A stretch of DNA of 64,000 bases from Pseudacidobacterium ailaaui (GTDB taxonomy: Bacteria; Acidobacteriota; Terriglobia; Terriglobales; Acidobacteriaceae). How positions within the stretch are numbered: position 1 is the first letter of the stretch; each line of letters begins with the position of its first letter. The stretch covers positions 2,139,001 to 2,203,000 of the forward strand of contig NZ_JIAL01000001.1 in the NCBI RefSeq assembly GCF_000688455.1, written 5' to 3'. This document shows positions 1-64,000 of this stretch, one piece after another. Position numbers and translations under genes: made by a program. The notes under the pieces were generated by a model. That model had not been told where the DNA came from and did not search any database. It worked only from the letters and a program-made list of their open reading frames with translations.

Positions 1-296
1 AACTGCTCAAAACGCTGCCGGTCGACCCGTTTCAGCAGGAAAAGTTCACCACCTGCCCGCCCCAGAAAAAAGGGCAGAAGGCCGCCGATCGATGAGCCGA
101 TGGCGGCCATGATGGAGTAAAGATAGAAGTGCCTGGGATCGGCCCATACATATCCGGAGATGATGAGGTCCATGGGGACGGGGATGGTGCTGGAATCGAG
201 CAGGGCCAGCACGCCCGCTCCCCAGAATCCGAGTGGCTTCAGTACGGCGACAAGCCAGGCGCTGAATTTCAAAAAGAGGGCTGAAAGACGTTTCAA
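1..296 (-). CDS. DedA/VTT-family membrane protein, 3' end cut by window
   Basis: The leftward frame from 296 stays open to the window edge. It encodes a hydrophobic protein with the DedA (SNARE-associated, VTT domain) signature: a segment near residues 27-40 reading ALLDSSTIPVPMDL, followed by a Gly-rich membrane segment with GSSIGGLLPFFLGR. Family members are inner-membrane proteins implicated in lipid flipping and proton-motive-force homeostasis. The likely start is TTG at 296-294, which overlaps the TGA stop of the upstream mogA-like gene (TTGA), an arrangement typical of translational coupling. An AGGA sequence lies about 15 bases upstream, so the start is not certain. About 98 codons are visible out of a usual 200 or so. 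The family call is confident; the start is moderate. Confidence 0.8.
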   Translation of the reverse strand, partial: MKRLSALFLKFSAWLVAVLKPLGFWGAGVLALLDSSTIPVPMDLIISGYVWADPRHFYLYSIMAAIGSSIGGLLPFFLGRAGGELFLLKRVDRQRFEQ

Positions 297-802
297 GACG
301 GTCTACTGTTTCCTGTGTTGGAAGGGATTTCATGCGTCTCCGTTCCGGCCAGCAGGCCCAGGGCGTGGGAGAGCAATGGAAGTATGGCCAGCAATGAGGT
401 CGCCGCTCCGCGCGGGCTTCCCGGTAGATTGACAATGAGCGACTGGCCCCGGATTCCGCACACGGCACGGCTGAGGGCGGCAAAAGGGGTCTCCTTGCGG
501 CCTTCCAGGCGCATCACCTCAGCAAGGCCGTCCAGCAGGCGGTCGCACATTTTCTGCGTGGCTTCCGGGGTGACGTCCCGCGGCGCAACTCCGGTCCCTC
601 CCGTGGTGACGACCAGTTCGGCCTCGCTGCAACAGCTCCGGAGTGCGTTTTCGATGGCTGGCTGCTCATCTGGAACAGTGAGCTTGCACACGGTCACAAA
701 TCCGTGGGCTGCCAGAAGCTCGGTGACGGCCGGGCCGGAGAGGTCCTGGCGGGTCCCTGCAAAGCAGGAATCACTGACGGTAATCACGGCTGCCTTCGGC
801 AT
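293..802 (-). CDS. mogA: MogA/MoaB-family molybdenum cofactor biosynthesis protein
   Basis: A 169-residue protein of the MogA/MoaB fold, which adenylylates molybdopterin before molybdate insertion. Visible motifs are ITVSDSC near the N-terminus, TTGGTGVAPRDVTPEAT around residues 90-106 (the molybdopterin-binding GGTG loop) and NLPGSPRG near residue 124. The length matches single-domain MogA/MoaB proteins (about 160-195 aa). It is followed by the DedA-like gene, whose start overlaps its stop, so the two are probably co-transcribed. A molybdate-type ABC transporter lies 30 kb away (modC/modB). MogA and MoaB cannot be told apart by eye. Confidence 0.88.
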   Translation of the reverse strand: MPKAAVITVSDSCFAGTRQDLSGPAVTELLAAHGFVTVCKLTVPDEQPAIENALRSCCSEAELVVTTGGTGVAPRDVTPEATQKMCDRLLDGLAEVMRLEGRKETPFAALSRAVCGIRGQSLIVNLPGSPRGAATSLLAILPLLSHALGLLAGTETHEIPSNTGNSRPS

Positions 803-941
803 ACTTTTCTGATTGTAACGGGAGGACCTTCGAGCACTACCGTTTCTCTTCGCGCTGAGTCAAACTGATAGATTTTTCCCCTCTATGTGAGAGAATGAAG
901 AGATACAGGAAAATCCGGCCGGCGGCCTGAACCGTTTCCGA

Positions 942-2042
942 ATGCCCATTACCGAAGTCCCAACCAATCCATCTGGTGCTCCCCCAGAGCCGCCACGAAC
1001 TCGCCGAACTCAGCAATACGAGCACCTTGAGCGGCACGAGCTGCTTCAGGTCATGGATGAGCTGCAGGATGAGCGTGCTCGTGCCCGCCTGCGGGAGGTC
1101 TTCTGGGTCTCCATTATTATTCACCTGGTCGTCTTTTGGTTCCTCGCTTATGGGCCGAAATATGTTTTCCACCAGGTGAAAGTAGTCGATCCGTTTACTG
1201 TTTTGAAGGAACGGGAAAAGCAGCTTACATACCTGGACCTGCCACCGGACATGCAGAAGCCGGTGAAGCCCAGGCGGTCTGATGTGATCTCTGATAAGGA
1301 CCGCGTCGCCCAGACAAAACATCCGACGCTGGACCGCAAGACCCTGGAAGAGCTGGAGGCCATGAAGCGTGCTGGTCCGCCCGCTCCCCAGCCAGCACAG
1401 AAGCCGGGAGAGACGCCCCAGGCCCCTGCACCACAACAGGCACAGGCTTCACCGCCGCCGCAGCCGATGCCGCAGGCCCGACAGACGCCGCCTGCGCAGC
1501 CTTTGCGGCAGAGCGAGCAGGCCCAGCTTGAGGCCCCTGCTCCCAAACCGGCCCCAACCCAGCCAAACTTCAATACGGGAGGTATGACTGCGGGCCAGGC
1601 CATCCAGCAGGCAGCGCGCAATGCCATCCGGTCCGGCCAGCTCGGCGGAGGCGGTGATATGGGTGCCAATGCTCCCTCAGCGCATCCCGGGGTAAACGGA
1701 GCGGTAGATATTCTTAGCGACACGATGGGTGTGGACTTCGGCCCCTACATCCGCCGTATTATTTACGACACAGAGCGTTCCTGGTGGCCCATCATCCCGG
1801 AATCGGCGCGTCCGCCCATCTCCAAGCAGGGCAAGGTCGGCATACGTTTCAAGATCATGCCGGACGGGAGCGTAAAGGAGATGGTCCTGGAACTGCCCTC
1901 GGGCGATGTGGCCCTGGACCGCGCCGCGTGGGGAGGCATTACCGGTGCATCACCCTACCCCCCATTGCCGAAGGAATTCAAGGGGCCATTTCTGGAGCTG
2001 CGCTTCCTCTTCCTCTATAACATCAAGCCTGGAGACGAGTGA
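942..2042 (+). CDS. TonB-like energy-transducing protein
   Basis: A 366-residue protein with TonB-type architecture. It has a cytoplasmic N-terminus with a charged helix (about residues 26-50), one membrane segment around residues 53-70 (WVSIIIHLVVFWFLAYG), a long Pro/Gln/Ala-rich periplasmic spacer (about 145-205), a Gly-rich stretch, and a C-terminal domain of about 100 residues with GKVGIRFKIMPDGSV, typical of TonB C-terminal domains. Such proteins couple the proton-motive force to outer-membrane receptors. No exbB or exbD is adjacent. The start lacks a clear Shine-Dalgarno sequence. It may head a run with the 44-aa peptide and miaA downstream. Confidence 0.78.
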   Translation: MPITEVPTNPSGAPPEPPRTRRTQQYEHLERHELLQVMDELQDERARARLREVFWVSIIIHLVVFWFLAYGPKYVFHQVKVVDPFTVLKEREKQLTYLDLPPDMQKPVKPRRSDVISDKDRVAQTKHPTLDRKTLEELEAMKRAGPPAPQPAQKPGETPQAPAPQQAQASPPPQPMPQARQTPPAQPLRQSEQAQLEAPAPKPAPTQPNFNTGGMTAGQAIQQAARNAIRSGQLGGGGDMGANAPSAHPGVNGAVDILSDTMGVDFGPYIRRIIYDTERSWWPIIPESARPPISKQGKVGIRFKIMPDGSVKEMVLELPSGDVALDRAAWGGITGASPYPPLPKEFKGPFLELRFLFLYNIKPGDE

Positions 2043-2122
2043 GCTTGCCGGTGCAGACAGATTGCCTGCCTGCGCCACAGGCACGCTGACTGCAGACGGT
2101 CTCTTTCGCTAATCTAGGCAAA

Positions 2123-2257
2123 GTGGAACTCTTTGGTGAGCACCGCAAGCGCCAGATCTTTGGTCTGCTGATCATCGCGGCCCTTGTGCTGGCGATCGCG
2201 TTTCTGCGTGCTCCGGCGCACACAATTTTTCCGCATGGATGGTGGCACGTTTGGTAG
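2123..2257 (+). CDS. 44-aa single-span membrane peptide overlapping miaA
   Basis: A GTG-started frame of 44 codons encodes VELFGEHRKRQIFG, then a strong hydrophobic segment (LLIIAALVLAIAFLRA) and a Trp-rich tail (HGWWHVW). The basic N-terminus followed by a single hydrophobic helix predicts an N-in membrane peptide. AGGCAAA precedes the start. The gene sits in the otherwise empty gap between the TonB-like gene and miaA and overlaps the first 19 bases of miaA in another frame. That favours a real, possibly coupled, short gene over chance. No family is recognised. Confidence 0.5.
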   Translation: MELFGEHRKRQIFGLLIIAALVLAIAFLRAPAHTIFPHGWWHVW

Positions 2258-3216
2258 ATCCACTCCTGATTGTTCTTGCCGGACCGACGGCCAGCGGCAA
2301 GACCACGCTTTCGCTCTATCTGGCGGAACGCCTGCCCTGCGAGATTGTCAGTTGCGATTCGGTGGCCATCTATCGCGAGATGGAGATTGGTACAGCCAAG
2401 CCGGACAAAGCAGACCGCGAGCGGATTCCTCATCACCTGATTGACGTGATTGATCCCACCGGGCACTACACAGCGGGCGATTACAGCCGCGATGCACGTC
2501 GCGTTTTAAGAGAAATTATTGCCCGCGGGCGTGTCCCGGTCGTCACCGGAGGGACCGGTTTTTATCTGCGCGCACTCACAGAAGGGCTTTTTGCCGGACC
2601 GCAGCGTTCGGAATCGCTGCGTGAGCGTCTCCGGCGCAGCGCAGAAAAGCATGGCCGCGGATGGCTCTATCAGTTGCTGATGCGGCTTGACCCCATCTCC
2701 GCCGAGCGGATCCATCCCAATGACACGCCGAAGCTGGTACGCGCAATCGAGGTCTGCATTGCTGGCCGTCAGCCGATGTCTGAAGCCTGGAAGGAGGGCA
2801 GGGACCCTCTGAAGGGATTTCGCATTGTTCGCATTGGTCTGGAACCGGACCGGGACCGACTCTATGGACGGATTGATCAACGTGCAGCGGCCATGTTCCA
2901 GAATGGCCTGGTTGAGGAAACAAGAAGGCTGCTCGAAAAGTATGGCGACGCGCGGCCCTTTGACTCCCTTGGATATAAGCAGGCCAAGGCGCTTCTGCGC
3001 AACGAAGTCCGCGAAGCCGATGCCATTGCGCAGGCGCAGCAAGGTCATCGCAATTATGCCAAACGCCAATTGACCTGGTTTCGGCGCGAACCAGACATCT
3101 TCTGGCTGCGCGGCTTTGGAGATGAAACGCGGGTGCAGAGAAGGGTCGTGGAATTGATAGAAGAAGCCGGAAGCAACCAGCACGCCGGAGGCCCGCACAT
3201 GGGCCAGTCGCACTGA
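2239..3216 (+). CDS. miaA: tRNA dimethylallyltransferase MiaA
   Basis: A 325-residue protein that transfers a dimethylallyl group to N6 of A37 in tRNAs reading UNN codons. The diagnostic features are all present: the P-loop GPTASGKTT at residues 15-23, the substrate-binding CDSVAIYREMEIGTAKP segment near 36-52, PHHLIDVIDP, VVTGGTGFYLRAL near residue 100, and the C-terminal RNYAKRQLTWFRRE. The length is normal (300-330 aa). The first ATG overlaps the small upstream membrane peptide and no strong Shine-Dalgarno sequence is visible, so coupling from the upstream gene is plausible. Confidence 0.97.
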   Translation: MVARLVDPLLIVLAGPTASGKTTLSLYLAERLPCEIVSCDSVAIYREMEIGTAKPDKADRERIPHHLIDVIDPTGHYTAGDYSRDARRVLREIIARGRVPVVTGGTGFYLRALTEGLFAGPQRSESLRERLRRSAEKHGRGWLYQLLMRLDPISAERIHPNDTPKLVRAIEVCIAGRQPMSEAWKEGRDPLKGFRIVRIGLEPDRDRLYGRIDQRAAAMFQNGLVEETRRLLEKYGDARPFDSLGYKQAKALLRNEVREADAIAQAQQGHRNYAKRQLTWFRREPDIFWLRGFGDETRVQRRVVELIEEAGSNQHAGGPHMGQSH

Positions 3217-3252
3217 TACACTAGGATGTTTTGCACCACTTAAGGAGAAACC

Positions 3253-4299
3253 ATGCCACAGACGATGCAGGCGCTGGTCAAGCCTGCTCCGCAGCCTGGA
3301 ATTGAAGTACGCGAAGTGCCTTTGCCTGTTTTTGGCCCCTCCGATGTTCTGGTCAAGGTAGAGGCGGCATCGGTTTGCGGCACGGACCTGCACATCTACA
3401 ACTGGGACCCCTGGGCGCAGGGACGGATCCATCCTCCCCTGATCCCCGGGCATGAGTTTTGCGGCATTGTTGCCGCTGTTGGAAGCGATGTGACGACGGT
3501 CAAGGAAGGCGATTTCGTTTCAGCAGAGATGCATGTGGCTTGCGGCAAGTGCCTGCAATGCCGCACCGGGCAGGCGCACATCTGTCAGTACGTGAAAATC
3601 ATCGGGGTAGATGCGAACGGCGCTTTTGCAGAATATGTAACAATTCCTGAGACGAATCTCTGGAAACTCGACCCCTCGCTGCCCCGCGAGTATGCTTCCA
3701 TTCTGGACCCACTGGGCAACGCCGTGCACACCGTACTCGCCGGTGAAATTGCAGCCAAGACCGTGGCTGTGGTGGGCTGCGGCCCCATCGGACTGTTTTC
3801 CATCGCTGTGGCGCAGGCCTGTGGAGCAGCTTCAGTCTACGCTCTGGAGGTCAATGAGCACCGGCGCGTGCTGGCAAAAAAGATGGGTGCAACCAGAGTG
3901 CTGAATCCGGCGACCGATGATGTCCATCAGGTGGTCCTTCAGGAGACGAATGGTCTTGGCGTTGATGTGGTCCTGGAAATGTCCGGGCACCCAGATGCCA
4001 TGCGGCTGGGCTTCCGCATCCTGCGCACCGGAGGCCGCGTCTCGCTGCTGGGGATTCCTTCTCGCCCGGTAGAGTTTGATTTTGCCAGCGACGTCATCTT
4101 CAAAGGCGCTGTGGTGCAGGGCATTAACGGCCGCAAGATGTATGAGACCTGGTACCAGATGGAAGCGCTGCTGAAGGCCGGGAAGCTGGACCTTTCCCCG
4201 GTCATCACGCATCGCTTACCTATGCATGATTTCGCCAAAGGCATGGATCTGCTCAAAAGCGGTGAAGCCAGCAAGATCGTGCTGTTCCCGAAGGCATAA
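3253..4299 (+). CDS. tdh: L-threonine 3-dehydrogenase
   Basis: A 348-residue zinc alcohol-dehydrogenase-family enzyme that oxidises threonine to 2-amino-3-ketobutyrate with NAD+. It shows the catalytic zinc site (VCGTDLHIYNWD near residue 42 and GHEFCG near 66), the structural zinc loop CGKCLQCRTGQAHIC near 97-111, the Rossmann motif VVGCGPIGLF near 172, and a C-terminus typical of bacterial Tdh (MYETWYQMEALL). A good ribosome binding site, AAGGAG, lies 5 bases before ATG. The usual partner kbl (glycine C-acetyltransferase) is not adjacent. The DLHIYNWD motif favours threonine dehydrogenase over a general zinc dehydrogenase. Confidence 0.93.
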   Translation: MPQTMQALVKPAPQPGIEVREVPLPVFGPSDVLVKVEAASVCGTDLHIYNWDPWAQGRIHPPLIPGHEFCGIVAAVGSDVTTVKEGDFVSAEMHVACGKCLQCRTGQAHICQYVKIIGVDANGAFAEYVTIPETNLWKLDPSLPREYASILDPLGNAVHTVLAGEIAAKTVAVVGCGPIGLFSIAVAQACGAASVYALEVNEHRRVLAKKMGATRVLNPATDDVHQVVLQETNGLGVDVVLEMSGHPDAMRLGFRILRTGGRVSLLGIPSRPVEFDFASDVIFKGAVVQGINGRKMYETWYQMEALLKAGKLDLSPVITHRLPMHDFAKGMDLLKSGEASKIVLFPKA

Positions 4300-4452
4300 G
4301 TATGGAAGTCTCCCCGAGACGGTTACGTCCTTGAGCAGCGAAAATACCGGCCCGAGAGCACCTCTGGCAAAAGGCAGAATTTCCGATTACGGTCGTGGCC
4401 ACAAACCACATCTGCGCGGTACGTTGCATATCATTTATTCTCAAACTAAACC

Positions 4453-5556
4453 ATGTCTCAGGATGCTATCCCAAAATTAAGCGGCTACAGTGAGGCTGCT
4501 CTGGACCTGGCCTTTGCGGAGTTGACACGGGAGGTCGAGTCTTCGGCGCAGGCGCTCAATTCTCCTGAAAGCGTTGAACAGTTCCGTCTGCAATGGTTAG
4601 GACGTAAGCAGGGCCGGCTGAAGCTCATCAGCGATGCGTGGCTTAAGTCCGCGCCCGTAGAGGCAAAAAAGCCCCTCGGACAGCGCTTTAACCAGCTCAA
4701 GGCGCAGATTGAAGAGCGCCTGGAGCGTGCCTCAGGAGCCAGCGCTCGGTTCGCGCTCGATGCTGAGGGGATCGACGTCACTTTGCCCGGAACCCGCCGC
4801 GCGCTCGGCCCCGAGCATCCGCTGATCAAGACCATGCATGAGATGGTTGCTGTCTTTAAGCGCATGGGGTATTCGGTGGGCGTAGGTCCTGAGGTGGAAA
4901 CGGACTATTACAACTTCGAGTCCCTGAATTTCCCCCCCAATCATCCAGCGCGTGACACGCAGGACACGCTCGTCATCGCCGGCCAGGAACGGAAACCGCT
5001 GCGGGACCGGCTGCTCATGCGCACGCATACTTCGCCTGTGCAGATTCGTACCATGGAGCAGCAGCCGCCGCCCGTACGCATCGTGATTCCCGGGAAAGTA
5101 CACCGCAACGACGAGGCCGATGCCACGCACTCCCCCATCTTCCACCAGATCGAGGGCCTGTGCGTCGACACAAACATCACCTTTTCCGATCTCAAAGGCA
5201 CGCTCGACCATGCCATGAAGGAGTTTTTTGGATCGAGCGTAAAAACGCGCTTCTTCCCCTCGTTCTTTCCATTTACGGAACCCAGCGCCGATGTGCAGAT
5301 TAGTTGTCCTTTCTGCGGAGGTAAAGGCTGCCGCAAGTGCAAGCATTCGGGTTGGATTGAGCTGCTTGGCTGCGGCATGGTGGACCCAGCGGTCTTCGGC
5401 TTTGTGCAGCAGAAGCAGCCTGCTTATGACCCGAAAAAAATCTCTGGGTTCGCCTTTGGCATGGGTGTAGATCGTATTGCCATGATGAAATACGGCATCA
5501 GCGACATTGGCCTGTTGTATTCCGGAGATGTACGTTTTCTGGAGCAATTTGCGTGA
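4453..5556 (+). CDS. pheS: Phenylalanyl-tRNA synthetase alpha subunit
   Basis: A 367-residue class II catalytic subunit of the PheS2-PheT2 enzyme that charges tRNA-Phe. It has an N-terminal tRNA-binding coiled coil (about residues 1-110) and then the catalytic core. Motif 2 is seen as ATHSPIFHQIEGLCVD, and motif 3 as GFAFGMGVDRIAMMKYGI near the C-terminus. The Cys-rich CPFCGGKGCRKC insertion is common to many bacterial PheS proteins. Length and domain order are normal. pheT follows after 278 bases, an unusually long gap for this pair. No Phe-rich leader peptide or T-box is visible upstream. Confidence 0.97.
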   Translation: MSQDAIPKLSGYSEAALDLAFAELTREVESSAQALNSPESVEQFRLQWLGRKQGRLKLISDAWLKSAPVEAKKPLGQRFNQLKAQIEERLERASGASARFALDAEGIDVTLPGTRRALGPEHPLIKTMHEMVAVFKRMGYSVGVGPEVETDYYNFESLNFPPNHPARDTQDTLVIAGQERKPLRDRLLMRTHTSPVQIRTMEQQPPPVRIVIPGKVHRNDEADATHSPIFHQIEGLCVDTNITFSDLKGTLDHAMKEFFGSSVKTRFFPSFFPFTEPSADVQISCPFCGGKGCRKCKHSGWIELLGCGMVDPAVFGFVQQKQPAYDPKKISGFAFGMGVDRIAMMKYGISDIGLLYSGDVRFLEQFA

Positions 5557-5599
5557 AGCAGAGAGGCAGCGCTTTGCAGGTGCTTCCGCCAGTGCGCCG

Positions 5600-5621
5600 C
5601 GTCAGCATTTTGGTGCTGACG
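5600..5621. other. Hairpin in the pheS-pheT gap
   Basis: A perfect 8-bp inverted repeat CGTCAGCA / TGCTGACG encloses a 6-base loop, 44 bases after the pheS stop. No T-tract follows, so it is not a standard terminator. It may modulate pheS-pheT read-through or RNA stability. The rest of the 278-base gap holds no convincing gene. Confidence 0.4.
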
Positions 5622-5834
5622 TGCAGAGGTGACTCTTAGGTTGAAATCAGATGGCCGTTCCCGCTCCGGTCCGCAGATGGTATGAGCTGGAAAATACAAA
5701 TGGAACTGGCCTGGACTGGTCTTCAGGCCAAGGGTGATAAGGGAACTACGAAAACAAAGTTATGAAGTGGATAGGATGCAGAACGGGACGAAGAAGCGTC
5801 CTGGATTGCTGACTTACAGACTCGTGGACTCGCT

Positions 5835-8021
5835 ATGAAGATTCTCTCCAACTGGATTCGCTCGTATCTACCCGAACTGTCCGTCTCAGACCGCCAGCTT
5901 GCCGACGACCTCACCTTACGGGGCATCGCGGTCGAAGGTGTGTTTGATCTTGGGGCGCATGGCTCCCTCTTTGAGATGGACATTACTACGAACCGCGTGG
6001 ATGCGATGAACCACTATGGCATTGCTCGCGAGGCTGCAACCATCTACGGACTGAAGCTGAAACCGCTTGATGATGCGGTCAAAGAACTGTCATCCCGGCC
6101 GGATCAAAGTGGAGCCACGGGAGCTGCATTTCCCATCTGCATTGAAGAGCCTGCGCTCTGCGGTCGCTTCACCGCGCGTGTGCTGCGTAACGTCAAGATT
6201 ACGCAATCCACTGGGATTGTGGCCGAGCGCTTCCGTCTTCTTGAGCAAAAGCTCATCTCGAACGCGGTAGACGCGACGAACTATGTCACGCTGGCCATGG
6301 GCCATCCCACCCATGCCTTTGACCTGGACAAGCTCGAAGGCGGAATCATCCTGCGACGTGCCCGCAAAGGTGAAAAGCTGCGTACGCTGGACGGCATCGA
6401 GCGCACCCTCGATCCCGATGATCTGGTCGTGGCTGATGAGAAGAAGGCCCTGGCCCTTGCCGGTGTCATGGGGGGCTGGGACACGATGATTACCCCCGAG
6501 ACGAAGAACATCCTGGTTGAGGCGGCATGGTTTGATCCCTGGACGGTGCGGCGCAGCTCCAAGCGGCATCTTCTGCATACAGACGCTTCGCACCGCTTTG
6601 AGCGCGGGGCGGACTTCAACGCTCCGCCCGTGGCCTCGGCGCTTGTCAGCCGCATCATTCTTGAAAGCGGCGGTGAAATCGAAGGCGACTTCGTGGATGT
6701 AATTGTTGCGGAGGCTGAGGCACGCACCGCGAAACGTCCTGCCATCAGCTTCGCTCTGCACGAGGCCCATCGTATTCTTGGTGCCACAGAAGATCCGCAG
6801 GGCATTACGGCTGAAATGGCAGAGAGCATTCTGACGGGCCTCGGTTGCAGGCTAGAAAAGAATGGGGCCTCACACCAGGCCACCGTGCAAAACCTCGATC
6901 CATCACGCGCAATCTCCATCGGGTCGGTGCCTTCACCTGCCGAATACCAGGTCGTGCTCCCGAGCTGGCGCCTTGATCTGGAACGCGAGATTGATCTCAT
7001 CGAAGAAATCGCGCGCGTCTACGGATACAACCGCTTCCGAAACACGCTGCCGGCTTTTGCCGGTTCTGTCATCGAGCTCCCCACGGCAGAAAAGGAGTCT
7101 GTCGTACGCCGCACTTTGCTGGCGCTGGGTTGGACTGAAGCCATCTCCAGCACCTTCTGCTCTGCAAACGACGCTGTCATCTTTGCACCGCAGCCCAACT
7201 CGGCTGTGCCCATGGGGAACCCGCTGAGCGAAGAGGCCGGAATGCTGCGCCCGTCGCTTGTTCCGGGAATGCTTACCATGCTTACACACAATCTCAACCG
7301 CGATGTGGAAGATGTAATGCTCTTTGAGATGGGGGCGGTCTTTTCTGGTTCGACCGACCGCGTGGAAGAGAAAACGGCGCTCGCCATCGGCGCCTCTGGC
7401 CGGTTACCGCTCGAAGGCCCGCAGCAGTCTTCACGTGCGCTGGATTTTTATGACGTCAAAGGCAGCGTGGAAGAATTGCTCGGCAAGTTCGCCGCGAAGT
7501 CCCTCTACTTTGACCGCTTCCCATCCGACTCAGGTCTCATGCCTGCATGGCTCCATCCGGGCCGCTCGGCCCGGGCCGTCATCGATGGGGCCACGGTCGG
7601 TTACTTTGGCGAACTGCATCCGGCAGAAGCGCAGCGTCGCAAATTCAAGCAAACCGTCTACCTGGGAGAGTTCTCTCTGGACCGCCTTTTCCGGCAAAGC
7701 CTGCGTCAAGCTGTGATGCGGGAGCTGTCGCGGTTCCAGGCTGTCCGCCGGGACTTTTCTTTTATTTTTGCCGATACGGTTTCTTTTGCGCAGATTGCCG
7801 ATGCGCTTGCAGCATTGAAGATCTCCGAGTTGCAGCGCTTTGATCCGAAGGAAATCCTGCGCGACAAGGATGGCAAGCGCGTCCCCGCAGGGCACTTCTC
7901 ACTGCTGTTGCGTGCTGTTTTTCAGGCGCAGGACCGTACTTTGCAGGAAGAAGAGCTTCAGGGATGGTCCCAGCGCATCATTGCGGCGCTGGAGCGATTA
8001 GGCGGAAAACTTCGGGCGTAA
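5835..8021 (+). CDS. pheT: Phenylalanyl-tRNA synthetase beta subunit, short form lacking the OB-fold tRNA-binding domain
   Basis: A 728-residue PheT. It has an N-terminal helical start, a B3/B4 editing domain (around residues 110-300, with NAVDATNYVTLAMGHPTHAFD), a B5 domain, the core catalytic-like domain, and a C-terminal ferredoxin-like anticodon-binding domain (about 630-728, starting SRFQAVRRDFSFIF). Standard bacterial PheT is about 790-820 aa because an EMAP-II-like OB domain of about 110 residues follows residue 40. Here the sequence passes directly from RGIAVEGVFDL to LFEMDITTNRVDAMNHYGIARE, so that domain is absent. The reading frame is intact, so this looks like a natural short form. 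Confidence 0.95.
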   Translation: MKILSNWIRSYLPELSVSDRQLADDLTLRGIAVEGVFDLGAHGSLFEMDITTNRVDAMNHYGIAREAATIYGLKLKPLDDAVKELSSRPDQSGATGAAFPICIEEPALCGRFTARVLRNVKITQSTGIVAERFRLLEQKLISNAVDATNYVTLAMGHPTHAFDLDKLEGGIILRRARKGEKLRTLDGIERTLDPDDLVVADEKKALALAGVMGGWDTMITPETKNILVEAAWFDPWTVRRSSKRHLLHTDASHRFERGADFNAPPVASALVSRIILESGGEIEGDFVDVIVAEAEARTAKRPAISFALHEAHRILGATEDPQGITAEMAESILTGLGCRLEKNGASHQATVQNLDPSRAISIGSVPSPAEYQVVLPSWRLDLEREIDLIEEIARVYGYNRFRNTLPAFAGSVIELPTAEKESVVRRTLLALGWTEAISSTFCSANDAVIFAPQPNSAVPMGNPLSEEAGMLRPSLVPGMLTMLTHNLNRDVEDVMLFEMGAVFSGSTDRVEEKTALAIGASGRLPLEGPQQSSRALDFYDVKGSVEELLGKFAAKSLYFDRFPSDSGLMPAWLHPGRSARAVIDGATVGYFGELHPAEAQRRKFKQTVYLGEFSLDRLFRQSLRQAVMRELSRFQAVRRDFSFIFADTVSFAQIADALAALKISELQRFDPKEILRDKDGKRVPAGHFSLLLRAVFQAQDRTLQEEELQGWSQRIIAALERLGGKLRA

Positions 8022-8049
8022 AGAAAAACGGGGACCCGTCGGGTCCCCG
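8021..8049 (-). terminator. Rho-independent terminator of the pyr operon
   Basis: The 9-bp stem CGGGGACCC / GGGTCCCCG with a GTC loop lies between the convergent pheT and pyrC genes. Read leftward it is followed by TTTTTCTTT, the standard intrinsic terminator form, 35 bases beyond the pyrC stop. Rightward it lacks an immediate T-tract. Confidence 0.8.
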
Positions 8050-8083
8050 GGGTTGTCCCAGGAAGATGTGTTGCCTTTTTTGA

Positions 8084-9376
8084 TCAGCTGCGGTAGACGA
8101 TCCGGCCTTCGCTGATGGTGAAAACCACTTTTCCTGTAAGGGTCCACCCATCAAAAGGTGTGTTTTTTGACTTCGATTTTGTATCGGACGCGCGGAAGGT
8201 CCACTGCTTTTTTGGATCAAAGATGATCACATCAGCAAAGGACCCAACAACCAGACTGCCGCGCCCTTTGAGGTTCAGGAGGCCAGCCGGTTGGGTGCTC
8301 AGAAGGGCGAGTACGCGCGAGAGCGGAAGCTTGTGCTTCTGGTGAAGAAAAGCGATCGTCAGGCCCAGGGCGGTTTCAAGGCCGGTGATGCCATTGGGGG
8401 CACGCTCGAATTCCTGTTCTTTCTCATGCGCAGCATGAGGAGCATGGTCGGTGGCTATGGCATCTACGGTGCCTTCAATGATGCCTTCGAGCATCGCCTG
8501 GCGGTCAGCTTCGGAGCGCAGGGGTGGATTCATCTTCGCATGCGTGTTGTACTCACCGACTGCTTCTTCATTCAGCACAAAGTGATGTGGCGCGACTTCG
8601 CAGGTAACGTGCAGGCCGTTGCGGCGGGCACGGCGCACGGCATCGAGGGCGCGGGCCGTGGAAAGATGGGCAACATGCAGGTGTGGCCGCGCATCCTTCA
8701 GTTCCGCAACCAGCCGAATGTCGCGCTCGACCAGGCCAAACTCGGCCTCGGCGGGCATCCCACGCAGCCCCAGCCGGAACGCCAGGGCACCGGCATTCAT
8801 GGAGCAGCCTCCGGTCATGCGGGTGTCTTCGGCATGCTGGATGACGGGCAGTCCAGCGCGTGCGGCAGCTGCAAGTGCCTGGCGCATGATGGAGTCACCA
8901 AGAATTGGTTTGCCGTCATCGGTTACGGCCACAGCGCCCGCCCCCTTGAGTGCACCATATTCGGTCAGGGCCTCGCCCATGCTTCCGCGTGTAGCGGCTG
9001 CGATGGGGAAGACGCGAATCTGGGCACCGCGTTCGGGGGCCTGCATCCAGCGGGTGATTTCCGGCGAGTCATTTACGGGCGTCGTGTTGGGCATGGCGCA
9101 GACGCTGGTGAAGCCACCGGCGGCTGCCGCCGTGGTGCCTGAAGCGATGGTCTCCTTATATCCCTGCCCTGGTTCGCGCAAATGGACGTGAATGTCGACG
9201 AGTCCGGGCGCAACCGTCAGCCCTTTGGCAGAGATGATCTCTGCGCCTTCCTGTTTCAGCTTGCCCGGAGCTTCTACGGCGGCCACGCGGCCATCCTTCA
9301 GCAGAAGGTCGCGCGGGGAGTCCACGCCCGAAGAGGGATCAATCAGATGGCCTCCACGGATGAGAATTGGTTTCAT
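8084..9376 (-). CDS. pyrC: Dihydroorotase
   Basis: A 430-residue type I dihydroorotase, the third step of pyrimidine synthesis (carbamoyl-aspartate to dihydroorotate). Metal-binding signatures are VDIHVHLREPGQGYKET near residue 61, IQHAEDTRM, HVAHLST and ATDHAPHAAHEKEQEFE near 309. The PNGITGLETA segment is typical of the family. The start overlaps the pyrB stop by 4 bases (ATGA), so the two are translationally coupled. It is the last gene of pyrR-pyrB-pyrC. Confidence 0.97.
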   Translation of the reverse strand: MKPILIRGGHLIDPSSGVDSPRDLLLKDGRVAAVEAPGKLKQEGAEIISAKGLTVAPGLVDIHVHLREPGQGYKETIASGTTAAAAGGFTSVCAMPNTTPVNDSPEITRWMQAPERGAQIRVFPIAAATRGSMGEALTEYGALKGAGAVAVTDDGKPILGDSIMRQALAAAARAGLPVIQHAEDTRMTGGCSMNAGALAFRLGLRGMPAEAEFGLVERDIRLVAELKDARPHLHVAHLSTARALDAVRRARRNGLHVTCEVAPHHFVLNEEAVGEYNTHAKMNPPLRSEADRQAMLEGIIEGTVDAIATDHAPHAAHEKEQEFERAPNGITGLETALGLTIAFLHQKHKLPLSRVLALLSTQPAGLLNLKGRGSLVVGSFADVIIFDPKKQWTFRASDTKSKSKNTPFDGWTLTGKVVFTISEGRIVYRS

Positions 9377-10413
9377 CGCGATGCTTTTCCTTTGCTTGTG
9401 AGCGCGCGCACCAGCAGCGCCATGCGGATGGCGACCCCGTTCCGCACCTGTTCGGCGATCGCGGACTGCGGGCCATCGGCCACTTCGCTTGTAATTTCGA
9501 GTCCGCGGATGATGGGACCGGGGTGCAGGATGAGTGCTTTCGGAGCATAGGCAGCCATGCGCCCGGAATCTGCCTGATAGCGCAGCTTGTATTCTTCAAG
9601 GTCGAGGTTCAGTCCAGCCAGCCGCTCGGCCTGGATGCGCAGCATCATGACCACCTGCGACTGTTTTAGCGCTTTTTCAAAATCACGCTCAATGGAGATG
9701 CCCGGACCGGCCGCGGCAGCAGTGTCCGGAAGGAGGGCCGATGGACCGCAGAGGACCACATGTGCTCCCAGGCGCGGCAGCAGAAGCATATTGGAGCGGG
9801 CCACCCGGCTATGAAAGATGTCTCCGCAGATGGTGACCGTCAGGCCCTTCAGCGTAGCGGGAGAAAGCGGACCAGAGGCCTTTGCACCAAGGAGATGGGG
9901 GAGATGGGCCAGAATGGTTCGCAGGTCAAGGAGCGCCTGCGAGGGGTGCTCATGCATTCCGTCTCCTGCATTCAGAACAGGCAATCCGGTGGCGCGCGAG
10001 AGCACATAGGGCGCGCCGGAGTTGGGATGCCGCAGGATAATGCATTCGGCCCCAAGCGCCCGCAGGGTGATGCCGGTATCTTTGAGCGATTCGCCCTTTT
10101 CAATGCTCGAAGAAAGTGCACTGACCAGAACGGTGTCCGCTCCAAGCTGTTTGGCCGCCAGCTCAAAGGAGGTGCGCGTGCGGGTACTCGACTCGTAAAA
10201 CAGCAAAGAGACGCGACGTTTGAAAAGCCGCTGCATCCGCTTGGAGGGGTCCTCTTTTTCAAGAACAGAGGCGAGCTTCAGGATGCTGCTGACCTCTTCA
10301 AGGGGCAGGTCCGTAACAGAAAGAAGGGAGCCCGGGTGATGGGAAGTGTTTTGTTCCTGGTCAGGCAGAGGTGTCTTGCGCGGCGTCGCTTTTGATTTCG
10401 GCATGAGTTGCAA
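9373..10413 (-). CDS. pyrB: Aspartate carbamoyltransferase catalytic subunit
   Basis: A 346-residue catalytic subunit that joins carbamoyl phosphate and aspartate. The carbamoyl-phosphate-binding motif SSTRTRTSFE (near residue 75) and HPSQALLDLRTI (near 157) are clear, as are ICGDIFHSRVARSN and the C-terminal LHPGPIIRG. About 30 extra N-terminal residues precede the core. It is preceded by pyrR and overlaps pyrC. No pyrI regulatory gene is present, as in many bacteria that use PyrR control. Confidence 0.97.
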   Translation of the reverse strand: MQLMPKSKATPRKTPLPDQEQNTSHHPGSLLSVTDLPLEEVSSILKLASVLEKEDPSKRMQRLFKRRVSLLFYESSTRTRTSFELAAKQLGADTVLVSALSSSIEKGESLKDTGITLRALGAECIILRHPNSGAPYVLSRATGLPVLNAGDGMHEHPSQALLDLRTILAHLPHLLGAKASGPLSPATLKGLTVTICGDIFHSRVARSNMLLLPRLGAHVVLCGPSALLPDTAAAAGPGISIERDFEKALKQSQVVMMLRIQAERLAGLNLDLEEYKLRYQADSGRMAAYAPKALILHPGPIIRGLEITSEVADGPQSAIAEQVRNGVAIRMALLVRALTSKGKASR

Positions 10414-10515
10414 TCAGAAACTTTAAGAGATCTTGGCTGCACATTACGGAAGACCCCTCGGTCCTTCAAGCGGAAGAGCCGAAGGTCCTGACAGGAGACG
10501 ACACCGTGGACCGTT
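10414..10515 (-). promoter_or_regulatory. pyrR-pyrB intergenic leader with imperfect hairpin
   Basis: The 102-base gap on the leftward transcript contains GGACCTTC and GAAGGACC, able to pair with one mismatch around a 13-base loop. This is where PyrR-binding attenuators often sit in pyr operons. I cannot see the conserved PyrR-binding loop sequence or a terminator T-tract, so a regulatory role is conjecture. Confidence 0.25.
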
Positions 10516-11091
10516 TTAGTCCAGGCGTTCCACCAGCACCACCTGCTCGTCATTGTCCACTTCGCGCAGCTTCACTTCCACAATTTCGCGGTCCGTAGTC
10601 TGGATGGTCCTGCCGACGAAGCTGGCTTCAATCGGAAGCTCGCGGTGCCCGCGGTCAATCAGCACCAGGAGCTGGACCCGGCGCGGGCGACCGTGGTCAA
10701 AGAGGGCATCCATTGCGGCCCGCACGGTGCGGCCGGTATAAAGCACGTCGTCCACCAGCACCACATTGCGTCCGTTAACGTCAAAACCAAGGTCCCCTGG
10801 ATTCACCACGGGCCGGACATCTTTGGTGGAAAGGTCGTCGCGGTAGAAGCTGATATCGAGTACGCCCACATCGACCGGCTGTTTTTCAATTTGGCCAATG
10901 AGCGTACCCAGGCGCTGGGCCAGCGGGACGCCGCGGCGCTTGACGCCAACCAGACCGAGGTTTTCACTCCCGTTGTTCTTTTCGATGATTTCGTGGGCAA
11001 GCCGCACCAGAGTCCGTTCGATTTCAGACGCGGACAGGATACGGCCCTTCTCCCGCAGCACGGGTGTTTGGCTTGTTTGTGGTCCTGACAT
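10516..11091 (-). CDS. pyrR: PyrR bifunctional pyr operon regulator / uracil phosphoribosyltransferase
   Basis: A 191-residue PyrR from the ATG at 11091. A longer frame reaches 11163, but its extra residues run into the upstream gene and do not look like PyrR. The PRPP-binding motif VVLVDDVLYTGRTVRAA lies near residues 110-126, preceded by GVKRRGVPLAQRL and LDISFYRDDLS, which are PyrR-specific. In Bacillus it binds pyr mRNA leaders in response to UMP/UTP and has uracil phosphoribosyltransferase activity. It heads pyrR-pyrB-pyrC here, consistent with that role. A weak AAGAG precedes the start. Confidence 0.93.
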   Translation of the reverse strand: MSGPQTSQTPVLREKGRILSASEIERTLVRLAHEIIEKNNGSENLGLVGVKRRGVPLAQRLGTLIGQIEKQPVDVGVLDISFYRDDLSTKDVRPVVNPGDLGFDVNGRNVVLVDDVLYTGRTVRAAMDALFDHGRPRRVQLLVLIDRGHRELPIEASFVGRTIQTTDREIVEVKLREVDNDEQVVLVERLD

Positions 11092-11159
11092 AGGGGCTCT
11101 TGCCGATGATACGCAGAAGCGGCCATGTGGAGCAAGAGAGGGCTGCGCGCGGCGGCCAA

Positions 11160-11827
11160 TCATTCATTTGGGGACAACCGCTGCCGCGCCCCCATCATGC
11201 GCGCACCCAGCACTCCTCCTATGGCAGAGAAGGCAATCATCATGATTGCGGCAAACGAAGACATCATCAACACCATGGCGGCGTGTCCGTCGGGAGAGAG
11301 CCAAAAGTGCAGAAACCAGGGAATCTGCTGGGCTGCGTCAGGGTTCTGGCGGGCCATCTGCTCGGTCATCTGCTGGGTCATGGTGTTCAGGCGCTGGTCA
11401 ATGCGTGCTCCGTGGTGCAAACCATAACGCTCCAGTACCATGCCAACCCCGTCAATCAGGCTTGCGCTGAACGCGGAAAGCAGTCCGGTCAACATACCAA
11501 TCCGCCAACCCGTACCGCTGTTCATTGCATCCATGGTTTTTTTGCGGTACAGTGCAACGGTGCAAAAGCCTCCGGCCAGCAGCCAGAGGATCCCGAAATC
11601 CCAAAGAGAGCTGAGCAGGCCGACAGGAAGCGCCAGCATCAGAGCGGCCTGCACTGCCGGCCGCCATTCAATGTTTTGGGTGGCGCGGGCAGGGATGCCT
11701 GCCATTTGCGTACGGTAAACCGGCTGTTCTTCTCCAATCTCCAGGCGCAACTGGGGGCCCCGCAATGCGGGCAGAAAATTTCAGTGGAGCTGATGGCATT
11801 GCCACATCGGTGACAGACCGGATCCAT
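11160..11827 (-). pseudogene. Zinc-ribbon membrane protein interrupted by a frameshift
   Basis: Two overlapping leftward frames make one protein. From 11827 the first frame gives MDPVCHRCGNAISS and then IFCPHCGAP, a four-Cys zinc ribbon. In the next frame the protein continues PQLRLEIGEEQPVY and then about 180 residues with several membrane segments. The join lies at GGGGCCCCC (minus strand; complementary positions about 11755-11763). One extra C there would give the smooth CPHCGAPQLRLE typical of zinc-ribbon membrane proteins. It may be a sequencing or assembly error, a genuine inactivating shift, or frameshifting during translation. The downstream half alone could start at 11765. Function is unknown; it lies just upstream of pyrR. 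Confidence 0.6.
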
Positions 11828-11879
11828 AATTCGACCCTATCGCACTGGCCGAGGGAATGGCAATGTGGAGGAGGAAAAC

Positions 11880-12461
11880 TTACTGGCTCTGCGCCGTGCC
11901 CTCTTCGTTCTCGGGAAGTTCCAGCTCCACAAGTGTGAATCGGGTTTTGCCGCCCTGTTCTTCCAGGTCCACGATGTGCTGGTGGTTTTTGGACCCGGCG
12001 CGGAGGCTTAGCCCACTTTCGCTGTGGTGAATGCCTTCCTGGCCGTGTCCGCGGCATGTGAGTCCGTCGCGCGTGGCAATCGGCGTGCCTACCGGAGAGT
12101 CTCCCTTGCACTCGATCACGTCACCGAAGCGCCCCAGGGCCTTGCGATAATAGGCCAGTACTTTGTCCTGGGCATCGGGCGTTTGATAGGGCACGGCTTT
12201 CACGCGCAGCTGCCATTTTCCAAAACCCATTTGCACATCAGCAGAGTTATTCTCGGAATCCGATACTGCCTCGGCCCCTGGATAAACCGGCAAGCCGACA
12301 TCGGCCGCCGTGATTTCATTGGTACGAACATGCAGGCCGCCAACCGGCGTTTCAATCTTTACCGTTTTGTCTTCACCGTTTTTCGTTTTGTCCACTTGAA
12401 CGCGGCATCCGGTTGCAGCGACTACCGCCATGGCCAAAGCAGACAGGGCCCGCTTTTTCAT
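11880..12461 (-). CDS. Predicted lipoprotein of unknown function
   Basis: A 193-residue protein with a lipoprotein signal peptide: MKKRALSALAMAVVAATGC, with the lipobox Cys at residue 19. The mature part contains VGLPVYPGAE and a segment on a polar helix (DKVLAYYRKALGRFGDVIECKG). Similar VYPGA...YY.KAL arrangements occur in small secreted acidobacterial proteins, but I do not recognise a named family. It is the first gene of a possible run with the zinc-ribbon protein and the pyr genes (53-base gap). Confidence 0.72.
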   Translation of the reverse strand: MKKRALSALAMAVVAATGCRVQVDKTKNGEDKTVKIETPVGGLHVRTNEITAADVGLPVYPGAEAVSDSENNSADVQMGFGKWQLRVKAVPYQTPDAQDKVLAYYRKALGRFGDVIECKGDSPVGTPIATRDGLTCRGHGQEGIHHSESGLSLRAGSKNHQHIVDLEEQGGKTRFTLVELELPENEEGTAQSQ

Positions 12462-12714
12462 GCGACCTCTTCTTTCTCCTCAATGATTGAAGATACGCTG
12501 TGGATACAGGTGATGTTCCCGGGAAGGCATGAGTGCACTACTTTCAGTGCAGGTTTTGTGGAGAGGACCGTGGTTCCAGTCTCTTAAGGCCTTAGGGTGG
12601 CTGCGCCCGCCGGGAGCATGTGGAGAGGAAATGCAGAGAATTTTGGCAACCTAAGCCGCACTGCGTAATCTAAAAGAGAAGCCAAGAGACTGCATTCAAA
12701 GGATTTTTATCGTA

Positions 12715-14178
12715 ATGCGCCATCGAAAGCGGATTGCCTGGGGGATGTGGCTGTTTTGTTCCGCGATTCCAGGACTTGTTGCCCAGAGCAATCCGTACAG
12801 CTCTGCAGCCAACCCTTACTACGGGAGCGTCCAGTCTGTTCCCTACACCCCAGAGACGAGGCAGCTTTCACTTGACGATGCCATTCGGATGGGGATCGAG
12901 AACAATCTGGCTTTAACGCTGGCACGCGAGAGCCAGAAGGCGGCTGAGGCGCAGACCGCACAAACGCTGAATGTCCTGCTGCCTAACATTTCTGTGAATG
13001 GTGGAACCGGTATTCACCAGTTTAATCTGCAAGCCCAGGGGTTCCGTCCTGGCCTTCTGTCTTCTTTTGCCGCATTGGTGCCTTCCTCTGAAGCGGTCAA
13101 TTTTCCGTTCATCGTGAAAGTGGACATCACGCAGGGGCAGGCTAATCTTTCCCAGACGCTTTTCAACTGGGCAGGGTGGGACCTGTATCAGGCAGCAAAG
13201 GCCAGCGCCCGTTCGGCTTATTACAATGCGCAGTCCTCGCGCGGGCTGGTTGTGCTCCATGTGGGAACGGCCTATCTTCAGGTGCTGGCGGACCAGGCCC
13301 AGCTTGACTATGCAAAATCGCTGCTCCGTTCCAGTGAAACGCTCCTTTATCACGCAGTGGAAGAGCACAAAGCGGGAACTGCAGCCAATCTGGATGAGTT
13401 GCGTGCCCGCGTACAGTACCAGACCCAGCAGCAGAGCGTGACGGCCGCTGAGAACAGACTGGAAAAAGATGAAATTGCTTTGAAGCGGGAAATTGGCATG
13501 GACCCGCGACAAAAAATCCAGCTGACGGAAGCCTCTCCATTCTCTGAGCTGGATGTCATCAGCATCGAAGAGGCAAAACGAGAAGCCTATGCCAGCCGTC
13601 AGGACTATCAGTCGCTTCTGCAGCAACTGCGTTTTGCTGAAATGGAGCGCAAGGCGGCAACCCATGAACGATTTCCTACGCTGAGCTTTAACGGGAACTA
13701 TGGTGTGACTGGTATTTCTGGCGGCCCTTATCACGGGACCTTCGCCGCTGTGGCTTCACTCAATATACCGGTCTTTCAGGAGGCGAAATTCCGAGGAGAC
13801 CGCGACCTGACCGAAGCGCAGCTGAGCAGTATCCGCTCCCAGCTTGCGGACCTGCGCAACAAGATTGACCAGCAGTTACGCGACAGCCTGCTGGACCTTC
13901 AGTCCACGGCCGATCTGGTGCGTGTGGCCCGCAGCAATGTTGATCTGGCCACGACGGCGCTGCAGCAGACAATGGACCGTTTTCAGGCCGGGGTGGATGA
14001 CAGCCTACCCGTCGTAGATGCACAGGCCACTCTTGCGCAGGCCCAGGCACAATACGTAGACAGTGTGCGACAGTTTAATCTGGCCAAGCTGGGGCTGGCC
14101 CGTAATCTTGGCATCATCGACACGCAGTATAAGGCCTATCTGCAGGGCGGGGCGCCGGCAGGTATCAAACGCCCCTGA
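12715..14178 (+). CDS. TolC-family outer membrane efflux protein
   Basis: A 487-residue outer-membrane factor with a signal peptide (cleavage near AQSNP, residue 24) followed by the duplicated helical repeat of TolC proteins. LSLDDAIRMGIENNLAL opens the first repeat. AGTAANLDELRARVQYQTQQQ, and later AGVDDSLPVVDAQATLAQAQAQY, are the paired helix-hairpin motifs. AAGGA precedes the start. No inner-membrane pump or fusion protein is adjacent. A paralogue at 39779-41215 shares the same motifs and does have a fusion-protein partner. Confidence 0.9.
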   Translation: MRHRKRIAWGMWLFCSAIPGLVAQSNPYSSAANPYYGSVQSVPYTPETRQLSLDDAIRMGIENNLALTLARESQKAAEAQTAQTLNVLLPNISVNGGTGIHQFNLQAQGFRPGLLSSFAALVPSSEAVNFPFIVKVDITQGQANLSQTLFNWAGWDLYQAAKASARSAYYNAQSSRGLVVLHVGTAYLQVLADQAQLDYAKSLLRSSETLLYHAVEEHKAGTAANLDELRARVQYQTQQQSVTAAENRLEKDEIALKREIGMDPRQKIQLTEASPFSELDVISIEEAKREAYASRQDYQSLLQQLRFAEMERKAATHERFPTLSFNGNYGVTGISGGPYHGTFAAVASLNIPVFQEAKFRGDRDLTEAQLSSIRSQLADLRNKIDQQLRDSLLDLQSTADLVRVARSNVDLATTALQQTMDRFQAGVDDSLPVVDAQATLAQAQAQYVDSVRQFNLAKLGLARNLGIIDTQYKAYLQGGAPAGIKRP

Positions 14179-14196
14179 ATGGTTTGGTGGCTTGGT

Positions 14197-16080
14197 TCAG
14201 GAGCCGGATTCCTGGACGGATTTTTTCAAATACCACGGAATGTTAATCACGATAATCCTCTGATTGCCCTTTACCAGCAGGATCAGCTTGAGCAAGTTGG
14301 CGCGCTGGTTATGGAGCAGGTTTTCCCACCAGTGCTGTACCACCAGTTCCGGCACCAGGACTGCAATCTGACGGTCAGGATATTTCTTTTCCTGGGCAAG
14401 CACATGTTCGACCAGGGGCTGGACAAAAAAGCGATAGGGGGACTTGATGGTAATCAGTTCAGGGGCCGGGAGTCCCGCCTGTTGGACCGGCTTCAAAACC
14501 TTATCATTCCAGACCTCGCAGATACTGTCTTCGTCATCGCCACAATCCACGTGCACCACTTCTACCTCTGGCGACATCATCAGCGCGAAGCGCAGGCCTT
14601 TTTCGCTGATGCGGTTCCATTTGTCTACCGGAAGAATGACGCGTGGAGGGCGTAGCCCCTCAACCACCAGGCTGCCGGGTTCGGCTGTTTCCTGTTGCAC
14701 GCGCAGGTAATGTCTGTGCACGGCACGCATGATGAGAATCAACAAAGGCACGAGAAGGGCGGTGACCCACGCTCCCTCGGCGAACTTTGCTACCAGCACT
14801 ACCAAGAGGGTAAGACCGGTTGCGGCTGCCCCGATACCGTTGACGATCATGCGTCCTTTTGCATGGCCCTGCCTGCGCCAGTGCATGACCATTCCTGCCT
14901 GAGAGAGAGTAAAGGCCAGAAATGCGCCAATGGCATACAAGGGGATCAGCCGGTCTGTGACTCCTCCAAACAGAACCAGGAGCGCGGCGGTGAAGAAAAC
15001 CAGGGCGATCACTCCATGCGAATAGAGCAGTCTGCGCCCACGCAGGATGAAGACATGGGGGAGATAATTTCGCAGGGCAATGGCCCGCGCCAGGCGTGGG
15101 AAATCTGCAAAAGCCGTGTTGGCGGAAAGGGCCAGGACCAGCAGGATCGAACCGATGGTCACGTAATAAAAGACACCTTTGCCCGCCACGGCGGCCGTCA
15201 GTTGAGACAGCACGCTTTGATATCCCGGGCCCGCTGGAGGTGTGGCCCCGATGCCATAGGCCCGGCAAAGCAGCGCGATGCCGGCCAGAAGGAGAATCAG
15301 CAATGCGATGATGATGGTGAGTGTGAGCTTTGCGTTTTTTGTGCGCGGATTACGGAAAGCCATGACGCCATTGCTTACCGCCTCCACCCCGGTCATTGCA
15401 GTACAGCCGCTGGAGAAGACCTTCAGAAGGAGCCAGAGAGTCAGAGAGGCCGTGGCTTGAGGTAGCCGGGGAGGCGCGACCACAGGGCGGGGATGCCCCC
15501 CCTGGGCCAGCGCATGAATGCCACCGAGGACGATCACAGCCAGCAGAGTGAGAACGAAGGCGCAGGTGGGCAGCATAAAGGCAACACCCGTGTCCCGGAC
15601 TCCACGAAGATTGATGATCGTCAGCAGGGCGAGGATACCAAGGCAGAGCGCCAGTATATGCGGTTGCAGGCTGGGGACCGCGGACACCAGGGCGCCGACT
15701 CCGGCAGAAATGCCTACGGCTGCGGTCAGAATGTAGTCAATCATCAGGGCCGCTGCGGCGAGCAGGCCGGCGCTTTCTCCCAGGTTTTCTGTAGCAACGG
15801 TATAAGACCCGCCGCCCTGAGGATAGGCCTCGATCGTCTGCCGGTAGGAGAAATACACAATGATCAGCAGCGCAATAATGGCGAGGCTGACCGGAACGAT
15901 ATAGTGCACGCCGGCCACTCCCAAAGGAATCAGCAAGGTGAGCGCCGCTTCGGGTCCATAAGCTGCCGAGCTGAGCGCGTCCAGCCCGAAGATCGGGATT
16001 CCGGCCGCGGGGCCAATTTGTTCCGCGCGTTCTTCTGAGGTTGCCAGAGGGCGTCCAAAAAGAAGGTCAAAGGTCCTCAT
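14197..16080 (-). CDS. KimA-like APC-superfamily potassium importer
   Basis: A 627-residue protein with about 12 membrane segments and a cytoplasmic C-terminal domain of about 160 residues. The N-terminal core closely follows the Bacillus KimA (YdaO) pattern: DALSSAAYGPEAAL near residue 35, YPQGGGSYTVATENLGE near 86, FSSGCTAMTGVEAVSNG near 223 and LIPLYAIGAFLAFTLSQ near 375. KimA is a proton-coupled high-affinity K+ importer regulated by cyclic di-AMP. The substrate here is inferred from those motifs; an amino-acid permease of the same superfamily is the alternative. It ends 18 bases from the convergent TolC-like gene. Confidence 0.82.
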   Translation of the reverse strand: MRTFDLLFGRPLATSEERAEQIGPAAGIPIFGLDALSSAAYGPEAALTLLIPLGVAGVHYIVPVSLAIIALLIIVYFSYRQTIEAYPQGGGSYTVATENLGESAGLLAAAALMIDYILTAAVGISAGVGALVSAVPSLQPHILALCLGILALLTIINLRGVRDTGVAFMLPTCAFVLTLLAVIVLGGIHALAQGGHPRPVVAPPRLPQATASLTLWLLLKVFSSGCTAMTGVEAVSNGVMAFRNPRTKNAKLTLTIIIALLILLLAGIALLCRAYGIGATPPAGPGYQSVLSQLTAAVAGKGVFYYVTIGSILLVLALSANTAFADFPRLARAIALRNYLPHVFILRGRRLLYSHGVIALVFFTAALLVLFGGVTDRLIPLYAIGAFLAFTLSQAGMVMHWRRQGHAKGRMIVNGIGAAATGLTLLVVLVAKFAEGAWVTALLVPLLILIMRAVHRHYLRVQQETAEPGSLVVEGLRPPRVILPVDKWNRISEKGLRFALMMSPEVEVVHVDCGDDEDSICEVWNDKVLKPVQQAGLPAPELITIKSPYRFFVQPLVEHVLAQEKKYPDRQIAVLVPELVVQHWWENLLHNQRANLLKLILLVKGNQRIIVINIPWYLKKSVQESGS

Positions 16081-16157
16081 AAAGACGAAACTATCGTATC
16101 CGTTTGAAAGAAAGATTGAGAGAAAAGCATGATGCTCTCAGCACATGAGATGCTGGT

Positions 16158-17294
16158 TCAGGCCGGAATTCTGCGCCGGATCCATGACTGTGCTGGTCGC
16201 TCGATGAATTTCATCGTCAAAAGGGCCGCTGCAATCAGGAGCAGATAGCTGATCCAGGGATCAAACATCTCCATGTGCGTATTTCTGAGGACATTGGATT
16301 TGTGGATGATCTCCCACAGATTGAAATGCAGGATGTAAAGGCAGTAGCTCGCCTGTCCTACGGCAACAAATGGGGCGAAACCAAAGAAGCGGGCCAGGAA
16401 ATTTGTTCCCGCCAAACCGAGGATGGCCAGAGCAAAGAGCGGCATCAATAGGCCGTCATGCATCATGGCATAGGGCATGTGGTCGCCGTAATAAAGGACG
16501 GCATACAATCCGGCGATTCCAACCAGACCAAGCCACAGACGGGCCCGCGAGTCACGCGCAATGAGCGCATCCACGTCCGCCAATACGATTCCAAACAAAA
16601 ACGATGGGACATGTGGCGGAGGAGAGAATTTGAGGGCCCGGATCCAAAAACCATCGGTGTAGCGGCCGGGGTGCGGACCATCCGGGTGGAAAATTGTGTA
16701 GAGTGCCGGCAGCAGCATCCCCGCCATCCATAAAAGCGCCAACATTCCTAAGAGGCCGCGCCAGTGCTTTGGCCTGCGCCAGACAACCACTGCGGGAAAG
16801 ATGAGATAGAAGAACGCTTCTGTACACATGGTCCATGCCGGAGTGTTCCAGAACGTTGCCAGCTTCGGGACCCACCCCTGCAGAAGGAAAGGTGTGAGTG
16901 CCGCGCCAAGGGTGAACTCGCCCCGCGTCCGCACATGCCATTCCTCCACCAGCATTCCCACCGACACCAGGAGAGCGAAAAGGTAGACAGGATATAAACG
17001 CGAGAGCCGCGCCAGCCAGAAGTGCTTTGCCTGGAACTGTCCCTGCTGTGCCCGATCACTGTAGTTGTAGGCGAGGATGAACCCGGACATCAACAGAAAG
17101 AAACTCACCGAGGTGTAGCCGTTGTCCACAATCGGCGCAAATGGACCAAACCATTTTGGGTTGGAGAAGTGAAAAAAAACGATATTCAGTGCGGCAAAGG
17201 CCCTCAGGCCGGAGAGTGCTGGCAGCCTCGGCTTGCTGATTTTTCTGGAGGGCTTTTCTGAGGAAAAAGATGGTTGGGTCCTGGCTTCGGGCAT
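16158..17294 (-). CDS. OafA-type membrane acyltransferase (acyltransferase family 3)
   Basis: A 378-residue integral membrane protein from the ATG at 17294. The frame extends upstream to 17444, but that would run into pyrH. About ten membrane helices are present, with the family signatures GLRAFAALNIVFFHFSN near the N-terminus (conserved Arg and His), SVSFFLLMSGFILAYNY, and PAWTMCTEAFFYLIFP in the middle. These enzymes acetylate or acylate sugars of surface polysaccharides or lipids at the periplasmic face. No sugar pathway genes are adjacent; it trails pyrH by 44 bases. Confidence 0.87.
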   Translation of the reverse strand: MPEARTQPSFSSEKPSRKISKPRLPALSGLRAFAALNIVFFHFSNPKWFGPFAPIVDNGYTSVSFFLLMSGFILAYNYSDRAQQGQFQAKHFWLARLSRLYPVYLFALLVSVGMLVEEWHVRTRGEFTLGAALTPFLLQGWVPKLATFWNTPAWTMCTEAFFYLIFPAVVVWRRPKHWRGLLGMLALLWMAGMLLPALYTIFHPDGPHPGRYTDGFWIRALKFSPPPHVPSFLFGIVLADVDALIARDSRARLWLGLVGIAGLYAVLYYGDHMPYAMMHDGLLMPLFALAILGLAGTNFLARFFGFAPFVAVGQASYCLYILHFNLWEIIHKSNVLRNTHMEMFDPWISYLLLIAAALLTMKFIERPAQSWIRRRIPA

Positions 17295-17338
17295 TTCCAG
17301 CACCGCAGCCCGCGTTTCCGCGATGTGCGGTTGTGCGC

Positions 17339-18040
17339 TCAGGCAGTCACCAGTGAGCCGACTTTCTCCCCGCAAATCACGCGGCGGATGTTTCCCGGCT
17401 GGTTGAGGTTGAAGATAATCATGGGCAAATTGTTGTCTTTGCACAGGCTTACCGCGGTGGTGTCCATTACTTTTAACCCCAGCCGCAGAATTTCCATGTA
17501 CGTAATCTGCTCAAATTTCACTGCATCGGTTTTGATGACCGGGTCAGCATCATAGATGCCCTCGACCTTGGTCGCTTTTAATAAGACGTCGGCCTTGATC
17601 TCCATGGCGCGCAGGGAGGCCGCAGTATCTGTGGAAAAGTATGGATTTCCTGTTCCTGCAGCGAAAATCACTACCCGGCCCTTTTCGAGGTGCCGGATGG
17701 CGCGGCGGCGGATATATGGCTCGCAGACCTGGGGCATCTCAATGGCAGACATGACGCGCGCATGGACACCCTTCTTCTCAAGGGCATCCTGAATGGCCAG
17801 TGCATTAATGACCGTGGCCAGCATCCCCATGTGGTCGGCCGAGACGCGGTCCATGTCCCTGGCCTGGTCCACGCCACGGAAGAAGTTGCCGCCGCCCACG
17901 ACGATGCCGACGTCGACGCCCATCTGGCGTACTTCAGCGATCTCGCCCGCAATTTCATGGATACGGCTTCCGTCCACGCCAAAGCCGCGTCCGGCGGCCA
18001 GCGCTTCTCCTGAGAGCTTCAAAACCACGCGCTTGTACAT
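17339..18040 (-). CDS. pyrH: UMP kinase
   Basis: A 233-residue amino-acid-kinase-fold UMP kinase (UMP to UDP). It starts at the ATG giving [14 protein letters not shown]; the open frame runs further upstream but that part is not PyrH-like. Motifs are [10 protein letters not shown] near residue 55, [30 protein letters not shown] near 140 (nucleotide binding) and [12 protein letters not shown]. Length is normal. Its usual neighbours tsf and frr are not here; the acyltransferase follows instead. Confidence 0.97.
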
Positions 18041-18091
18041 TCTCTTTGAGTATCGCATGGGGTAGGGAATGGAGCGAAGCGGCTGTACAAG

Positions 18092-18352
18092 ATGACGGAA
18101 CGCCCCGGGCCCTTCTGGCGGCATCGCGCAGGCTATATCATTACCGCTTTCGGCGGCAATGATTCGGATGGATACGTGCTCATCGGCGCACGCGTTGCCG
18201 GCGATACCTTGCCTCGCCCGGTCAATGTCACTACCCCTTCAGGATATACCCCGGCAAGCCATCCAGACTCAGCCTATTTTACTCAGGTCATAGGTCTCGA
18301 AGAACCCGCTGGTGTTGCCGGTGCCGGTTATACCAGCATCCAGCAGCAGTAA
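18092..18352 (+). CDS. Possible small hypothetical protein in the pyrH-ankyrin gap
   Basis: The roughly 350-base gap between divergent pyrH and the ankyrin gene contains an 86-codon frame with GC-rich third positions and a plausible composition ([20 protein letters not shown]). No Shine-Dalgarno sequence is visible and no family is recognised. The region must also hold promoters for both flanking genes, so a spurious frame is at least as likely. Confidence 0.25.
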
Positions 18353-18393
18353 ATACCACCGTGCACAATTCCACCTGGCGGTATACTCGCCCC

Positions 18394-19077
18394 ATGGGCC
18401 AGCATCTGTTTGATCTGATTCGCCAGGGAAAGACCGCAGAAATTGCCGATCTGGTCAACGCACAGCCCCAGGTAGCGTATTCGCGGGATGCGCAGGGTAT
18501 CTCAGCCCTGATGCTTGCCGTGTATACGCAGCAGCCGGTCGTCCGCGACTTTTTGCTCACACATTGCGGCGAACTCGATGTGTTCGAAGCTGCTGCTGTG
18601 GGAGACTGCGCCCGTCTGCAAGCTTTGATCGCCCGGGACGCGATGCAGGCCCGCGCCATTTCTCCTGATGGATGGACGCCGCTGCATCTGGCAGCGGCTT
18701 TTTCGACGGCAGAGGCCGTAACCTTGCTGGTCGAGCACGGAGCACATATACACCAGGTTTCGCACAACCCGCTGCGGAACCAGCCGCTCCATGCTTGTGT
18801 GTCTTTAAACCAATCTGTGGCCACGCTGTCCGCACTTGTGGAAGCGGGCGCGGATGTGAATGCTACCCAGCATGGAGGATTTACTCCCCTGATTCAGGCC
18901 GCTGCCGCCGGGAAAAGGGAGATGGCCGCAATCCTGCTCAGAAATGGAGCCAACCCGGCAGCAAGATGCGACCAAGGTAAGGCTGCCATCGATTATGCCC
19001 GTGAGCGCGCGCACCGCGACATTGTGGAGTTATTGGAGAAGCATAGGGAGCAGGATCAACAGCTTACCATTCGCTGA
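18394..19077 (+). CDS. Ankyrin-repeat protein
   Basis: A 227-residue protein without a signal peptide, built of about five ankyrin repeats. Clear units are GWTPLHLAAAFSTAEAVTLLVEHGAHI (residues about 92-118), the following NQPLHACVSLNQSVATLSALVEAGADVNA, and GGFTPLIQAAAAGKREMAAILLRNGANP. Such proteins bind partner proteins; the partner here is unknown. TATACT ends 6 bases before ATG 18394, which is where a -10 element of a leaderless transcript would sit. GTG at 18361 is an alternative start. The 3' end overlaps the convergent nagA by 22 bases. Confidence 0.85.
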   Translation: MGQHLFDLIRQGKTAEIADLVNAQPQVAYSRDAQGISALMLAVYTQQPVVRDFLLTHCGELDVFEAAAVGDCARLQALIARDAMQARAISPDGWTPLHLAAAFSTAEAVTLLVEHGAHIHQVSHNPLRNQPLHACVSLNQSVATLSALVEAGADVNATQHGGFTPLIQAAAAGKREMAAILLRNGANPAARCDQGKAAIDYARERAHRDIVELLEKHREQDQQLTIR

Positions 19078-20213
19078 CCCCGCAGAATGGTCTCAATGAC
19101 CTCTCCGTTCGGAGAGAGGACTGTGATATCGGCCGTCCGTCCTGGCTGCAGTGCGCCGATTTGTGAATCCAGCCCAGTCATACGCGCGGGGTTCCGCGTG
19201 GCAAGGCTTGCTGCTGTAGCCATGTCTACGCCTGTAAATTCGGCAAAGTTGCGCACGCCTCGATCCAGAGTCAGCGTGCTGCCTGCCAGAGTGTCTTCGC
19301 CAACGATGCACTTGCCATTCTTTACGCGGACATCAAGTTCGCCCAGTTTGTAGCTGCCGTCCGGCATTCCGGTGGCGCTCATGGCGTCCGTGATCAGGAT
19401 CGCGCGGTCTGCGCCCTTTTCTTTCCAGAACATGCGCACCACAGCAGGATGAACGTGAAGGCCGTCGCAGATGATCTCAGCAAACAAGTCGTCACGGTCA
19501 AGAACAACTCCCAGAATGCCGGGATCGCGATGGTCGAAGCGCCGCATGGCGTTGAAGGTATGTGTTGCTGACGTCGCCCCGGCGTGGATGCCGCGCAGTG
19601 CATCGTCCATGCCTGCGTTGCTGTGTCCCAGGCTTACGCGCACGCCCAGAGAGACAGCCCGTTCGATCACTTCGATGGCCCCGGGAAGCTCCGGCGCGAT
19701 CGTCATCAGGCGGATGTGGCCTTCGGCGGCCTCCCACATGCGATCGAAGAGCGGAACGGAAGGCTGCTGCAGGTCCTGTTCCGGGTGCGCACCCTTTTTG
19801 GAATGGGAGATGAATGGGCCTTCGATATGGATCCCAACCGGCCGGGCCCCTTTCAGGTCCTTGCCCATCAGCTTTGCCAGTCCATGGAGCGATTTCAGCG
19901 TTGCGTCCACCGGTGCCGTGACCGTAGTTGCGAAGTAAGAACCAACACCATGCGCAGAGAGAAAACTTCCCACCGTGTTCAGCGCACCTTCGCTCGCTTC
20001 CATCACATCGCTTCCTGCGCTGCCGTGAATGTGTACGTCAAAGTAGGCCGGGACCAGCACGGCCCCGGGAAAATCATGCCGCGGCCCCTCAGGAAGCGGT
20101 GCTTCGGCAAGGGATACAATGCTCGTGATGGTCCCATCTTCGACGGTCACGATGGGATGAGGGACCGTTTGGTCCGGGGTCAGAAGCTTTTCTGCAGTCA
20201 GGATGTATCGCAT
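19056..20213 (-). CDS. nagA: N-acetylglucosamine-6-phosphate deacetylase
   Basis: A 385-residue amidohydrolase that deacetylates GlcNAc-6-P in amino-sugar recycling. The start at MRYILTAEKLL is chosen over an upstream ATG (20267) that only adds basic residues overlapping the divergent nfo start. Metal and active-site motifs are FDVHIHGSAGSD near residue 60, GIHIEGPFISHSKKGAH near 128, SLGHSNAGMDDAL, ATHTFNAM and LITDAMSATGMPDG near 275. No nagB, transporter or regulator is adjacent. It is divergent from nfo (54-base gap) and overlaps the ankyrin gene end. Confidence 0.94.
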   Translation of the reverse strand: MRYILTAEKLLTPDQTVPHPIVTVEDGTITSIVSLAEAPLPEGPRHDFPGAVLVPAYFDVHIHGSAGSDVMEASEGALNTVGSFLSAHGVGSYFATTVTAPVDATLKSLHGLAKLMGKDLKGARPVGIHIEGPFISHSKKGAHPEQDLQQPSVPLFDRMWEAAEGHIRLMTIAPELPGAIEVIERAVSLGVRVSLGHSNAGMDDALRGIHAGATSATHTFNAMRRFDHRDPGILGVVLDRDDLFAEIICDGLHVHPAVVRMFWKEKGADRAILITDAMSATGMPDGSYKLGELDVRVKNGKCIVGEDTLAGSTLTLDRGVRNFAEFTGVDMATAASLATRNPARMTGLDSQIGALQPGRTADITVLSPNGEVIETILRGQRMVSC

Positions 20214-20267
20214 GAGATGGGTCTTTCTTGTATAGCTGTATAGTCTACTACTTTTCTTTGTCAGCAA
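20214..20267. promoter_or_regulatory. Divergent promoter region between nagA and nfo
   Basis: Only 54 bases separate the two divergent starts. The segment is A+T-rich and contains the direct repeat TGTATAGCTGTATAGTC at about 20228-20244, giving TATAGC/TATAGT -10-like hexamers. A repressor site is possible but no known operator consensus is matched. Confidence 0.4.
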
Positions 20268-21155
20268 ATGAAAAAGAAGATTTTACGCATAGGTATACAC
20301 CTTTCTACTTCAGGGGGTGTGTACATGGCGGCCGAGAGGGCGCAGGCCATCGGGGCAAACACCTTTCAGATTTTCTCTTCCAGTCCGCGTATGTGGCGCC
20401 CGGCACGGATTGATCCGGCTCACTCTGAGCGCATGCACGAGCTGCGGCAAAGATATGGCTGCACGCCGCTGGTGATCCATACCAGTTATCTGGTGAACTT
20501 ATGCAGTCAGTCAGAAGAGGTCAGGGGCAAGTCCATCGTTGCGTTTCATGGGGAAATCGAACGCGCGCTGGCGCTTGGGGCAGAGTACCTGGTCCTTCAT
20601 CCCGGATCCTGGCGCGGCCTGACGCGTGACGAAGGTCTGCGGCTGGCGGCCGAGTCCATTGAACGGGCCTTGGAGGGGCTGGACTGGCAGGCCAGGAACT
20701 TCCGGATTCTGATTGAAAACACGGCCGGGGCCGAGTTTTCTTTGGGTGGCAGCTTTGAGCAGGTTGCCGAACTGATGCATCGCCTGCGGAATGTGGCCCC
20801 TGTGGGAGTGTGTCTTGACACCTGCCATACGCATGTGTCGGGATATGACATTGTCAGTCAGCAAGGTTATGAGGACACGGTCGAAAAGATCGAAAAGACG
20901 ATTGGGCTGGAAAACGTCCGAGTGTGGCACACCAATGACGCGAAGGCCGCGCGCGGATCGAAGCTCGACCGCCACGAGCATATTGGGGAAGGCATGATTG
21001 GTGCAGAGGCGTTCCGGCGCCTTTTACAGGACGGCCGCTTTGCCCACTGTGCTTTTATTGCGGAAACGCCGCTCGATGATCCAGATGACGACGCGCGGAA
21101 TGTCGCCAGGCTGAAGGGGCTCGCCGGAGTGACGCGAAAGGCGGAGATGGAATAA
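20268..21155 (+). CDS. nfo: Endonuclease IV (AP endonuclease)
   Basis: A 295-residue TIM-barrel DNA repair enzyme that cleaves 5' to abasic sites using three zinc ions. The zinc ligand motifs are visible: LVIHTSYLVN near residue 68, YLVLHPGSW near 109, ILIENTAG near 145, GVCLDTCHTHVSGYD near 180, VWHTNDAKAARGSKLDRHEHIGEG near 222 and FIAETP near 265. Length is normal for Nfo (about 280-300 aa). Confidence 0.96.
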   Translation: MKKKILRIGIHLSTSGGVYMAAERAQAIGANTFQIFSSSPRMWRPARIDPAHSERMHELRQRYGCTPLVIHTSYLVNLCSQSEEVRGKSIVAFHGEIERALALGAEYLVLHPGSWRGLTRDEGLRLAAESIERALEGLDWQARNFRILIENTAGAEFSLGGSFEQVAELMHRLRNVAPVGVCLDTCHTHVSGYDIVSQQGYEDTVEKIEKTIGLENVRVWHTNDAKAARGSKLDRHEHIGEGMIGAEAFRRLLQDGRFAHCAFIAETPLDDPDDDARNVARLKGLAGVTRKAEME

Positions 21156-21179
21156 GCGGGTCCGGTACCGGAGGAAGAT

Positions 21180-22058
21180 ATGAGGGCTTTTCGAGGGCGC
21201 TGTGCCTTGTTTTTGTGTATGGGCATGGCTGGTTTCATGCCTGCGCAGGAGCATGTCACGGCGGCCCGCGCCGATGGCCAGAAGACGCCTCTGATGGTGT
21301 ATCGCGCGGACATACCGGCAGGTGCCTGTGCGCCGTTGGCCGTCATCTCCCACGGGGCGGGCGGCACGGAGGAAGGGTACACGTATCTGGCAAAGGCACT
21401 GGAACAGAATGGCTGGATGGTCCTCGTGATGGGACATCGCGAGAGCGGGCCACAGGCGCTGCGGCGAGAGATTTTTTCACATGGAATCCATAGCGGCGTG
21501 GAAGCATTGGTAACGGATGCCGATGCGGAAACAAGACGGCTGCTTGACGTGGGGGCGGCCTTGAGCTGGGCAGAAAAGCAGTGTCGTCCACCATATCGTG
21601 TCCTGCTGGGGCATTCGATGGGCTCTTCGACCGTCATGCTGGAAGCAGGGGCGCGGAATCGGATTGGTATTCCTGCGCCACCGGCAGGGCAGGACCGCTT
21701 CGATGCTTATGTGGCGCTTTCTCCGGAAGGGCCGGGAATTGTCTTTCCGGACCAGGCCTGGAGCAGCATTCACAAACCCATGCTGGTCCTTACCGGGACG
21801 CGCGACCAGTCCCTTAAGGGAGGGCCGAAGTCCCGGCAAATTCCCTGGCAGGAGCTTCCCGGAACAGGCCGAAGGGGTTGCCAGTGGATGGGAGTGGTTG
21901 ACGGCGCCACCCATATGAACTTTGCCGGCGAAGGTTTTGGCGCAGACCGCGTGACGCCATTGGTCAACGAAACAGTAGTACAGTTTTTATCCGAGGCCAG
22001 AAGCGGAAATTGTCCTCTGCCGCCGCAACATGCAGGGATGATTCTTCGGGCAAAGTAG
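21180..22058 (+). CDS. Secreted alpha/beta-hydrolase
   Basis: A 292-residue protein with an N-terminal signal peptide (cleavage near MPAQEHV) and a hydrolase fold. The oxyanion-loop motif is SHGAGGTEEGY near residue 57, the nucleophile elbow is LGHSMGSS near 142, and a candidate acid and His are TGTRDQS near 204 and DGATHMNFAGEGFG near 242. The arrangement resembles dienelactone-hydrolase or chlorophyllase-like esterases; the substrate is unknown. GGAGG sits 5 bases before the start. It follows nfo by 24 bases and precedes leuS. Confidence 0.78.
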   Translation: MRAFRGRCALFLCMGMAGFMPAQEHVTAARADGQKTPLMVYRADIPAGACAPLAVISHGAGGTEEGYTYLAKALEQNGWMVLVMGHRESGPQALRREIFSHGIHSGVEALVTDADAETRRLLDVGAALSWAEKQCRPPYRVLLGHSMGSSTVMLEAGARNRIGIPAPPAGQDRFDAYVALSPEGPGIVFPDQAWSSIHKPMLVLTGTRDQSLKGGPKSRQIPWQELPGTGRRGCQWMGVVDGATHMNFAGEGFGADRVTPLVNETVVQFLSEARSGNCPLPPQHAGMILRAK

Positions 22059-22090
22059 GGAAGCCGGGTGCTCGCCGTTAAAATAAATTC

Positions 22091-24718
<2,628 letters not shown>

Positions 24719-24719
24719 G

Positions 24720-25652
24720 ATGGCCGACACGCAACGAGTACGCGGCACGCAATCGCTCGTTCACACCTTTGCCGGGTGCTGGCGGCGCCCTTCTCTGCTG
24801 CTATGGGAGCTTGCATGGCGCTGGCTCTTCGGCATTCCCGCGCTGGCGTTGGTTGGCTTCCAGGCATGGCGCATCTACTCTGCAACTTCAAGCCAGCTTG
24901 AGACCACAGGGATCTTTCAATTTTCGCTTCAGGACCCGATGCGCGCCGCGGTCATGATCGCAGACGCATTCGCTGTTCTGTGGCCGCCGGTGTTCCATGT
25001 TTTGCTGTGGCTTGCGCCGGTATTGGCGGTGGGTTGGGCCATTGCGTCGGGCATAGGGCGCAATCTTGTCTTGCGCTGCTACGATCCTTTATTGCCGAAG
25101 CGGCCTGCGTCCCTGATGCTGCTTCAACTGCTTCGCATCATTGCGCTTGTCGGCACATTTGCAGGATGGTTCGCCGCAGTCCATTGGGCGGCCGGCTACG
25201 CACTTTCCGGGGCTGAGCCGAGCCTGGTGCTTTATTTTGCGCTGGTCATCTGCCTGTCGCTCGGAATCTTTACGTTGTGGGCATTGCTGAGTTGGGTCTT
25301 TTCGATTGCGCCTCTGCTGCTTTTGCTGGAGGACTGTAGCATTGTCAGCAGCCTGCTGCATGGCCTTCGTCTGGGTCCGCTCACAGGCAAGCTGGTGGAA
25401 GTGAACCTTGTGATGGGCATCATCAAACTGGCGCTGATTGTCCTGGCCATGGTGATGTCCGCCTCGCCGCTGCCGTTTGCTACCGTCATGCAGGGTACGG
25501 AGCTTTATATCTGGTGGGCAATTGTCTCGCTTCTGTATTTTGCGGCGTCGGATTTCTTTCAGGTAGCGCGGTTGGTTGCATTTATTCAGTTCTGGCGATT
25601 GTCTGTGCCTTCTGACGCAACTTCTTCACCAACTCCTGCCGCCTCAAAGTAA
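24720..25652 (+). CDS. Polytopic membrane protein of unknown function
   Basis: A 310-residue protein with about six hydrophobic segments, starting 1 base after the leuS stop (TAGGATGG), so it is almost certainly co-transcribed and perhaps coupled. No signature motif is recognised. The repeated Trp-flanked helices and the C-terminal segment with [17 protein letters not shown] resemble uncharacterised acidobacterial membrane proteins found beside synthetase genes. It ends 8 bases before guaA. Confidence 0.75.
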
Positions 25653-25660
25653 ACTGGAGT

Positions 25661-27211
25661 GTGGACACATCTTCGATCGTCATCCTCGATTTCGGATCTC
25701 AATACACACAACTCATCGCGCGACGCATCCGCGAGCAGAATGTCTTTTCTGTTGTCCTGCCCTGCACGGCGAAACTGGAAGAGATAGAGAGCTATAAGCC
25801 GCTGGGCATTATTCTTTCCGGCGGCCCCAGCTCGGTGTATGACTCCGACGCGCCGCCTGCCGACCCGGCTGTGCTCACGCTGGGCAGGCCTGTGTTGGGC
25901 ATCTGCTATGGGCTGCAATTTATCACGCACCACCTGGGCGGAAAGGTGCGTCCTGCTGAAAAACGTGAGTATGGGCATGCTGAGGTCTCGATCGTCGATC
26001 CGGCAACGCCGCTTTTCAGCGGACTTCCGGCTTCGCTCCAGGTCTGGATGTCCCATGGTGACGAAGCGCTGGACCTGCCTGAGGGTTTTCATCTGACGGC
26101 AAAAACATCGAACGCCGTTGCGGGCATCGCGAACCCAGAAAAGAAGATCTGGGCGGTACAGTTTCATCCTGAGGTGCACCACACACCGCGCGGCGCGGAG
26201 CTTCTGCGCAATTTCCTTTTTCACATCTGCAAGGCGAAACCCGACTGGACCCCGGAGCACTTTATCCAGTCCACGGTCTCTGCCATTCGGGAGAAAGTGG
26301 GGGAGGGCCACGCCATCTGTGCGCTCTCAGGCGGAGTGGATTCTTCGGTTGCTGCTGTACTCGTCCATCGCGCGATTGGCGACCGTCTGACCTGCGTCTT
26401 TGTAGACAACGGTGTGCTGCGCAAAAACGAGTTTTTTAAAGTACAGGAGAACCTGCGCGGCAAGCTTGGGCTAAATCTGGTTGCAGTGGACGCCAGCGGA
26501 CGCTTCCTGGCCAAACTTGCTGGCGTGACTGATCCTGAGACCAAGCGGAAGATCATCGGCAATGAATTTATCGCGGTCTTCGATGACGAAGCGCACCGCA
26601 TCGCGCAGCAGACCGGTGGAGTGGACTGGCTTGTGCAGGGCACGCTCTATCCTGATGTGATTGAGTCTTCGTCGGTCAAGGGCCCATCGCAGACCATCAA
26701 GAGCCACCATAACGTCGGCGGCCTGCCGGAGACGATGAAGCTCAAACTGATTGAGCCATTGCGGGATTTGTTTAAGGATGAAGTCCGGCGCATTGGCCGC
26801 GACCTCGGAATGCCGGATGAGATCCTCCAGCGGCAGCCCTTTCCCGGACCGGGGCTTGCGGTGCGCATTCTGGGCGAGATCACTCCTGAGCGCGTGGCGC
26901 TTTTGCAGGAAGCCGATGACATCGTCGTGACGGAAATCAAAGCCGCAGGACTCTACCAGCAGATCTGGCAGTCCTTTGCGGTCCTGCTGCCTGTCAAAAG
27001 CGTCGGCGTCATGGGCGACCAGCGCACGTATGCCTATACCTGCGCCATCCGCGCTGTGCACTCTGAGGATGGAATGACGGCCGATTGGGTGCCTCTGCCC
27101 TATGATGTGCTCAAGAAGATCTCCAGCCGCATTGTGAATGAGGTTCGCGGCATTAACCGCGTCGTATACGACATTACGTCGAAGCCACCAGGAACCATTG
27201 AGTGGGAGTGA
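25661..27211 (+). CDS. guaA: GMP synthase (glutamine-hydrolysing)
   Basis: A 516-residue enzyme converting XMP to GMP. The N-terminal class I amidotransferase domain has [18 protein letters not shown] at the start, the nucleophile loop GICYGLQ near residue 84, and QFHPEVHHT near 170. The ATP-pyrophosphatase domain has [12 protein letters not shown] near 220. The C-terminal dimerisation domain ends PPGTIEWE. The start is GTG with GGAG just upstream. It is the third gene of the leuS-membrane protein-guaA run. Confidence 0.98.
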
Positions 27212-27277
27212 TCTTCCGTTGGTTGAAATGACCAGACAAATTCCCTCTGGCATAATGGCTAGCTGGAGGGAAATTCC

Positions 27278-27790
27278 ATGACCATTGCCGAGGTATTGCT
27301 GGCGGACTTCGATACCGAAATTTCAAACACGCGCCGGACCCTGGAACGTGTCCCCGAAAACCTTGCGGACTACAGGCCGCACGAGAAGTCCATGCCGATG
27401 GGTCGGCTGGCCATGCATTGCGCCACTATTCCGATTTTTGGCTTGTACATCATCGAGGATGATTCGATGGACCTGGCTGCAAGAAACCGCCCTCAAGTAG
27501 ACCTGACCTTTCGTTCTACCGCAGACTGTCTGGCGCAGTTAGAGGATGCTGCTGCAAAGTGCCGGAAGGCCCTTACATCGGCCAGCGATGAACATCTTCA
27601 GAAGACATGGCTCTTCAAGTGGGGAGACCAGGTGATCTCCAATTCCTCGCGTGTGCAGACTTTCCGACAGATGTGCTTCAATCACATGGTCCACCATGTA
27701 GCGCAGTTGGGTGTTTATCTCCGCCTGAATCACCTGGCAGTTCCGGCGCTGTATGGACCCTCGGCTGATGAGCAATGGTCTCCAAAATAG
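27278..27790 (+). CDS. DinB-family putative metal-dependent protein
   Basis: A 170-residue four-helix DinB-like protein. The family pattern is seen in MHCATIPIFG near residue 46 and in the C-terminal FNHMVHHVAQLGVYLRLN, then PALYGPSADE. His residues in these two motifs form the metal site in characterised relatives such as bacillithiol transferases. The specific reaction is unknown. GGAGGG is 7 bases before ATG. Confidence 0.88.
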   Translation: MTIAEVLLADFDTEISNTRRTLERVPENLADYRPHEKSMPMGRLAMHCATIPIFGLYIIEDDSMDLAARNRPQVDLTFRSTADCLAQLEDAAAKCRKALTSASDEHLQKTWLFKWGDQVISNSSRVQTFRQMCFNHMVHHVAQLGVYLRLNHLAVPALYGPSADEQWSPK

Positions 27791-27869
27791 GCACGTTGTC
27801 AGAACGACTTGCGCGGAAAGGTTATGCGGGGAGTAATTTTCCTCCCCGCATGTCTCAGGAACTCACTTC

Positions 27870-29234
27870 TCAGAACGATTCGACCTCATATAGGGCAGAA
27901 GCATGGGGGGCAAGTTTTACTTTCATCCATGCCGCTGCTCCCAGATTTTTCTTCTGCCAGAGGTCGCGGACCCGATAGCGGGCTTTCATCAGACCGAGTT
28001 GCTTCCAGGTGTAAGAGGTCTCCTGCGGCTGGTCGCTGATGTTGAAGACAGCGACATAGTGTTTTCTGTCCGAATCTTCGGCCGTCCACACAATTTCTGT
28101 CTGTGTCTGGACCGCTGGGTGGTTGTTGCGGGAATGTTGGTCAACGGCGATCACCTCGGGGTTCGTCAGCAAGGATTCAGTGAAGCTGTCCATCTGGGTC
28201 AGGTTGGCTCCCAGAATCAGTGGGGAGCGCGCAATACACCACAGTGTGACCAGCGTCTGGGCTTCATCTTTTGTCAGACGCGAGTGGCGCGGCTGGCCCC
28301 ATCCAGCATTGGGGCCGAGGTAGCCAAGAGGCAGCATGTCGGCGTCAGGCCAGTGGCCTGGTTCTACGTAGGATGACCACACGGCCAGGTTTTTGAACTG
28401 CCGTTTGACAGGCTGAGGAAATGTGTTCGTATCGCTTTCCGGTTTGCTCCAGAGGTCCCAGACGTCGTTTGAGATGCGCCACATCTGCGCATATTGGCGC
28501 ACGTCGGCTGCTTCAGAAACAGGTGTAGGACCAGGGGAAAGGCTCAGCACGATGGGGCGGCCGCTTTTTTTCAAAGCCGCACTCATCATGTGCACCTCAT
28601 TTGCCTGGTAGGGCGAAGAGATGCAGTCTACTTTGAGAAAGTCCACACCCCAGTCGGCGTAAAGTTTCGCAAGTGAATCATAATAAGCCTGCGCCGCGGC
28701 GTTGTTCTTCAGTCCGTAGTTGTCCGGGTTCCAGGCGCAGAGGTCGGAAGGATTGGCCGCATCCGCGGCATGAAATTGCGAGCCTGCGATGGGCAGGTTT
28801 TTGGCCACCGCCTCTTTAGGAATTCCGCGAATGATGTGAATGCCAAACTTCAGGCCGAGGGCGTGCACAGAACCGGCAATGGCCTTGAGACCTGCCCCGT
28901 GCGCGCTGGATGGGAAGCGATTAGGGGCCGGGACGTAGCGGCCATAGCTGTCGAGTGTATATCCTTGGTCAGCACCTGACTTGCCGGCATTTTCAGGATG
29001 TTGGAGATACCATCCTTCATCAATGACGACATACTTCCAGCCAAATTGTTTCAGGTGCTGGTTGAGCCAATCAACATTGGCCTTGAACTGTTCCTCAGAG
29101 ATGGTGAGGCCGTATGCGTCCCAACTGTTCCAACCCATGGGCGGTGTGGGCGCCAGTCTCTGGTTTTCCTGCGCAGGAAGCACAGCAGAGCAGAGAAGAC
29201 AGAGAAAAACAAGAAGAGATGACCAACGGTGCAC
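27870..29234 (-). CDS. Secreted GH27 alpha-galactosidase
   Basis: A 454-residue glycoside hydrolase family 27 enzyme with a signal peptide (cleavage near LPAQEN, residue 22). The GH27 opening PTPPMGWNSWDAYG follows, then IDEGWYLQ near residue 71. The catalytic nucleophile is Asp203 in FLKVDC and the acid/base is Asp257 in WRISNDVWD; GANLTQMD lies further on. The C-terminal beta domain runs to the end. It removes terminal alpha-galactosyl groups from plant galactomannans or oligosaccharides in the periplasm or outside. It stands alone, divergent from ispD. Confidence 0.93.
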   Translation of the reverse strand: MHRWSSLLVFLCLLCSAVLPAQENQRLAPTPPMGWNSWDAYGLTISEEQFKANVDWLNQHLKQFGWKYVVIDEGWYLQHPENAGKSGADQGYTLDSYGRYVPAPNRFPSSAHGAGLKAIAGSVHALGLKFGIHIIRGIPKEAVAKNLPIAGSQFHAADAANPSDLCAWNPDNYGLKNNAAAQAYYDSLAKLYADWGVDFLKVDCISSPYQANEVHMMSAALKKSGRPIVLSLSPGPTPVSEAADVRQYAQMWRISNDVWDLWSKPESDTNTFPQPVKRQFKNLAVWSSYVEPGHWPDADMLPLGYLGPNAGWGQPRHSRLTKDEAQTLVTLWCIARSPLILGANLTQMDSFTESLLTNPEVIAVDQHSRNNHPAVQTQTEIVWTAEDSDRKHYVAVFNISDQPQETSYTWKQLGLMKARYRVRDLWQKKNLGAAAWMKVKLAPHASALYEVESF

Positions 29235-29359
29235 GTAGAGACCTCGCTTAGAGAACGTTTTCCTGCCGCCTCAACATTGTACTCAGGGACGCGGTCGAGA
29301 CAATCGCATCACGCATCACCGCCCGTCCTCCTGTATAGTCATAATTTCCGGGTTGATCT

Positions 29360-30055
29360 ATGCAGGTTTTTGTCATTCTTCCAGCAGCAGGATTAGGCAC
29401 ACGCATGGCAGCGGGCCAGCCCAAACAGTTTCTTGAGCTGGCAGGGGTGCCGATTCTCATCCACAGCCTGCGCGCTTTTGCGCAGGTCCCGCAGGTGACG
29501 GCCATTTATGTGGCCGTACGGGCCAGCGAGCAGGAACGTGTGGAAGCGCAGATAAAAGAGCACGGTTTTGCGAAAAGGGTCCGTATTGTCACCGGCGGAG
29601 ACACACGGCAGGAAAGCGTGGCCAACGCCCTGAAGGCGATTGCATGTTCTGATGAGGACATTGTTCTGGTCCATGACGCCGTGCGTCCGCTGATTGATGC
29701 TGCGACAATCTCGCGGACCATCGAGGCGGTAGAAAAGCATAATGCAGCCATTGTGGGGCTGCCTGCGATTGACACCATCAAGCAGGTGGAGCGGACGGCA
29801 GCCGGCGCCATCATCACGGCAACCATTCCCAGGGAATATATCGTACAGGCACAGACTCCGCAGGGTTTCCGGTGTGGTCTGCTCAAGCGCGCCTTCGCAG
29901 AAGCGCTCAGCGATGGCTTTGTAGGAACGGACGAGGCCAGCATTGTCGAGCGTGCGGGCGCACAGGTCTTCGTCGTTCCCGGTTCGGCTGCAAATATCAA
30001 GATCACCCAGCCGGGGGACCTTGAGCTGGCTGAGTTTTATCTTTCACGCCAGTAG
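29360..30055 (+). CDS. ispD: 2-C-methyl-D-erythritol 4-phosphate cytidylyltransferase
   Basis: A 231-residue nucleotidyltransferase of the non-mevalonate isoprenoid pathway. The CTP-binding motif is PAAGLGTRMAAGQPKQFLEL at residues 8-27. Also visible are VLVHDAVRPLID near 103, PQGFRCGLLKRAF near 170 and TDEASIVE near 195. Length is normal. It precedes ispF by 25 bases; the two act in sequence, with ispE between them. Confidence 0.96.
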   Translation: MQVFVILPAAGLGTRMAAGQPKQFLELAGVPILIHSLRAFAQVPQVTAIYVAVRASEQERVEAQIKEHGFAKRVRIVTGGDTRQESVANALKAIACSDEDIVLVHDAVRPLIDAATISRTIEAVEKHNAAIVGLPAIDTIKQVERTAAGAIITATIPREYIVQAQTPQGFRCGLLKRAFAEALSDGFVGTDEASIVERAGAQVFVVPGSAANIKITQPGDLELAEFYLSRQ

Positions 30056-30080
30056 CCTTGTACATTAGGAAGAGAACAGG

Positions 30081-30692
30081 ATGAATATGCGCATTGGATA
30101 TGGCTGGGATTCACATGCCTTCAAAGCGGGCGTGCCCCTAAAAATTGGCGGCGTTTCGATTGAGCACCCGGAAGGGCTGGCCGGTCACTCAGACGGCGAT
30201 GTATTGCTCCATGCCATTACCGATGCCCTGCTGGGTGCTGTTTCAGCCGGCGACATCGGCAGTTTTTTCCCCCCGGGCGACCCGCGATGGAAAGGGGCTG
30301 ATTCGGCCATCTTTCTGAATCTTGCTCTGGAAGAAATCCAGAATGCCGGCTACCGCATCGTGAATGTTGACACGACCCTGGTGCTGGCAGCACCCAAGAT
30401 CTCTCCGATTGCCGGCGAACTCCGGGAGCATGTGGCCCAGCTTCTGGATGTGAAACCCAGCGCCGTCAGCATCAAAGCAAAGACGCCGGAAGGGTTGAAT
30501 GCAGACCATGTGGCCCAGGCCCATGCCGTTGTGCTTCTGGAAAAAGTGGAAGATCCTTCAGAATTGAAGAGCATGAGTGAAGTGATTGAAAGCCAGAAGC
30601 AATTGGAAGATGTAGTCCGGGACCTTGTGAGCCAGGTGCATGGCTCACCTCTGGAGCGTAAAAAGACCTTCGACACCGAAGACATTACATAA
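30081..30692 (+). CDS. ispF: 2-C-methyl-D-erythritol 2,4-cyclodiphosphate synthase with C-terminal extension
   Basis: A 203-residue protein whose first 155 residues are IspF. The zinc motif is GWDSHAF at residues 8-14 and the second zinc His lies in GHSDGDVLLHAITDALLGA near 36. GDIGSFFPP and the KAKTPEGLN segment follow. Standard IspF ends at about 160 aa; here some 45 further hydrophilic residues (DPSELKSMSEVIESQKQLED and beyond) form an extra helical tail of unknown role. GGAAGAGAACAGG lies before the start. Confidence 0.94.
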   Translation: MNMRIGYGWDSHAFKAGVPLKIGGVSIEHPEGLAGHSDGDVLLHAITDALLGAVSAGDIGSFFPPGDPRWKGADSAIFLNLALEEIQNAGYRIVNVDTTLVLAAPKISPIAGELREHVAQLLDVKPSAVSIKAKTPEGLNADHVAQAHAVVLLEKVEDPSELKSMSEVIESQKQLEDVVRDLVSQVHGSPLERKKTFDTEDIT

Positions 30693-30713
30693 AGTCGGGC
30701 GCCTGCGGAAATT

Positions 30714-31436
30714 TTATTGGGCTGCTGTTAGCTGGCGGAGCAGCTGCTCACGTTTTTGCGCAAGAACTACCGAAGGGTCTCCCTGCGCCTGGATGCGCCC
30801 TTGCTCCAACAGCAGAACTTCTGCTTTGGTCTGAAAGGCCTCGACCAGATCATGCGAGACATACAGGACTGCGGTTTGGCTTTTGCTTAGCCAGGAAGAA
30901 AGGTCCTCCAGGATCGATGCTTTCAGCGCTCCATCCAGTCCTGTAAAAGGCTCATCGAGAAGAAGCAGTGCAGGACGCGGGGCCAGAGAGCGGGCCAGCG
31001 CCACTCGTTGGTATTCTCCGCCAGATAGCCGGGAGGGCATCCGGTCGGCAAGACTTTCAATCCGAAAGAGCGACAGCATCTCCTGGACGCGTGATTCGCG
31101 CTCTTTTTGTGGCACCCGCACCAGGCCGAAACCGATGTTTTTCCGGACACTCATGTGGGGAAAGAGTGCAGGCTGTTGGGTAAGAAACCCGATGCCGCGA
31201 TGCCCGGGCGGGACCGATACACGATGTGCCGTGTCGAGCAGGAGCCGGTTTCTTAGCAAAATACGACCATTTTCCGGAGTCATGAGGCCGGCAAGGATGC
31301 GAAGGACCGTGCTCTTTCCGGCCCCCGACGGCCCAAAAAGAATGGTCCAGGCTGCCGAAAGATGAAATTCCGCTTCCAGATGAAGGCCGCCAATGTGGTG
31401 GGTGATCCTGGCCTGCAGCAATGCTTCTTCAGCCAC
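30714..31436 (-). CDS. modC: Molybdate-type ABC transporter ATP-binding protein, short form
   Basis: A 240-residue ABC ATPase with Walker A GPSGAGKST near residue 35, the Q-loop, signature LSGGEYQRVALARSLA near 138, Walker B LLLLDEPFTGLD near 158, and the switch His in VSHDLVEAF. The assignment rests on the partner permease of ModB type. Standard ModC is about 350 aa with a C-terminal TOBE/MOP molybdate-binding domain, which is missing here. It overlaps modB by 8 bases. Sulfate or tungstate could be the substrate instead. Confidence 0.82.
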   Translation of the reverse strand: MAEEALLQARITHHIGGLHLEAEFHLSAAWTILFGPSGAGKSTVLRILAGLMTPENGRILLRNRLLLDTAHRVSVPPGHRGIGFLTQQPALFPHMSVRKNIGFGLVRVPQKERESRVQEMLSLFRIESLADRMPSRLSGGEYQRVALARSLAPRPALLLLDEPFTGLDGALKASILEDLSSWLSKSQTAVLYVSHDLVEAFQTKAEVLLLEQGRIQAQGDPSVVLAQKREQLLRQLTAAQ

Positions 31437-32091
31437 GGCTTGCCTGCTTTCTCATGCTGGAGACGGCTGTAAGTGCAAGCAGCGCAATCATCAACAGGAA
31501 GAAGGCAGTATGGTTGGCTTGCGCATATCGGAAGTCCTGGACCTGGTCATAGATGCTGATGGAAAGCGTGCGCGTCGCACCGGGAATGTCGCCTCCAATC
31601 ATAAGCACCACGCCAAATTCGCCGACCGTGTGTGCAAAGCAAAGAATGGCCGCAGAAAACAAAGATCGTCTGGTAAGGGGCAGCAAAACAGCGTAGAGCG
31701 TGCGCAGGGCAGAGGCCCCCAGCAGGCGGGCAGCATCCAGAATTTCTGGTCCAATCCCCAGAAAACCCGTGGTGACAGGCTGCACAGCAAAGGGCAGGCT
31801 GTAGATCATGGAACCGATGACCAGCCCTTTGAAGGAGAAGGCCAGAGGATGTCCGGTGAGATGAATCCAGAAACGGCCAAAGGACGTTCGAGGTCCGAGC
31901 AGTACCAGCAAATAGAAGCCAAGTACGGTCGGGGGAAGAATTAACGGCAGCGTGGCAATGGCTTCAATGACCACCTTCCATCGCGCTTTGCCAAATGCTA
32001 ACCACCATGACAATGGCACGGCCACACACAGCAGCAGCGCTGTTGTCACGGTGGCAAGTTTCAGGGTCAGCCAGAGGGCCTGGGTGTCCAT
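31429..32091 (-). CDS. modB: Molybdate-type ABC transporter permease
   Basis: A 220-residue permease with five or six membrane helices. It has the ModB-like N-terminal segment, LPLILPPTVLGFYLL near residue 49, SLPFAVQP, and the ATPase-coupling EAA loop EILDAARLLGASALRTL near 128, then HTVGEFGVVLMIGG. No modA binding-protein gene is adjacent. Upstream by 31 bases on the same strand is a secreted beta-propeller protein instead. Confidence 0.87.
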   Translation of the reverse strand: MDTQALWLTLKLATVTTALLLCVAVPLSWWLAFGKARWKVVIEAIATLPLILPPTVLGFYLLVLLGPRTSFGRFWIHLTGHPLAFSFKGLVIGSMIYSLPFAVQPVTTGFLGIGPEILDAARLLGASALRTLYAVLLPLTRRSLFSAAILCFAHTVGEFGVVLMIGGDIPGATRTLSISIYDQVQDFRYAQANHTAFFLLMIALLALTAVSSMRKQASRG

Positions 32092-32122
32092 ACCGGAATG
32101 CGATAGGACATTTTATCCTGCT

Positions 32123-33154
32123 TTACCTGCTGACCACGATGATGGTAAAGCTGCCGGGAAGTACGGGAGGACGCGGGCGCGGGTTCTCCGGCGTAGCTGC
32201 CGGGCGCGGGCCGAACTCGGCCGCTACCAGGTAGATCTTCCCGGTTTTTGTATCGAGCGCCATCGTGCGAGCACTACGCTGTGTGTTGACGTTCTCAAGG
32301 ACGGTGTATGAGTCCGGAGAGTTTTGATGGACCACGGTCAGCGTGCCTTCCCCATTTGAGCTGAATGCGTTGCCCGTCCTGGGATCAAAGGCTGCGGCAT
32401 CCGGGCCGTCTCCGATTTCTGGTGTTGCGACGACCTTTCCGCTCAGCGCATCCACGACGGCCATCTTCTTTCCATCACACACAGAAAAGAGACGGTCATG
32501 GGCTATATCGATTGCGTTTCCTGAAGGCGAGTCGCAGGTAGGCCACTCGGCCAGTAGTGCATGGGTTTTGGCATCCAGATGCGCCATTTCGTTTTTGTCT
32601 TCAATATTGACGAAGACAGAGCCTTTACCGTCGGCTACAGGAAACTCCGGCTTGCCGGGAAGCGGGACCGTGGCAACGACCTTTTTTGTTTTTGTATCAA
32701 TTACAGTTGCATTTTTGCTGCGACCGTTAAACGCCCATACAGTATGTGTGTAAGGCTCATAGAGAATCCCGTCGGGATTTGTACCGGCGGGTATGGTCTG
32801 CGTGATGGTATTGGTCTTGCGGTTAAAGACGGCGACCGCATTCGCAGCGCCATCGCTGATGTAGCCCTCATTGCTATCAGGGTCGAAGGCCACCCCATGC
32901 GTTCCATGCAGTCCTGTTATGTCTGCCACTTGCTGGCCAGACGATGGATTGACCACCATGACATGATTACCGCGCGTGATGTAAAGGAGTTCCGACTGCG
33001 GGTCCACGGCCAGATAGTCCCATCCGCCATCGCCGCCAATTTTCCATTTTGTCTGTACATGGTATGGACCTTGCGCCCAGGATGCTGTGCTGCCTGCAAG
33101 CACGAACGCCAACAGAAGGCCCACGGCCAGATTCCCTATGGTTTGCCGCCGCAT
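32123..33154 (-). CDS. Secreted YncE-like beta-propeller protein
   Basis: A 343-residue exported protein. ATG 33154 is chosen because AAGGAA lies 7 bases upstream and a typical signal peptide follows (cleavage near SWAQGPY). The mature part is a repeated YVTN/NHL-type propeller: each repeat holds an IDTKTKKVVATV or VNPSSGQQVADI strand pattern, about six to seven copies in all. Such proteins bind ligands or partners in the periplasm. It directly precedes modB with a 31-base gap and may be co-transcribed. A Pro-rich patch is near the C-terminus (PENPRPRPPVLP). Confidence 0.82.
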   Translation of the reverse strand: MRRQTIGNLAVGLLLAFVLAGSTASWAQGPYHVQTKWKIGGDGGWDYLAVDPQSELLYITRGNHVMVVNPSSGQQVADITGLHGTHGVAFDPDSNEGYISDGAANAVAVFNRKTNTITQTIPAGTNPDGILYEPYTHTVWAFNGRSKNATVIDTKTKKVVATVPLPGKPEFPVADGKGSVFVNIEDKNEMAHLDAKTHALLAEWPTCDSPSGNAIDIAHDRLFSVCDGKKMAVVDALSGKVVATPEIGDGPDAAAFDPRTGNAFSSNGEGTLTVVHQNSPDSYTVLENVNTQRSARTMALDTKTGKIYLVAAEFGPRPAATPENPRPRPPVLPGSFTIIVVSR

Positions 33155-33245
33155 AAATTTTTCCTTTCTGAAGCAAAACTGGTTCCGCACCTGACTCTAC
33201 TTTGCTTTGCTTAAAATGCCCTGAACGCTTCAGGAACGAGATATA

Positions 33246-34874
33246 TTGAAACAAATCCAGAATTGGATTCGTCCTGAATACTTACTTTCCATTAGGAGGA
33301 CATGGACTTTGGACCTACCATCAAGAAAGCTTGCCGCAATCTTACTTGGAATCTCGTTGAGCGGGGCCGCATCTTTCTCCATTGCCCAGGAAAAGAAGCC
33401 TGATGAGCCGCAAAAGGCGGAACATGAAAATGCAAAGGAGCAGGAGAGCATTCCACCGGAAAAGAGCTCGGTGACGCACCACGACATTACCCTGAATGGA
33501 AGGACCATCCATTACACGGCAACAGCCGGGACGCTGTTGATCCGCAACGACGACGATAAGCCGTATGGAAGTATTTTTTATGTGGCCTATACCGAAGATG
33601 GTGCGGACCCAAAGACGCGCCCTCTCACCTTCCTGTACAACGGTGGTCCTGGCTCTGCGTCGCTCTGGCTGCACATGGGGTCGTTCGGTCCTGTCCGGGT
33701 GGAGACTTCCAGTCCTGCTGCTACAGGCGGGCCGCCGTACCAGATTGTTCCCAACCAATACAGTCTCTTGGACAAAACCGATCTCGTATTCATTTATGCT
33801 CCTCTGACTGGATATTCCCGGGCCGTAGGCAAGGGCACGCCCAAGGACTTTACCGGGGTAGACCAGGACTTGAAAGCCTTTGACAAGTTCATTCAGCGTT
33901 ACATAACCGTAAACCAGCGCTGGAATTCGCCCAAAGTGCTCTTTGGTGAATCTTATGGGACCACGCGCTCGGCCGGGCTGTCGGCAGTCTTAGAGGAGCA
34001 TGGTGTGGCGTTGAATGGAATCGTGCTGCTTTCATCGATTCTGAATTACGGAGAACTGGCTCCCGGAATGGATATGCAGTACATTGTCAACCTGCCTACT
34101 TATGCAGCCATCGCCTGGTATCACAACAAGCTAAAAAACAAGCCCGCTGACATGAAAGCGTTTCTGAACGATGTGCGTGCTTTTGCACGTGGCGAGTACT
34201 CAGAGGCCCTGGCAGAAGGTGATCAGCTGCCTCCAGCGCAATTTGATGCGATAGCGGCCAAGGTAGCAGAATATACCGGCCTGAGCACGCAATATGTCAA
34301 GGAGGCCAAGCTGCGCATCTCGCCCTTCCGTTTCCGGAAAGAGCTGCTGCGGGATGAGGGCGACATTCTGGGTCGATATGATGCCCGCTTTGAGGGCACG
34401 GACGTAGACAATGCCGGAGAGTTTCCGGGATACGATCCCTCCGATACCGGAATTACCGGCGCCTTTGTTGCCGCAGAACATGACTATCTTGCGCGCGAGC
34501 TGAAGTATGAAACTACGGATGAATACCGGCCTAGTGCCAATTCGATTGGTGAATGGGACTGGCATCATCGCGGAGCCGGGTCCGGGCGCAGTTTTGGCGG
34601 TCAGCAGGCCATGCCCTATGTGGCTGGAGATTTGGCCGATACAATGCGAAAGAACCCCAGGCTGAAGGTGCTTTCTGCCAATGGGTACTTCGATCTGGCC
34701 ACGCCATTCTTTGCCACGGAATACGATCTGTCCCACATGATGCTGACGCCGGATCTGGCAAAGAATGTGGAATTTACCTACTACCCGTCTGGACACATGG
34801 TGTATCTGAATATTGAGGCCCTCAAAGAGTTCAGAAAAGATCTGGAGAGTTTTTACTCCGGACTGACCCACTGA
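33246..34874 (+). CDS. Secreted S10-family serine carboxypeptidase
   Basis: A 542-residue exported protein starting at TTG with GGAACGAG upstream. An N-terminal hydrophobic segment (about residues 29-47) ends in a signal-peptidase-like site (SIAQEK). The S10 hallmarks are FLYNGGPGSAS near 129-138 (oxyanion hole), the nucleophile Ser236 in FGESYGTTR, Asp483 in NGYFDLATP and His517 in YPSGHMVY. Bacterial relatives are common in acidobacteria and probably trim C-terminal residues from peptides in the periplasm. A hairpin terminator follows. Confidence 0.92.
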   Translation: MKQIQNWIRPEYLLSIRRTWTLDLPSRKLAAILLGISLSGAASFSIAQEKKPDEPQKAEHENAKEQESIPPEKSSVTHHDITLNGRTIHYTATAGTLLIRNDDDKPYGSIFYVAYTEDGADPKTRPLTFLYNGGPGSASLWLHMGSFGPVRVETSSPAATGGPPYQIVPNQYSLLDKTDLVFIYAPLTGYSRAVGKGTPKDFTGVDQDLKAFDKFIQRYITVNQRWNSPKVLFGESYGTTRSAGLSAVLEEHGVALNGIVLLSSILNYGELAPGMDMQYIVNLPTYAAIAWYHNKLKNKPADMKAFLNDVRAFARGEYSEALAEGDQLPPAQFDAIAAKVAEYTGLSTQYVKEAKLRISPFRFRKELLRDEGDILGRYDARFEGTDVDNAGEFPGYDPSDTGITGAFVAAEHDYLARELKYETTDEYRPSANSIGEWDWHHRGAGSGRSFGGQQAMPYVAGDLADTMRKNPRLKVLSANGYFDLATPFFATEYDLSHMMLTPDLAKNVEFTYYPSGHMVYLNIEALKEFRKDLESFYSGLTH

Positions 34875-34902
34875 AGGCTTTCCAGTTTGCTTTTTCTCCA
34901 TC

Positions 34903-34937
34903 AAGGGGCCAGAGTCTGAAGAGACCGGCCCCTTTGC
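34903..34937 (+). terminator. Terminator after the S10 carboxypeptidase gene
   Basis: The 8-bp stem AAGGGGCC / GGCCCCTT encloses a 16-base loop that itself can pair (GTCT/AGAC), followed by TTTGCTCT. It lies 29 bases beyond the stop codon. The T-tract is short. Confidence 0.6.
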
Positions 34938-35048
34938 TCTCAGGCCTCAGCGAAAAATGAAAGCAGGTGCATTGCGATAGACTGGCATGTTTCCTTCCTC
35001 GCGGAACTTACATCCAACAAGAGAAGTCAAAATAAACTGAGGCGAAAA

Positions 35049-36416
35049 ATGGACCAGAAACAATCCGATGCTCTTGTATTTTTTGGTGCGACCGGCGATT
35101 TGGCTTACAAACAGATATTTCCCGCGCTGCAAAGGCTGGCCAAGCGCGGACGTTTACATGGCCCGGTGATCGGAGTAGCAAAGGCCGGTTGGACTTTGGA
35201 CCAACTGAAGGCCCGGGCAAAAGACAGCGTGGAGAAGCACGGTGGAGCAGATCCGGAGGGCCTGCCGGTATTGCTGGAAAAGTTGCGCTATGTGGATGGC
35301 GACTATAACGATAGCGCAACATTTGCACAGGTCCGCAAAGAGCTGGGAGAGGCAAAATGTCCACTGCATTATCTGGCCATTCCGCCAAGCCTGTTCGGGA
35401 AGGTGATTGATCAGCTCCGGGACTCCGGTTGCGCCAGCGGCGCAAGGATTGTTGTGGAGAAGCCATTTGGACATGATCTGGAATCGGCCCGTGCTCTGAC
35501 CGCGGAAATCCATCGTGTTTTTGGTGAAGAGAACATCTTCCGTATTGATCACTATCTGGGGAAAAATTCCGTCCAGAATGTCATCTTCTTCCGGTTCGCC
35601 AATCTGTTCCTTGAGCCTATCTGGAACCGCCAATATGTGGAGAGTGTGCAAATTACGATGGCTGAGAGCTTCGGCATCCAGGGCCGAGGCGCTTTTTATG
35701 ATGGAGTGGGTGCGATTCGCGACGTGGTGCAGAACCACTTAATGCAGGTGGTCAGCAATATTGCTATGGAGCCGCCTCCGAACCCGGACGTGGAAGCGCT
35801 GCGGGACGAGCGCGTGAAGGTGCTCAAAAGCGTACAGACGCTGGACAAAGACCATCTGGTACTGGGCCAGTTTGAGGGATACCAGAATGAGCCCGGAGTG
35901 AAGCCTGGATCCAAGGTAGAGACATTTGCTGCCATGCGGCTGCATATCAACTCCTGGCGATGGCGCGACGTACCCTTCTTCATCCGCACCGGAAAGTTGC
36001 TGCCAGTCACAGCGACCGAGGTGATTGCCAGACTGCGGCAGACGCCTCCGGTCTTTTCAGAAGACCTGCCTCCTCAGAATTATGTGCGTTTTCGTTTGGG
36101 CCCTGTTCCGCTGATAGCCATTGGCGGATCGGTAAAGGAGGCAGGCGACCGTCTGCGCGGATGCATGGTGGAGCTTGAGGCAGAGCAGGAGTGCGGCACA
36201 GACAACCTGCTTCCTTATGAAGAGCTGTTGGATGACGCGATGCGTGGAAATCCGGCATGGTTTGCGCGCGAAGATTATGTGGAAGAAGCTTGGCGCATTT
36301 TCGATACAGTGCTGAAAGACCGTCCTGAGGTCCATCCATACCGGCCCGGAACATGGGGTCCGGAGGCAGCAGATGGCCTGACCAAGGACTTCGGTGGATG
36401 GTCGAACCCAAAATAA
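35049..36416 (+). CDS. zwf: Glucose-6-phosphate 1-dehydrogenase
   Basis: A 455-residue enzyme for the first step of the oxidative pentose phosphate pathway. The dinucleotide-binding motif is [17 protein letters not shown] at residues 11-27, [11 protein letters not shown] follows, and the substrate-binding active site RIDHYLGK is near residue 163. It is about 30-50 residues shorter than typical Zwf, mainly at the N-terminal and C-terminal ends, but all core motifs are kept. No pgl or gnd is adjacent. Confidence 0.95.
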
Positions 36417-36460
36417 GTTCCGGGGCAGCAGCAGATTCAGGCTCCTGCCCACACAGACCT

Positions 36461-36730
36461 TTAATCCGTGGCGGGATATAGCTCGGTCGACTCTCCATCG
36501 GAAGCCATCCAACGGTCCATCAGGGTCTGGGCGCAGCGGGCGCCGCAGAGATGTTTGACTGCTGAATCATGGGACAAAAGCAGGTTCCAGGGGACGATGC
36601 GAAGCTGGGGCAGACTGTCCCCATCGGGCATGGGCGAAACCCGCTCTGCCCATGCCAGCCACCAGTCTTCAGACTCTTCGCTCTTCTCTTTACCGCAAAC
36701 ATCGCAATGGAAGGTTTCCGTAAAGGCCAT
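36461..36730 (-). CDS. Small zinc-ribbon-like protein downstream of ppk
   Basis: An 89-residue protein from the ATG at 36730, preceded by GGCGGAG 7 bases upstream. It has two Cys pairs, CDVCGK at residues 9-14 and CGARC near 67, spaced as in a treble-clef or zinc-ribbon fold, with a Trp-rich centre (DWWLAWAERV). No named family is recognised. It trails ppk by 44 bases on the same strand and faces zwf. Confidence 0.65.
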   Translation of the reverse strand: MAFTETFHCDVCGKEKSEESEDWWLAWAERVSPMPDGDSLPQLRIVPWNLLLSHDSAVKHLCGARCAQTLMDRWMASDGESTELYPATD

Positions 36731-36774
36731 GTTTTGTTCTCCGCCCAAGGGCTGTGGGCAAGGTAGCACAGGTT

Positions 36775-38940
36775 TTAATCGGCAGCCACTGTTTTATGCC
36801 GGGGCTTTCTTGCCGGAAGTTTCACGTTTGGCGTCTCGCTGCCCTTCGGGATATCGTCCGTCGTGGCCTTGCCTTCCGCAACCCTGATAAAGAAGTCCTG
36901 TGCGCTGAAGGGAGGAAGAGATTTGCCCAGGGTCGTTTCGCGCAGGCGGAAATATTTACCATCGCCCAGCAAAATGCGGGTCTTCATGGTATCAACCAGA
37001 TAGGCCGAAAGAATTTCGTTGCGCAGCCGGGCACGAAGCTGAGGGTCCTTGATGGGAAAGACGACCTCACAGCGTTCAAAGAGATTGCGCGGCATCCAAT
37101 CTGCGCTGCCGCAATAGATCTCTTCTTCGCCGCCATTGGCGAAATAGAAGATGCGGCTGTGTTCGAGAAAGCGTCCTACGATGGAGCGTACCTGGATATT
37201 GTCGCTGATGCCTTTCAGGCCGGGCCGTAGTGCGCAGATGCCGCGCACAATGAGGTCAATTCTTACCCCAGCCTGGGAGGCGGCGTATAGGGCCTCGATG
37301 ACGCTTTGTTCCAACAGCGAATTCATCTTGGCGATGATGCGGGCCGGCCGTCCGGCTTTGGCATGTTCTGTTTCGCGGGCAATCAGGCGGATGAAATTTT
37401 CAGCCAGGGTAAGAGGAGCCACAAGCAGCGGAGCATAGTCGTCTGACTCAGAGTGCGCCGTGAGGTAGTTAAAAACACTGTGAACGCCGGCCGTGATGGC
37501 CGGGTCAGATGTCAGCAGACTGATATCGGTATAGAAGCGGGCGGTGTTGGGGTTATAGTTCCCGGTCCCGAGATGCGCATAGCGGCGGATGATCCCGTCG
37601 GGATCGCGACGCACCAGAAGCGCCAGCTTGCAGTGGGTCTTCAGGCCCACAATGCCGTGAAAGACCTGTACCCCAGCATCTTCCATCTCACGCGCCCAGC
37701 GGATGTTGGAGGCTTCATCAAAGCGGGCAGTCAGTTCGACGACCACCGTCACCTCCTTGCTCTGCGCGGCTTCAATGAGTGCGCTAAAGATGGCCGAATC
37801 CGAGCTAGTGCGGTAGAGGGTCTGTTTGATGGAAATCACATTCGGATCCGAGGCGCCGGATTCGATAAAACTGACCACGCCATCATAGGAATCATAAGGA
37901 TGGTGCAGCAGGATGTCTCGGTGACGAAGCTCATCGAACAGGTCTGCCGATTTGCGGTTCAGCCGCAGTTCGTGGGGCACGAAGGGTGGATACTTCAGGT
38001 CCGGCCGCGGAGTGTCGCTATACAGGTTCATCAGGCGCGAAAGGTTTACCGGGCCGTCGGTACGATAGACCTGGGACTCATCCAGTTCAAAATTCATGCG
38101 CAGGCGGTCGATGATCTCCGGATCGGCACTTTGTTCAATTTCAAGACGCACGGCGTCGCCCTTACGACGGTTGTGCAGCTCCGAGCGGACGGTTTCCAGC
38201 AGGGAACGCGCTTCTTCTTCCTGGAAATAGAGATTGCTGTTGCGGGTGACGCGAAAGGCCGCTTTGGAAAGGATTTCGTATCCGCGATACATGCCTGCGG
38301 CCTGGCGTTCAATCAGGTCGTGCAGAAAGATGAAGTCGTGCGTACCATGGCCCGAGGGCAGCGGCACGAGTCGGGGCAGGGCGCGCGGCACTGTGACCAC
38401 TCCCAGCACCGGTCCGACTGTGGTTTTGCGTTTGCGCCGCAGCAAAAGGGCGATGCAGAGGGCCTTGTTCAACACGCGAGGGAAAGGGTGGGCCGGATCA
38501 ATCGTTACTGGAGTCAGCAGAGGGTCCACTTCACGCAGGTAAAAGGCCGTGGCGGAATCCCGGGCAGCCTCGTCCATCTCGTGCCAGCCCAGTACCCGTA
38601 CCCCGGCCTGGCGCAGAGCAGGCTGAAGCTGCTGGTTCCAGCACTGATATTGCTCAGCGACAAAGGCCTGCATGTCCTGGTTCAACTGGTCCAGGGTCTG
38701 TTGCGGCGTCAGACCGTCGGGGCCGGCTTCGGTATAACCGTCTTCAATCCGCTGCAATAATCCTGCAACGCGGATCTCGACAAACTCATCCAGATTGCTG
38801 GCGGTAATGGCCAGAAACTTCACCCGTTCGAGCAAGGGATTGGATGGATCCTGGGCCTCTTCAAGGACTCGCCGGTTAAATTGCATCCAGGATTCATCTC
38901 TGCCTATCAAAAGACTTTGTTGTTTGGAGCGGGTGTTCAT
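36775..38940 (-). CDS. ppk: Polyphosphate kinase 1
   Basis: A 721-residue PPK1 from MNTRSKQQ (38940); the longer open frame upstream is not conserved-looking. The four-domain order is N-terminal (FNRRVLEEAQDPSNPLLERVKFLAI), head, and two catalytic C-terminal domains. RRYAHLGTGNYN near residue 430 contains the phosphorylated His, and YTDISLLTSD follows. The second conserved His lies in the C1/C2 part with VRSIVGRFLEHSRIFYF. It polymerises ATP gamma-phosphate into polyphosphate. No ppx is adjacent. Confidence 0.96.
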   Translation of the reverse strand: MNTRSKQQSLLIGRDESWMQFNRRVLEEAQDPSNPLLERVKFLAITASNLDEFVEIRVAGLLQRIEDGYTEAGPDGLTPQQTLDQLNQDMQAFVAEQYQCWNQQLQPALRQAGVRVLGWHEMDEAARDSATAFYLREVDPLLTPVTIDPAHPFPRVLNKALCIALLLRRKRKTTVGPVLGVVTVPRALPRLVPLPSGHGTHDFIFLHDLIERQAAGMYRGYEILSKAAFRVTRNSNLYFQEEEARSLLETVRSELHNRRKGDAVRLEIEQSADPEIIDRLRMNFELDESQVYRTDGPVNLSRLMNLYSDTPRPDLKYPPFVPHELRLNRKSADLFDELRHRDILLHHPYDSYDGVVSFIESGASDPNVISIKQTLYRTSSDSAIFSALIEAAQSKEVTVVVELTARFDEASNIRWAREMEDAGVQVFHGIVGLKTHCKLALLVRRDPDGIIRRYAHLGTGNYNPNTARFYTDISLLTSDPAITAGVHSVFNYLTAHSESDDYAPLLVAPLTLAENFIRLIARETEHAKAGRPARIIAKMNSLLEQSVIEALYAASQAGVRIDLIVRGICALRPGLKGISDNIQVRSIVGRFLEHSRIFYFANGGEEEIYCGSADWMPRNLFERCEVVFPIKDPQLRARLRNEILSAYLVDTMKTRILLGDGKYFRLRETTLGKSLPPFSAQDFFIRVAEGKATTDDIPKGSETPNVKLPARKPRHKTVAAD

Positions 38941-39086
38941 AGAAGTCACAGATTCAGATGCAAAGTTTACAGAAGAAACAAACCATCCGTGATGAACAGA
39001 AAGAGAAAACCGGGCCATTCCGGTCTGAGTTTGACGCAAGCATGGTCTATCAACGAGGATAAAGGTATTTGCGGGGGTACGTCATC

Positions 39087-39662
39087 ATGGGAGAACAGGG
39101 TTGTAGCGAGATACTGGCCCAGGACACTGCAACAAGACTTTTCCAGACCGCGGCGCTGTTGGTGGGAAATGAGAGCGAGGCTGTTCGCCTGGTCGAAGAA
39201 GCCATTGCCGGCGTTGAGGTGGATCCGTGTGCCGAAGGGGAAGCTGCCCGTGAGCAAGTGCAGAATGAGGTCGTAAGGGCGGCCATTCGCCTGTTGAGCC
39301 AGCGGGAGCCTCAGGCTTTCGTTGCTTCCGGACTGGAAGCGGGTGGTCCGGCAGGATGCATTGAAGGTGATGACTTTACCGCAGCAGGCTTGTCGCAAGA
39401 GCAATGGCACGATCTATTGGAAGGGGAAGGCCGAGGCCGCCTGCGGAAATGGCTGGAACACCTTCCGGCGGTCCAGCGTACGATCTTTGTCGAACGGGCG
39501 ATGCTTCGTCATGACAATGCCGCGATTGCAGCCCATCTTCGCGCAGGGGGCGGAAGCGCTGCCGCAGGATGGACCCCGGAAAAGGTAAGCGGGCTGTTTC
39601 GTCAGGCGTTGTGTTCCCTGGCGACATCTCTGGTGCAGGCGGGGGCGGTGCAACCCGCCTGA
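39087..39662 (+). CDS. Sigma-70-region-4-like protein of unknown function
   Basis: A 191-residue acidic protein. The C-terminal third, LEHLPAVQRTIFVERAML followed by NAAIAAHLRAGG and a final helix, has the spacing of an ECF sigma region 4 (LP..R.vf.l then a helix-turn-helix). The N-terminal part is weakly like region 2 (TRLFQTAALLVGNESEAVRLVEEAI). Key aromatic and basic residues of true sigma factors are sparse, so it may be a degenerate sigma or an adaptor. It precedes the TolC/EmrA pair by about 115 bases. A TTG start at 39069 is possible. Confidence 0.55.
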   Translation: MGEQGCSEILAQDTATRLFQTAALLVGNESEAVRLVEEAIAGVEVDPCAEGEAAREQVQNEVVRAAIRLLSQREPQAFVASGLEAGGPAGCIEGDDFTAAGLSQEQWHDLLEGEGRGRLRKWLEHLPAVQRTIFVERAMLRHDNAAIAAHLRAGGGSAAAGWTPEKVSGLFRQALCSLATSLVQAGAVQPA

Positions 39663-39778
39663 TGTCCTTAAACTCTTTGTTCTTCGTATTTTTTGAACAC
39701 TTTCCGCACCTTCCTGCATCCAAAAGACCGTAATCTTCTTAGGTAAGATTTCTCCTCGGGACAAAGGTGAACTGTTTC

Positions 39779-41215
39779 GTGCAGATGATTGCAAATTACT
39801 GGCGGAGTGCAGTCCTTGGGCTGCTTTTGCTGTCTTTGGGCGCCTCTGTTGCCCATGCGCAGGACCAATCGCTGCCAACTCCGTTCCAGATACCGTCGGC
39901 CCAGCAGGGTGGCAGCGGTTTTCAAGGCAGCGTGATGCAGCAAAAGTCTACGGAGGCGGTACTGCCCCTGTCGTTGGACGATGCCATCCAGCGCGGATTG
40001 AAATACAACCTGGGTGTGGTCCTAAGCAATCAGAACACGCTTTCTGCCAGTGGGTCTCGCCTTCAAGAGTTGCAGGCGCTTTTGCCGGTTGCGAACGCTT
40101 CCTTGAAAGAGTCCGTGCAACAGGTCAATCTGGCGGCCGAAGGATTGCGGATCCCGGGGTTTCCAACCATTATTGGTCCCTTTGGATACACCGATGCAAG
40201 GCTTTCGCTGAACTGGTCTTTGATCAACGTGGCTTCATTGCAGAATTATCTGGCTGCCAAGCACAATTTTCAGAGTGCGAAACTGTCTGCCCAGGATGCC
40301 CGGGACATGGTGGTGCTGACGGTAGGGAATGCGTACCTTTTGGTCATCGCCGATAAGGCCAGAGTGGAAAGCACCCAGGCACAGGTCAATACAGCCAAGG
40401 TTTCTCTCGACCAGGCCGTACAAAACCATCAGGCCGGAACAGCCCCGCTGTTAGATGAGCTGCGTGCACGAGTGGATTATCAGACCCAGCAGCAGGCGCT
40501 GATCACAGCACAGAATCAATACGAAAAGGACAAGATTGCCCTGGCGCGCGTCATCGGCCTTCCGCTGGAACAAAAATTTGAGCTGACGGACACCGCGCCC
40601 TATGCAGCTCTGGATGATGTCGATCCAGAGTCGGCGGTGAAGCAGGCCCTGGAAAATCGCAGCGACCTCAAGGCAATGCAGGAGCAGCTGGAGGCCGCGA
40701 AAAAAGCGCGTGCAGCAGCGACGGCCGAGCGCCTTCCCACCGTCAGTTTTGCAGGTGATTACGGTGACATTGGTCCTACGCTGGGCCACTCTCATGGTAC
40801 GGGAGACGCTACCGGGACTCTTTCCGTTCCCGTTCTCGAAGAAGGTAAGCTACGGGGAGATGCCAGGCAGGCCCAGTCGCAGCTGGACTCGAAGCGGGCC
40901 CAGCTCAGCGACCTGCAGGGGCAAATCAGCGCCGATGTGCGGGACAGCATCCTGGACATCAGAACGGCCCAGAAACAGGTGGAAGTTGCACGCAGTAATG
41001 TGCAACTGGCCAGTGAAGCATTGAGCGAGGCACAGCAGCGGTATGCAGCCGGTGTGTCCGACAATCTCGCCGTCTCCCAGGCGCAGCAGTCCGTTGCTCA
41101 GGCAAATGATCAGTTAGTAAGCAGCCTTTACCAGCACAATCTCGCCAAGCTTTCACTGGCGCGCGCCCTGGGTCTGGCTGAAAAGAACTATAAGAGTTAC
41201 GTCGGAGGAAAGTAA
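39779..41215 (+). CDS. TolC-family outer membrane efflux protein, partner of EmrA-like protein
   Basis: A 478-residue outer-membrane factor. The GTG at 39779 is preferred because AAGGTG lies 9 bases upstream; GTG 39767 or ATG 39785 are alternatives. A signal peptide ends near VAHAQDQ. The duplicated TolC repeat is clear: LSLDDAIQRGLKYNLGV opens repeat one, and AGTAPLLDELRARVDYQTQQQ and AGVSDNLAVSQAQQSVAQANDQ mark the paired coils. It is closely related to the protein at 12715-14178. The EmrA-like gene starts 1 base after the stop codon. Confidence 0.92.
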   Translation: MQMIANYWRSAVLGLLLLSLGASVAHAQDQSLPTPFQIPSAQQGGSGFQGSVMQQKSTEAVLPLSLDDAIQRGLKYNLGVVLSNQNTLSASGSRLQELQALLPVANASLKESVQQVNLAAEGLRIPGFPTIIGPFGYTDARLSLNWSLINVASLQNYLAAKHNFQSAKLSAQDARDMVVLTVGNAYLLVIADKARVESTQAQVNTAKVSLDQAVQNHQAGTAPLLDELRARVDYQTQQQALITAQNQYEKDKIALARVIGLPLEQKFELTDTAPYAALDDVDPESAVKQALENRSDLKAMQEQLEAAKKARAAATAERLPTVSFAGDYGDIGPTLGHSHGTGDATGTLSVPVLEEGKLRGDARQAQSQLDSKRAQLSDLQGQISADVRDSILDIRTAQKQVEVARSNVQLASEALSEAQQRYAAGVSDNLAVSQAQQSVAQANDQLVSSLYQHNLAKLSLARALGLAEKNYKSYVGGK

Positions 41216-41216
41216 C

Positions 41217-42452
41217 GTGGCGGAGCAGACCACAGTACAACCCGTGGAAACAAACCAGATAGACCAGCCAGAAGATGAGCAAAAACAGAAACCCCGGCGA
41301 CGGTTCATCATTATCGGCATTGCTGCGATTGCTGTAGTCGTGGCACTGCTCTGGTGGTGGCATTCCACTTATTACGAGGACACAGATGACGCACAGGTTT
41401 CCGGTCACCTCATCCAGATCAGCTCTCGCATTGCCGGGCACGTCATCAAGGTCAACGTAGAGGAAAACCAGTACGTCGAAGCGGGGTCCGTCATTGCAGA
41501 GCTCGATCCGAAGGATTTTGAGACCGCGGTGCAGCAGGACGAGGCCAATCTGGCGGCGGCGGAAGCCACCTATGAGGCTGCGAAGGTGAATGTGCCTGTC
41601 ATTCATGTGAGCACTGGCAGCAATCTGTCTTCGGCCAGCGCGGATGTCTCCAGCGCCCAGGCACAGGTCATCCAAGCGCAGCGTCAGCTCCAGGCCTCTC
41701 AGGCGGCGGTTGCTCAGGCTGATGCCAATTACAGGAAGGCACAGGCCGATCTGGACCGCTACACTCCTCTGGTGCAACGCGATGTGATTTCAAAGCAACA
41801 GTACGATGCGGCAGTCGCCACTGCCAATGCGGACAAGGCCGCCCTGGAGCAGGCCCAGGCCAATCTGGAAGCAGCACAGGCTGCGGTCCGGGTAGCCCGG
41901 GACAAAGTCGCAGCCGCGCAGGCATCGTACAGGAATGCCCAGACTGGACCGCAGCAGGTGGCCATCCAGAAGGCAAAGGCCGACCAGGCAGCGGCCCAGG
42001 TGGACCAGGCCCGAGCGGCCCTGGAGCAGGCGAAGTTGAACCTGAGCTATACCAAAATCGTTGCTCCTGTGGCAGGCATCATCACCAAAAAGAGTGTGGA
42101 AGTAGGACAGAACGTAAGCGTTGGCCAGAACATGGCAACACTGGTCTCCTTGGATGATGTGTGGATTACAGCCAACTTTAAGGAGACCCAGCTTGCCCAC
42201 ATGCGCCCGGGGCAGCCGGTCACCATCAGTGTCGATGCTTACGGCGGCCGCAAATACGATGGCAAAGTTACACAGATTGGGGGAGCGACCGGCTCTGTGC
42301 TCAGCCTTTTCCCTCCGGAAAATGCCACTGGAAACTATGTGAAGGTGGTGCAGCGTATTCCCGTACGCATTGACCTGACGGACCACAAGCAGAATTCTGA
42401 TCATCTGCTCCGTCCTGGGATGTCTGTTATCCCTAAGGTGAAAGTGAAATAA
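41217..42452 (+). CDS. EmrA/HlyD-family membrane fusion protein
   Basis: A 411-residue periplasmic adaptor starting at GTG with GGAGGAAAG upstream. It has one N-terminal membrane helix (about residues 31-49), a lipoyl-like half-motif (DDAQVSGHLIQISSRIAGHV), a very long Gln/Ala-rich coiled-coil hairpin (about 105-275), the second lipoyl half (LSYTKIVAPVAGIITKKSVEVGQNV) and a beta-barrel domain. This is the EmrA architecture, which joins an inner-membrane MFS pump to TolC. The TolC partner is directly upstream, but no EmrB-like pump or ABC protein follows. Confidence 0.92.
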   Translation: MAEQTTVQPVETNQIDQPEDEQKQKPRRRFIIIGIAAIAVVVALLWWWHSTYYEDTDDAQVSGHLIQISSRIAGHVIKVNVEENQYVEAGSVIAELDPKDFETAVQQDEANLAAAEATYEAAKVNVPVIHVSTGSNLSSASADVSSAQAQVIQAQRQLQASQAAVAQADANYRKAQADLDRYTPLVQRDVISKQQYDAAVATANADKAALEQAQANLEAAQAAVRVARDKVAAAQASYRNAQTGPQQVAIQKAKADQAAAQVDQARAALEQAKLNLSYTKIVAPVAGIITKKSVEVGQNVSVGQNMATLVSLDDVWITANFKETQLAHMRPGQPVTISVDAYGGRKYDGKVTQIGGATGSVLSLFPPENATGNYVKVVQRIPVRIDLTDHKQNSDHLLRPGMSVIPKVKVK

Positions 42453-42459
42453 AACGCGC

Positions 42460-42491
42460 TTTGTCCCAGGGGGGAGCACTCCTGGGACAAA
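42460..42491. terminator. Hairpin after the emrA-like gene
   Basis: A perfect 11-bp inverted repeat TTTGTCCCAGG / CCTGGGACAAA with a 10-base loop lies 8 bases after the stop. No T-run follows directly on the plus strand, so it may act as an RNA-stabilising or Rho-assisted end. Confidence 0.5.
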
Positions 42492-42584
42492 CTGCTCTGT
42501 AAATATCCCTCTCATTTTTCCTGTTTGTACCCTCGCAAAAGCCTCTCTCTGCGCATCTAAATAACAAATTGGAGGGATTTGAGC

Positions 42585-43196
42585 ATGAGTAGCAAGACTG
42601 CCCTGAAGGAAGTGCCTTCTACTGACAAAAAGACGGATCGCATCACACCCCACTGGCGCCAGTCCGCCAAGGAAGTGCAAAAGTTTGGTACGGTCATCCG
42701 TGATTTGCCGATTGGCATCAGTGAGGATGCGCGGCGAGAGATCACGGGCCGCCTCAATGTGCTTCTTGCAGACACTGCCAGTTTGCGCGACCTTTATAAA
42801 AAGGCGCACTGGCATGTAAGCGGGCCTACTTTCTATCAGCTTCATTTACTTTTTGATAAGCACTTTGAGCAGCAGGTAGAGCTGGTAGACCTTTTGGCCG
42901 AACGGATTCAGATTCTGGGCGGTGTCAGTATTGCAATGGCGCATGATATTGCCGAAACCACCCGGCTGGAGCGTCCTCCGAAGGGAAGAGAAGAGGTTCC
43001 GGTATTGATTTCACGGTTGTTGGAGGCCCATAAGATCATTCTGGAAGATGCCAGAAAACTGGCGGAAAAGGCCTCAGATCTTGGAGATGAAGGTACCAAT
43101 GATTTGCTCATCAGCGACGTTGTGCGTACCAATGAGCTCCAGGTGTGGTTCTTAAGTGAGCACCTTGTGGAAATGCCTCTGGTGTTTGCAGACTGA
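42585..43196 (+). CDS. dps: Dps-family ferritin-like DNA-protection protein
   Basis: A 203-residue protein with GGAGG 9 bases before the ATG; TTG 42579 is too close to it. A hydrophilic N-terminal extension of about 45 residues, rich in Lys/Thr, precedes the ferritin helix bundle. It contains the Dps ferroxidase pattern KKAHWHVSGPTFYQLHLLFDKHFEQ near residues 70-95 and VDLLAERIQILGG. Dps oxidises iron with peroxide and binds DNA through basic tails such as this one. The gene stands alone with its own downstream terminator. Confidence 0.92.
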   Translation: MSSKTALKEVPSTDKKTDRITPHWRQSAKEVQKFGTVIRDLPIGISEDARREITGRLNVLLADTASLRDLYKKAHWHVSGPTFYQLHLLFDKHFEQQVELVDLLAERIQILGGVSIAMAHDIAETTRLERPPKGREEVPVLISRLLEAHKIILEDARKLAEKASDLGDEGTNDLLISDVVRTNELQVWFLSEHLVEMPLVFAD

Positions 43197-43278
43197 ATGT
43201 TGTCTGAGCGATTTCTTGGAGCTAGAGAGGTTCGTTAGCGGTAAATCATTGGGGTGCTATGCATCCATCCTCTATCAA

Positions 43279-43310
43279 CAGATGCCGGTCTTCAGGCCGG
43301 CATCTGTTTT
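43279..43310 (+). terminator. Rho-independent terminator after dps
   Basis: A perfect 10-bp stem CAGATGCCGG / CCGGCATCTG with an 8-base loop is followed by TTTT, 82 bases past the dps stop. Confidence 0.8.
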
Positions 43311-43352
43311 CTGACACACAAAATTTCCTGCGAATCCAAAGATACAGAATTG

Positions 43353-44312
43353 TCATGGAGAGTTCTCGCAGGTCTTGGATTCTCCTGCAACCAGATGGAC
43401 CCAACGCTCAATTTCTGTGCTTTTTGGTTGGGGTTCCCTGACGGGAAGGGGTCCTCCGCTCGCCAGTGCGTGGGTCCTTTGGGCCATGAAATCAAGCATC
43501 TCTTGAAGGCCCTCTGATGCCTTGACGTAGGCTGCCATTTCTTCGTCGGTCCTTTCTGTGATTTGTTTGCGAGCATATTCCTGTAGGCTTGACGACGAAG
43601 CTTCCGCCGGGACCGCTGGAACAAGGCCAAATGGTTTCAAGGCGGGAAGCGCCAGGCTATCAAAACGGATCTGTTTGCGCCGCAAGAGCTCCAAGGCCAG
43701 GCTTTGTGCCAGCTCCATATAGGTTCGATTGATGGAATCATAAGCTGGCTTTTCCCGGGAAAACATTTCAGCCAGCGCTGCGAGGGTGGAATCCATGGCC
43801 TGGGCCATTTTTCTGGTATTTCGCTGCTGGATCCACTGGACCAGAAGATTGCCGGAATGCTGCAAAGCTTCAGGGGCAAAGCCGGTTCCCGGCAGTTGCT
43901 GAATTCCCGCCAGAGCGCTCCCTAGATTTGTAGCGGACTGGGCCACAGTTTCCTTTGTTTTGGGGCCCGCAAATTCAGCCAGGGTTTGGGAAAATTCGCT
44001 CAGAGATTCTGCCATCTCAGACCGCTTTTTTAATTCTTCCTGTATGGATTCAAGTTGCGTAAGGTCTTGCTGGGAAAGAGGCACGGCGAAAAATGCACTT
44101 TGCAGTCGTTCGAGTTCTGCTTGCTGTGCAACGGTTACAGTCAGGGCCATATAAAAATCCCGAAGCTCCTGCGCAGTCTGTGACATGTGCACAGCGACTT
44201 TGCGCGTGTTTTCCACAGACTGGCAGGAAAGCAGCAAGGGCAGCAGGAAAAGGGCGAATTTTCGGCGTCCTGACGCAGATTTTGGCAGAAATTGCGGCCA
44301 GATTTTTGTCAT
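43353..44312 (-). CDS. Predicted lipoprotein of unknown function
   Basis: A 319-residue protein from the ATG at 44312. It has a basic N-region, a hydrophobic stretch and a lipobox (LPLLLSC, Cys near residue 30), so it is probably lipid-anchored. The mature part is mostly helical and Gln/Glu/Leu-rich, with several predicted coiled coils (LTQLESIQEELKKRSEMAES). The C-terminal TERTDEEMAAYVKASEGLQEM segment is also helical. No catalytic motif or family is recognised. Confidence 0.72.
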   Translation of the reverse strand: MTKIWPQFLPKSASGRRKFALFLLPLLLSCQSVENTRKVAVHMSQTAQELRDFYMALTVTVAQQAELERLQSAFFAVPLSQQDLTQLESIQEELKKRSEMAESLSEFSQTLAEFAGPKTKETVAQSATNLGSALAGIQQLPGTGFAPEALQHSGNLLVQWIQQRNTRKMAQAMDSTLAALAEMFSREKPAYDSINRTYMELAQSLALELLRRKQIRFDSLALPALKPFGLVPAVPAEASSSSLQEYARKQITERTDEEMAAYVKASEGLQEMLDFMAQRTHALASGGPLPVREPQPKSTEIERWVHLVAGESKTCENSP

Positions 44313-44443
44313 GAGGCATGATAGAGCAAACCGCTTCCAGTGGAATTGCGGCACATGTCTGGAGTGTGTTAATCTTTGATTCTGTACGACTCTTTCAGCA
44401 GACGCAGAAGTGTCTCACGAAATTGGAGTATGTGGCTGATCGG

Positions 44444-44519
44444 GCTGGCGTAGCTCAGCTGGTAGAGCATCTGATTTGTAATCAGAGGGTCGGGGGTTCA
44501 AATCCCTTCGCCAGCTCCA
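44444..44519 (+). tRNA. tRNA-Thr (anticodon TGT)
   Basis: A 76-base cloverleaf: acceptor GCTGGCG/CGCCAGC, D-arm GCTCAGCTGGTAGAGC, anticodon stem TCTGA/TCAGA around loop TTTGTAA (anticodon TGT), T-loop TTCAAAT, discriminator T and encoded CCA. First of four tRNAs ahead of tuf. Confidence 0.97.
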
Positions 44520-44653
44520 GGATCCCAGCCTCGTAAGGCGCGATTCCGCAGTCATTCCACCTGACAGCGTCCTGTTTCAGGCCGGAGCATGTTTCAGGCT
44601 TCGCTGAAGAGGGCTGGCGTCTGGATAAGGGCTGAGGGGATCGAAGGATGGAT

Positions 44654-44741
44654 GCACAGGTGGCCGAGTGGTTAATGGCAGCAGACTGTAAATCTGCCGC
44701 TCCTTGGAGCTACGGAGGTTCGAATCCTCCCCTGTGCACCA
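44654..44741 (+). tRNA. tRNA-Tyr (anticodon GTA)
   Basis: An 88-base class II tRNA with a long variable arm. Acceptor GCACAGG/CCTGTGC, anticodon stem GCAGA/TCTGC around CTGTAAA (anticodon GTA), variable arm GCTCCTTGGAGC, T-loop TTCGAAT, encoded CCA. Confidence 0.97.
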
Positions 44742-44772
44742 CGAAAGCTTAAGAGGGAAGCGGGTGTTGACC

Positions 44773-45012
44773 ATGCGTGTGCAGGGGGCTCGGCGCAAAG
44801 CAGTAGCGCTCCTTGCTTTGGCGGTGCTCGCGGCCCTGGCATGGATGACGATGGGTCCCGGCAGGGTTCGGATGTTGGTTTTTGTCCTGCTGGGAGGCTT
44901 TGCTCTTCGCATTCTGTTGACCGCGCGTTCGGGATACGATGAAGAAGGGCAGTGTGAGTCGATGGATCATGGCGGAGTACGCGCTGGGTTGCGCGGCAAG
45001 GCCGGAGGGTGA
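44773..45012 (+). CDS. Small membrane protein between tRNA genes
   Basis: A 79-codon frame between tRNA-Tyr and tRNA-Thr. It has a basic N-terminus (MRVQGARRK), two hydrophobic segments (AVALLALAVLAALAW and MLVFVLLGGFALRILL) and a soluble tail, suggesting a two-span membrane protein. GAGGGAAG lies about 14 bases upstream, and GTG 44764 or TTG 44767 are alternative starts. No family is recognised. Confidence 0.5.
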   Translation: MRVQGARRKAVALLALAVLAALAWMTMGPGRVRMLVFVLLGGFALRILLTARSGYDEEGQCESMDHGGVRAGLRGKAGG

Positions 45013-45030
45013 TAGCCCTCCAATCAAAGG

Positions 45031-45106
<76 letters not shown>

Positions 45107-45238
45107 TAAGTTTAGTTGTTCGCTTCTGGCCCTTGGCCTTTTGCCTGTATGCGGTCGCCTATGTTGGCGGCCCTTGCTGTGTGTTTTGCCGTGAACGGGC
45201 CGGAAGTGAACGGCAGGCAGCCAGAAGCTGCAGTAGGC

Positions 45239-45313
45239 GCGGGAGTAACTCAGTGGTAGAGTCACAGCCTTCCAAGCTGTTGGTCGCGGGTTCGATTCCC
45301 GTCTCCCGCTCCA
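45239..45313 (+). tRNA. tRNA-Gly (anticodon TCC)
   Basis: A 75-base cloverleaf: acceptor GCGGGAG/CTCCCGC, anticodon stem ACAGC/GCTGT around CTTCCAA (anticodon TCC), T-loop TTCGATT, discriminator T, encoded CCA. Confidence 0.97.
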
Positions 45314-45342
45314 GAAGTTGATAGACGGAGTACGCGACGGGC

Positions 45343-45651
45343 ATGTTCGAACAGGCGGTCATTCCAGTTCAGGATGAGAAGAATTTTGCTGAGGTGGAGC
45401 GGGCGCTGGAAGAGGCCTTTGCTCCGGAAAATGTTGCGAAGTTTCTTCGTCAGTTGGAAAAGGCAAAACTGCGGGCGCGGCAGTTCGAAGCAATCCTGGC
45501 GCATGGGTTGCTGGGAGAGCAGACGCCGGCCCGGTATGGAGCGCTGGGGGATTCGGATCGAGGATTGATCCGAGAAAAGTATCTCGTAATGGTAGAGAAG
45601 GTGGCCCCGGAGCTGCGCGCAAAATTTCTGAAGGTGTACGCGTATTATTGA
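45343..45651 (+). CDS. Small helical protein of unknown function
   Basis: A 102-residue, mostly helical, charged protein with no signal peptide or membrane segment. It begins 30 bases after tRNA-Gly. Segments such as KFLRQLEKAKLRARQFEAIL and LIREKYLVMVEKVAPELR suggest a helical bundle. No named family is recognised. It lies inside the tRNA-tuf island, which favours co-transcription with the tRNAs. Confidence 0.7.
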   Translation: MFEQAVIPVQDEKNFAEVERALEEAFAPENVAKFLRQLEKAKLRARQFEAILAHGLLGEQTPARYGALGDSDRGLIREKYLVMVEKVAPELRAKFLKVYAYY

Positions 45652-45691
45652 GGATTTTGTTACTGCTCCGGAACCTGCATCCTGCGGCTAT

Positions 45692-45985
45692 ATGGTGATG
45701 TGGGAGTTTCAGGTGCGTCCGGGATGCGAAGATGCTTTTTTGCAGGCCTATGCGCCGGACGGAATCTGGGCCAGGTTCTTCCGCAGGTCCCCGGAGTTTC
45801 TGGGGTTGGATTTAATGCGAAGCTCCCGGCATCCAGCGCGGTTTTTTACTCTGGATGCCTGGACTTCGGAGGCGGCATTTCGCAGCTTTTGCGAGGAAAA
45901 CGGCGAAAGCTACGAAAGGTTGGACGTGAAATTGGCAGGATTGACGGAATGGGAGCGCCGCATTGGCGCATTCCCCTCCGAGTAA
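45692..45985 (+). CDS. Dimeric alpha/beta-barrel (ABM-like) protein
   Basis: A 97-residue protein with the ferredoxin-like pattern of antibiotic-biosynthesis-monooxygenase and related heme- or small-molecule-binding barrels: MVMWEFQVRPGCEDAFLQAY, LGLDLMRSSRHPARFFTLDAW and SEAAFRSFCEENGESYERL. Relatives include small putative oxygenases and stress proteins. The activity cannot be told from sequence. It ends 18 bases before tuf. Confidence 0.68.
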   Translation: MVMWEFQVRPGCEDAFLQAYAPDGIWARFFRRSPEFLGLDLMRSSRHPARFFTLDAWTSEAAFRSFCEENGESYERLDVKLAGLTEWERRIGAFPSE

Positions 45986-46003
45986 ATTGAGGAGACTCGC
46001 AAG

Positions 46004-47191
46004 ATGGCGAAGGAGAAATTTGACCGGTCGAAGCCGCACGTAAATGTAGGGACGATCGGGCACATTGATCATGGGAAGACGACGTTGACGGCGGCGATCA
46101 CGAAGGTGTTGTCGAAGCACAACCCGAACATCAAGTTCCGCTCGTTTGACACGATTGACAATGCTCCTGAGGAGCGGGAGCGAGGGATCACGATTGCGAC
46201 GGCGCACGTGGAATATGAGACGCCGAACCGGCACTATGCGCACGTGGACTGCCCTGGTCACGCGGACTACATCAAGAATATGATCACGGGTGCGGCGCAG
46301 ATGGACGGTGCGATTCTGGTGGTGGCGGCGACCGACGGTCCGATGCCGCAGACCAAGGAGCACGTGCTGTTGGCGCGGCAGGTGGGTGTTCCGTACATTG
46401 TGGTGTTTCTGAACAAGTGCGATGCGGTAGAAGACCCGGAGCTGATTGATCTGGTGGAGATGGAAGTCCGGGAGCTGCTGAACAAGTACAACTTTCCTGG
46501 GGACGATGTACCGGTGATCCGTGGCTCGGCATTGGGTGCATTGAATGGGGAAGAGAAGTGGGAGAAGTCGATCGATGAGCTGATGGAGGCGGTGGACAAG
46601 AATGTGCCGCTGCCGCAGCGAGCGGTGGACCAGCCGTTTCTGATGCCGATAGAAGACATTTTTTCGATTTCTGGGCGTGGGACGGTAGTGACTGGAAGGA
46701 TCGAGCGCGGGAAGGTGAAGGTAGGCGAGGAAGTGGAGATTGTGGGCTTCCGGGAGACGCGCAAGACGGTGGTGACGGGCGTAGAGATGTTCAAGAAGCA
46801 GCTGGATGAGGGGCTGGCTGGGGACAACGCTGGGTTGCTGCTGCGTGGCACGGCGAAGGACGAGGTGGAGCGAGGGATGGTGCTGGCCAAGCCGGGATCG
46901 ATCACACCGCACACGAAGTTCAAGGCCGAGGTGTATGTGCTGTCGAAGGAAGAGGGAGGGCGGCACACGCCGTTCTTCAACGGGTATCGGCCGCAGTTTT
47001 ACTTCCGGACGACGGACGTGACGGGGGTGGCGCATCTGCCAGCAGGGACCGAGATGGTGATGCCTGGGGACAATATCGCGCTGGAGATTGAGCTGATTAC
47101 GCCGGTGGCGATGGAGAAGGGCCTGCGGTTTGCGATCCGTGAAGGTGGACGCACGGTCGGTGCCGGCACCATCACCGAGATCCTCCAGTAA
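46004..47191 (+). CDS. tuf: Elongation factor Tu
   Basis: A 395-residue EF-Tu, the GTPase that delivers aminoacyl-tRNA. G1 GHIDHGKTT is at residues 19-27, RGITI near 60, DCPGHADY near 82, NKCD near 137 and SAL near 174, followed by the two beta-barrel domains ending [22 protein letters not shown] precedes the start. Codons ending in G (ACG, GCG, GTG, CCG) are strikingly frequent compared with neighbours such as rplK. Confidence 0.99.
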
Positions 47192-47358
47192 ATTTGCAAG
47201 CGAGCGGGCCGGCCGGTCAAGCGTTGCTGGCCCGCAAAAGCTGCGAAGGTGGAAAGGGCCGGGGACTTCAGTCCCCGGAACCGATGATCAGGAAAAGAGG
47301 GCCTTTGGCCCGAAGATTCTCGGAAGCACGTCTTTCGGTAATCAGTTAGGATAAAAAG
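47192..47358. other. tuf-rpmG gap with three hairpins
   Basis: This gap holds no gene but three potential stem-loops: CGGGCC...GGCCCG (about 47205-47234), CCGGGGAC-ttca-GTCCCCGG at 47259-47278 (perfect 8 bp), and GGGCC-ttt-GGCCC near 47309-47321. None has a proper T-tract. They may slow or process the transcript between tuf and rpmG. The CCGGGGACTTCAGTCCCCGG unit resembles dispersed palindromic repeats, which needs a genome count. Confidence 0.5.
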
Positions 47359-47508
47359 ATGCGTGAGATTGTGACATTGCAATGCAGCGAGTGCAAGGAG
47401 CGCAATTACTCGACGACGAAGAACAAGAAGACAACTACAGGGCGTCTTGAGTTCTCGAAGTTCTGTAAGCGTTGCCGCAAGCACACGCCGCATAAAGAAA
47501 CGAAGTAA
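47359..47508 (+). CDS. rpmG: 50S ribosomal protein L33
   Basis: A 49-residue L33: [20 protein letters not shown] then [27 protein letters not shown]. The C-x2-C (CSEC) and C-x2-C (CKRC) pairs mark the zinc-binding form. It sits between tuf and tRNA-Trp/secE, its usual place in many bacteria. Confidence 0.97.
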
Positions 47509-47569
47509 GGATAAGCGTCCAGGTGTGGGCGTCCAGAGGCGCAACCACGCATGGGCAAATCTAGCAGAC

Positions 47570-47645
47570 AGGGGCGTAAGCTCAACGGTTAAACTGCCGG
47601 TCTCCAAAACCGGACTTGGGGGTTCGAATCCCTCCGCCCCTGCCA
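47570..47645 (+). tRNA. tRNA-Trp (anticodon CCA)
   Basis: A 76-base cloverleaf: acceptor AGGGGCG/CGCCCCT, anticodon stem CCGGT/ACCGG around CTCCAAA (anticodon CCA), T-loop TTCGAAT, discriminator G, encoded CCA. Directly upstream of secE, as in many bacteria. Confidence 0.97.
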
Positions 47646-47691
47646 AATTGTGAACCAGAAAGATGCGGCATGGCCGCAGAGGTTGGGCGAC

Positions 47692-47982
47692 ATGCCCGTA
47701 GCGGAAAAGAAAAAGTCCATGGCAAAGGCAGCTGCATTGGCCACAAACGAGAGCGGCGAACCAAATCGCGTTGGGAATTATCTCACCCGGGCGACTGATT
47801 TTCTGAAAGACGTGCGCAATGAAATGCGCAAAGTGGTCACTCCTTCACGCTCTGAAGTACAATCCACGACAACCGTAGTGATTGTGACCGTGTTTGTCTT
47901 TGCCGCATACTTTTACGTGATTGATTCCATTTTTGGCAATGCCCTCAAGTGGCTGTTGCACTGGCTGGGTGGTACGCAATAA
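47692..47982 (+). CDS. secE: Preprotein translocase subunit SecE
   Basis: A 96-residue SecE from ATG 47692, with GAGG 9 bases upstream; GTG 47650 and ATG 47719 are also in frame. After a variable Lys/Ala-rich N-terminus comes the conserved amphipathic helix TDFLKDVRNEMRKVVTPSRSEV and one membrane helix (VVIVTVFVFAAYFYVIDSIF). It is the single-span bacterial type that clamps SecY. It lies between tRNA-Trp and nusG, the universal order. Confidence 0.94.
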   Translation: MPVAEKKKSMAKAAALATNESGEPNRVGNYLTRATDFLKDVRNEMRKVVTPSRSEVQSTTTVVIVTVFVFAAYFYVIDSIFGNALKWLLHWLGGTQ

Positions 47983-48001
47983 GCGGGTTGAAAGAAGGAA
48001 C

Positions 48002-48604
48002 ATGGCGGAAGAGATCCAAAACGAAGCTACCGGGGCGGGCACTCCCGGACAACTCGAGCCACCAGCCAACGAGCGTTTCAAGTGGTACATCATCCATGCG
48101 TACTCTGGTTTTGAGCGCAAGGTGAAAGAGTCCATCGAAAGCCGTGTCCAGGCTTTTGGCCTTCAGAACAAAATTGGCCGCGTGATGATCCCGACTGAGC
48201 CGGTCACCGAAATCATTAACGGGAAAAAGCGCACGGTCGAAAGGGTGTTTCTGCCAGGATATGTTCTGGTCGAGATGGACCTCGACAATGACCTGTGGCA
48301 TGTCATTAAGAACACACCCCGTGTCACTGGCTTTCTCGGAACGGGCGATAGCCCCGTAGCGCTGAGTGAGGAAGAGGTCAGTTCCATTCTTTTCCGCACA
48401 GAAGTCGCCAAAGAAAAGCCGCGGCTTAAGGTCAAGTTTGAGAAAAATGAATCGGTCCGGATTACCGAGGGTCCATTTGCCAATTTCAATGGCGTTGTGG
48501 ATGAGGTCAATGAAGACCGCGAAACCCTCAAGGTAATGGTCACCATCTTCGGCCGATCCACTCCGGTTGAACTTGAGTTCAACAAGGTGGAGAAAGTGGT
48601 TTAA
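48002..48604 (+). CDS. nusG: Transcription termination/antitermination protein NusG
   Basis: A 200-residue NusG from ATG 48002 with AAGGA 2 bases upstream. The NGN domain opens [18 protein letters not shown] near residue 24 and continues to [17 protein letters not shown]. The C-terminal KOW domain has [21 protein letters not shown] near 157. It binds RNA polymerase and couples it to Rho or ribosomes. Gene order secE-nusG-rplK is conserved. Confidence 0.97.
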
Positions 48605-48607
48605 GGC

Positions 48608-48649
48608 AGCTTTTAGCTTTTAGCTGTCAGCGGTTTGCTTTCAGCTTAA
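48608..48649. repeat. Heptanucleotide tandem array between nusG and rplK
   Basis: Six imperfect 7-base units follow the nusG stop: AGCTTTT, AGCTTTT, AGCTGTC, AGCGGTT, TGCTTTC, AGCTTAA. The first two are identical and later ones share AGC/TGC and T-rich ends. The strict period of 7 is visible by eye. Function unknown; similar AGCTTTTAGCT tracts occur as short intergenic repeats in other genomes. Confidence 0.6.
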
Positions 48650-48733
48650 AAGTTGCCGGTGAAGTAAGCAGACACAGGAGCCTTCTACCTCCGGGATGCT
48701 CTGCAGCGAAATTCATGAATCGGACAAATGAGT

Positions 48734-48751
48734 TACTGGCAAAAGCCAGTA
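48734..48751 (+). promoter_or_regulatory. Hairpin in the rplK leader
   Basis: The perfect 7-bp stem TACTGGC-AAAA-GCCAGTA lies 25 bases before the rplK start in a 172-base leader. Ribosomal protein L1 represses L11 operons through leader structures in some bacteria. Whether this hairpin has that role cannot be told from sequence. Confidence 0.35.
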
Positions 48752-48776
48752 GCAGCCGTAGAAAGGTTTTTGAACA

Positions 48777-49220
48777 ATGCCTCCAGCAACAGGAAAGAAA
48801 GTCCAGACACAAGTAAAGCTCCAGATTGAAGCCGGAAAAGCAACGCCTGCGCCTCCGGTAGGCCCGGCGCTGGGTCAGGCCCAGGTCAACATTATGGAGT
48901 TCTGCAAGCAGTTCAACGCCCGTACTCAGAACAAAGAGATGGCCGGTCTCATCATTCCGGTGGTCATCACCGTATATCAGGACCGCAGCTTCACGTTTGT
49001 CACCAAGACCCCTCCAGCCTCTGTGCTGCTTAAGAAGGCAGCCAATCTGGCCAAAGGGTCAGGCACCCCCAACAAGAACAAGGTGGGCAAGGTCACCGAG
49101 GCCCAGGTGCTTGAAATCGCAAAGCAGAAAATGCCTGACCTCAATGCTGCTTCGATTGAGGCAGCCGTGAAGAGTATCAAGGGGACGGCCCGTTCTATGG
49201 GGATTGAAGTCACGGCTTGA
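48777..49220 (+). CDS. rplK: 50S ribosomal protein L11
   Basis: A 147-residue L11 with the rRNA-binding C-terminal domain and the N-terminal GTPase-associated domain. Signatures are [20 protein letters not shown] near residue 9, [34 protein letters not shown] and [19 protein letters not shown]. Length is normal (about 141-147 aa). rplA, which nearly always follows, is absent: a terminator ends the unit. Confidence 0.99.
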
Positions 49221-49237
49221 CCCACATTCAATCGACA

Positions 49238-49273
49238 AAAAGCTCCTCTGGATGCAGAGGAGCTTTTCTTTTT
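49238..49273 (+). terminator. Rho-independent terminator after rplK
   Basis: The 13-bp stem AAAAGCTCCTCTG / CAGAGGAGCTTTT with a GATG loop is followed by CTTTTT. It lies 17 bases beyond the rplK stop and, being A-rich on the left arm, can also end the convergent ahpD transcript. Confidence 0.92.
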
Positions 49274-49292
49274 AGGGGAAATATCGGCTTTT

Positions 49293-49844
49293 CTACACTG
49301 TGACGGCTTCGCTCTGGGCGACACGTTCTGCGTCGAGCACAGTTCCGATTGCATGAATCACGGATGCCACCCGGACAACCGCTAAAATCGTCTCTTCTGT
49401 CACGCCTTTCTCCCGCACAACCTTCTCGTGCGAATCGATGCACTTGCCGCAGCCATTGATGGCGGAAACGGCCAGTGACCAAAGCTCAAAGTCGTTGTGG
49501 TCCACTCCATGGGTCCGCATGACATTCATGCGCAGGCGGGCCGGCATGGTTGCGTACTTTTCATTCGACGTCAGATGCAGAAAGCGGTAGTAGATATTGT
49601 TCATTCCCATCACAGAAGCAGCGGCCTTCGCTGCTTCCAGGGCTTGCTGGGAGAGCTGCTTTGCGCCTTCGTCCAGGGAGGCCGCGGTCAGATCAGGATT
49701 TCGGGTGGCAATGGCGCTGGCCACCACTGTTCCCCAAAGCTGCTGCGGGGTCAGTTCTGTATTCTGGCGCACCAGGCTGGAGTAATTCAGTTTCAGATCT
49801 TTGGCATGACTGGGTAGGGAATCAATCAGAGAATCGAGTTGCAT
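49293..49844 (-). CDS. ahpD: Alkyl hydroperoxidase AhpD-family protein
   Basis: A 183-residue AhpD-like protein. The redox motif is CGKCIDSHE with Cys132, Cys135 and the proton-relay His139, in an all-helical fold; MARLRMNVM-type helices (seen as PARLRMNVMRTHGVDH) precede it. AhpD reduces AhpC-type peroxiredoxins in place of AhpF. It follows the peroxiredoxin gene with an 84-base gap on the same strand, so the pair forms a working peroxidase system. Confidence 0.95.
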   Translation of the reverse strand: MQLDSLIDSLPSHAKDLKLNYSSLVRQNTELTPQQLWGTVVASAIATRNPDLTAASLDEGAKQLSQQALEAAKAAASVMGMNNIYYRFLHLTSNEKYATMPARLRMNVMRTHGVDHNDFELWSLAVSAINGCGKCIDSHEKVVREKGVTEETILAVVRVASVIHAIGTVLDAERVAQSEAVTV

Positions 49845-49928
49845 GAAGGAACCTCTCCTTGGCGCAGTGACAGATTATGGAAAAACGGCGGGGCCTGGGC
49901 CCCGCCTGAGATGGATGGACCGCCTGAC

Positions 49929-50465
49929 CTAGACTGTCAAGGTTGCTTCGCCCTTCTGCCAGTTGCAGGGGCAGAGTTCATCGGTTTGCAGGGCATCAAG
50001 CACGCGCAGGACCTCCTGCGGATTGCGGCCTACGGAAAGATCGGTGACGTAGACGAAGCGGATGATGTTCTCAGGATCCACGATAAAGGTTGCGCGCTGT
50101 GCTACACCTGCCTCGGGATCGAGGATGCCAAGCTGTTCGCAAAGGTCGCGCTTAACATCGGCCAGCATGGGGAAAGGCAGGTCCTTGAGGTCTTCATGGT
50201 TATTGCGCCAGGCCAGGTGGACAAATTCCGAGTCCACGCTACCGCCCAGAATCTGTGCATCGCGGTCAGCAAATTCCTGGTTCAGCTTGCCAAAAGCGGC
50301 AATTTCCGTCGGACAGACGAAGGTGAAGTCCTTGGGCCAGAAGAAGTAGACCTTCCACTTGCCGGGATAACTTTCGTGAGTAATGGTTTCAAATGCATTG
50401 TTTTTGTCAGTACTGACCGTTGCCGTTACAGAAAAGGCAGGGAACTTCTCGCCTACACCAAGCAT
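49929..50465 (-). CDS. ahpC: AhpC-type peroxiredoxin
   Basis: A 178-residue peroxiredoxin. The peroxidatic Cys51 is in DFTFVCPTE, preceded by FFWPKDF. Resolving-cysteine candidates are Cys165 and Cys167 in CPCNW near the C-terminus. SDSEFVHLAW-type sequence (GSVDSEFVHLAWRNNHEDL) is typical of AhpC. It reduces hydrogen peroxide and organic peroxides, recycled here by AhpD. Upstream is the PerR/Fur-type regulator. Confidence 0.94.
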   Translation of the reverse strand: MLGVGEKFPAFSVTATVSTDKNNAFETITHESYPGKWKVYFFWPKDFTFVCPTEIAAFGKLNQEFADRDAQILGGSVDSEFVHLAWRNNHEDLKDLPFPMLADVKRDLCEQLGILDPEAGVAQRATFIVDPENIIRFVYVTDLSVGRNPQEVLRVLDALQTDELCPCNWQKGEATLTV

Positions 50466-50510
50466 GGATGACTCCTTGAATAACAGGTTTGGTATGAATT
50501 GAAGAAAAAC

Positions 50511-50948
50511 TTACGATATTTTTTGCTGGCAGGCAGCGCACAGACCGAGTACGTCTACGGCATAACGCTGCGCCAAAAATCCACCTGGAAGCGTTCCGGT
50601 CTTTTCGGAAAGTCCCAGATCGTCTGCGTCAATATCAAAGATGGCCTTGCAGGATGTGCAGACCAGATGATGATGCGGCTTGCTGTTGGTTTCCACGCGC
50701 AATGAGCCGTGATGCAGGCTCACTTCGCGAAAAATTCCACTCTCCAAAAAGAGATGAATGTTCTTGTAAACCGTTGCTAAGGAAATCGAAGGGATCCGGC
50801 GTTTCACACGCGCATAGACCTCTTCCGGGCTGGGATGCCCGTGCATACTCTTAAGGACTTCAAAGAGGACCTGCCGCTGATGCGTTACCGCAAGTCCAGC
50901 GCGTTCGCAGATATCTCTGAATTCCCTGCTTTCGACCGCATTCATCAC
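50511..50948 (-). CDS. perR: Fur-family regulator, PerR-like by context
   Basis: A 145-residue Fur-family repressor. It has an N-terminal winged helix (recognition region SISLATVYKNIHLFLESGI near residue 54-72), the metal site HHHLVC at 92-97, and two structural zinc pairs, CTSC (97-100) and CAAC (137-140). Peroxide-defence neighbours suggest PerR. However, the residue aligned with PerR Asp85 is Glu86, the Fur-like choice. A perfect 21-bp palindrome lies 9 bases upstream of the start, implying autoregulation. Confidence 0.88.
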   Translation of the reverse strand: MMNAVESREFRDICERAGLAVTHQRQVLFEVLKSMHGHPSPEEVYARVKRRIPSISLATVYKNIHLFLESGIFREVSLHHGSLRVETNSKPHHHLVCTSCKAIFDIDADDLGLSEKTGTLPGGFLAQRYAVDVLGLCAACQQKIS

Positions 50949-50956
50949 TTTCTATT

Positions 50957-50977
50957 AAACGATAATAATTATCGTTT
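50957..50977. promoter_or_regulatory. Fur/PerR-type operator upstream of perR
   Basis: AAACGATAATAATTATCGTTT is a perfect palindrome of 10-1-10 bases. Its centre, ATAATAATTAT, matches both the PerR box core and the GATAAT repeats of Fur boxes. It lies 9-29 bases before the regulator's start, where bound protein would block its own transcription and probably that of ahpC-ahpD. Confidence 0.88.
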
Positions 50978-51076
50978 GTCAAAAACGTTGGTCCAGCAAA
51001 GGCCACAGGCGCGGCGCACGTGTCAGGGGGTCCTTCCCAACCGCTAACTTTGTTCTAAGGGTATGTCTTTCATGCT

Positions 51077-51505
51077 TTAGTTCGGCTTTTTACTTCGACC
51101 GAATCTTTCATCCACAGGACGCCGTCCCCGAAAGCCTGCATCCACGGTATGCCAGAAGTCGATGCGAGGCTCGCCCATCTTCCAGCAGAGAAGAACGACC
51201 TCATCGTTGAGAATGCAGGGAAAATCAAGCAGGCCGGTTTCAAGGTCTTTGACCTGCACGCCGATGGCTTGGATCTCGGCGACAGCGTCTTTGGCTCGGC
51301 GCACCAGGGTTTCTGCCTCAGCCCTTTGCCGGGTCACAGAAAGGATGTCCACCATCAGGCCCCCAGAGAGAAAAATCCGGTGGCGCAGCTGCTGCAGTTG
51401 CCCTTCGATCGCCTCTGCAGCCTTTTTGCTTTCGATCGCGCGCTTCAGCAGCGATTCAAGCAGGGGAAGCAACGACTGCGCCTCGTCCAGTGTGAACGTC
51501 TTCAT
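51077..51505 (-). CDS. DUF2203-family protein
   Basis: A 142-residue protein from ATG 51505, whose start overlaps the nadA stop (ATGA). It begins KTFTLDEAQSLLPLLESLLK, the typical DUF2203 opening, then a coiled-coil middle, and ends with the conserved DFPCILNDEVVLLCWKMGEPRIDFWHTVDAGFRGR. Function unknown. Coupling to nadA suggests co-expression. The upstream extension to 51541 is inside nadA and is not used. Confidence 0.86.
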   Translation of the reverse strand: MKTFTLDEAQSLLPLLESLLKRAIESKKAAEAIEGQLQQLRHRIFLSGGLMVDILSVTRQRAEAETLVRRAKDAVAEIQAIGVQVKDLETGLLDFPCILNDEVVLLCWKMGEPRIDFWHTVDAGFRGRRPVDERFGRSKKPN

Positions 51506-52689
51506 ACTTCCAGCATACGGTCCAGAGCTACGCGCGCCCAATGCTTTACTTCGCTGCGGACCCGGATCTGGTTGACGACACGGCCTTCCACCAGGTTTTC
51601 GAGTGCCCAGGCCAAGTGTTGCGGGCTAATCCGATACATGGTGGTGCAGAGGCAGCCGGTATCGTCAAGGGTTATGATTTTCTTTCCCTTTGGCGCAAAC
51701 TCTCGGGCAAGACGGTTGACCAGATGAATCTCAGTGCCGATGGCAAACATGGTCCCCTCGGGTGCTTCGCTGACGAGCTGAATCAGGCGCTCGGTGGACC
51801 CCGTAGCATCAGCTTTCTGACAAACCTCCCAGCGACACTCCGGGTGCACAATCACCTGGATTCCGGGATATTTTGTGCGCACTTTGTCGACATGCTCTGG
51901 CAGAAAGCGCTGATGTACGGAGCAATGGCCCTTCCAGAGGATGATTCTGGCTTTGCGCAGATGGTCGAGGGTCAGACCGCCGTGAATCTGGTAGGGGTCC
52001 CATACGGCCATTTCCTGTAGCGGAATACCCATTGCAAAGGCGGTATTGCGTCCCAGGTGTTGATCAGGCAAAAACAGGATCTTGCCGGCACGCCCGAAGG
52101 CCCATTGAAAAGCGCGGGCCGCATTGGAGGAGGTGCAGACCAGCCCGCCGCGTTCCCCGCAAAATGCTTTGATGGCCGCCGTCGAATTCATGTATGTGAG
52201 GGGAAGGATCTCTTCCGGTTTGAGCCCGGCTGCCATCAAAGAGTCCCAGCAATCCTCGACCTGGCTGATTTCAGCCATGTCTGCCATGGAACAACCGGCG
52301 TTCAAATCGGGCAGGACGACCTGTTGGCCCTCGCGTCCAAGCACATCGGCGCTTTCAGCCATAAAGTGCACGCCGCAAAAGACGATATACTTGGCCGGGG
52401 TCTCGGCCGCAATTTTTGAGAGTTTATAAGAGTCGCCGGTGTAATCGGCAAATTGAATGACTTCATCGCGTTGGTAGTGATGGCCCAGCAAAACCGTGGT
52501 CTTTCCCAGTTTTCTGCGTGCCGCAGCGATGCGCCCGTCCATAGTATGGTCCGGCTGCGCCAGATAGTTTTCCAGAGAGCAAATTTCCTGCGCTGGTTCA
52601 GCAGGGGTCGTCAAAACTTCTTCCGCAAGTGTGCTCAATTCCTTTTCCGCCTTCAGTCCGGTTGTCCGGACGGGGATGTTGAAAGCCAT
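51502..52689 (-). CDS. nadA: Quinolinate synthase
   Basis: A 395-residue long-form NadA that makes quinolinate from iminoaspartate and DHAP with a [4Fe-4S] cluster. The start MAFNIPVRTTG (52689) is preferred; the upstream part of the frame is unrelated. Motifs are LLGHHYQRDEVIQFADYTGDS near 77, LPDLNAGCSMADM near 140 (cluster Cys), VHPECRWEVCQKADATGST near 290 and DDTGCLCTTMYR near 350. No nadB or nadC is adjacent; DUF2203 follows. Confidence 0.96.
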   Translation of the reverse strand: MAFNIPVRTTGLKAEKELSTLAEEVLTTPAEPAQEICSLENYLAQPDHTMDGRIAAARRKLGKTTVLLGHHYQRDEVIQFADYTGDSYKLSKIAAETPAKYIVFCGVHFMAESADVLGREGQQVVLPDLNAGCSMADMAEISQVEDCWDSLMAAGLKPEEILPLTYMNSTAAIKAFCGERGGLVCTSSNAARAFQWAFGRAGKILFLPDQHLGRNTAFAMGIPLQEMAVWDPYQIHGGLTLDHLRKARIILWKGHCSVHQRFLPEHVDKVRTKYPGIQVIVHPECRWEVCQKADATGSTERLIQLVSEAPEGTMFAIGTEIHLVNRLAREFAPKGKKIITLDDTGCLCTTMYRISPQHLAWALENLVEGRVVNQIRVRSEVKHWARVALDRMLEV

Positions 52690-53032
52690 ACAGATTGCAG
52701 TGGATTCGCTACGGCAGGCCGTCCAACCCACGGGGATGTTGCAATCCTGTGATCTCGTATCTATTGATGTGCCTTTTACAGAAACGTCACAAAAGTCATG
52801 CCGCTTCTGAGGCTGAATCAATACAATTATTTTAATACAGTTGAAATATTTGTTCTGGAAGCGTCTTTCTCGAGCGATAGAAGGCAGGTGAGGAGTCCAG
52901 TGAAAGGGGGCCGGGGTCCGGAGATCCTCGCTTGGTCGTCCATAAAACGCGAGTGCGGGGCCCCAGGCCCTGGAAGTTGCGGTCTCTTATTTGTGGGCAG
53001 TCCCTGGAGATGAGTATCATAAGAGGCATCGA
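52690..53032. other. nadA-tatB divergent intergenic region
   Basis: This 343-base gap separates the divergent nadA and tatB genes. An A+T-rich island at about 52815-52860 (ATTATTTTAATACAGTTGAAATATTTG) is the likely promoter zone. The right half is G+C-rich with small inverted repeats such as CTCGC...GCGAG (52927-52953). A 71-codon plus-strand frame (52798-53013) has no ribosome binding site and no plausible composition. No gene is supported. Confidence 0.5.
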
Positions 53033-53476
53033 ATGCACTTTGGCGACTCCATCTTCATTTTCCTGCTGGCATTGGTCCTGTTCGGTCCCAAAAAGCTGCC
53101 TGAGATTGGCCGGCAGATCGGCAAACTTCTGGCCGAGTTTCGCCGCGCCAGCAACGAATTCAAGATGCAGATCGATGAAGAGTTGCGGGCGATGGAGCAT
53201 GAAGAGCGCCAGAAGCAACTGGAGAAGGCCGCCGAAGAAGCGAGAAAAAAACAGCTTCCTGAAGAGCAGGAAAAGACGCTGACGATTCTGCCTCCATCGA
53301 GCGGAGTAACCGTGACCGCCGAGTCTCCCTATGTCAATATGCCGAAGTCCGAAATTGCCGCAGAGTATCTGGAGGCACTGGCCAAAGAAGAGCAGACACA
53401 GCAGGCAGCGGCTTTAAACGGCGACAACCCACAGACATCCCAGGAAAGCGAGCAGGCCCCAATCCACCATGGCTGA
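53033..53476 (+). CDS. tatB: TatA/TatB-type Sec-independent translocase subunit
   Basis: A 147-residue protein with AAGAGG upstream of ATG 53033. It has a short N-terminus, one membrane helix (SIFIFLLALVLFG), the FGPKKLPEIGRQIGKLLAEFR hinge and amphipathic helix, then a long charged C-terminal tail. The length and Pro in the hinge favour TatB. The tail has NMPKSEIAAEYLEALAKEE near the end. It overlaps tatC by 8 bases, so it is translationally coupled. No second tatA is adjacent. Confidence 0.93.
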   Translation: MHFGDSIFIFLLALVLFGPKKLPEIGRQIGKLLAEFRRASNEFKMQIDEELRAMEHEERQKQLEKAAEEARKKQLPEEQEKTLTILPPSSGVTVTAESPYVNMPKSEIAAEYLEALAKEEQTQQAAALNGDNPQTSQESEQAPIHHG

Positions 53477-54266
53477 TCTAGTGGACCGCGCACGGGCCGC
53501 GGTATCGGAACGCGCAGAACTTCCCGGCATGACCCTCCTCGAACACCTGGAGGAATTGCGAAAACGGATTATCCGGGCAGCGATTTATCTCGTCCTCGGA
53601 TTTTTTGTGGCTTACGGGCTCCACGAGAGAATTTATGGCTACATGGAAAAGCCCATCATTTTTGCTTTGCAGCGGCACCATCTGCCGACGCAATTGAATT
53701 ATCACAACCCGATTGATGGCTTTAACCTGTACCTGAAAATCAGCTTTATGGCTGGGTGCATTCTGGCTTCGCCATTTGTGCTTTATGAGGTGTGGAAGTT
53801 CATCTCGCCTGGACTTTATCAGCATGAAAAGCGCTATGTAACACCTTTCATGATCTCTACCGTTGGCCTCTTTCTGGCTGGCGCTTATTTTGGCTACCAC
53901 TGGGTCTTTCCTGGATCGCTTGATTTTCTCTTTACCTTCAATAAAGATTTCAATCCGCTGATTGAGATCAATGAATATACTGACCTCTTTCTGACGGTCA
54001 TTCTTGGTCTGGGAATCACGTTTGAACTGCCGATTCTGGTGATGTTTCTCGCGCTTTTCGGGATCGTGAATGCAAAGTTTCTGCTCAAGAACATTCGCTA
54101 CGCAGTTCTGATTATCTTCATCATTGCGGCCATCATCACACCTACTCCAGACGTGTTGACAATGTGTGTCTTTGCCACACCGATGCTGGTTTTGTATCTG
54201 ATTAGTATCGGTGTTGCTTATATGGTCCATCCCGCCCGCCGCAAACGAAAGGCCGGAGCGGCATGA
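53469..54266 (+). CDS. tatC: Sec-independent protein translocase TatC
   Basis: A 265-residue TatC with six membrane helices. The N-terminal signature MTLLEHLEELRKRIIRA near residue 18 and the conserved PFVLYEVWKFISPGLYQHEKR near 98 form the twin-arginine signal-peptide site. TPTPDVLTMCVFATPMLVLYL near the end is typical. It overlaps the next gene by 4 bases (ATGA), so the QPCT-like secreted enzyme follows in the same operon. Confidence 0.97.
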   Translation: MADLVDRARAAVSERAELPGMTLLEHLEELRKRIIRAAIYLVLGFFVAYGLHERIYGYMEKPIIFALQRHHLPTQLNYHNPIDGFNLYLKISFMAGCILASPFVLYEVWKFISPGLYQHEKRYVTPFMISTVGLFLAGAYFGYHWVFPGSLDFLFTFNKDFNPLIEINEYTDLFLTVILGLGITFELPILVMFLALFGIVNAKFLLKNIRYAVLIIFIIAAIITPTPDVLTMCVFATPMLVLYLISIGVAYMVHPARRKRKAGAA

Positions 54267-55183
54267 TGGCAAGGCGGAGGTGGGAGAAAAAGGCAGCGCG
54301 CTGCTTCATAATTTTGGGTCTGCTTTTGCTCGACCTTTCCGCCAGTCATGCTCGGACTGAGGAAGGCGCATTCAATGGGCTCCGTGCACTGGAATATACG
54401 CGTCAGTTTGTTTCCATCGGGCCCCGCTGGGTGGGCAGTCCTGGACATGCGAGGGCAGAGGCGTTTCTGAAGCACCAGTTTGCAAAAGACAATCTTGAGT
54501 CAGATTCGTTTATTTCCAATACTCCGGTCGGCCCCCAGCAGATGACGAATTACATCGTCCGGTTTCCCGGGAAAAAAGATGGTGTGATTGTTCTGGCTTC
54601 ACATTATGAGACGAACTATCCGCTGCGGAATATCCATTATGTTGGTGCCAATGATGGCGGGTCTTCAACCGGACTGCTTCTTGAATTAGCAAACCATCTT
54701 CGTGGTCACGCGCGGGAGGGATACAGCGTGTGGCTGGTTTTTCTGGATGGCGAAGAGGCCTTCCGGCAGTGGTCAGACACAGACAGTACCTATGGCAGCA
54801 GGCATCTGGCCGCAAAATGGCAGAACGATGGTACTCTCAAGCGCATCAAAGCATTCATTGTGCTTGACATGATTGGCGACAAGGACCTGAATATCCAACG
54901 GGATTCCAATTCCACAGGATGGCTGCTGGACATCATCCAGCGTGCAGCCGCCAAATATGGGGACCAGTCATATTTCTTTGAAGAGCGAACGAGTGACTTA
55001 GATGACCACATTCCATTTGTTCGTCGCGGTGTTCCTTCCGCCGATGTGATTGATCTCGACTATGGATACCAGAACTCCTTTTGGCACACGGAGCAGGACA
55101 CGATGGACAAAATCAGCGCGAAGAGCCTTTCCATTGTAGGGAACACCATGCTGGAAACGATCCGGCTTCTGGACCAGCATTGA
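54263..55183 (+). CDS. QPCT-like (M28-family) glutaminyl-peptide cyclotransferase
   Basis: A 306-residue exported protein with a signal peptide (LGLLLLDLSASHARTEE). The M28 metal site is seen as HYET (His114), GANDGGSSTG (Asp131), and the strongly QPCT-like FLDGEEAFRQWSDTDSTYGSR (Glu164/Glu165) and LDMIGD (Asp206), then SDLDDHIPFVRRGVP (Asp247/248) and FWHTEQDT (Trp274/His275). These match the single-zinc animal-type glutaminyl cyclases rather than ordinary M28 aminopeptidases. It would convert N-terminal Gln or Glu to pyroglutamate on exported proteins. It overlaps tatC by 4 bases and terC by 1 base. Confidence 0.84.
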   Translation: MMARRRWEKKAARCFIILGLLLLDLSASHARTEEGAFNGLRALEYTRQFVSIGPRWVGSPGHARAEAFLKHQFAKDNLESDSFISNTPVGPQQMTNYIVRFPGKKDGVIVLASHYETNYPLRNIHYVGANDGGSSTGLLLELANHLRGHAREGYSVWLVFLDGEEAFRQWSDTDSTYGSRHLAAKWQNDGTLKRIKAFIVLDMIGDKDLNIQRDSNSTGWLLDIIQRAAAKYGDQSYFFEERTSDLDDHIPFVRRGVPSADVIDLDYGYQNSFWHTEQDTMDKISAKSLSIVGNTMLETIRLLDQH

Positions 55184-56094
55184 TGATTGCCGGGGCAACT
55201 CTTTCCTACTGGATCTGGTTCCATGTGCTTGTGGCCGTACTGTTGTTTGTAGATCTGGCCATACTACATCGCGGACAGCATTCCCTGCGGCTCCGTGCGG
55301 CATGGGGTTGGACCATTTTTCTGGCAACACTGGCCTGCGGCTTTGCGATTTTTCTTTCCAAGACCCAAGGCCATCAGCATGGACTGGAATTTTTCTCCGG
55401 ATACCTGATTGAAGGCTCGCTCAGCATTGACAATCTTTTTGTCTTTCTCATGCTGTTCCGGGCGCTGCGGCTGGATGCAGAAGAGCAGCACCGGGTGCTT
55501 TTGTGGGGAGTGTTGGGCGCCATTCTGATGCGGGCCTTGTTTATCGCCGTCGGCGTGTCGCTGCTGAACCGGTTTGCCTGGATCCATTATGTCTTTGGCG
55601 CATTTCTGCTGTATGCCGCCATCCGCCTGATGCGTGAAAAGCCAGAGAAAGAATCCAGCCCAGGCGTTCTGACGTGGCTCCAACGTCGGAACCTGCGAGG
55701 CATTACAGACCGCGGCGATCAAGGCGTCCAGTTGAAGATGCCTGCGCTTCTATTCGTGATTCTGGCCATAGAAGCAACCGATCTGATCTTTGCGCTTGAT
55801 TCCATCCCGGCAGTTCTGGCGATTACCCGCGATCCTTTTATTGTGTATACATCGAATATTTTTGCAATCCTTGGATTGCGATCGCTGTATTACGTCCTTG
55901 CCGGGCTTCTCAGTAAACTTCGTCTTCTGCATTATGGCCTTGCAGTTGTGCTGGCATTTGTGTCGCTGAAGATGCTTCTTGCTGAGTGGATTGAGGTCCC
56001 TGTGACAATCTCGCTTGCTGTCATTCTGTTTGTCCTTGCCGTGTTTGCTGTTGCCAGCAAGCTGGTCTCCACAAAGAAGTCCGCTGATGTCTGA
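55183..56094 (+). CDS. TerC-family integral membrane protein
   Basis: A 303-residue membrane protein with about nine helices, starting in the TGATG overlap with the upstream stop. TerC signatures are the paired acidic motifs SLSIDNLFVFLMLF near residue 84 and EATDLIFALDSIPAVLAITRDPFIVYTSNIFAILGLRSLYY near 195-230. Relatives (Alx/MeeF) export manganese, partly linked with Sec/Tat-exported metalloproteins; others give tellurite resistance. No yybP-ykoY riboswitch can precede it, since the start is inside the operon. Confidence 0.93.
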   Translation: MIAGATLSYWIWFHVLVAVLLFVDLAILHRGQHSLRLRAAWGWTIFLATLACGFAIFLSKTQGHQHGLEFFSGYLIEGSLSIDNLFVFLMLFRALRLDAEEQHRVLLWGVLGAILMRALFIAVGVSLLNRFAWIHYVFGAFLLYAAIRLMREKPEKESSPGVLTWLQRRNLRGITDRGDQGVQLKMPALLFVILAIEATDLIFALDSIPAVLAITRDPFIVYTSNIFAILGLRSLYYVLAGLLSKLRLLHYGLAVVLAFVSLKMLLAEWIEVPVTISLAVILFVLAVFAVASKLVSTKKSADV

Positions 56095-56156
56095 AGGACC
56101 GGTGCGGCTGCCGGTACTGTGCCCTCCAGCAGCGCGGCCTGTCGATTGCAAAAGTT

Positions 56157-57362
56157 TCAGTAAGAGGACTTGATGTTATAGGTCAGTCCCATGATGAACT
56201 GGAAAGAATTTCGTTTTGTCGGCGGAATCGTTGCAGGCGGATCGTTCAGATAGGAATCGGTTGTTCCCAGGGTGAAACTGAGATTCTTGTAAGTTGGAAA
56301 ACTAAGAGTGTCCGTTTCCGTCACAGAATAAGCGTGCAGGTCGTTCCAGCCCGGGATATAGAGAAGCTGTTGATTCCATACCATGCCTTTTGGCAGTTTT
56401 CGGTTGTAATTCGCGCCGAACGTAGAGGCAATCAAATTGATTTCTGCCTGCGCCGGAGGCACGACATTGAAGAAGGCCTGCCTCTCGTATTGCGCTGTCG
56501 CCTTCAGGTCCAGTTGTTGTTTGGCATCTTTGATTGGCGTCCAGCCGAAGCCGCCACCATAGATCTGTTGCAGCTCCAGGCTCTGGCTGTAGTTGTGGTC
56601 GAAGGAGACCATGCCCAGGGCGTATACTCTTGGCGAAAAATATTCATCGCGTTCCGCATCGACATGCAAAATTGAGTTTTTCGTATAAGAAGACGGAACT
56701 AGTGTCCCATCTGCTGCACGATACGCAGGCTGGGTAATTTTCCCATAGGACTGTGCATAGTTGATCGCGGTGCGGTTGCTTGGATCCAGCCAGCTCAACG
56801 TAGGGACGACGCGAACTAGGTTTAGGGCGCCGGAAAAAGTGTACTGGTTCTGCGTAGCAGAGACGATGGTTGTGCCCGCCGTAGCTCCGCCATTCCATCC
56901 CTGCAGGAAGCCCGGGTGACCACGAAATTGTTTGTCAAAGGTGGTTTGATCCACTACAACCTGCACGTTCTTGACTGGAATGGGGGGAATGGTTGCGGTA
57001 GCAGATTGCACGATAATCTGCTGATTTTCAACCGATGCGGTCCCGATAGGAAAATTCGGCGGCAGATGGTGGTCCTTGATCCTGACGCCCTTTTCGAGGA
57101 CCACGACATTTTGTGCCGTATGCAGCTCCTTGATCTTGTCCCATCCGATATTGATGTCGCCAAGAATGTCTGAGTGGAAGACGACCGTATCACCGAGTGC
57201 ACGCACAAATTTTCCAGACAACTGGTCGCCGTTCGTGAAGACAACAATATCGGCTTGTTTTGACTGCCCGTATAACAAGCGGCCATCCAAGCAGCCGAAA
57301 AAGAACACGGCGAAGACCGCCCATGTCAAAGGCCGGCTTTTCCAGGAGAGCAAAGACAGCAT
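56157..57362 (-). CDS. DUF481-type outer-membrane beta-barrel protein
   Basis: A 401-residue exported protein (signal peptide ending near LLYGQSKQ). The first part (about residues 38-120) has a repeated strand pattern TNGDQLSGKFVRALGDTVVFHSDILGD, often found ahead of DUF481. The rest shows alternating beta strands that end in the aromatic FQFIMGLTYNIKSSY, a barrel-type C-terminus. DUF481 proteins are induced by salt or acid in enterobacteria; function here is unknown. It is a single gene, convergent with the preceding terC. Confidence 0.8.
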   Translation of the reverse strand: MLSLLSWKSRPLTWAVFAVFFFGCLDGRLLYGQSKQADIVVFTNGDQLSGKFVRALGDTVVFHSDILGDINIGWDKIKELHTAQNVVVLEKGVRIKDHHLPPNFPIGTASVENQQIIVQSATATIPPIPVKNVQVVVDQTTFDKQFRGHPGFLQGWNGGATAGTTIVSATQNQYTFSGALNLVRVVPTLSWLDPSNRTAINYAQSYGKITQPAYRAADGTLVPSSYTKNSILHVDAERDEYFSPRVYALGMVSFDHNYSQSLELQQIYGGGFGWTPIKDAKQQLDLKATAQYERQAFFNVVPPAQAEINLIASTFGANYNRKLPKGMVWNQQLLYIPGWNDLHAYSVTETDTLSFPTYKNLSFTLGTTDSYLNDPPATIPPTKRNSFQFIMGLTYNIKSSY

Positions 57363-57619
57363 ACTGGAACCTCATTTCTAAGAGTTTTTACACCGTTCTT
57401 ACAAGGAGTTACGAACAGACACAAGTCTCAGCAACACGGGAGACAGGGCAGGAAAGTACAGCAGATGGTTCTACAAAAATCATATCGTGTTGCTGCAGAC
57501 TCTGGTATGACACATTTGGCACCTTTCCGGATGAGAAAGGCAGACCATCTAAAATAGAGAAGGACACGACTCACAGACTAGGTTGCGGGACGCCGTAAAG
57601 CAAAACAATTAAGGATACG

Positions 57620-58420
57620 ATGACACGAAACGAGGCCCTCGATTTTTTTCTCTCCAGCGACCTGATTGGCCTGGGTATTGATGCAGACGAAGCGCGCAGA
57701 AGGGTCCATCCCGAGAACGTGGTGACCTATTTTCTGGAAGAGGACGGGGCAGCCCCTCTGCAAAAGCTTCCTGAAAATGGCGGAATCTGTATCCGGTCTG
57801 GACTGGATGAAGAGCTGCTTCACAGTCTTCGCAGGGTCTGTAGTTCCCTGACCCTACGCGCTTCTGCATCTGAGGTCCTTTCTTATGCAAAGCGTCATCG
57901 TCTGGATCTCAATGAAGCCCTGGTTCGGCTTTCCGATGCCGGGCTGGATTCGATTACTGACGAAGACCTGCCTGCAGACGAATGGCTGCGCTTACACCGT
58001 GCAGCGCATGGGGCCGGAATGAAGACCGTAGCATCGTATGTCTTCGGAGCCGGTGAACCTTTGGAAGCGCGGGTGGACTTTCTTGATACAGTCCGCCGGA
58101 TCCAGGAAGAGACGGGGGGATTTGTGGCCCTGGCACCCATCAGTTATGCGCCAGTCCGGCAACTGGATGCTCCCACGGGGGTGGAGTATCTGAAGATGAT
58201 AGCCATTGCACGGCTGTATCTGCCTGAGATTGAGCATATTCAGGCGAGCTCCATTTCGCAGGGCCCCAAAATGGTGCAACTGGCTTTGCGGTTTGGCGCA
58301 GACGATGCCGGTGTTGTGCCTCCTGGCATCACTGAGCAAGACCTGCGTCGCATGATACGAGATGCAGGATTCCGGCCAGTGCAAAGGGACCTCTTGTATC
58401 GAATGGTGATGTTAGGTTAG
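57620..58420 (+). CDS. MqnC-derived protein lacking the radical-SAM cysteine motif
   Basis: A 266-residue protein clearly related to MqnC (cyclic dehypoxanthine futalosine synthase of menaquinone synthesis). Residues 14-38 match its N-terminal helices (DADEARRRVHPENVVTYFLEED), 100-130 match the AGLDS region, and 150-266 match its C-terminal barrel: ETGGFVALAPISYAP, VEYLKMIAIARLYLPEIEHIQASSISQGPKM and FRPVQRDLLY. The CX3CX2C cluster motif is missing, as are the GGGAE and ISPGK-like loops; the only Cys are 57 and 74. It cannot bind a [4Fe-4S]-SAM centre in the usual way. Family lengths are about 370 aa. It may be a scaffold or regulator of the pathway. Confidence 0.82.
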   Translation: MTRNEALDFFLSSDLIGLGIDADEARRRVHPENVVTYFLEEDGAAPLQKLPENGGICIRSGLDEELLHSLRRVCSSLTLRASASEVLSYAKRHRLDLNEALVRLSDAGLDSITDEDLPADEWLRLHRAAHGAGMKTVASYVFGAGEPLEARVDFLDTVRRIQEETGGFVALAPISYAPVRQLDAPTGVEYLKMIAIARLYLPEIEHIQASSISQGPKMVQLALRFGADDAGVVPPGITEQDLRRMIRDAGFRPVQRDLLYRMVMLG

Positions 58421-58536
58421 TTTTTCCGTGTCTCGTAGAATATCCATGAAACGATAGTGGAGACAAAGCACTGCTGACCCCGACTGCAATCCCTGTTCTG
58501 CTGGGCCAACTGAACCAGCACAGCCTGGCACATTAT

Positions 58537-60105
58537 TTGCGCTCGCATTATGCCGACCGCACATTTGAGCACCTATACCGCTGGAACTGGTTCGACACCA
58601 TGCTGCTGGTTCCGTATTTTGCGGTGATGATTGTGCTGGCCTTCTACGGATTGCATCGCTACCAGCTCGTCTATCTGTATTACAAGCACCGCAAGAATGC
58701 GGCCAAGGATCCGCCGAAGCGATTTGCACAGCTTCCGCGAGTCACCATCCAGCTGCCGATTTTTAACGAGCAGTTTGTGATTGACAGGCTGATTGACGCC
58801 TGCTGTAAGCTCGACTACCCTCAGGAGCTTCTTGAAATTCAGGTTCTCGATGATTCTACGGACGAAACCAAAGAAGTAGCCAGAAACCTGGTGGAACAAT
58901 ACAGGCAAGCGGGGAACCCTATCGTTTACATCCATCGTGAGGACCGCCAGGGGTTTAAGGCGGGGGCCCTGGACCATGGCATGAAAACTGCCACCGGTGA
59001 GTTTATTGCCATTTTTGACGCGGATTTTGTCCCTCCTCATGACTGGCTCATGAATGTCATCCATCATTTTGCGGAGCCGGATGTGGGCATGGTCCAAACG
59101 CGATGGACACATCTCAATCGCGATTACAGCTTTCTCACTCAGGTGGAGGCCATTCTGCTGGATGGACACTTTGTACTCGAACATGGCGGGCGGTCCCGGG
59201 CACAGGTGTTCTTCAATTTCAATGGAACGGCAGGGATGTGGCGCCGCAAGGCAATTGAAGAGGCCGGCGGCTGGCAGCATGACACGCTTACGGAAGATAC
59301 GGACCTCAGTTATCGGGCGCAATTGAAGGGGTGGCGCTTCAAATATCTCCAGCATGTAGAGTGTCCGGCGGAGGTGCCTATCGAGATGACGGCCTTTAAG
59401 ACGCAGCAGGCTCGCTGGGCCAAGGGGTTGATCCAGACTTCAAAAAAGATTCTGCCGCGGGTCTTTCAGAGTGAGGCGCCGTTTCATACCAAGCTGGAGG
59501 CATGGTATCACCTGACGGCCAATATCAGTTATCCGTTGATGGTGGTGCTTTCCACTCTTCTGATGCCAGCCATGATCATCCGCTTTTATCAGGGATGGTT
59601 CCAGATGTTGCTGATTGACGTGCCGCTCTTTATGGCGTCAACGTTTTCGATTTCGTCCTTCTATTTGGTGTCGCAGAAGGAACTCTTCCCACGCACCTGG
59701 TTCAAGACATTTCTTTATCTGCCTTTTCTGATGGCGCTGGGGATTGGACTCACCGTGACCAATACAGTTGCTGTGATGGAGGCATTGCTGGGAATCCAGA
59801 GTGCGTTCAAACGCACTCCGAAATACCGGGTACAAAGACGCGGTGAGAAGTCGAAGGCAGCAAAATATCGGAAAAGGCTGGGCATCGTTCCCTGGATCGA
59901 GCTGCTGATCGGATGTTATTTCGCTATGACGATCTGGTATGCCATCAGCAATGAAAACTACTTTACTGTGCCTTTTCTTTTCATTTTTGTGATGGGCTAC
60001 TGGTATACCGGCCTGCTTTCTTTGTTACAAGGGCGTTTTGAACGTCTGCGGGGCGGAGCCGGGCTGGAGGAGTCATCGCCGAAACCATTTCCCGTGGGTG
60101 TGTAG
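58537..60105 (+). CDS. Membrane GT2 processive-type glycosyltransferase
   Basis: A 522-residue (or longer) family 2 glycosyltransferase of the cellulose synthase/CslA type. It has one N-terminal membrane helix (residues 20-36), the GT-A core with DDSTD at 105-109, DAD at 161-163, EDTD at 253-256 and QQARW at 290-294, then four or five C-terminal helices. These D,D,D,QxxRW motifs mark processive beta-glycan synthases. No PilZ domain is present. The frame stays open upstream to a CTG at 58471 preceded by GGAG, which fits better than the TTG at 58537. Downstream is a c-di-GMP-type regulator on the other strand. Confidence 0.9.
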   Translation: MRSHYADRTFEHLYRWNWFDTMLLVPYFAVMIVLAFYGLHRYQLVYLYYKHRKNAAKDPPKRFAQLPRVTIQLPIFNEQFVIDRLIDACCKLDYPQELLEIQVLDDSTDETKEVARNLVEQYRQAGNPIVYIHREDRQGFKAGALDHGMKTATGEFIAIFDADFVPPHDWLMNVIHHFAEPDVGMVQTRWTHLNRDYSFLTQVEAILLDGHFVLEHGGRSRAQVFFNFNGTAGMWRRKAIEEAGGWQHDTLTEDTDLSYRAQLKGWRFKYLQHVECPAEVPIEMTAFKTQQARWAKGLIQTSKKILPRVFQSEAPFHTKLEAWYHLTANISYPLMVVLSTLLMPAMIIRFYQGWFQMLLIDVPLFMASTFSISSFYLVSQKELFPRTWFKTFLYLPFLMALGIGLTVTNTVAVMEALLGIQSAFKRTPKYRVQRRGEKSKAAKYRKRLGIVPWIELLIGCYFAMTIWYAISNENYFTVPFLFIFVMGYWYTGLLSLLQGRFERLRGGAGLEESSPKPFPVGV

Positions 60106-60108
60106 CGT

Positions 60109-61059
60109 TTAGGAAGCAGGCACCAGGCTGGCCGGCAACTCAAATGGATGAATGTTACCGGGGCCTGCAATGCGGGCCTTCATTAAGGCGCTCTCTGCTT
60201 CACGAAAGACAACCAGCGGCAGTCTTCCCCGACTATTGGCGATACCAATGCTGACAGTCGCTGGGATCACATCGCGATGAATGTGGTAGGGTTTCGACAA
60301 GACAGACTGCTGTAAACGCCGCGCCAGAGCTATGGCCTGCTCGGTCGTGCATCCTGGAAGCCCGATGAGGAAATCATCGCTTCCGCAACGGCCAAGCACA
60401 TCATAGCTGCGCATATAACGTTTCAGGCGTTGCGTTAGTTCTTTCAGAATTGCATCACCGGCGGCATAACCATATTGATGGTTGATTTCTGAAAATCCAT
60501 CCAGGTCAAGAAGCATGACGCAAAGCGGTGTGCGTAGCCGCTGCGCCCGGTCTGTTTCCTGAAAAAGTTGCCGCATGGTTGCTTCGCGATTCAACAATCC
60601 AGTCAGAGGATCGTGAGAAACACGGAAATGCAGGGAATTGGTCTGCTCCTGCATCTCACGATAAAAATGCTGTACTCGTTCCGCAGTCCGGACACGGACC
60701 AGAAGGTCGACTTCGTTCACCGGCTTCAGCAGAAAATCATCCACGCAGGCATTCATGGCCAAGGTGACCACTTCATGGTCAGGAGCATGACTCAGGAGCA
60801 TCATCCATGCGTGGTAGGGACGCGTACGCCGCTTAATTTCCGCTATGACTTCGATTCCCTTCATCGCAGGAAGATTGTTGTCCAGAATGGCGATTGTAGG
60901 GGCATCAGGCGCGAGCAGACGCCGAAAGCATTCAGCGCCGTCCTCAATCATTTCCACCGTGTATTTCCAGTTCGTAAGCATCCCGGCGAGGTGGCCGGCG
61001 GCTTCCTTGTCTGGTTCAGCCAATAAGATGGTGGGGCGGATTGGAGATGGGTCTTGCAT
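60109..61059 (-). CDS. Response regulator with degenerate GGDEF domain
   Basis: A 316-residue protein from ATG 61059. An N-terminal receiver domain has phospho-acceptor Asp60 (AILDNNLP) and Lys112 (FLLKPVNEVD). A GGDEF domain (about 145-310) follows, opened by VSHDPLTGLLNREA. The catalytic motif reads GSDDF at 226-230 instead of GGDEF, while the allosteric RxxD site is kept (RSYD, 217-220). The domain may therefore bind rather than make c-di-GMP. No sensor kinase is adjacent. Confidence 0.88.
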   Translation of the reverse strand: MQDPSPIRPTILLAEPDKEAAGHLAGMLTNWKYTVEMIEDGAECFRRLLAPDAPTIAILDNNLPAMKGIEVIAEIKRRTRPYHAWMMLLSHAPDHEVVTLAMNACVDDFLLKPVNEVDLLVRVRTAERVQHFYREMQEQTNSLHFRVSHDPLTGLLNREATMRQLFQETDRAQRLRTPLCVMLLDLDGFSEINHQYGYAAGDAILKELTQRLKRYMRSYDVLGRCGSDDFLIGLPGCTTEQAIALARRLQQSVLSKPYHIHRDVIPATVSIGIANSRGRLPLVVFREAESALMKARIAGPGNIHPFELPASLVPAS

Positions 61060-61369
61060 GCAAGCGCCTTCGTTTACAGCTCCATATCGGACAAATCTCA
61101 CTCCCCCGTAAACCTGTTCCAGTAAGATGCAGAATCTGTCGAACAAAAGGCGAAACTTGGGCTGGGAGAAAATTTTTCCCTGAATTTCTGAAAAAATGCG
61201 CAAAAATTTACACAATCAGCCAACGGGATCGCCCAAATTTTGCATCCCTATTACAGCAAGGATTCCAAAAAAGTTGAAGATATTCTGGGCTGAAAGAATC
61301 GCTTCTCGTTTTCCTGGAACTCATCGCGCGAAAGCGTAATGTCTTAACCCATAAACGCTGGAGTCAGTC
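61060..61369. other. Intergenic region upstream of the response regulator
   Basis: A 310-base A+T-rich gap between the divergent response regulator and a small plus-strand gene. It must carry the regulator's promoter but no consensus element is certain. No convincing coding frame lies within it; the extended regulator frame (to 61215) has no family-like content. Confidence 0.4.
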
Positions 61370-61585
61370 ATGCTTCCCGCCATCACCACTACGCATGCCG
61401 TTCCGCAAAGGCTTCTGTCTGCCCGCGTTGATCGTTCGCGCACACTCATGGTTTTCTGCCATCACTGTTGCCAGGTGCTTGGCTGCGCGGAGGCGCCAGG
61501 GGACCGGGAACGCCTACGAGCTGCTCACATCTGCAAAGAAAAGCTGATCGACCAGCAACCGGCCGCAGCGCTGCCTTTTAGCTAA
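61370..61585 (+). CDS. Possible small Cys-rich protein
   Basis: A 71-codon frame with CTGGAG 7 bases before ATG. The centre, MVFCHHCCQVLGC, clusters Cys and His as in a metal-binding motif, followed by a charged helix (GDRERLRAAHICKEKL). No family is recognised. It lies between the divergent regulator and the convergent porin gene, so it is plausible but not proven. Confidence 0.42.
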   Translation: MLPAITTTHAVPQRLLSARVDRSRTLMVFCHHCCQVLGCAEAPGDRERLRAAHICKEKLIDQQPAAALPFS

Positions 61586-61615
61586 AGCTGGGCTGGAAAC
61601 AGCCCCTCCATACAA

Positions 61616-63094
61616 CTAATAGTCGACGTGCATCCGTATCGAAGGCACCCAAACCGGGCCGCGGTCCCGGTTATATCCGGGATTGTCAATGTGGGTCAGA
61701 CCCAGCGCAAAATAGAGGCCGCGCCAGGTGTGCCAGTTGTAGTAGCTTTCCACAATATTTTCACGGCCATAATGGAGCCTTCCATCGCCTAACAGGAAGC
61801 CGAGGCCACCATATTTCAGGTAGTTCTGGTGGTCCCGTTTGATGGCGTTGGAGACAAAGGCCACTCCGATCTTGTCTACAGGACGGCCCCAACGGACCCC
61901 CTGAAGATCGCCGCCAAAAGAAACGGTTTGGCCTACTTCTGTATAGGCAAACGATTCATGCTGGTCTTCATTCCATCCAAAGCGGCTAAAGATGCGGAAG
62001 TCTTCTGTGATTTCCTGTTCATTGTTCCAGCCAAAGCCATATTTCACCGCTCCGAAGTGTTCATGTTTCGTGATTTCCGGTGAGGGATCTTCGCCATTCA
62101 GATAAGCCTGGACGGCCTCTCGGTAATTGCCCATATGCGCATGGTTTACATAGCTCAGGATGCGCGTTACTCCTTTGCGTCCAGGAATGAAGGAGTGGCG
62201 GAGCTCAACCTCCATGTTCTGACCGCTGGCGCGAGAGAAGGCCCAGTCCAGGTCAATACCATTGGCGACAACAGGCATGGCCGCGATTCCATAACGTGCG
62301 CTCCAGTTGCGGTCGTCGTATTCGGCGACTGCCGCAACGGTATAGCCTCGCGTATCGGCGGCATAGTCCCATGCCCCATTGTTATCTATGGTCCAGTTCG
62401 TAAACTGAAGGTGGCTGTCGCTCCCGACAGAGTTGATGTCAAAGACATCGGGCAAACTCAGTTTGCCGATGCGGAACTCGAACCGGCGCACTGGGACCTG
62501 CGTGGCCAGTGAAAAAGGTCCGCGGTCGGCCTCGGTGGTTTCCCGGCTAAGGCCAATTGTCTGATGAATTTCACCGCGTGCGAGATATGGTTTGGAGCTC
62601 AGGTTCGGGTTGCGGACAACGTCCAGGTTGGTAAATCCGGCAAGTCCCAGGGCCTCGCTGAGTCCACGTCCTCCGGCGCTCTCGAAGTCTACGATGAAGT
62701 CCGTGTTATAGCGGACATGCTGATGGGGCTGATATCCCAAAAAGAGCGTCCCCAGCAGGGAGGTCTTGTACTCGCCTGCTCCATGGAGACTGTTTGGGCC
62801 TTGATAAGGCGAGTGAAAAGGCGGGTGGGCCTGAAAAATGATATTGGTTTGGCCTGAGATCCACCATGGTGCAGTGTTGCTATGAGGAAACATCGTGATC
62901 TCAGGAGCATCTGGAATCTGGCGTTCTTCTGGAGACACCCCCGCTTCGCTCGACGGGCTGCGTTGCGAAAACAGGTCGATTGCGATTCCCCGCTGCTGCT
63001 GGGGGACAGGAGCGGCAGGAAGCGTGGACGAAGTCTGTGCGCCCGCATACGGCGGACACAAAATCAGGAAAAAAATAAAAAATTCTTTGCGCAA
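61616..63094 (-). CDS. OprB-like carbohydrate-selective porin
   Basis: A 492-residue outer-membrane protein with a signal peptide (MRKEFFIFFLILCPPYAGAQ). The mature part contains a short Pro/Gln-rich segment and then a beta-barrel with OprB-like features: GLSEALGLAGFTNLDVVRNP near residue 130, FEFRIGKLSLPDVFDIN, repeated aromatic beta strands and the final GLTHIDNPGYNRDRGPVWVPSIRMHVDY, typical of carbohydrate porins. It would let sugars cross the outer membrane. No sugar transporter is adjacent. Wzi-like barrels are an alternative. Confidence 0.76.
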   Translation of the reverse strand: MRKEFFIFFLILCPPYAGAQTSSTLPAAPVPQQQRGIAIDLFSQRSPSSEAGVSPEERQIPDAPEITMFPHSNTAPWWISGQTNIIFQAHPPFHSPYQGPNSLHGAGEYKTSLLGTLFLGYQPHQHVRYNTDFIVDFESAGGRGLSEALGLAGFTNLDVVRNPNLSSKPYLARGEIHQTIGLSRETTEADRGPFSLATQVPVRRFEFRIGKLSLPDVFDINSVGSDSHLQFTNWTIDNNGAWDYAADTRGYTVAAVAEYDDRNWSARYGIAAMPVVANGIDLDWAFSRASGQNMEVELRHSFIPGRKGVTRILSYVNHAHMGNYREAVQAYLNGEDPSPEITKHEHFGAVKYGFGWNNEQEITEDFRIFSRFGWNEDQHESFAYTEVGQTVSFGGDLQGVRWGRPVDKIGVAFVSNAIKRDHQNYLKYGGLGFLLGDGRLHYGRENIVESYYNWHTWRGLYFALGLTHIDNPGYNRDRGPVWVPSIRMHVDY

Positions 63095-63168
63095 AAAAGT
63101 CTCCAGGTGTGAAAGCCAGCGGACCTTACACTTCCATCCGATCTTTCACCACAAAGATTGCACTTGTG

Positions 63169-63339
63169 TTACAGCGATCGAAGGGCCAGGCACAGGACGG
63201 GCCCAGGCTCGTCCTGCTCCTGGGAAAACTCAAACGCGCAGAGGTCTGTGTCCATCCAGACACAGGCCAGAGGCTGCGCGGGATTCCCTGTCTCAATCCA
63301 GATACATGACAACATGCTGTTCTGGGTATTCAGAATCAT
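63169..63339 (-). CDS. 56-aa small protein with a strong ribosome binding site
   Basis: A leftward 56-codon frame begins at ATG 63339, with the perfect AAGGAGG 5 bases upstream. The protein (MILNTQNSMLSCIWIETGN, then PLACVWMDTDLCAFEF) has three short aromatic strands with Cys and Trp and an acidic C-terminus. It has no signal peptide or membrane helix. It sits 74 bases upstream of the porin gene, on the same strand. The surrounding 63095-63560 gap contains no other supported gene. Confidence 0.5.
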   Translation of the reverse strand: MILNTQNSMLSCIWIETGNPAQPLACVWMDTDLCAFEFSQEQDEPGPVLCLALRSL

Positions 63340-63508
63340 CGCATCCTCCTTTCCTCGGCGTGTTTCCGGGAACACCGGAGAATGCCTCCCGCGGTCACGC
63401 CGGGCAGTTGTTTGTACTTCGGTCCGTCATCATTTGAATTCGGGGACGTTCCCTCCGCAGAGGGTTTGTCCTCTCTTTTATAACATATCCCCCTATGGTA
63501 TAGAGCGC

Positions 63509-63534
63509 AAAAAAAAAGAGGACCTCATGTCCTC
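63509..63534 (-). terminator. Rho-independent terminator after the cytochrome gene
   Basis: Read leftward, GAGGAC-atgag-GTCCTC (6-bp stem, 5-base loop) is followed by nine T residues. It lies 27 bases past the stop of the leftward cytochrome gene. Confidence 0.9.
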
Positions 63535-63560
63535 GCAGCACGTTGAAGTTTAGGGTCGGG

Positions 63561-64000
63561 CTATTTTTGCATTGCAGGGCCGCCCGGCGGAGCGTGTTCT
63601 GCCGTCTTGGGAACAAAGGGCGCAGGCATGGTATTGCCGCGATGACAGGTCCCGCAAGTTACAGTCTTCATTTCCGGAGTCGCGTCGGGATCGTTAATGG
63701 TAGACAGGTATTTCTGATTAATGGTCTGTGTCATGGCAATCATCGTCCGGGCGATGGCCTTGTCCGGTTTGGCGTCCGAGGCAAAATCTGGCCGATGGGT
63801 CTGCTCGTTGACTTCATGACAGAAGCTGCAATGCACTCCAAGCGCCTGCGAGTAGCTGCCCATCAACTTCATCAATTCTTCGGGCGATATGTCTTTGGGA
63901 AGTACCTGGAGGTTGGTCGGTTTCGGCATGGACATGTGGGGGCGGGGCTGTGCGGGCATCTCTTGAGCAGCCAGGGAAATGCTGAGCAGGAACATCGTGG
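63561..64000 (-). CDS. Diheme c-type cytochrome, 5' end cut by window
   Basis: The frame runs to the window edge and contains the tail of a signal peptide (FLLSISLAAQEMPAQ). The mature part has two heme-binding CxxCH motifs, CSFCH near residue 57 and CGTCH near 113, with Met residues as possible axial ligands (LMKLMGSYSQALGVHCSFCH). The order and spacing resemble the photosynthetic-reaction-centre-type cytochrome c proteins common in acidobacteria. It would carry electrons in the periplasm. The first residues lie beyond the window. Confidence 0.82.
   Translation of the reverse strand, partial: TMFLLSISLAAQEMPAQPRPHMSMPKPTNLQVLPKDISPEELMKLMGSYSQALGVHCSFCHEVNEQTHRPDFASDAKPDKAIARTMIAMTQTINQKYLSTINDPDATPEMKTVTCGTCHRGNTMPAPFVPKTAEHAPPGGPAMQK

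Follow-up and report, generated by a model that had tools for sequence, protein, structure and literature searches.

Dead relatives of enzymes can be kept as a partner or regulator, and HisZ and PDX1.2 are pseudoenzyme partners of this kind. In these two cases the dead protein is a paralogue of a still active enzyme of its own kind. The futalosine pathway of menaquinone synthesis contains two enzymes that matter here: MqnC (TIGR03699), the cyclic dehypoxanthinyl futalosine synthase, a radical SAM enzyme with a CX3CX2C motif for its [4Fe-4S] cluster, and MqnE, the aminofutalosine synthase, for which structures are available (PDB 6xi9, 6xig). In the table of PMC3914697, the MqnC count for Acidobacteria is 5 in 5 proteomes. 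A two-hybrid study of H. pylori (PMC8144621) has a passage in which MqnE and MqnC are mentioned with FdxA; that passage is of no help here. No dead MqnC was found in the titles and abstracts obtained by full-text search, most subscription journals being outside its coverage. In this study, a stretch of 64,000 nucleotides (the window) was analysed, and one gene in it, a short relative of mqnC, was followed through the genomes of its family.

A short MqnC-like protein and its predicted fold

The gene lies on the forward strand at 57620-58420, where the frame is open over 266 aa from an ATG start. The top NCBIfam match of the product was MqnC (TIGR03699), at 148 bits, below the 428 cut-off for membership. 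In Pfam, CofH_C was matched at 46 bits (cut-off 27) and Radical_SAM only below threshold. The protein has exactly two cysteines, residues 57 and 74, and the spacing of 17 given in the first-pass annotation is correct.

The protein was aligned to full-length MqnC in the numbering of one full-length sequence (L187); the edges of the deletions depend on this alignment. Five stretches are missing. The first, of about 35 residues (47-81), falls after residue 44 of the window protein (57751-57752, edge approximate) and takes with it the [4Fe-4S] loop and its CX3CX2C, a motif expected of any radical SAM MqnC. The second is about 8 residues long (103-110). The third, of about 16 residues (166-181), follows residue 117 (57970-57971) and starts at the end of GGGAE; G163, G164 and A165 of that motif are replaced by E115, D116 and L117, and the gap comes next. 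The fourth (244-249, about 6 residues, the NTALGG loop) and the fifth (306-317, about 12 residues, the EENVVKAAG loop) follow residues 179 (58156-58157) and 235 (58324-58325), respectively. The open frame, profile match and alignment thus confirm the earlier description of a short MqnC-derived protein without CX3CX2C and GGGAE. The same description had listed an ISPGK-like loop among the losses. No such loop was seen in the full-length relatives aligned; the loop lost there is NNTALGG or similar.

Two segments are the best preserved ones across the short forms. The N-terminal one (residues 1-39, 57620-57736, forward strand) comprises two helices and the first strand. The C-terminal one (residues 186-266, 58175-58417, forward strand) retains the motifs TxVEYLK ... 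QGxK ... RFGxxDxG ... RxAGFxPxQRD..Y.

AlphaFold2 gave a confident compact barrel for the window protein (pLDDT 91.1, pTM 0.89), from an input alignment that held full-length rows, which may favour a barrel. The model superposes on MqnE (6xi9) over 265 of 266 residues with an rmsd of 2.1 and Z of 30.2, as expected for the same fold. The next family in the structure comparison was biotin synthase (Z 20.5), and Foldseek also places MqnE first. The protein has thus lost its catalytic residues and is predicted to keep its fold under selection, as a pseudoenzyme would.

The native locus and the foreign enzyme

The gene is preceded by a divergent gene of the DUF481 family (56157-57362, reverse strand) and followed by a gene of glycosyltransferase family 2 (58537-60105, forward strand, start codon uncertain). 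Further out, beyond the DUF481 gene, lie ordinary genes for a TerC-family membrane protein (55081-56094) and an M28 peptidase (54263-55183). A scan for promoters and terminators returned nothing clearly above chance, and nothing at the start of the gene. Sixteen gene contexts were compared, 11 with a short form and five with full-length mqnC; in one of them (G034) the gene was masked by a longer antisense frame and its position was taken from a separate read. DUF481 adjoins the gene in four of the 15 contexts other than the window, two with full-length mqnC (G013, G140) and two with a short form (G164, G090). The glycosyltransferase family is near in 13 of these 15, so that with the window 14 of 16 contexts have it no more than a few kb away from mqnC or the short form. 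Further neighbour families common to short and full forms were seen only inside g34 or only inside g80, and a few are common to g34 and G164. Since neighbours are common to short and full genes, mostly within genera, the short gene is taken to be the native mqnC and not a newcomer.

The genome of the window is a single contig of 3.69 Mb with completeness rated 100%. When it was searched for matches to the window protein, the sole other matches were L002, a full-length MqnE (504 bits, above its cut-off), and L003, a divergent MqnC-like radical SAM gene. Canonical MqnC was not found in this search, and a recent duplicate beside an intact canonical MqnC was rejected as an origin of the short gene. 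The product of L003 keeps CX3CX2C and GGGSE intact, scores 305 bits against TIGR03699 (again under the 428 cut-off) and is 32% identical to the window protein across the aligned part. A check for intact mqn genes elsewhere, suggested by the first-pass annotation, thus turned up an MqnE and another MqnC-like enzyme; two PF02621 genes are also present, as expected for MqnA and MqnD. The classical menaquinone route was considered as well: MenB was above cut-off in none of the 10 genomes tested (G000, G034, G273 and seven of f2), where only weaker matches were obtained, such as related enzymes produce. Judged by its motifs and family, the L003-type enzyme probably performs the cyclisation step of MqnC.

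A similar gene set was found in the one other species of the genus that was compared (G001). Its counterpart of the window protein has 272 aa, 60% identity, similar loops missing and no cysteine, and MqnE is present together with an L003 counterpart 87% identical. In the family as a whole (f1), L003-type genes occur in 53 of 398 genomes, spread over seven of 79 genera. The native mqnC locus of these 53 genomes carries an open, motif-less gene in 47. In 46 this is a single-frame gene of 266-327 aa; the remaining one, in G324, is a form of 178 aa. Two more motif-less copies are broken at Ns: that of G348 at 42 Ns, and that of G302 at two Ns and a frame change, which could be a truly broken copy. 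Full-length MqnC is present together with the L003-type in two genomes (G230 and G374), and no mqnC-like match was found in the last two, G122 and G329, with completeness of 85 and 84%. Among the 48 L003-positive loci whose gene was read through completely over its full span, 46 lack CX3CX2C.

Full-length MqnC was also read in 46 genomes outside the 53, and all 46 carry CX3CX2C and GGGAE. Some of them belong to g34, g80, g82 and g31, in which L003-type genomes occur as well. Absence of the L003-type was directly seen for 36 of them; for the other 10 (G267, G225, G182, G238, G242, G224, G211, G094, G240 and G214) it means that they are not among the 53 positives. Among loci of other genera (L005-L031), both motifs are present in 26 of 27, and the 27th (L018, of G018) is cut by a contig edge. 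None of the remaining 35 f1 genomes in the first survey, each of a different genus, has the L003-type. For the genomes read, no short form occurs where the L003-type is missing. Among these genomes the short form thus tracks the L003-type, not the genus. Two further genomes, G189 (completeness 99%) and G208 (83%), may no longer be able to make menaquinone: a search with the L003 protein (E up to 1e-8), which in other genomes picks up MqnC and MqnE as well, gave no match in either.

The sister-species short form and the family survey led us to reject a sequencing artefact or a lone pseudogene. It had been suggested that full-length homologues with CX3CX2C in close relatives would point to such an artefact or pseudogene. 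Homologues of this kind do exist, as far as the letter of the suggestion goes, but its conclusion does not follow, given the short form in the sister species and the 47 of 53 genomes with an open motif-less gene. The view that the losses centre on catalytic loops in an MqnC-derived pseudoenzyme is supported by the alignment and by this comparison across the family.

The sister family f2 also has the L003-type, which was detected at 68-78% identity in 12 of the 14 genomes examined. Apart from the L003-type, the short form found no match in f2 at E values up to 1e-8. In a tree of 15 of the 53 f1 L003-type sequences and 12 from f2, the f1 sequences form one clade (SH-aLRT 99) nested within f2 (83-92). 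Short flanks of the L003-type genes were compared; their neighbours are not the same from one genus to another, nor throughout g34, which is what repeated acquisition would be expected to produce.

Number of conversions and selection on the short forms

In a joint tree of short and full forms, all short forms fall into one clade (SH-aLRT 99) with very long branches. The tree set left out the sequence at the contig edge (L018), two with Ns (L232, L234), the 178-aa form (L236) and L194, which is identical to L193. The single clade was judged unreliable because of the long branches. When short forms of g82 and g1 were constrained to stand with the full forms of g82/g86, the likelihood was 2.63 log units above that of the free tree (p-AU 0.546). 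Eleven short forms were then placed one at a time. The window protein alone joins the full MqnCs of g82/g86 (SH-aLRT 89), consistent with descent from MqnC. Four short forms of g34 and two of g80 fall inside the full forms of g34/g80/g31 (77-97 for the clade). For G001 and G090 the placement, on the g82 side, is weak; the form of G164 groups with three other genera, and that of G091 takes no resolved position. When mapped onto a tree of MqnE from 42 genomes, which stands in as a single gene for the species tree, the short/full state needs eight changes (7-9 in bootstraps), six of them forced by well-supported branches. With this requirement the conversion looks parallel.

We consider that the short forms are probably parallel conversions and not one clade, and that conversion probably occurred several times in f1, with six as the minimum unless full-length MqnC was regained. 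It had been proposed to ask whether the short forms make up one conserved acidobacterial clade; the single placements and the MqnE tree indicate probable parallel origins instead, and the joint tree disagrees. One ancient origin, with a single short MqnC that arose together with the L003-type and was passed on as a pair, or with full MqnC regained later, seems unlikely to us. The joint-tree clade agrees with it, and so does the clade of the 15 treed f1 L003-type sequences (SH-aLRT 99 in both). It is at odds with the higher likelihood of the constrained tree, the single placements of the window, g34 and g80 forms among full forms, and the changes (six to eight) required on the MqnE tree. Neighbours held in common with full forms of the same genus, deletion edges that differ between short forms, and the unlike surroundings of L003-type genes between genera and within g34 argue against it too. 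This alternative concerns history and can be combined with any functional reading.

An early stage of conversion may be visible in G374 (L207), which has the L003-type and an MqnC with intact cysteines, yet shows 12 departures at 213 invariant columns. In comparison, the count never exceeds three in any of 47 rows that represent 46 genomes outside the 53, one of them in duplicate. None of the 12 departures falls within residues 1-40 or 253-348, which contain 80 of the 213 columns. Judged from this pattern, the G374 MqnC looks like a first stage of conversion. The MqnC of G230 has four departures from invariant columns. At the other extreme, the 178-aa form of G324 (L236:943-1476) has its N-terminal part of about 40 residues joined directly to the C-terminal half, with the frame open. 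This half-barrel was likewise modelled confidently, with pLDDT 89.3 and pTM 0.87, from an input alignment of the same kind as that of the window protein.

Selection was estimated from dN/dS of pairs with dS of 0.15-1.2, and the 25 least diverged short pairs and 15 least diverged full pairs were detailed. In the best-sampled group, that of g34 around G232, close short pairs have dN/dS of 0.08-0.13 at dS of 0.25-0.58. Other least diverged short pairs gave 0.16 (G383-G319), mostly 0.20-0.28 (g80), 0.37 (G420-G404) and, where G289 or G287 was one of the pair, 0.60-0.93. The 15 least diverged full-length pairs divide into 11 with 0.03-0.12 and four with 0.16-0.28. Over all usable pairs, short forms have a median of 0.33 (167 pairs, range 0.06-0.93) and full forms one of 0.11 (403 pairs, 0.02-0.28).

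Constraint was also estimated by region (N-terminal 40 positions, C-terminal 96 positions, middle) in four short groups of g34 and g80. The N-terminal part (0.05-0.15) and the C-terminal part (0.03-0.16) are the most constrained, and the middle is at 0.09-0.38. At the ends, two g34 groups are about as tight as the enzyme (0.03-0.07), whereas the third (g34c) and g80 are at 0.13-0.16, above full-length MqnC (0.02-0.07). Synonymous divergence is substantial in every region of the four groups (pS 0.34-0.60), so the constraint acts on the protein; in each group the N-terminal segment has the lowest pS. A DNA-level element in the conserved ends is disfavoured, as synonymous sites diverge there too. 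Between the window gene and its G001 counterpart dS is saturated (2.0), and the differences by codon position are 79/57/158 over 261 codons. The window gene, with its open frame, shows neither the broken frame nor the neutral pattern of a pseudogene. The same two segments stand out in the columns that are near-invariant in MqnC. Of these 236 columns, the short forms have lost 41, among them C51, C55, C58, G163, G164 and E166, and retain 79; residues 1-40 and 253-348 account for 55 of the retained columns.

The short forms thus seem to be maintained by selection still, as far as substitution patterns indicate, and a period of relaxed evolution around the conversion, followed by constraint, would fit them. 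A slow decay, in which the short form is a non-functional relic of MqnC that stays open by chance after the replacement, is in our estimate quite improbable. Its best arguments are the long branches, a middle part highly variable between lineages, overall constraint weaker than in MqnC, the two L003-positive genomes without a trace of the gene (both incomplete, as given above), and the break in G302, which could be real. Decay of this kind is hard to reconcile with all 47 motif-less copies free of Ns being open in one frame, with dN/dS near 0.1 in the best-sampled group, with end segments that are the most constrained despite substantial synonymous divergence, and with the codon-position differences between the window and G001. 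In view of the open motif-less gene in 47 of 53 comparable genomes, the window gene is neither an artefact nor a plain pseudogene.

A repurposed small barrel, i.e. a new enzyme with a different, non-radical chemistry, is a long shot. A confidently predicted closed barrel and the retention of some residues at C-terminal strand ends (FGxGE, QGxK, RFGxxDxG) would suit such an enzyme. In 45 short forms, a new majority residue was found at only five otherwise conserved columns (M97L, G164D, T192A, I236T, T319A), among which no new catalytic signature is evident. Loop length and sequence differ among lineages, and one lineage is down to a half-barrel; all three observations speak against such an enzyme.

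Proposed role and known systems

Based on the sequence comparisons, the window protein is well supported as a conserved pseudoenzyme. We lean, if not strongly, to the reading that it descends from the native MqnC, is catalytically dead and, once stripped after a foreign takeover, was kept for a non-catalytic, partner-binding role. The foreign L003-type enzyme would have taken over the cyclisation, that is, the cyclic dehypoxanthinyl-futalosine synthase step of MqnC. The native MqnC, freed from catalysis, would then have shed its active-site loops. It would have been kept because of a second, non-catalytic role residing in the surface or pocket formed by the N-terminal helices and the C-terminal half-barrel. 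This role would most likely be the binding, and the stabilising or regulating, of a partner in the futalosine pathway. Such a partner is inferred, with MqnE as first choice and the replacement MqnC as second; as third choice, a pathway intermediate might be held in the remaining half-pocket.

N-terminal helices of TIM barrels generally lie outside the pocket. What favours a protein partner is that the N-terminal segment, remote from the pocket in such barrels, ranks with the best preserved regions. A ligand-binding pseudoenzyme is the alternative here: the C-terminal half would bind dehypoxanthinyl futalosine or a neighbouring metabolite as a sink, sensor or carrier, with no protein partner. 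We consider this rather unlikely. The strand-end motifs of the C-terminal half are among the kept residues, as it would require, but the best kept parts include the N-terminal helices, which presumably lie outside the pocket, and loops near the pocket are lost.

For the partner-binding reading, MqnE is the first candidate because f2 has the L003-type but neither MqnE nor a further match to the short form, and because mqnE and mqnC can be adjacent. MqnE was absent in all seven f2 genomes tested. The case for MqnE as partner is circumstantial and built on gene content and gene order; the clue from f2 could be a coincidence, f2 being one lineage. In two unrelated bacteria (L088, L089) the two genes are directly adjacent (Desulfuromonadales) or overlap by about 4 bases (Selenomonas, where mqnC stands behind two consecutive MqnE-type genes). 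Each of the seven f2 genomes G037-G043 (e.g. L121, L185) carries the L003-type and a pair of PF02621 genes, of MqnA and MqnD type. With no MqnE and no MenB above cut-off in any of the seven, their source of aminofutalosine is unexplained.

A wider reading is that MqnC has a hidden, widely needed role independent of catalysis, for example as a structural partner of MqnE, and is stripped down to it after each foreign takeover. We regard this as possible and put it forward tentatively. If true, evolution in f1 would have separated the catalytic from the non-catalytic functions of an enzyme naturally and repeatedly, perhaps six times or more, with the extreme stripping reaching a half-barrel of 178 aa. 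The parallelism would make it directly testable whether MqnC does something beyond catalysis. For annotation there is a warning: a motif-less MqnC-like gene does not mark a working enzyme, and the L003-type probably supplies the step.

Compared with known systems, the window protein is like MqnC in descent, locus, barrel fold and its N- and C-terminal segments. Unlike MqnC, it has neither the [4Fe-4S] motif nor GGGAE and its further loops are shortened, and it is not expected to act as a radical SAM enzyme. MqnE provides the closest solved fold to the model, but is a separate, intact gene in the same genome (L002). The L003-type protein of that genome belongs, like the window protein, to the CofH/MqnC superfamily; it differs in its intact CX3CX2C and GGGSE and in that it also occurs in f2. 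As far as our searches show, the kind of pseudoenzyme is known and the MqnC-derived variant is apparently undescribed. It represents a radical-SAM-derived pseudoenzyme, seemingly under purifying selection, that seems to have arisen several times in parallel once an enzyme in a respiratory quinone pathway had undergone xenologous replacement. In contrast to HisZ and PDX1.2, it is the native orthologue that was disarmed in this family, apparently on several occasions, with a foreign replacement present.
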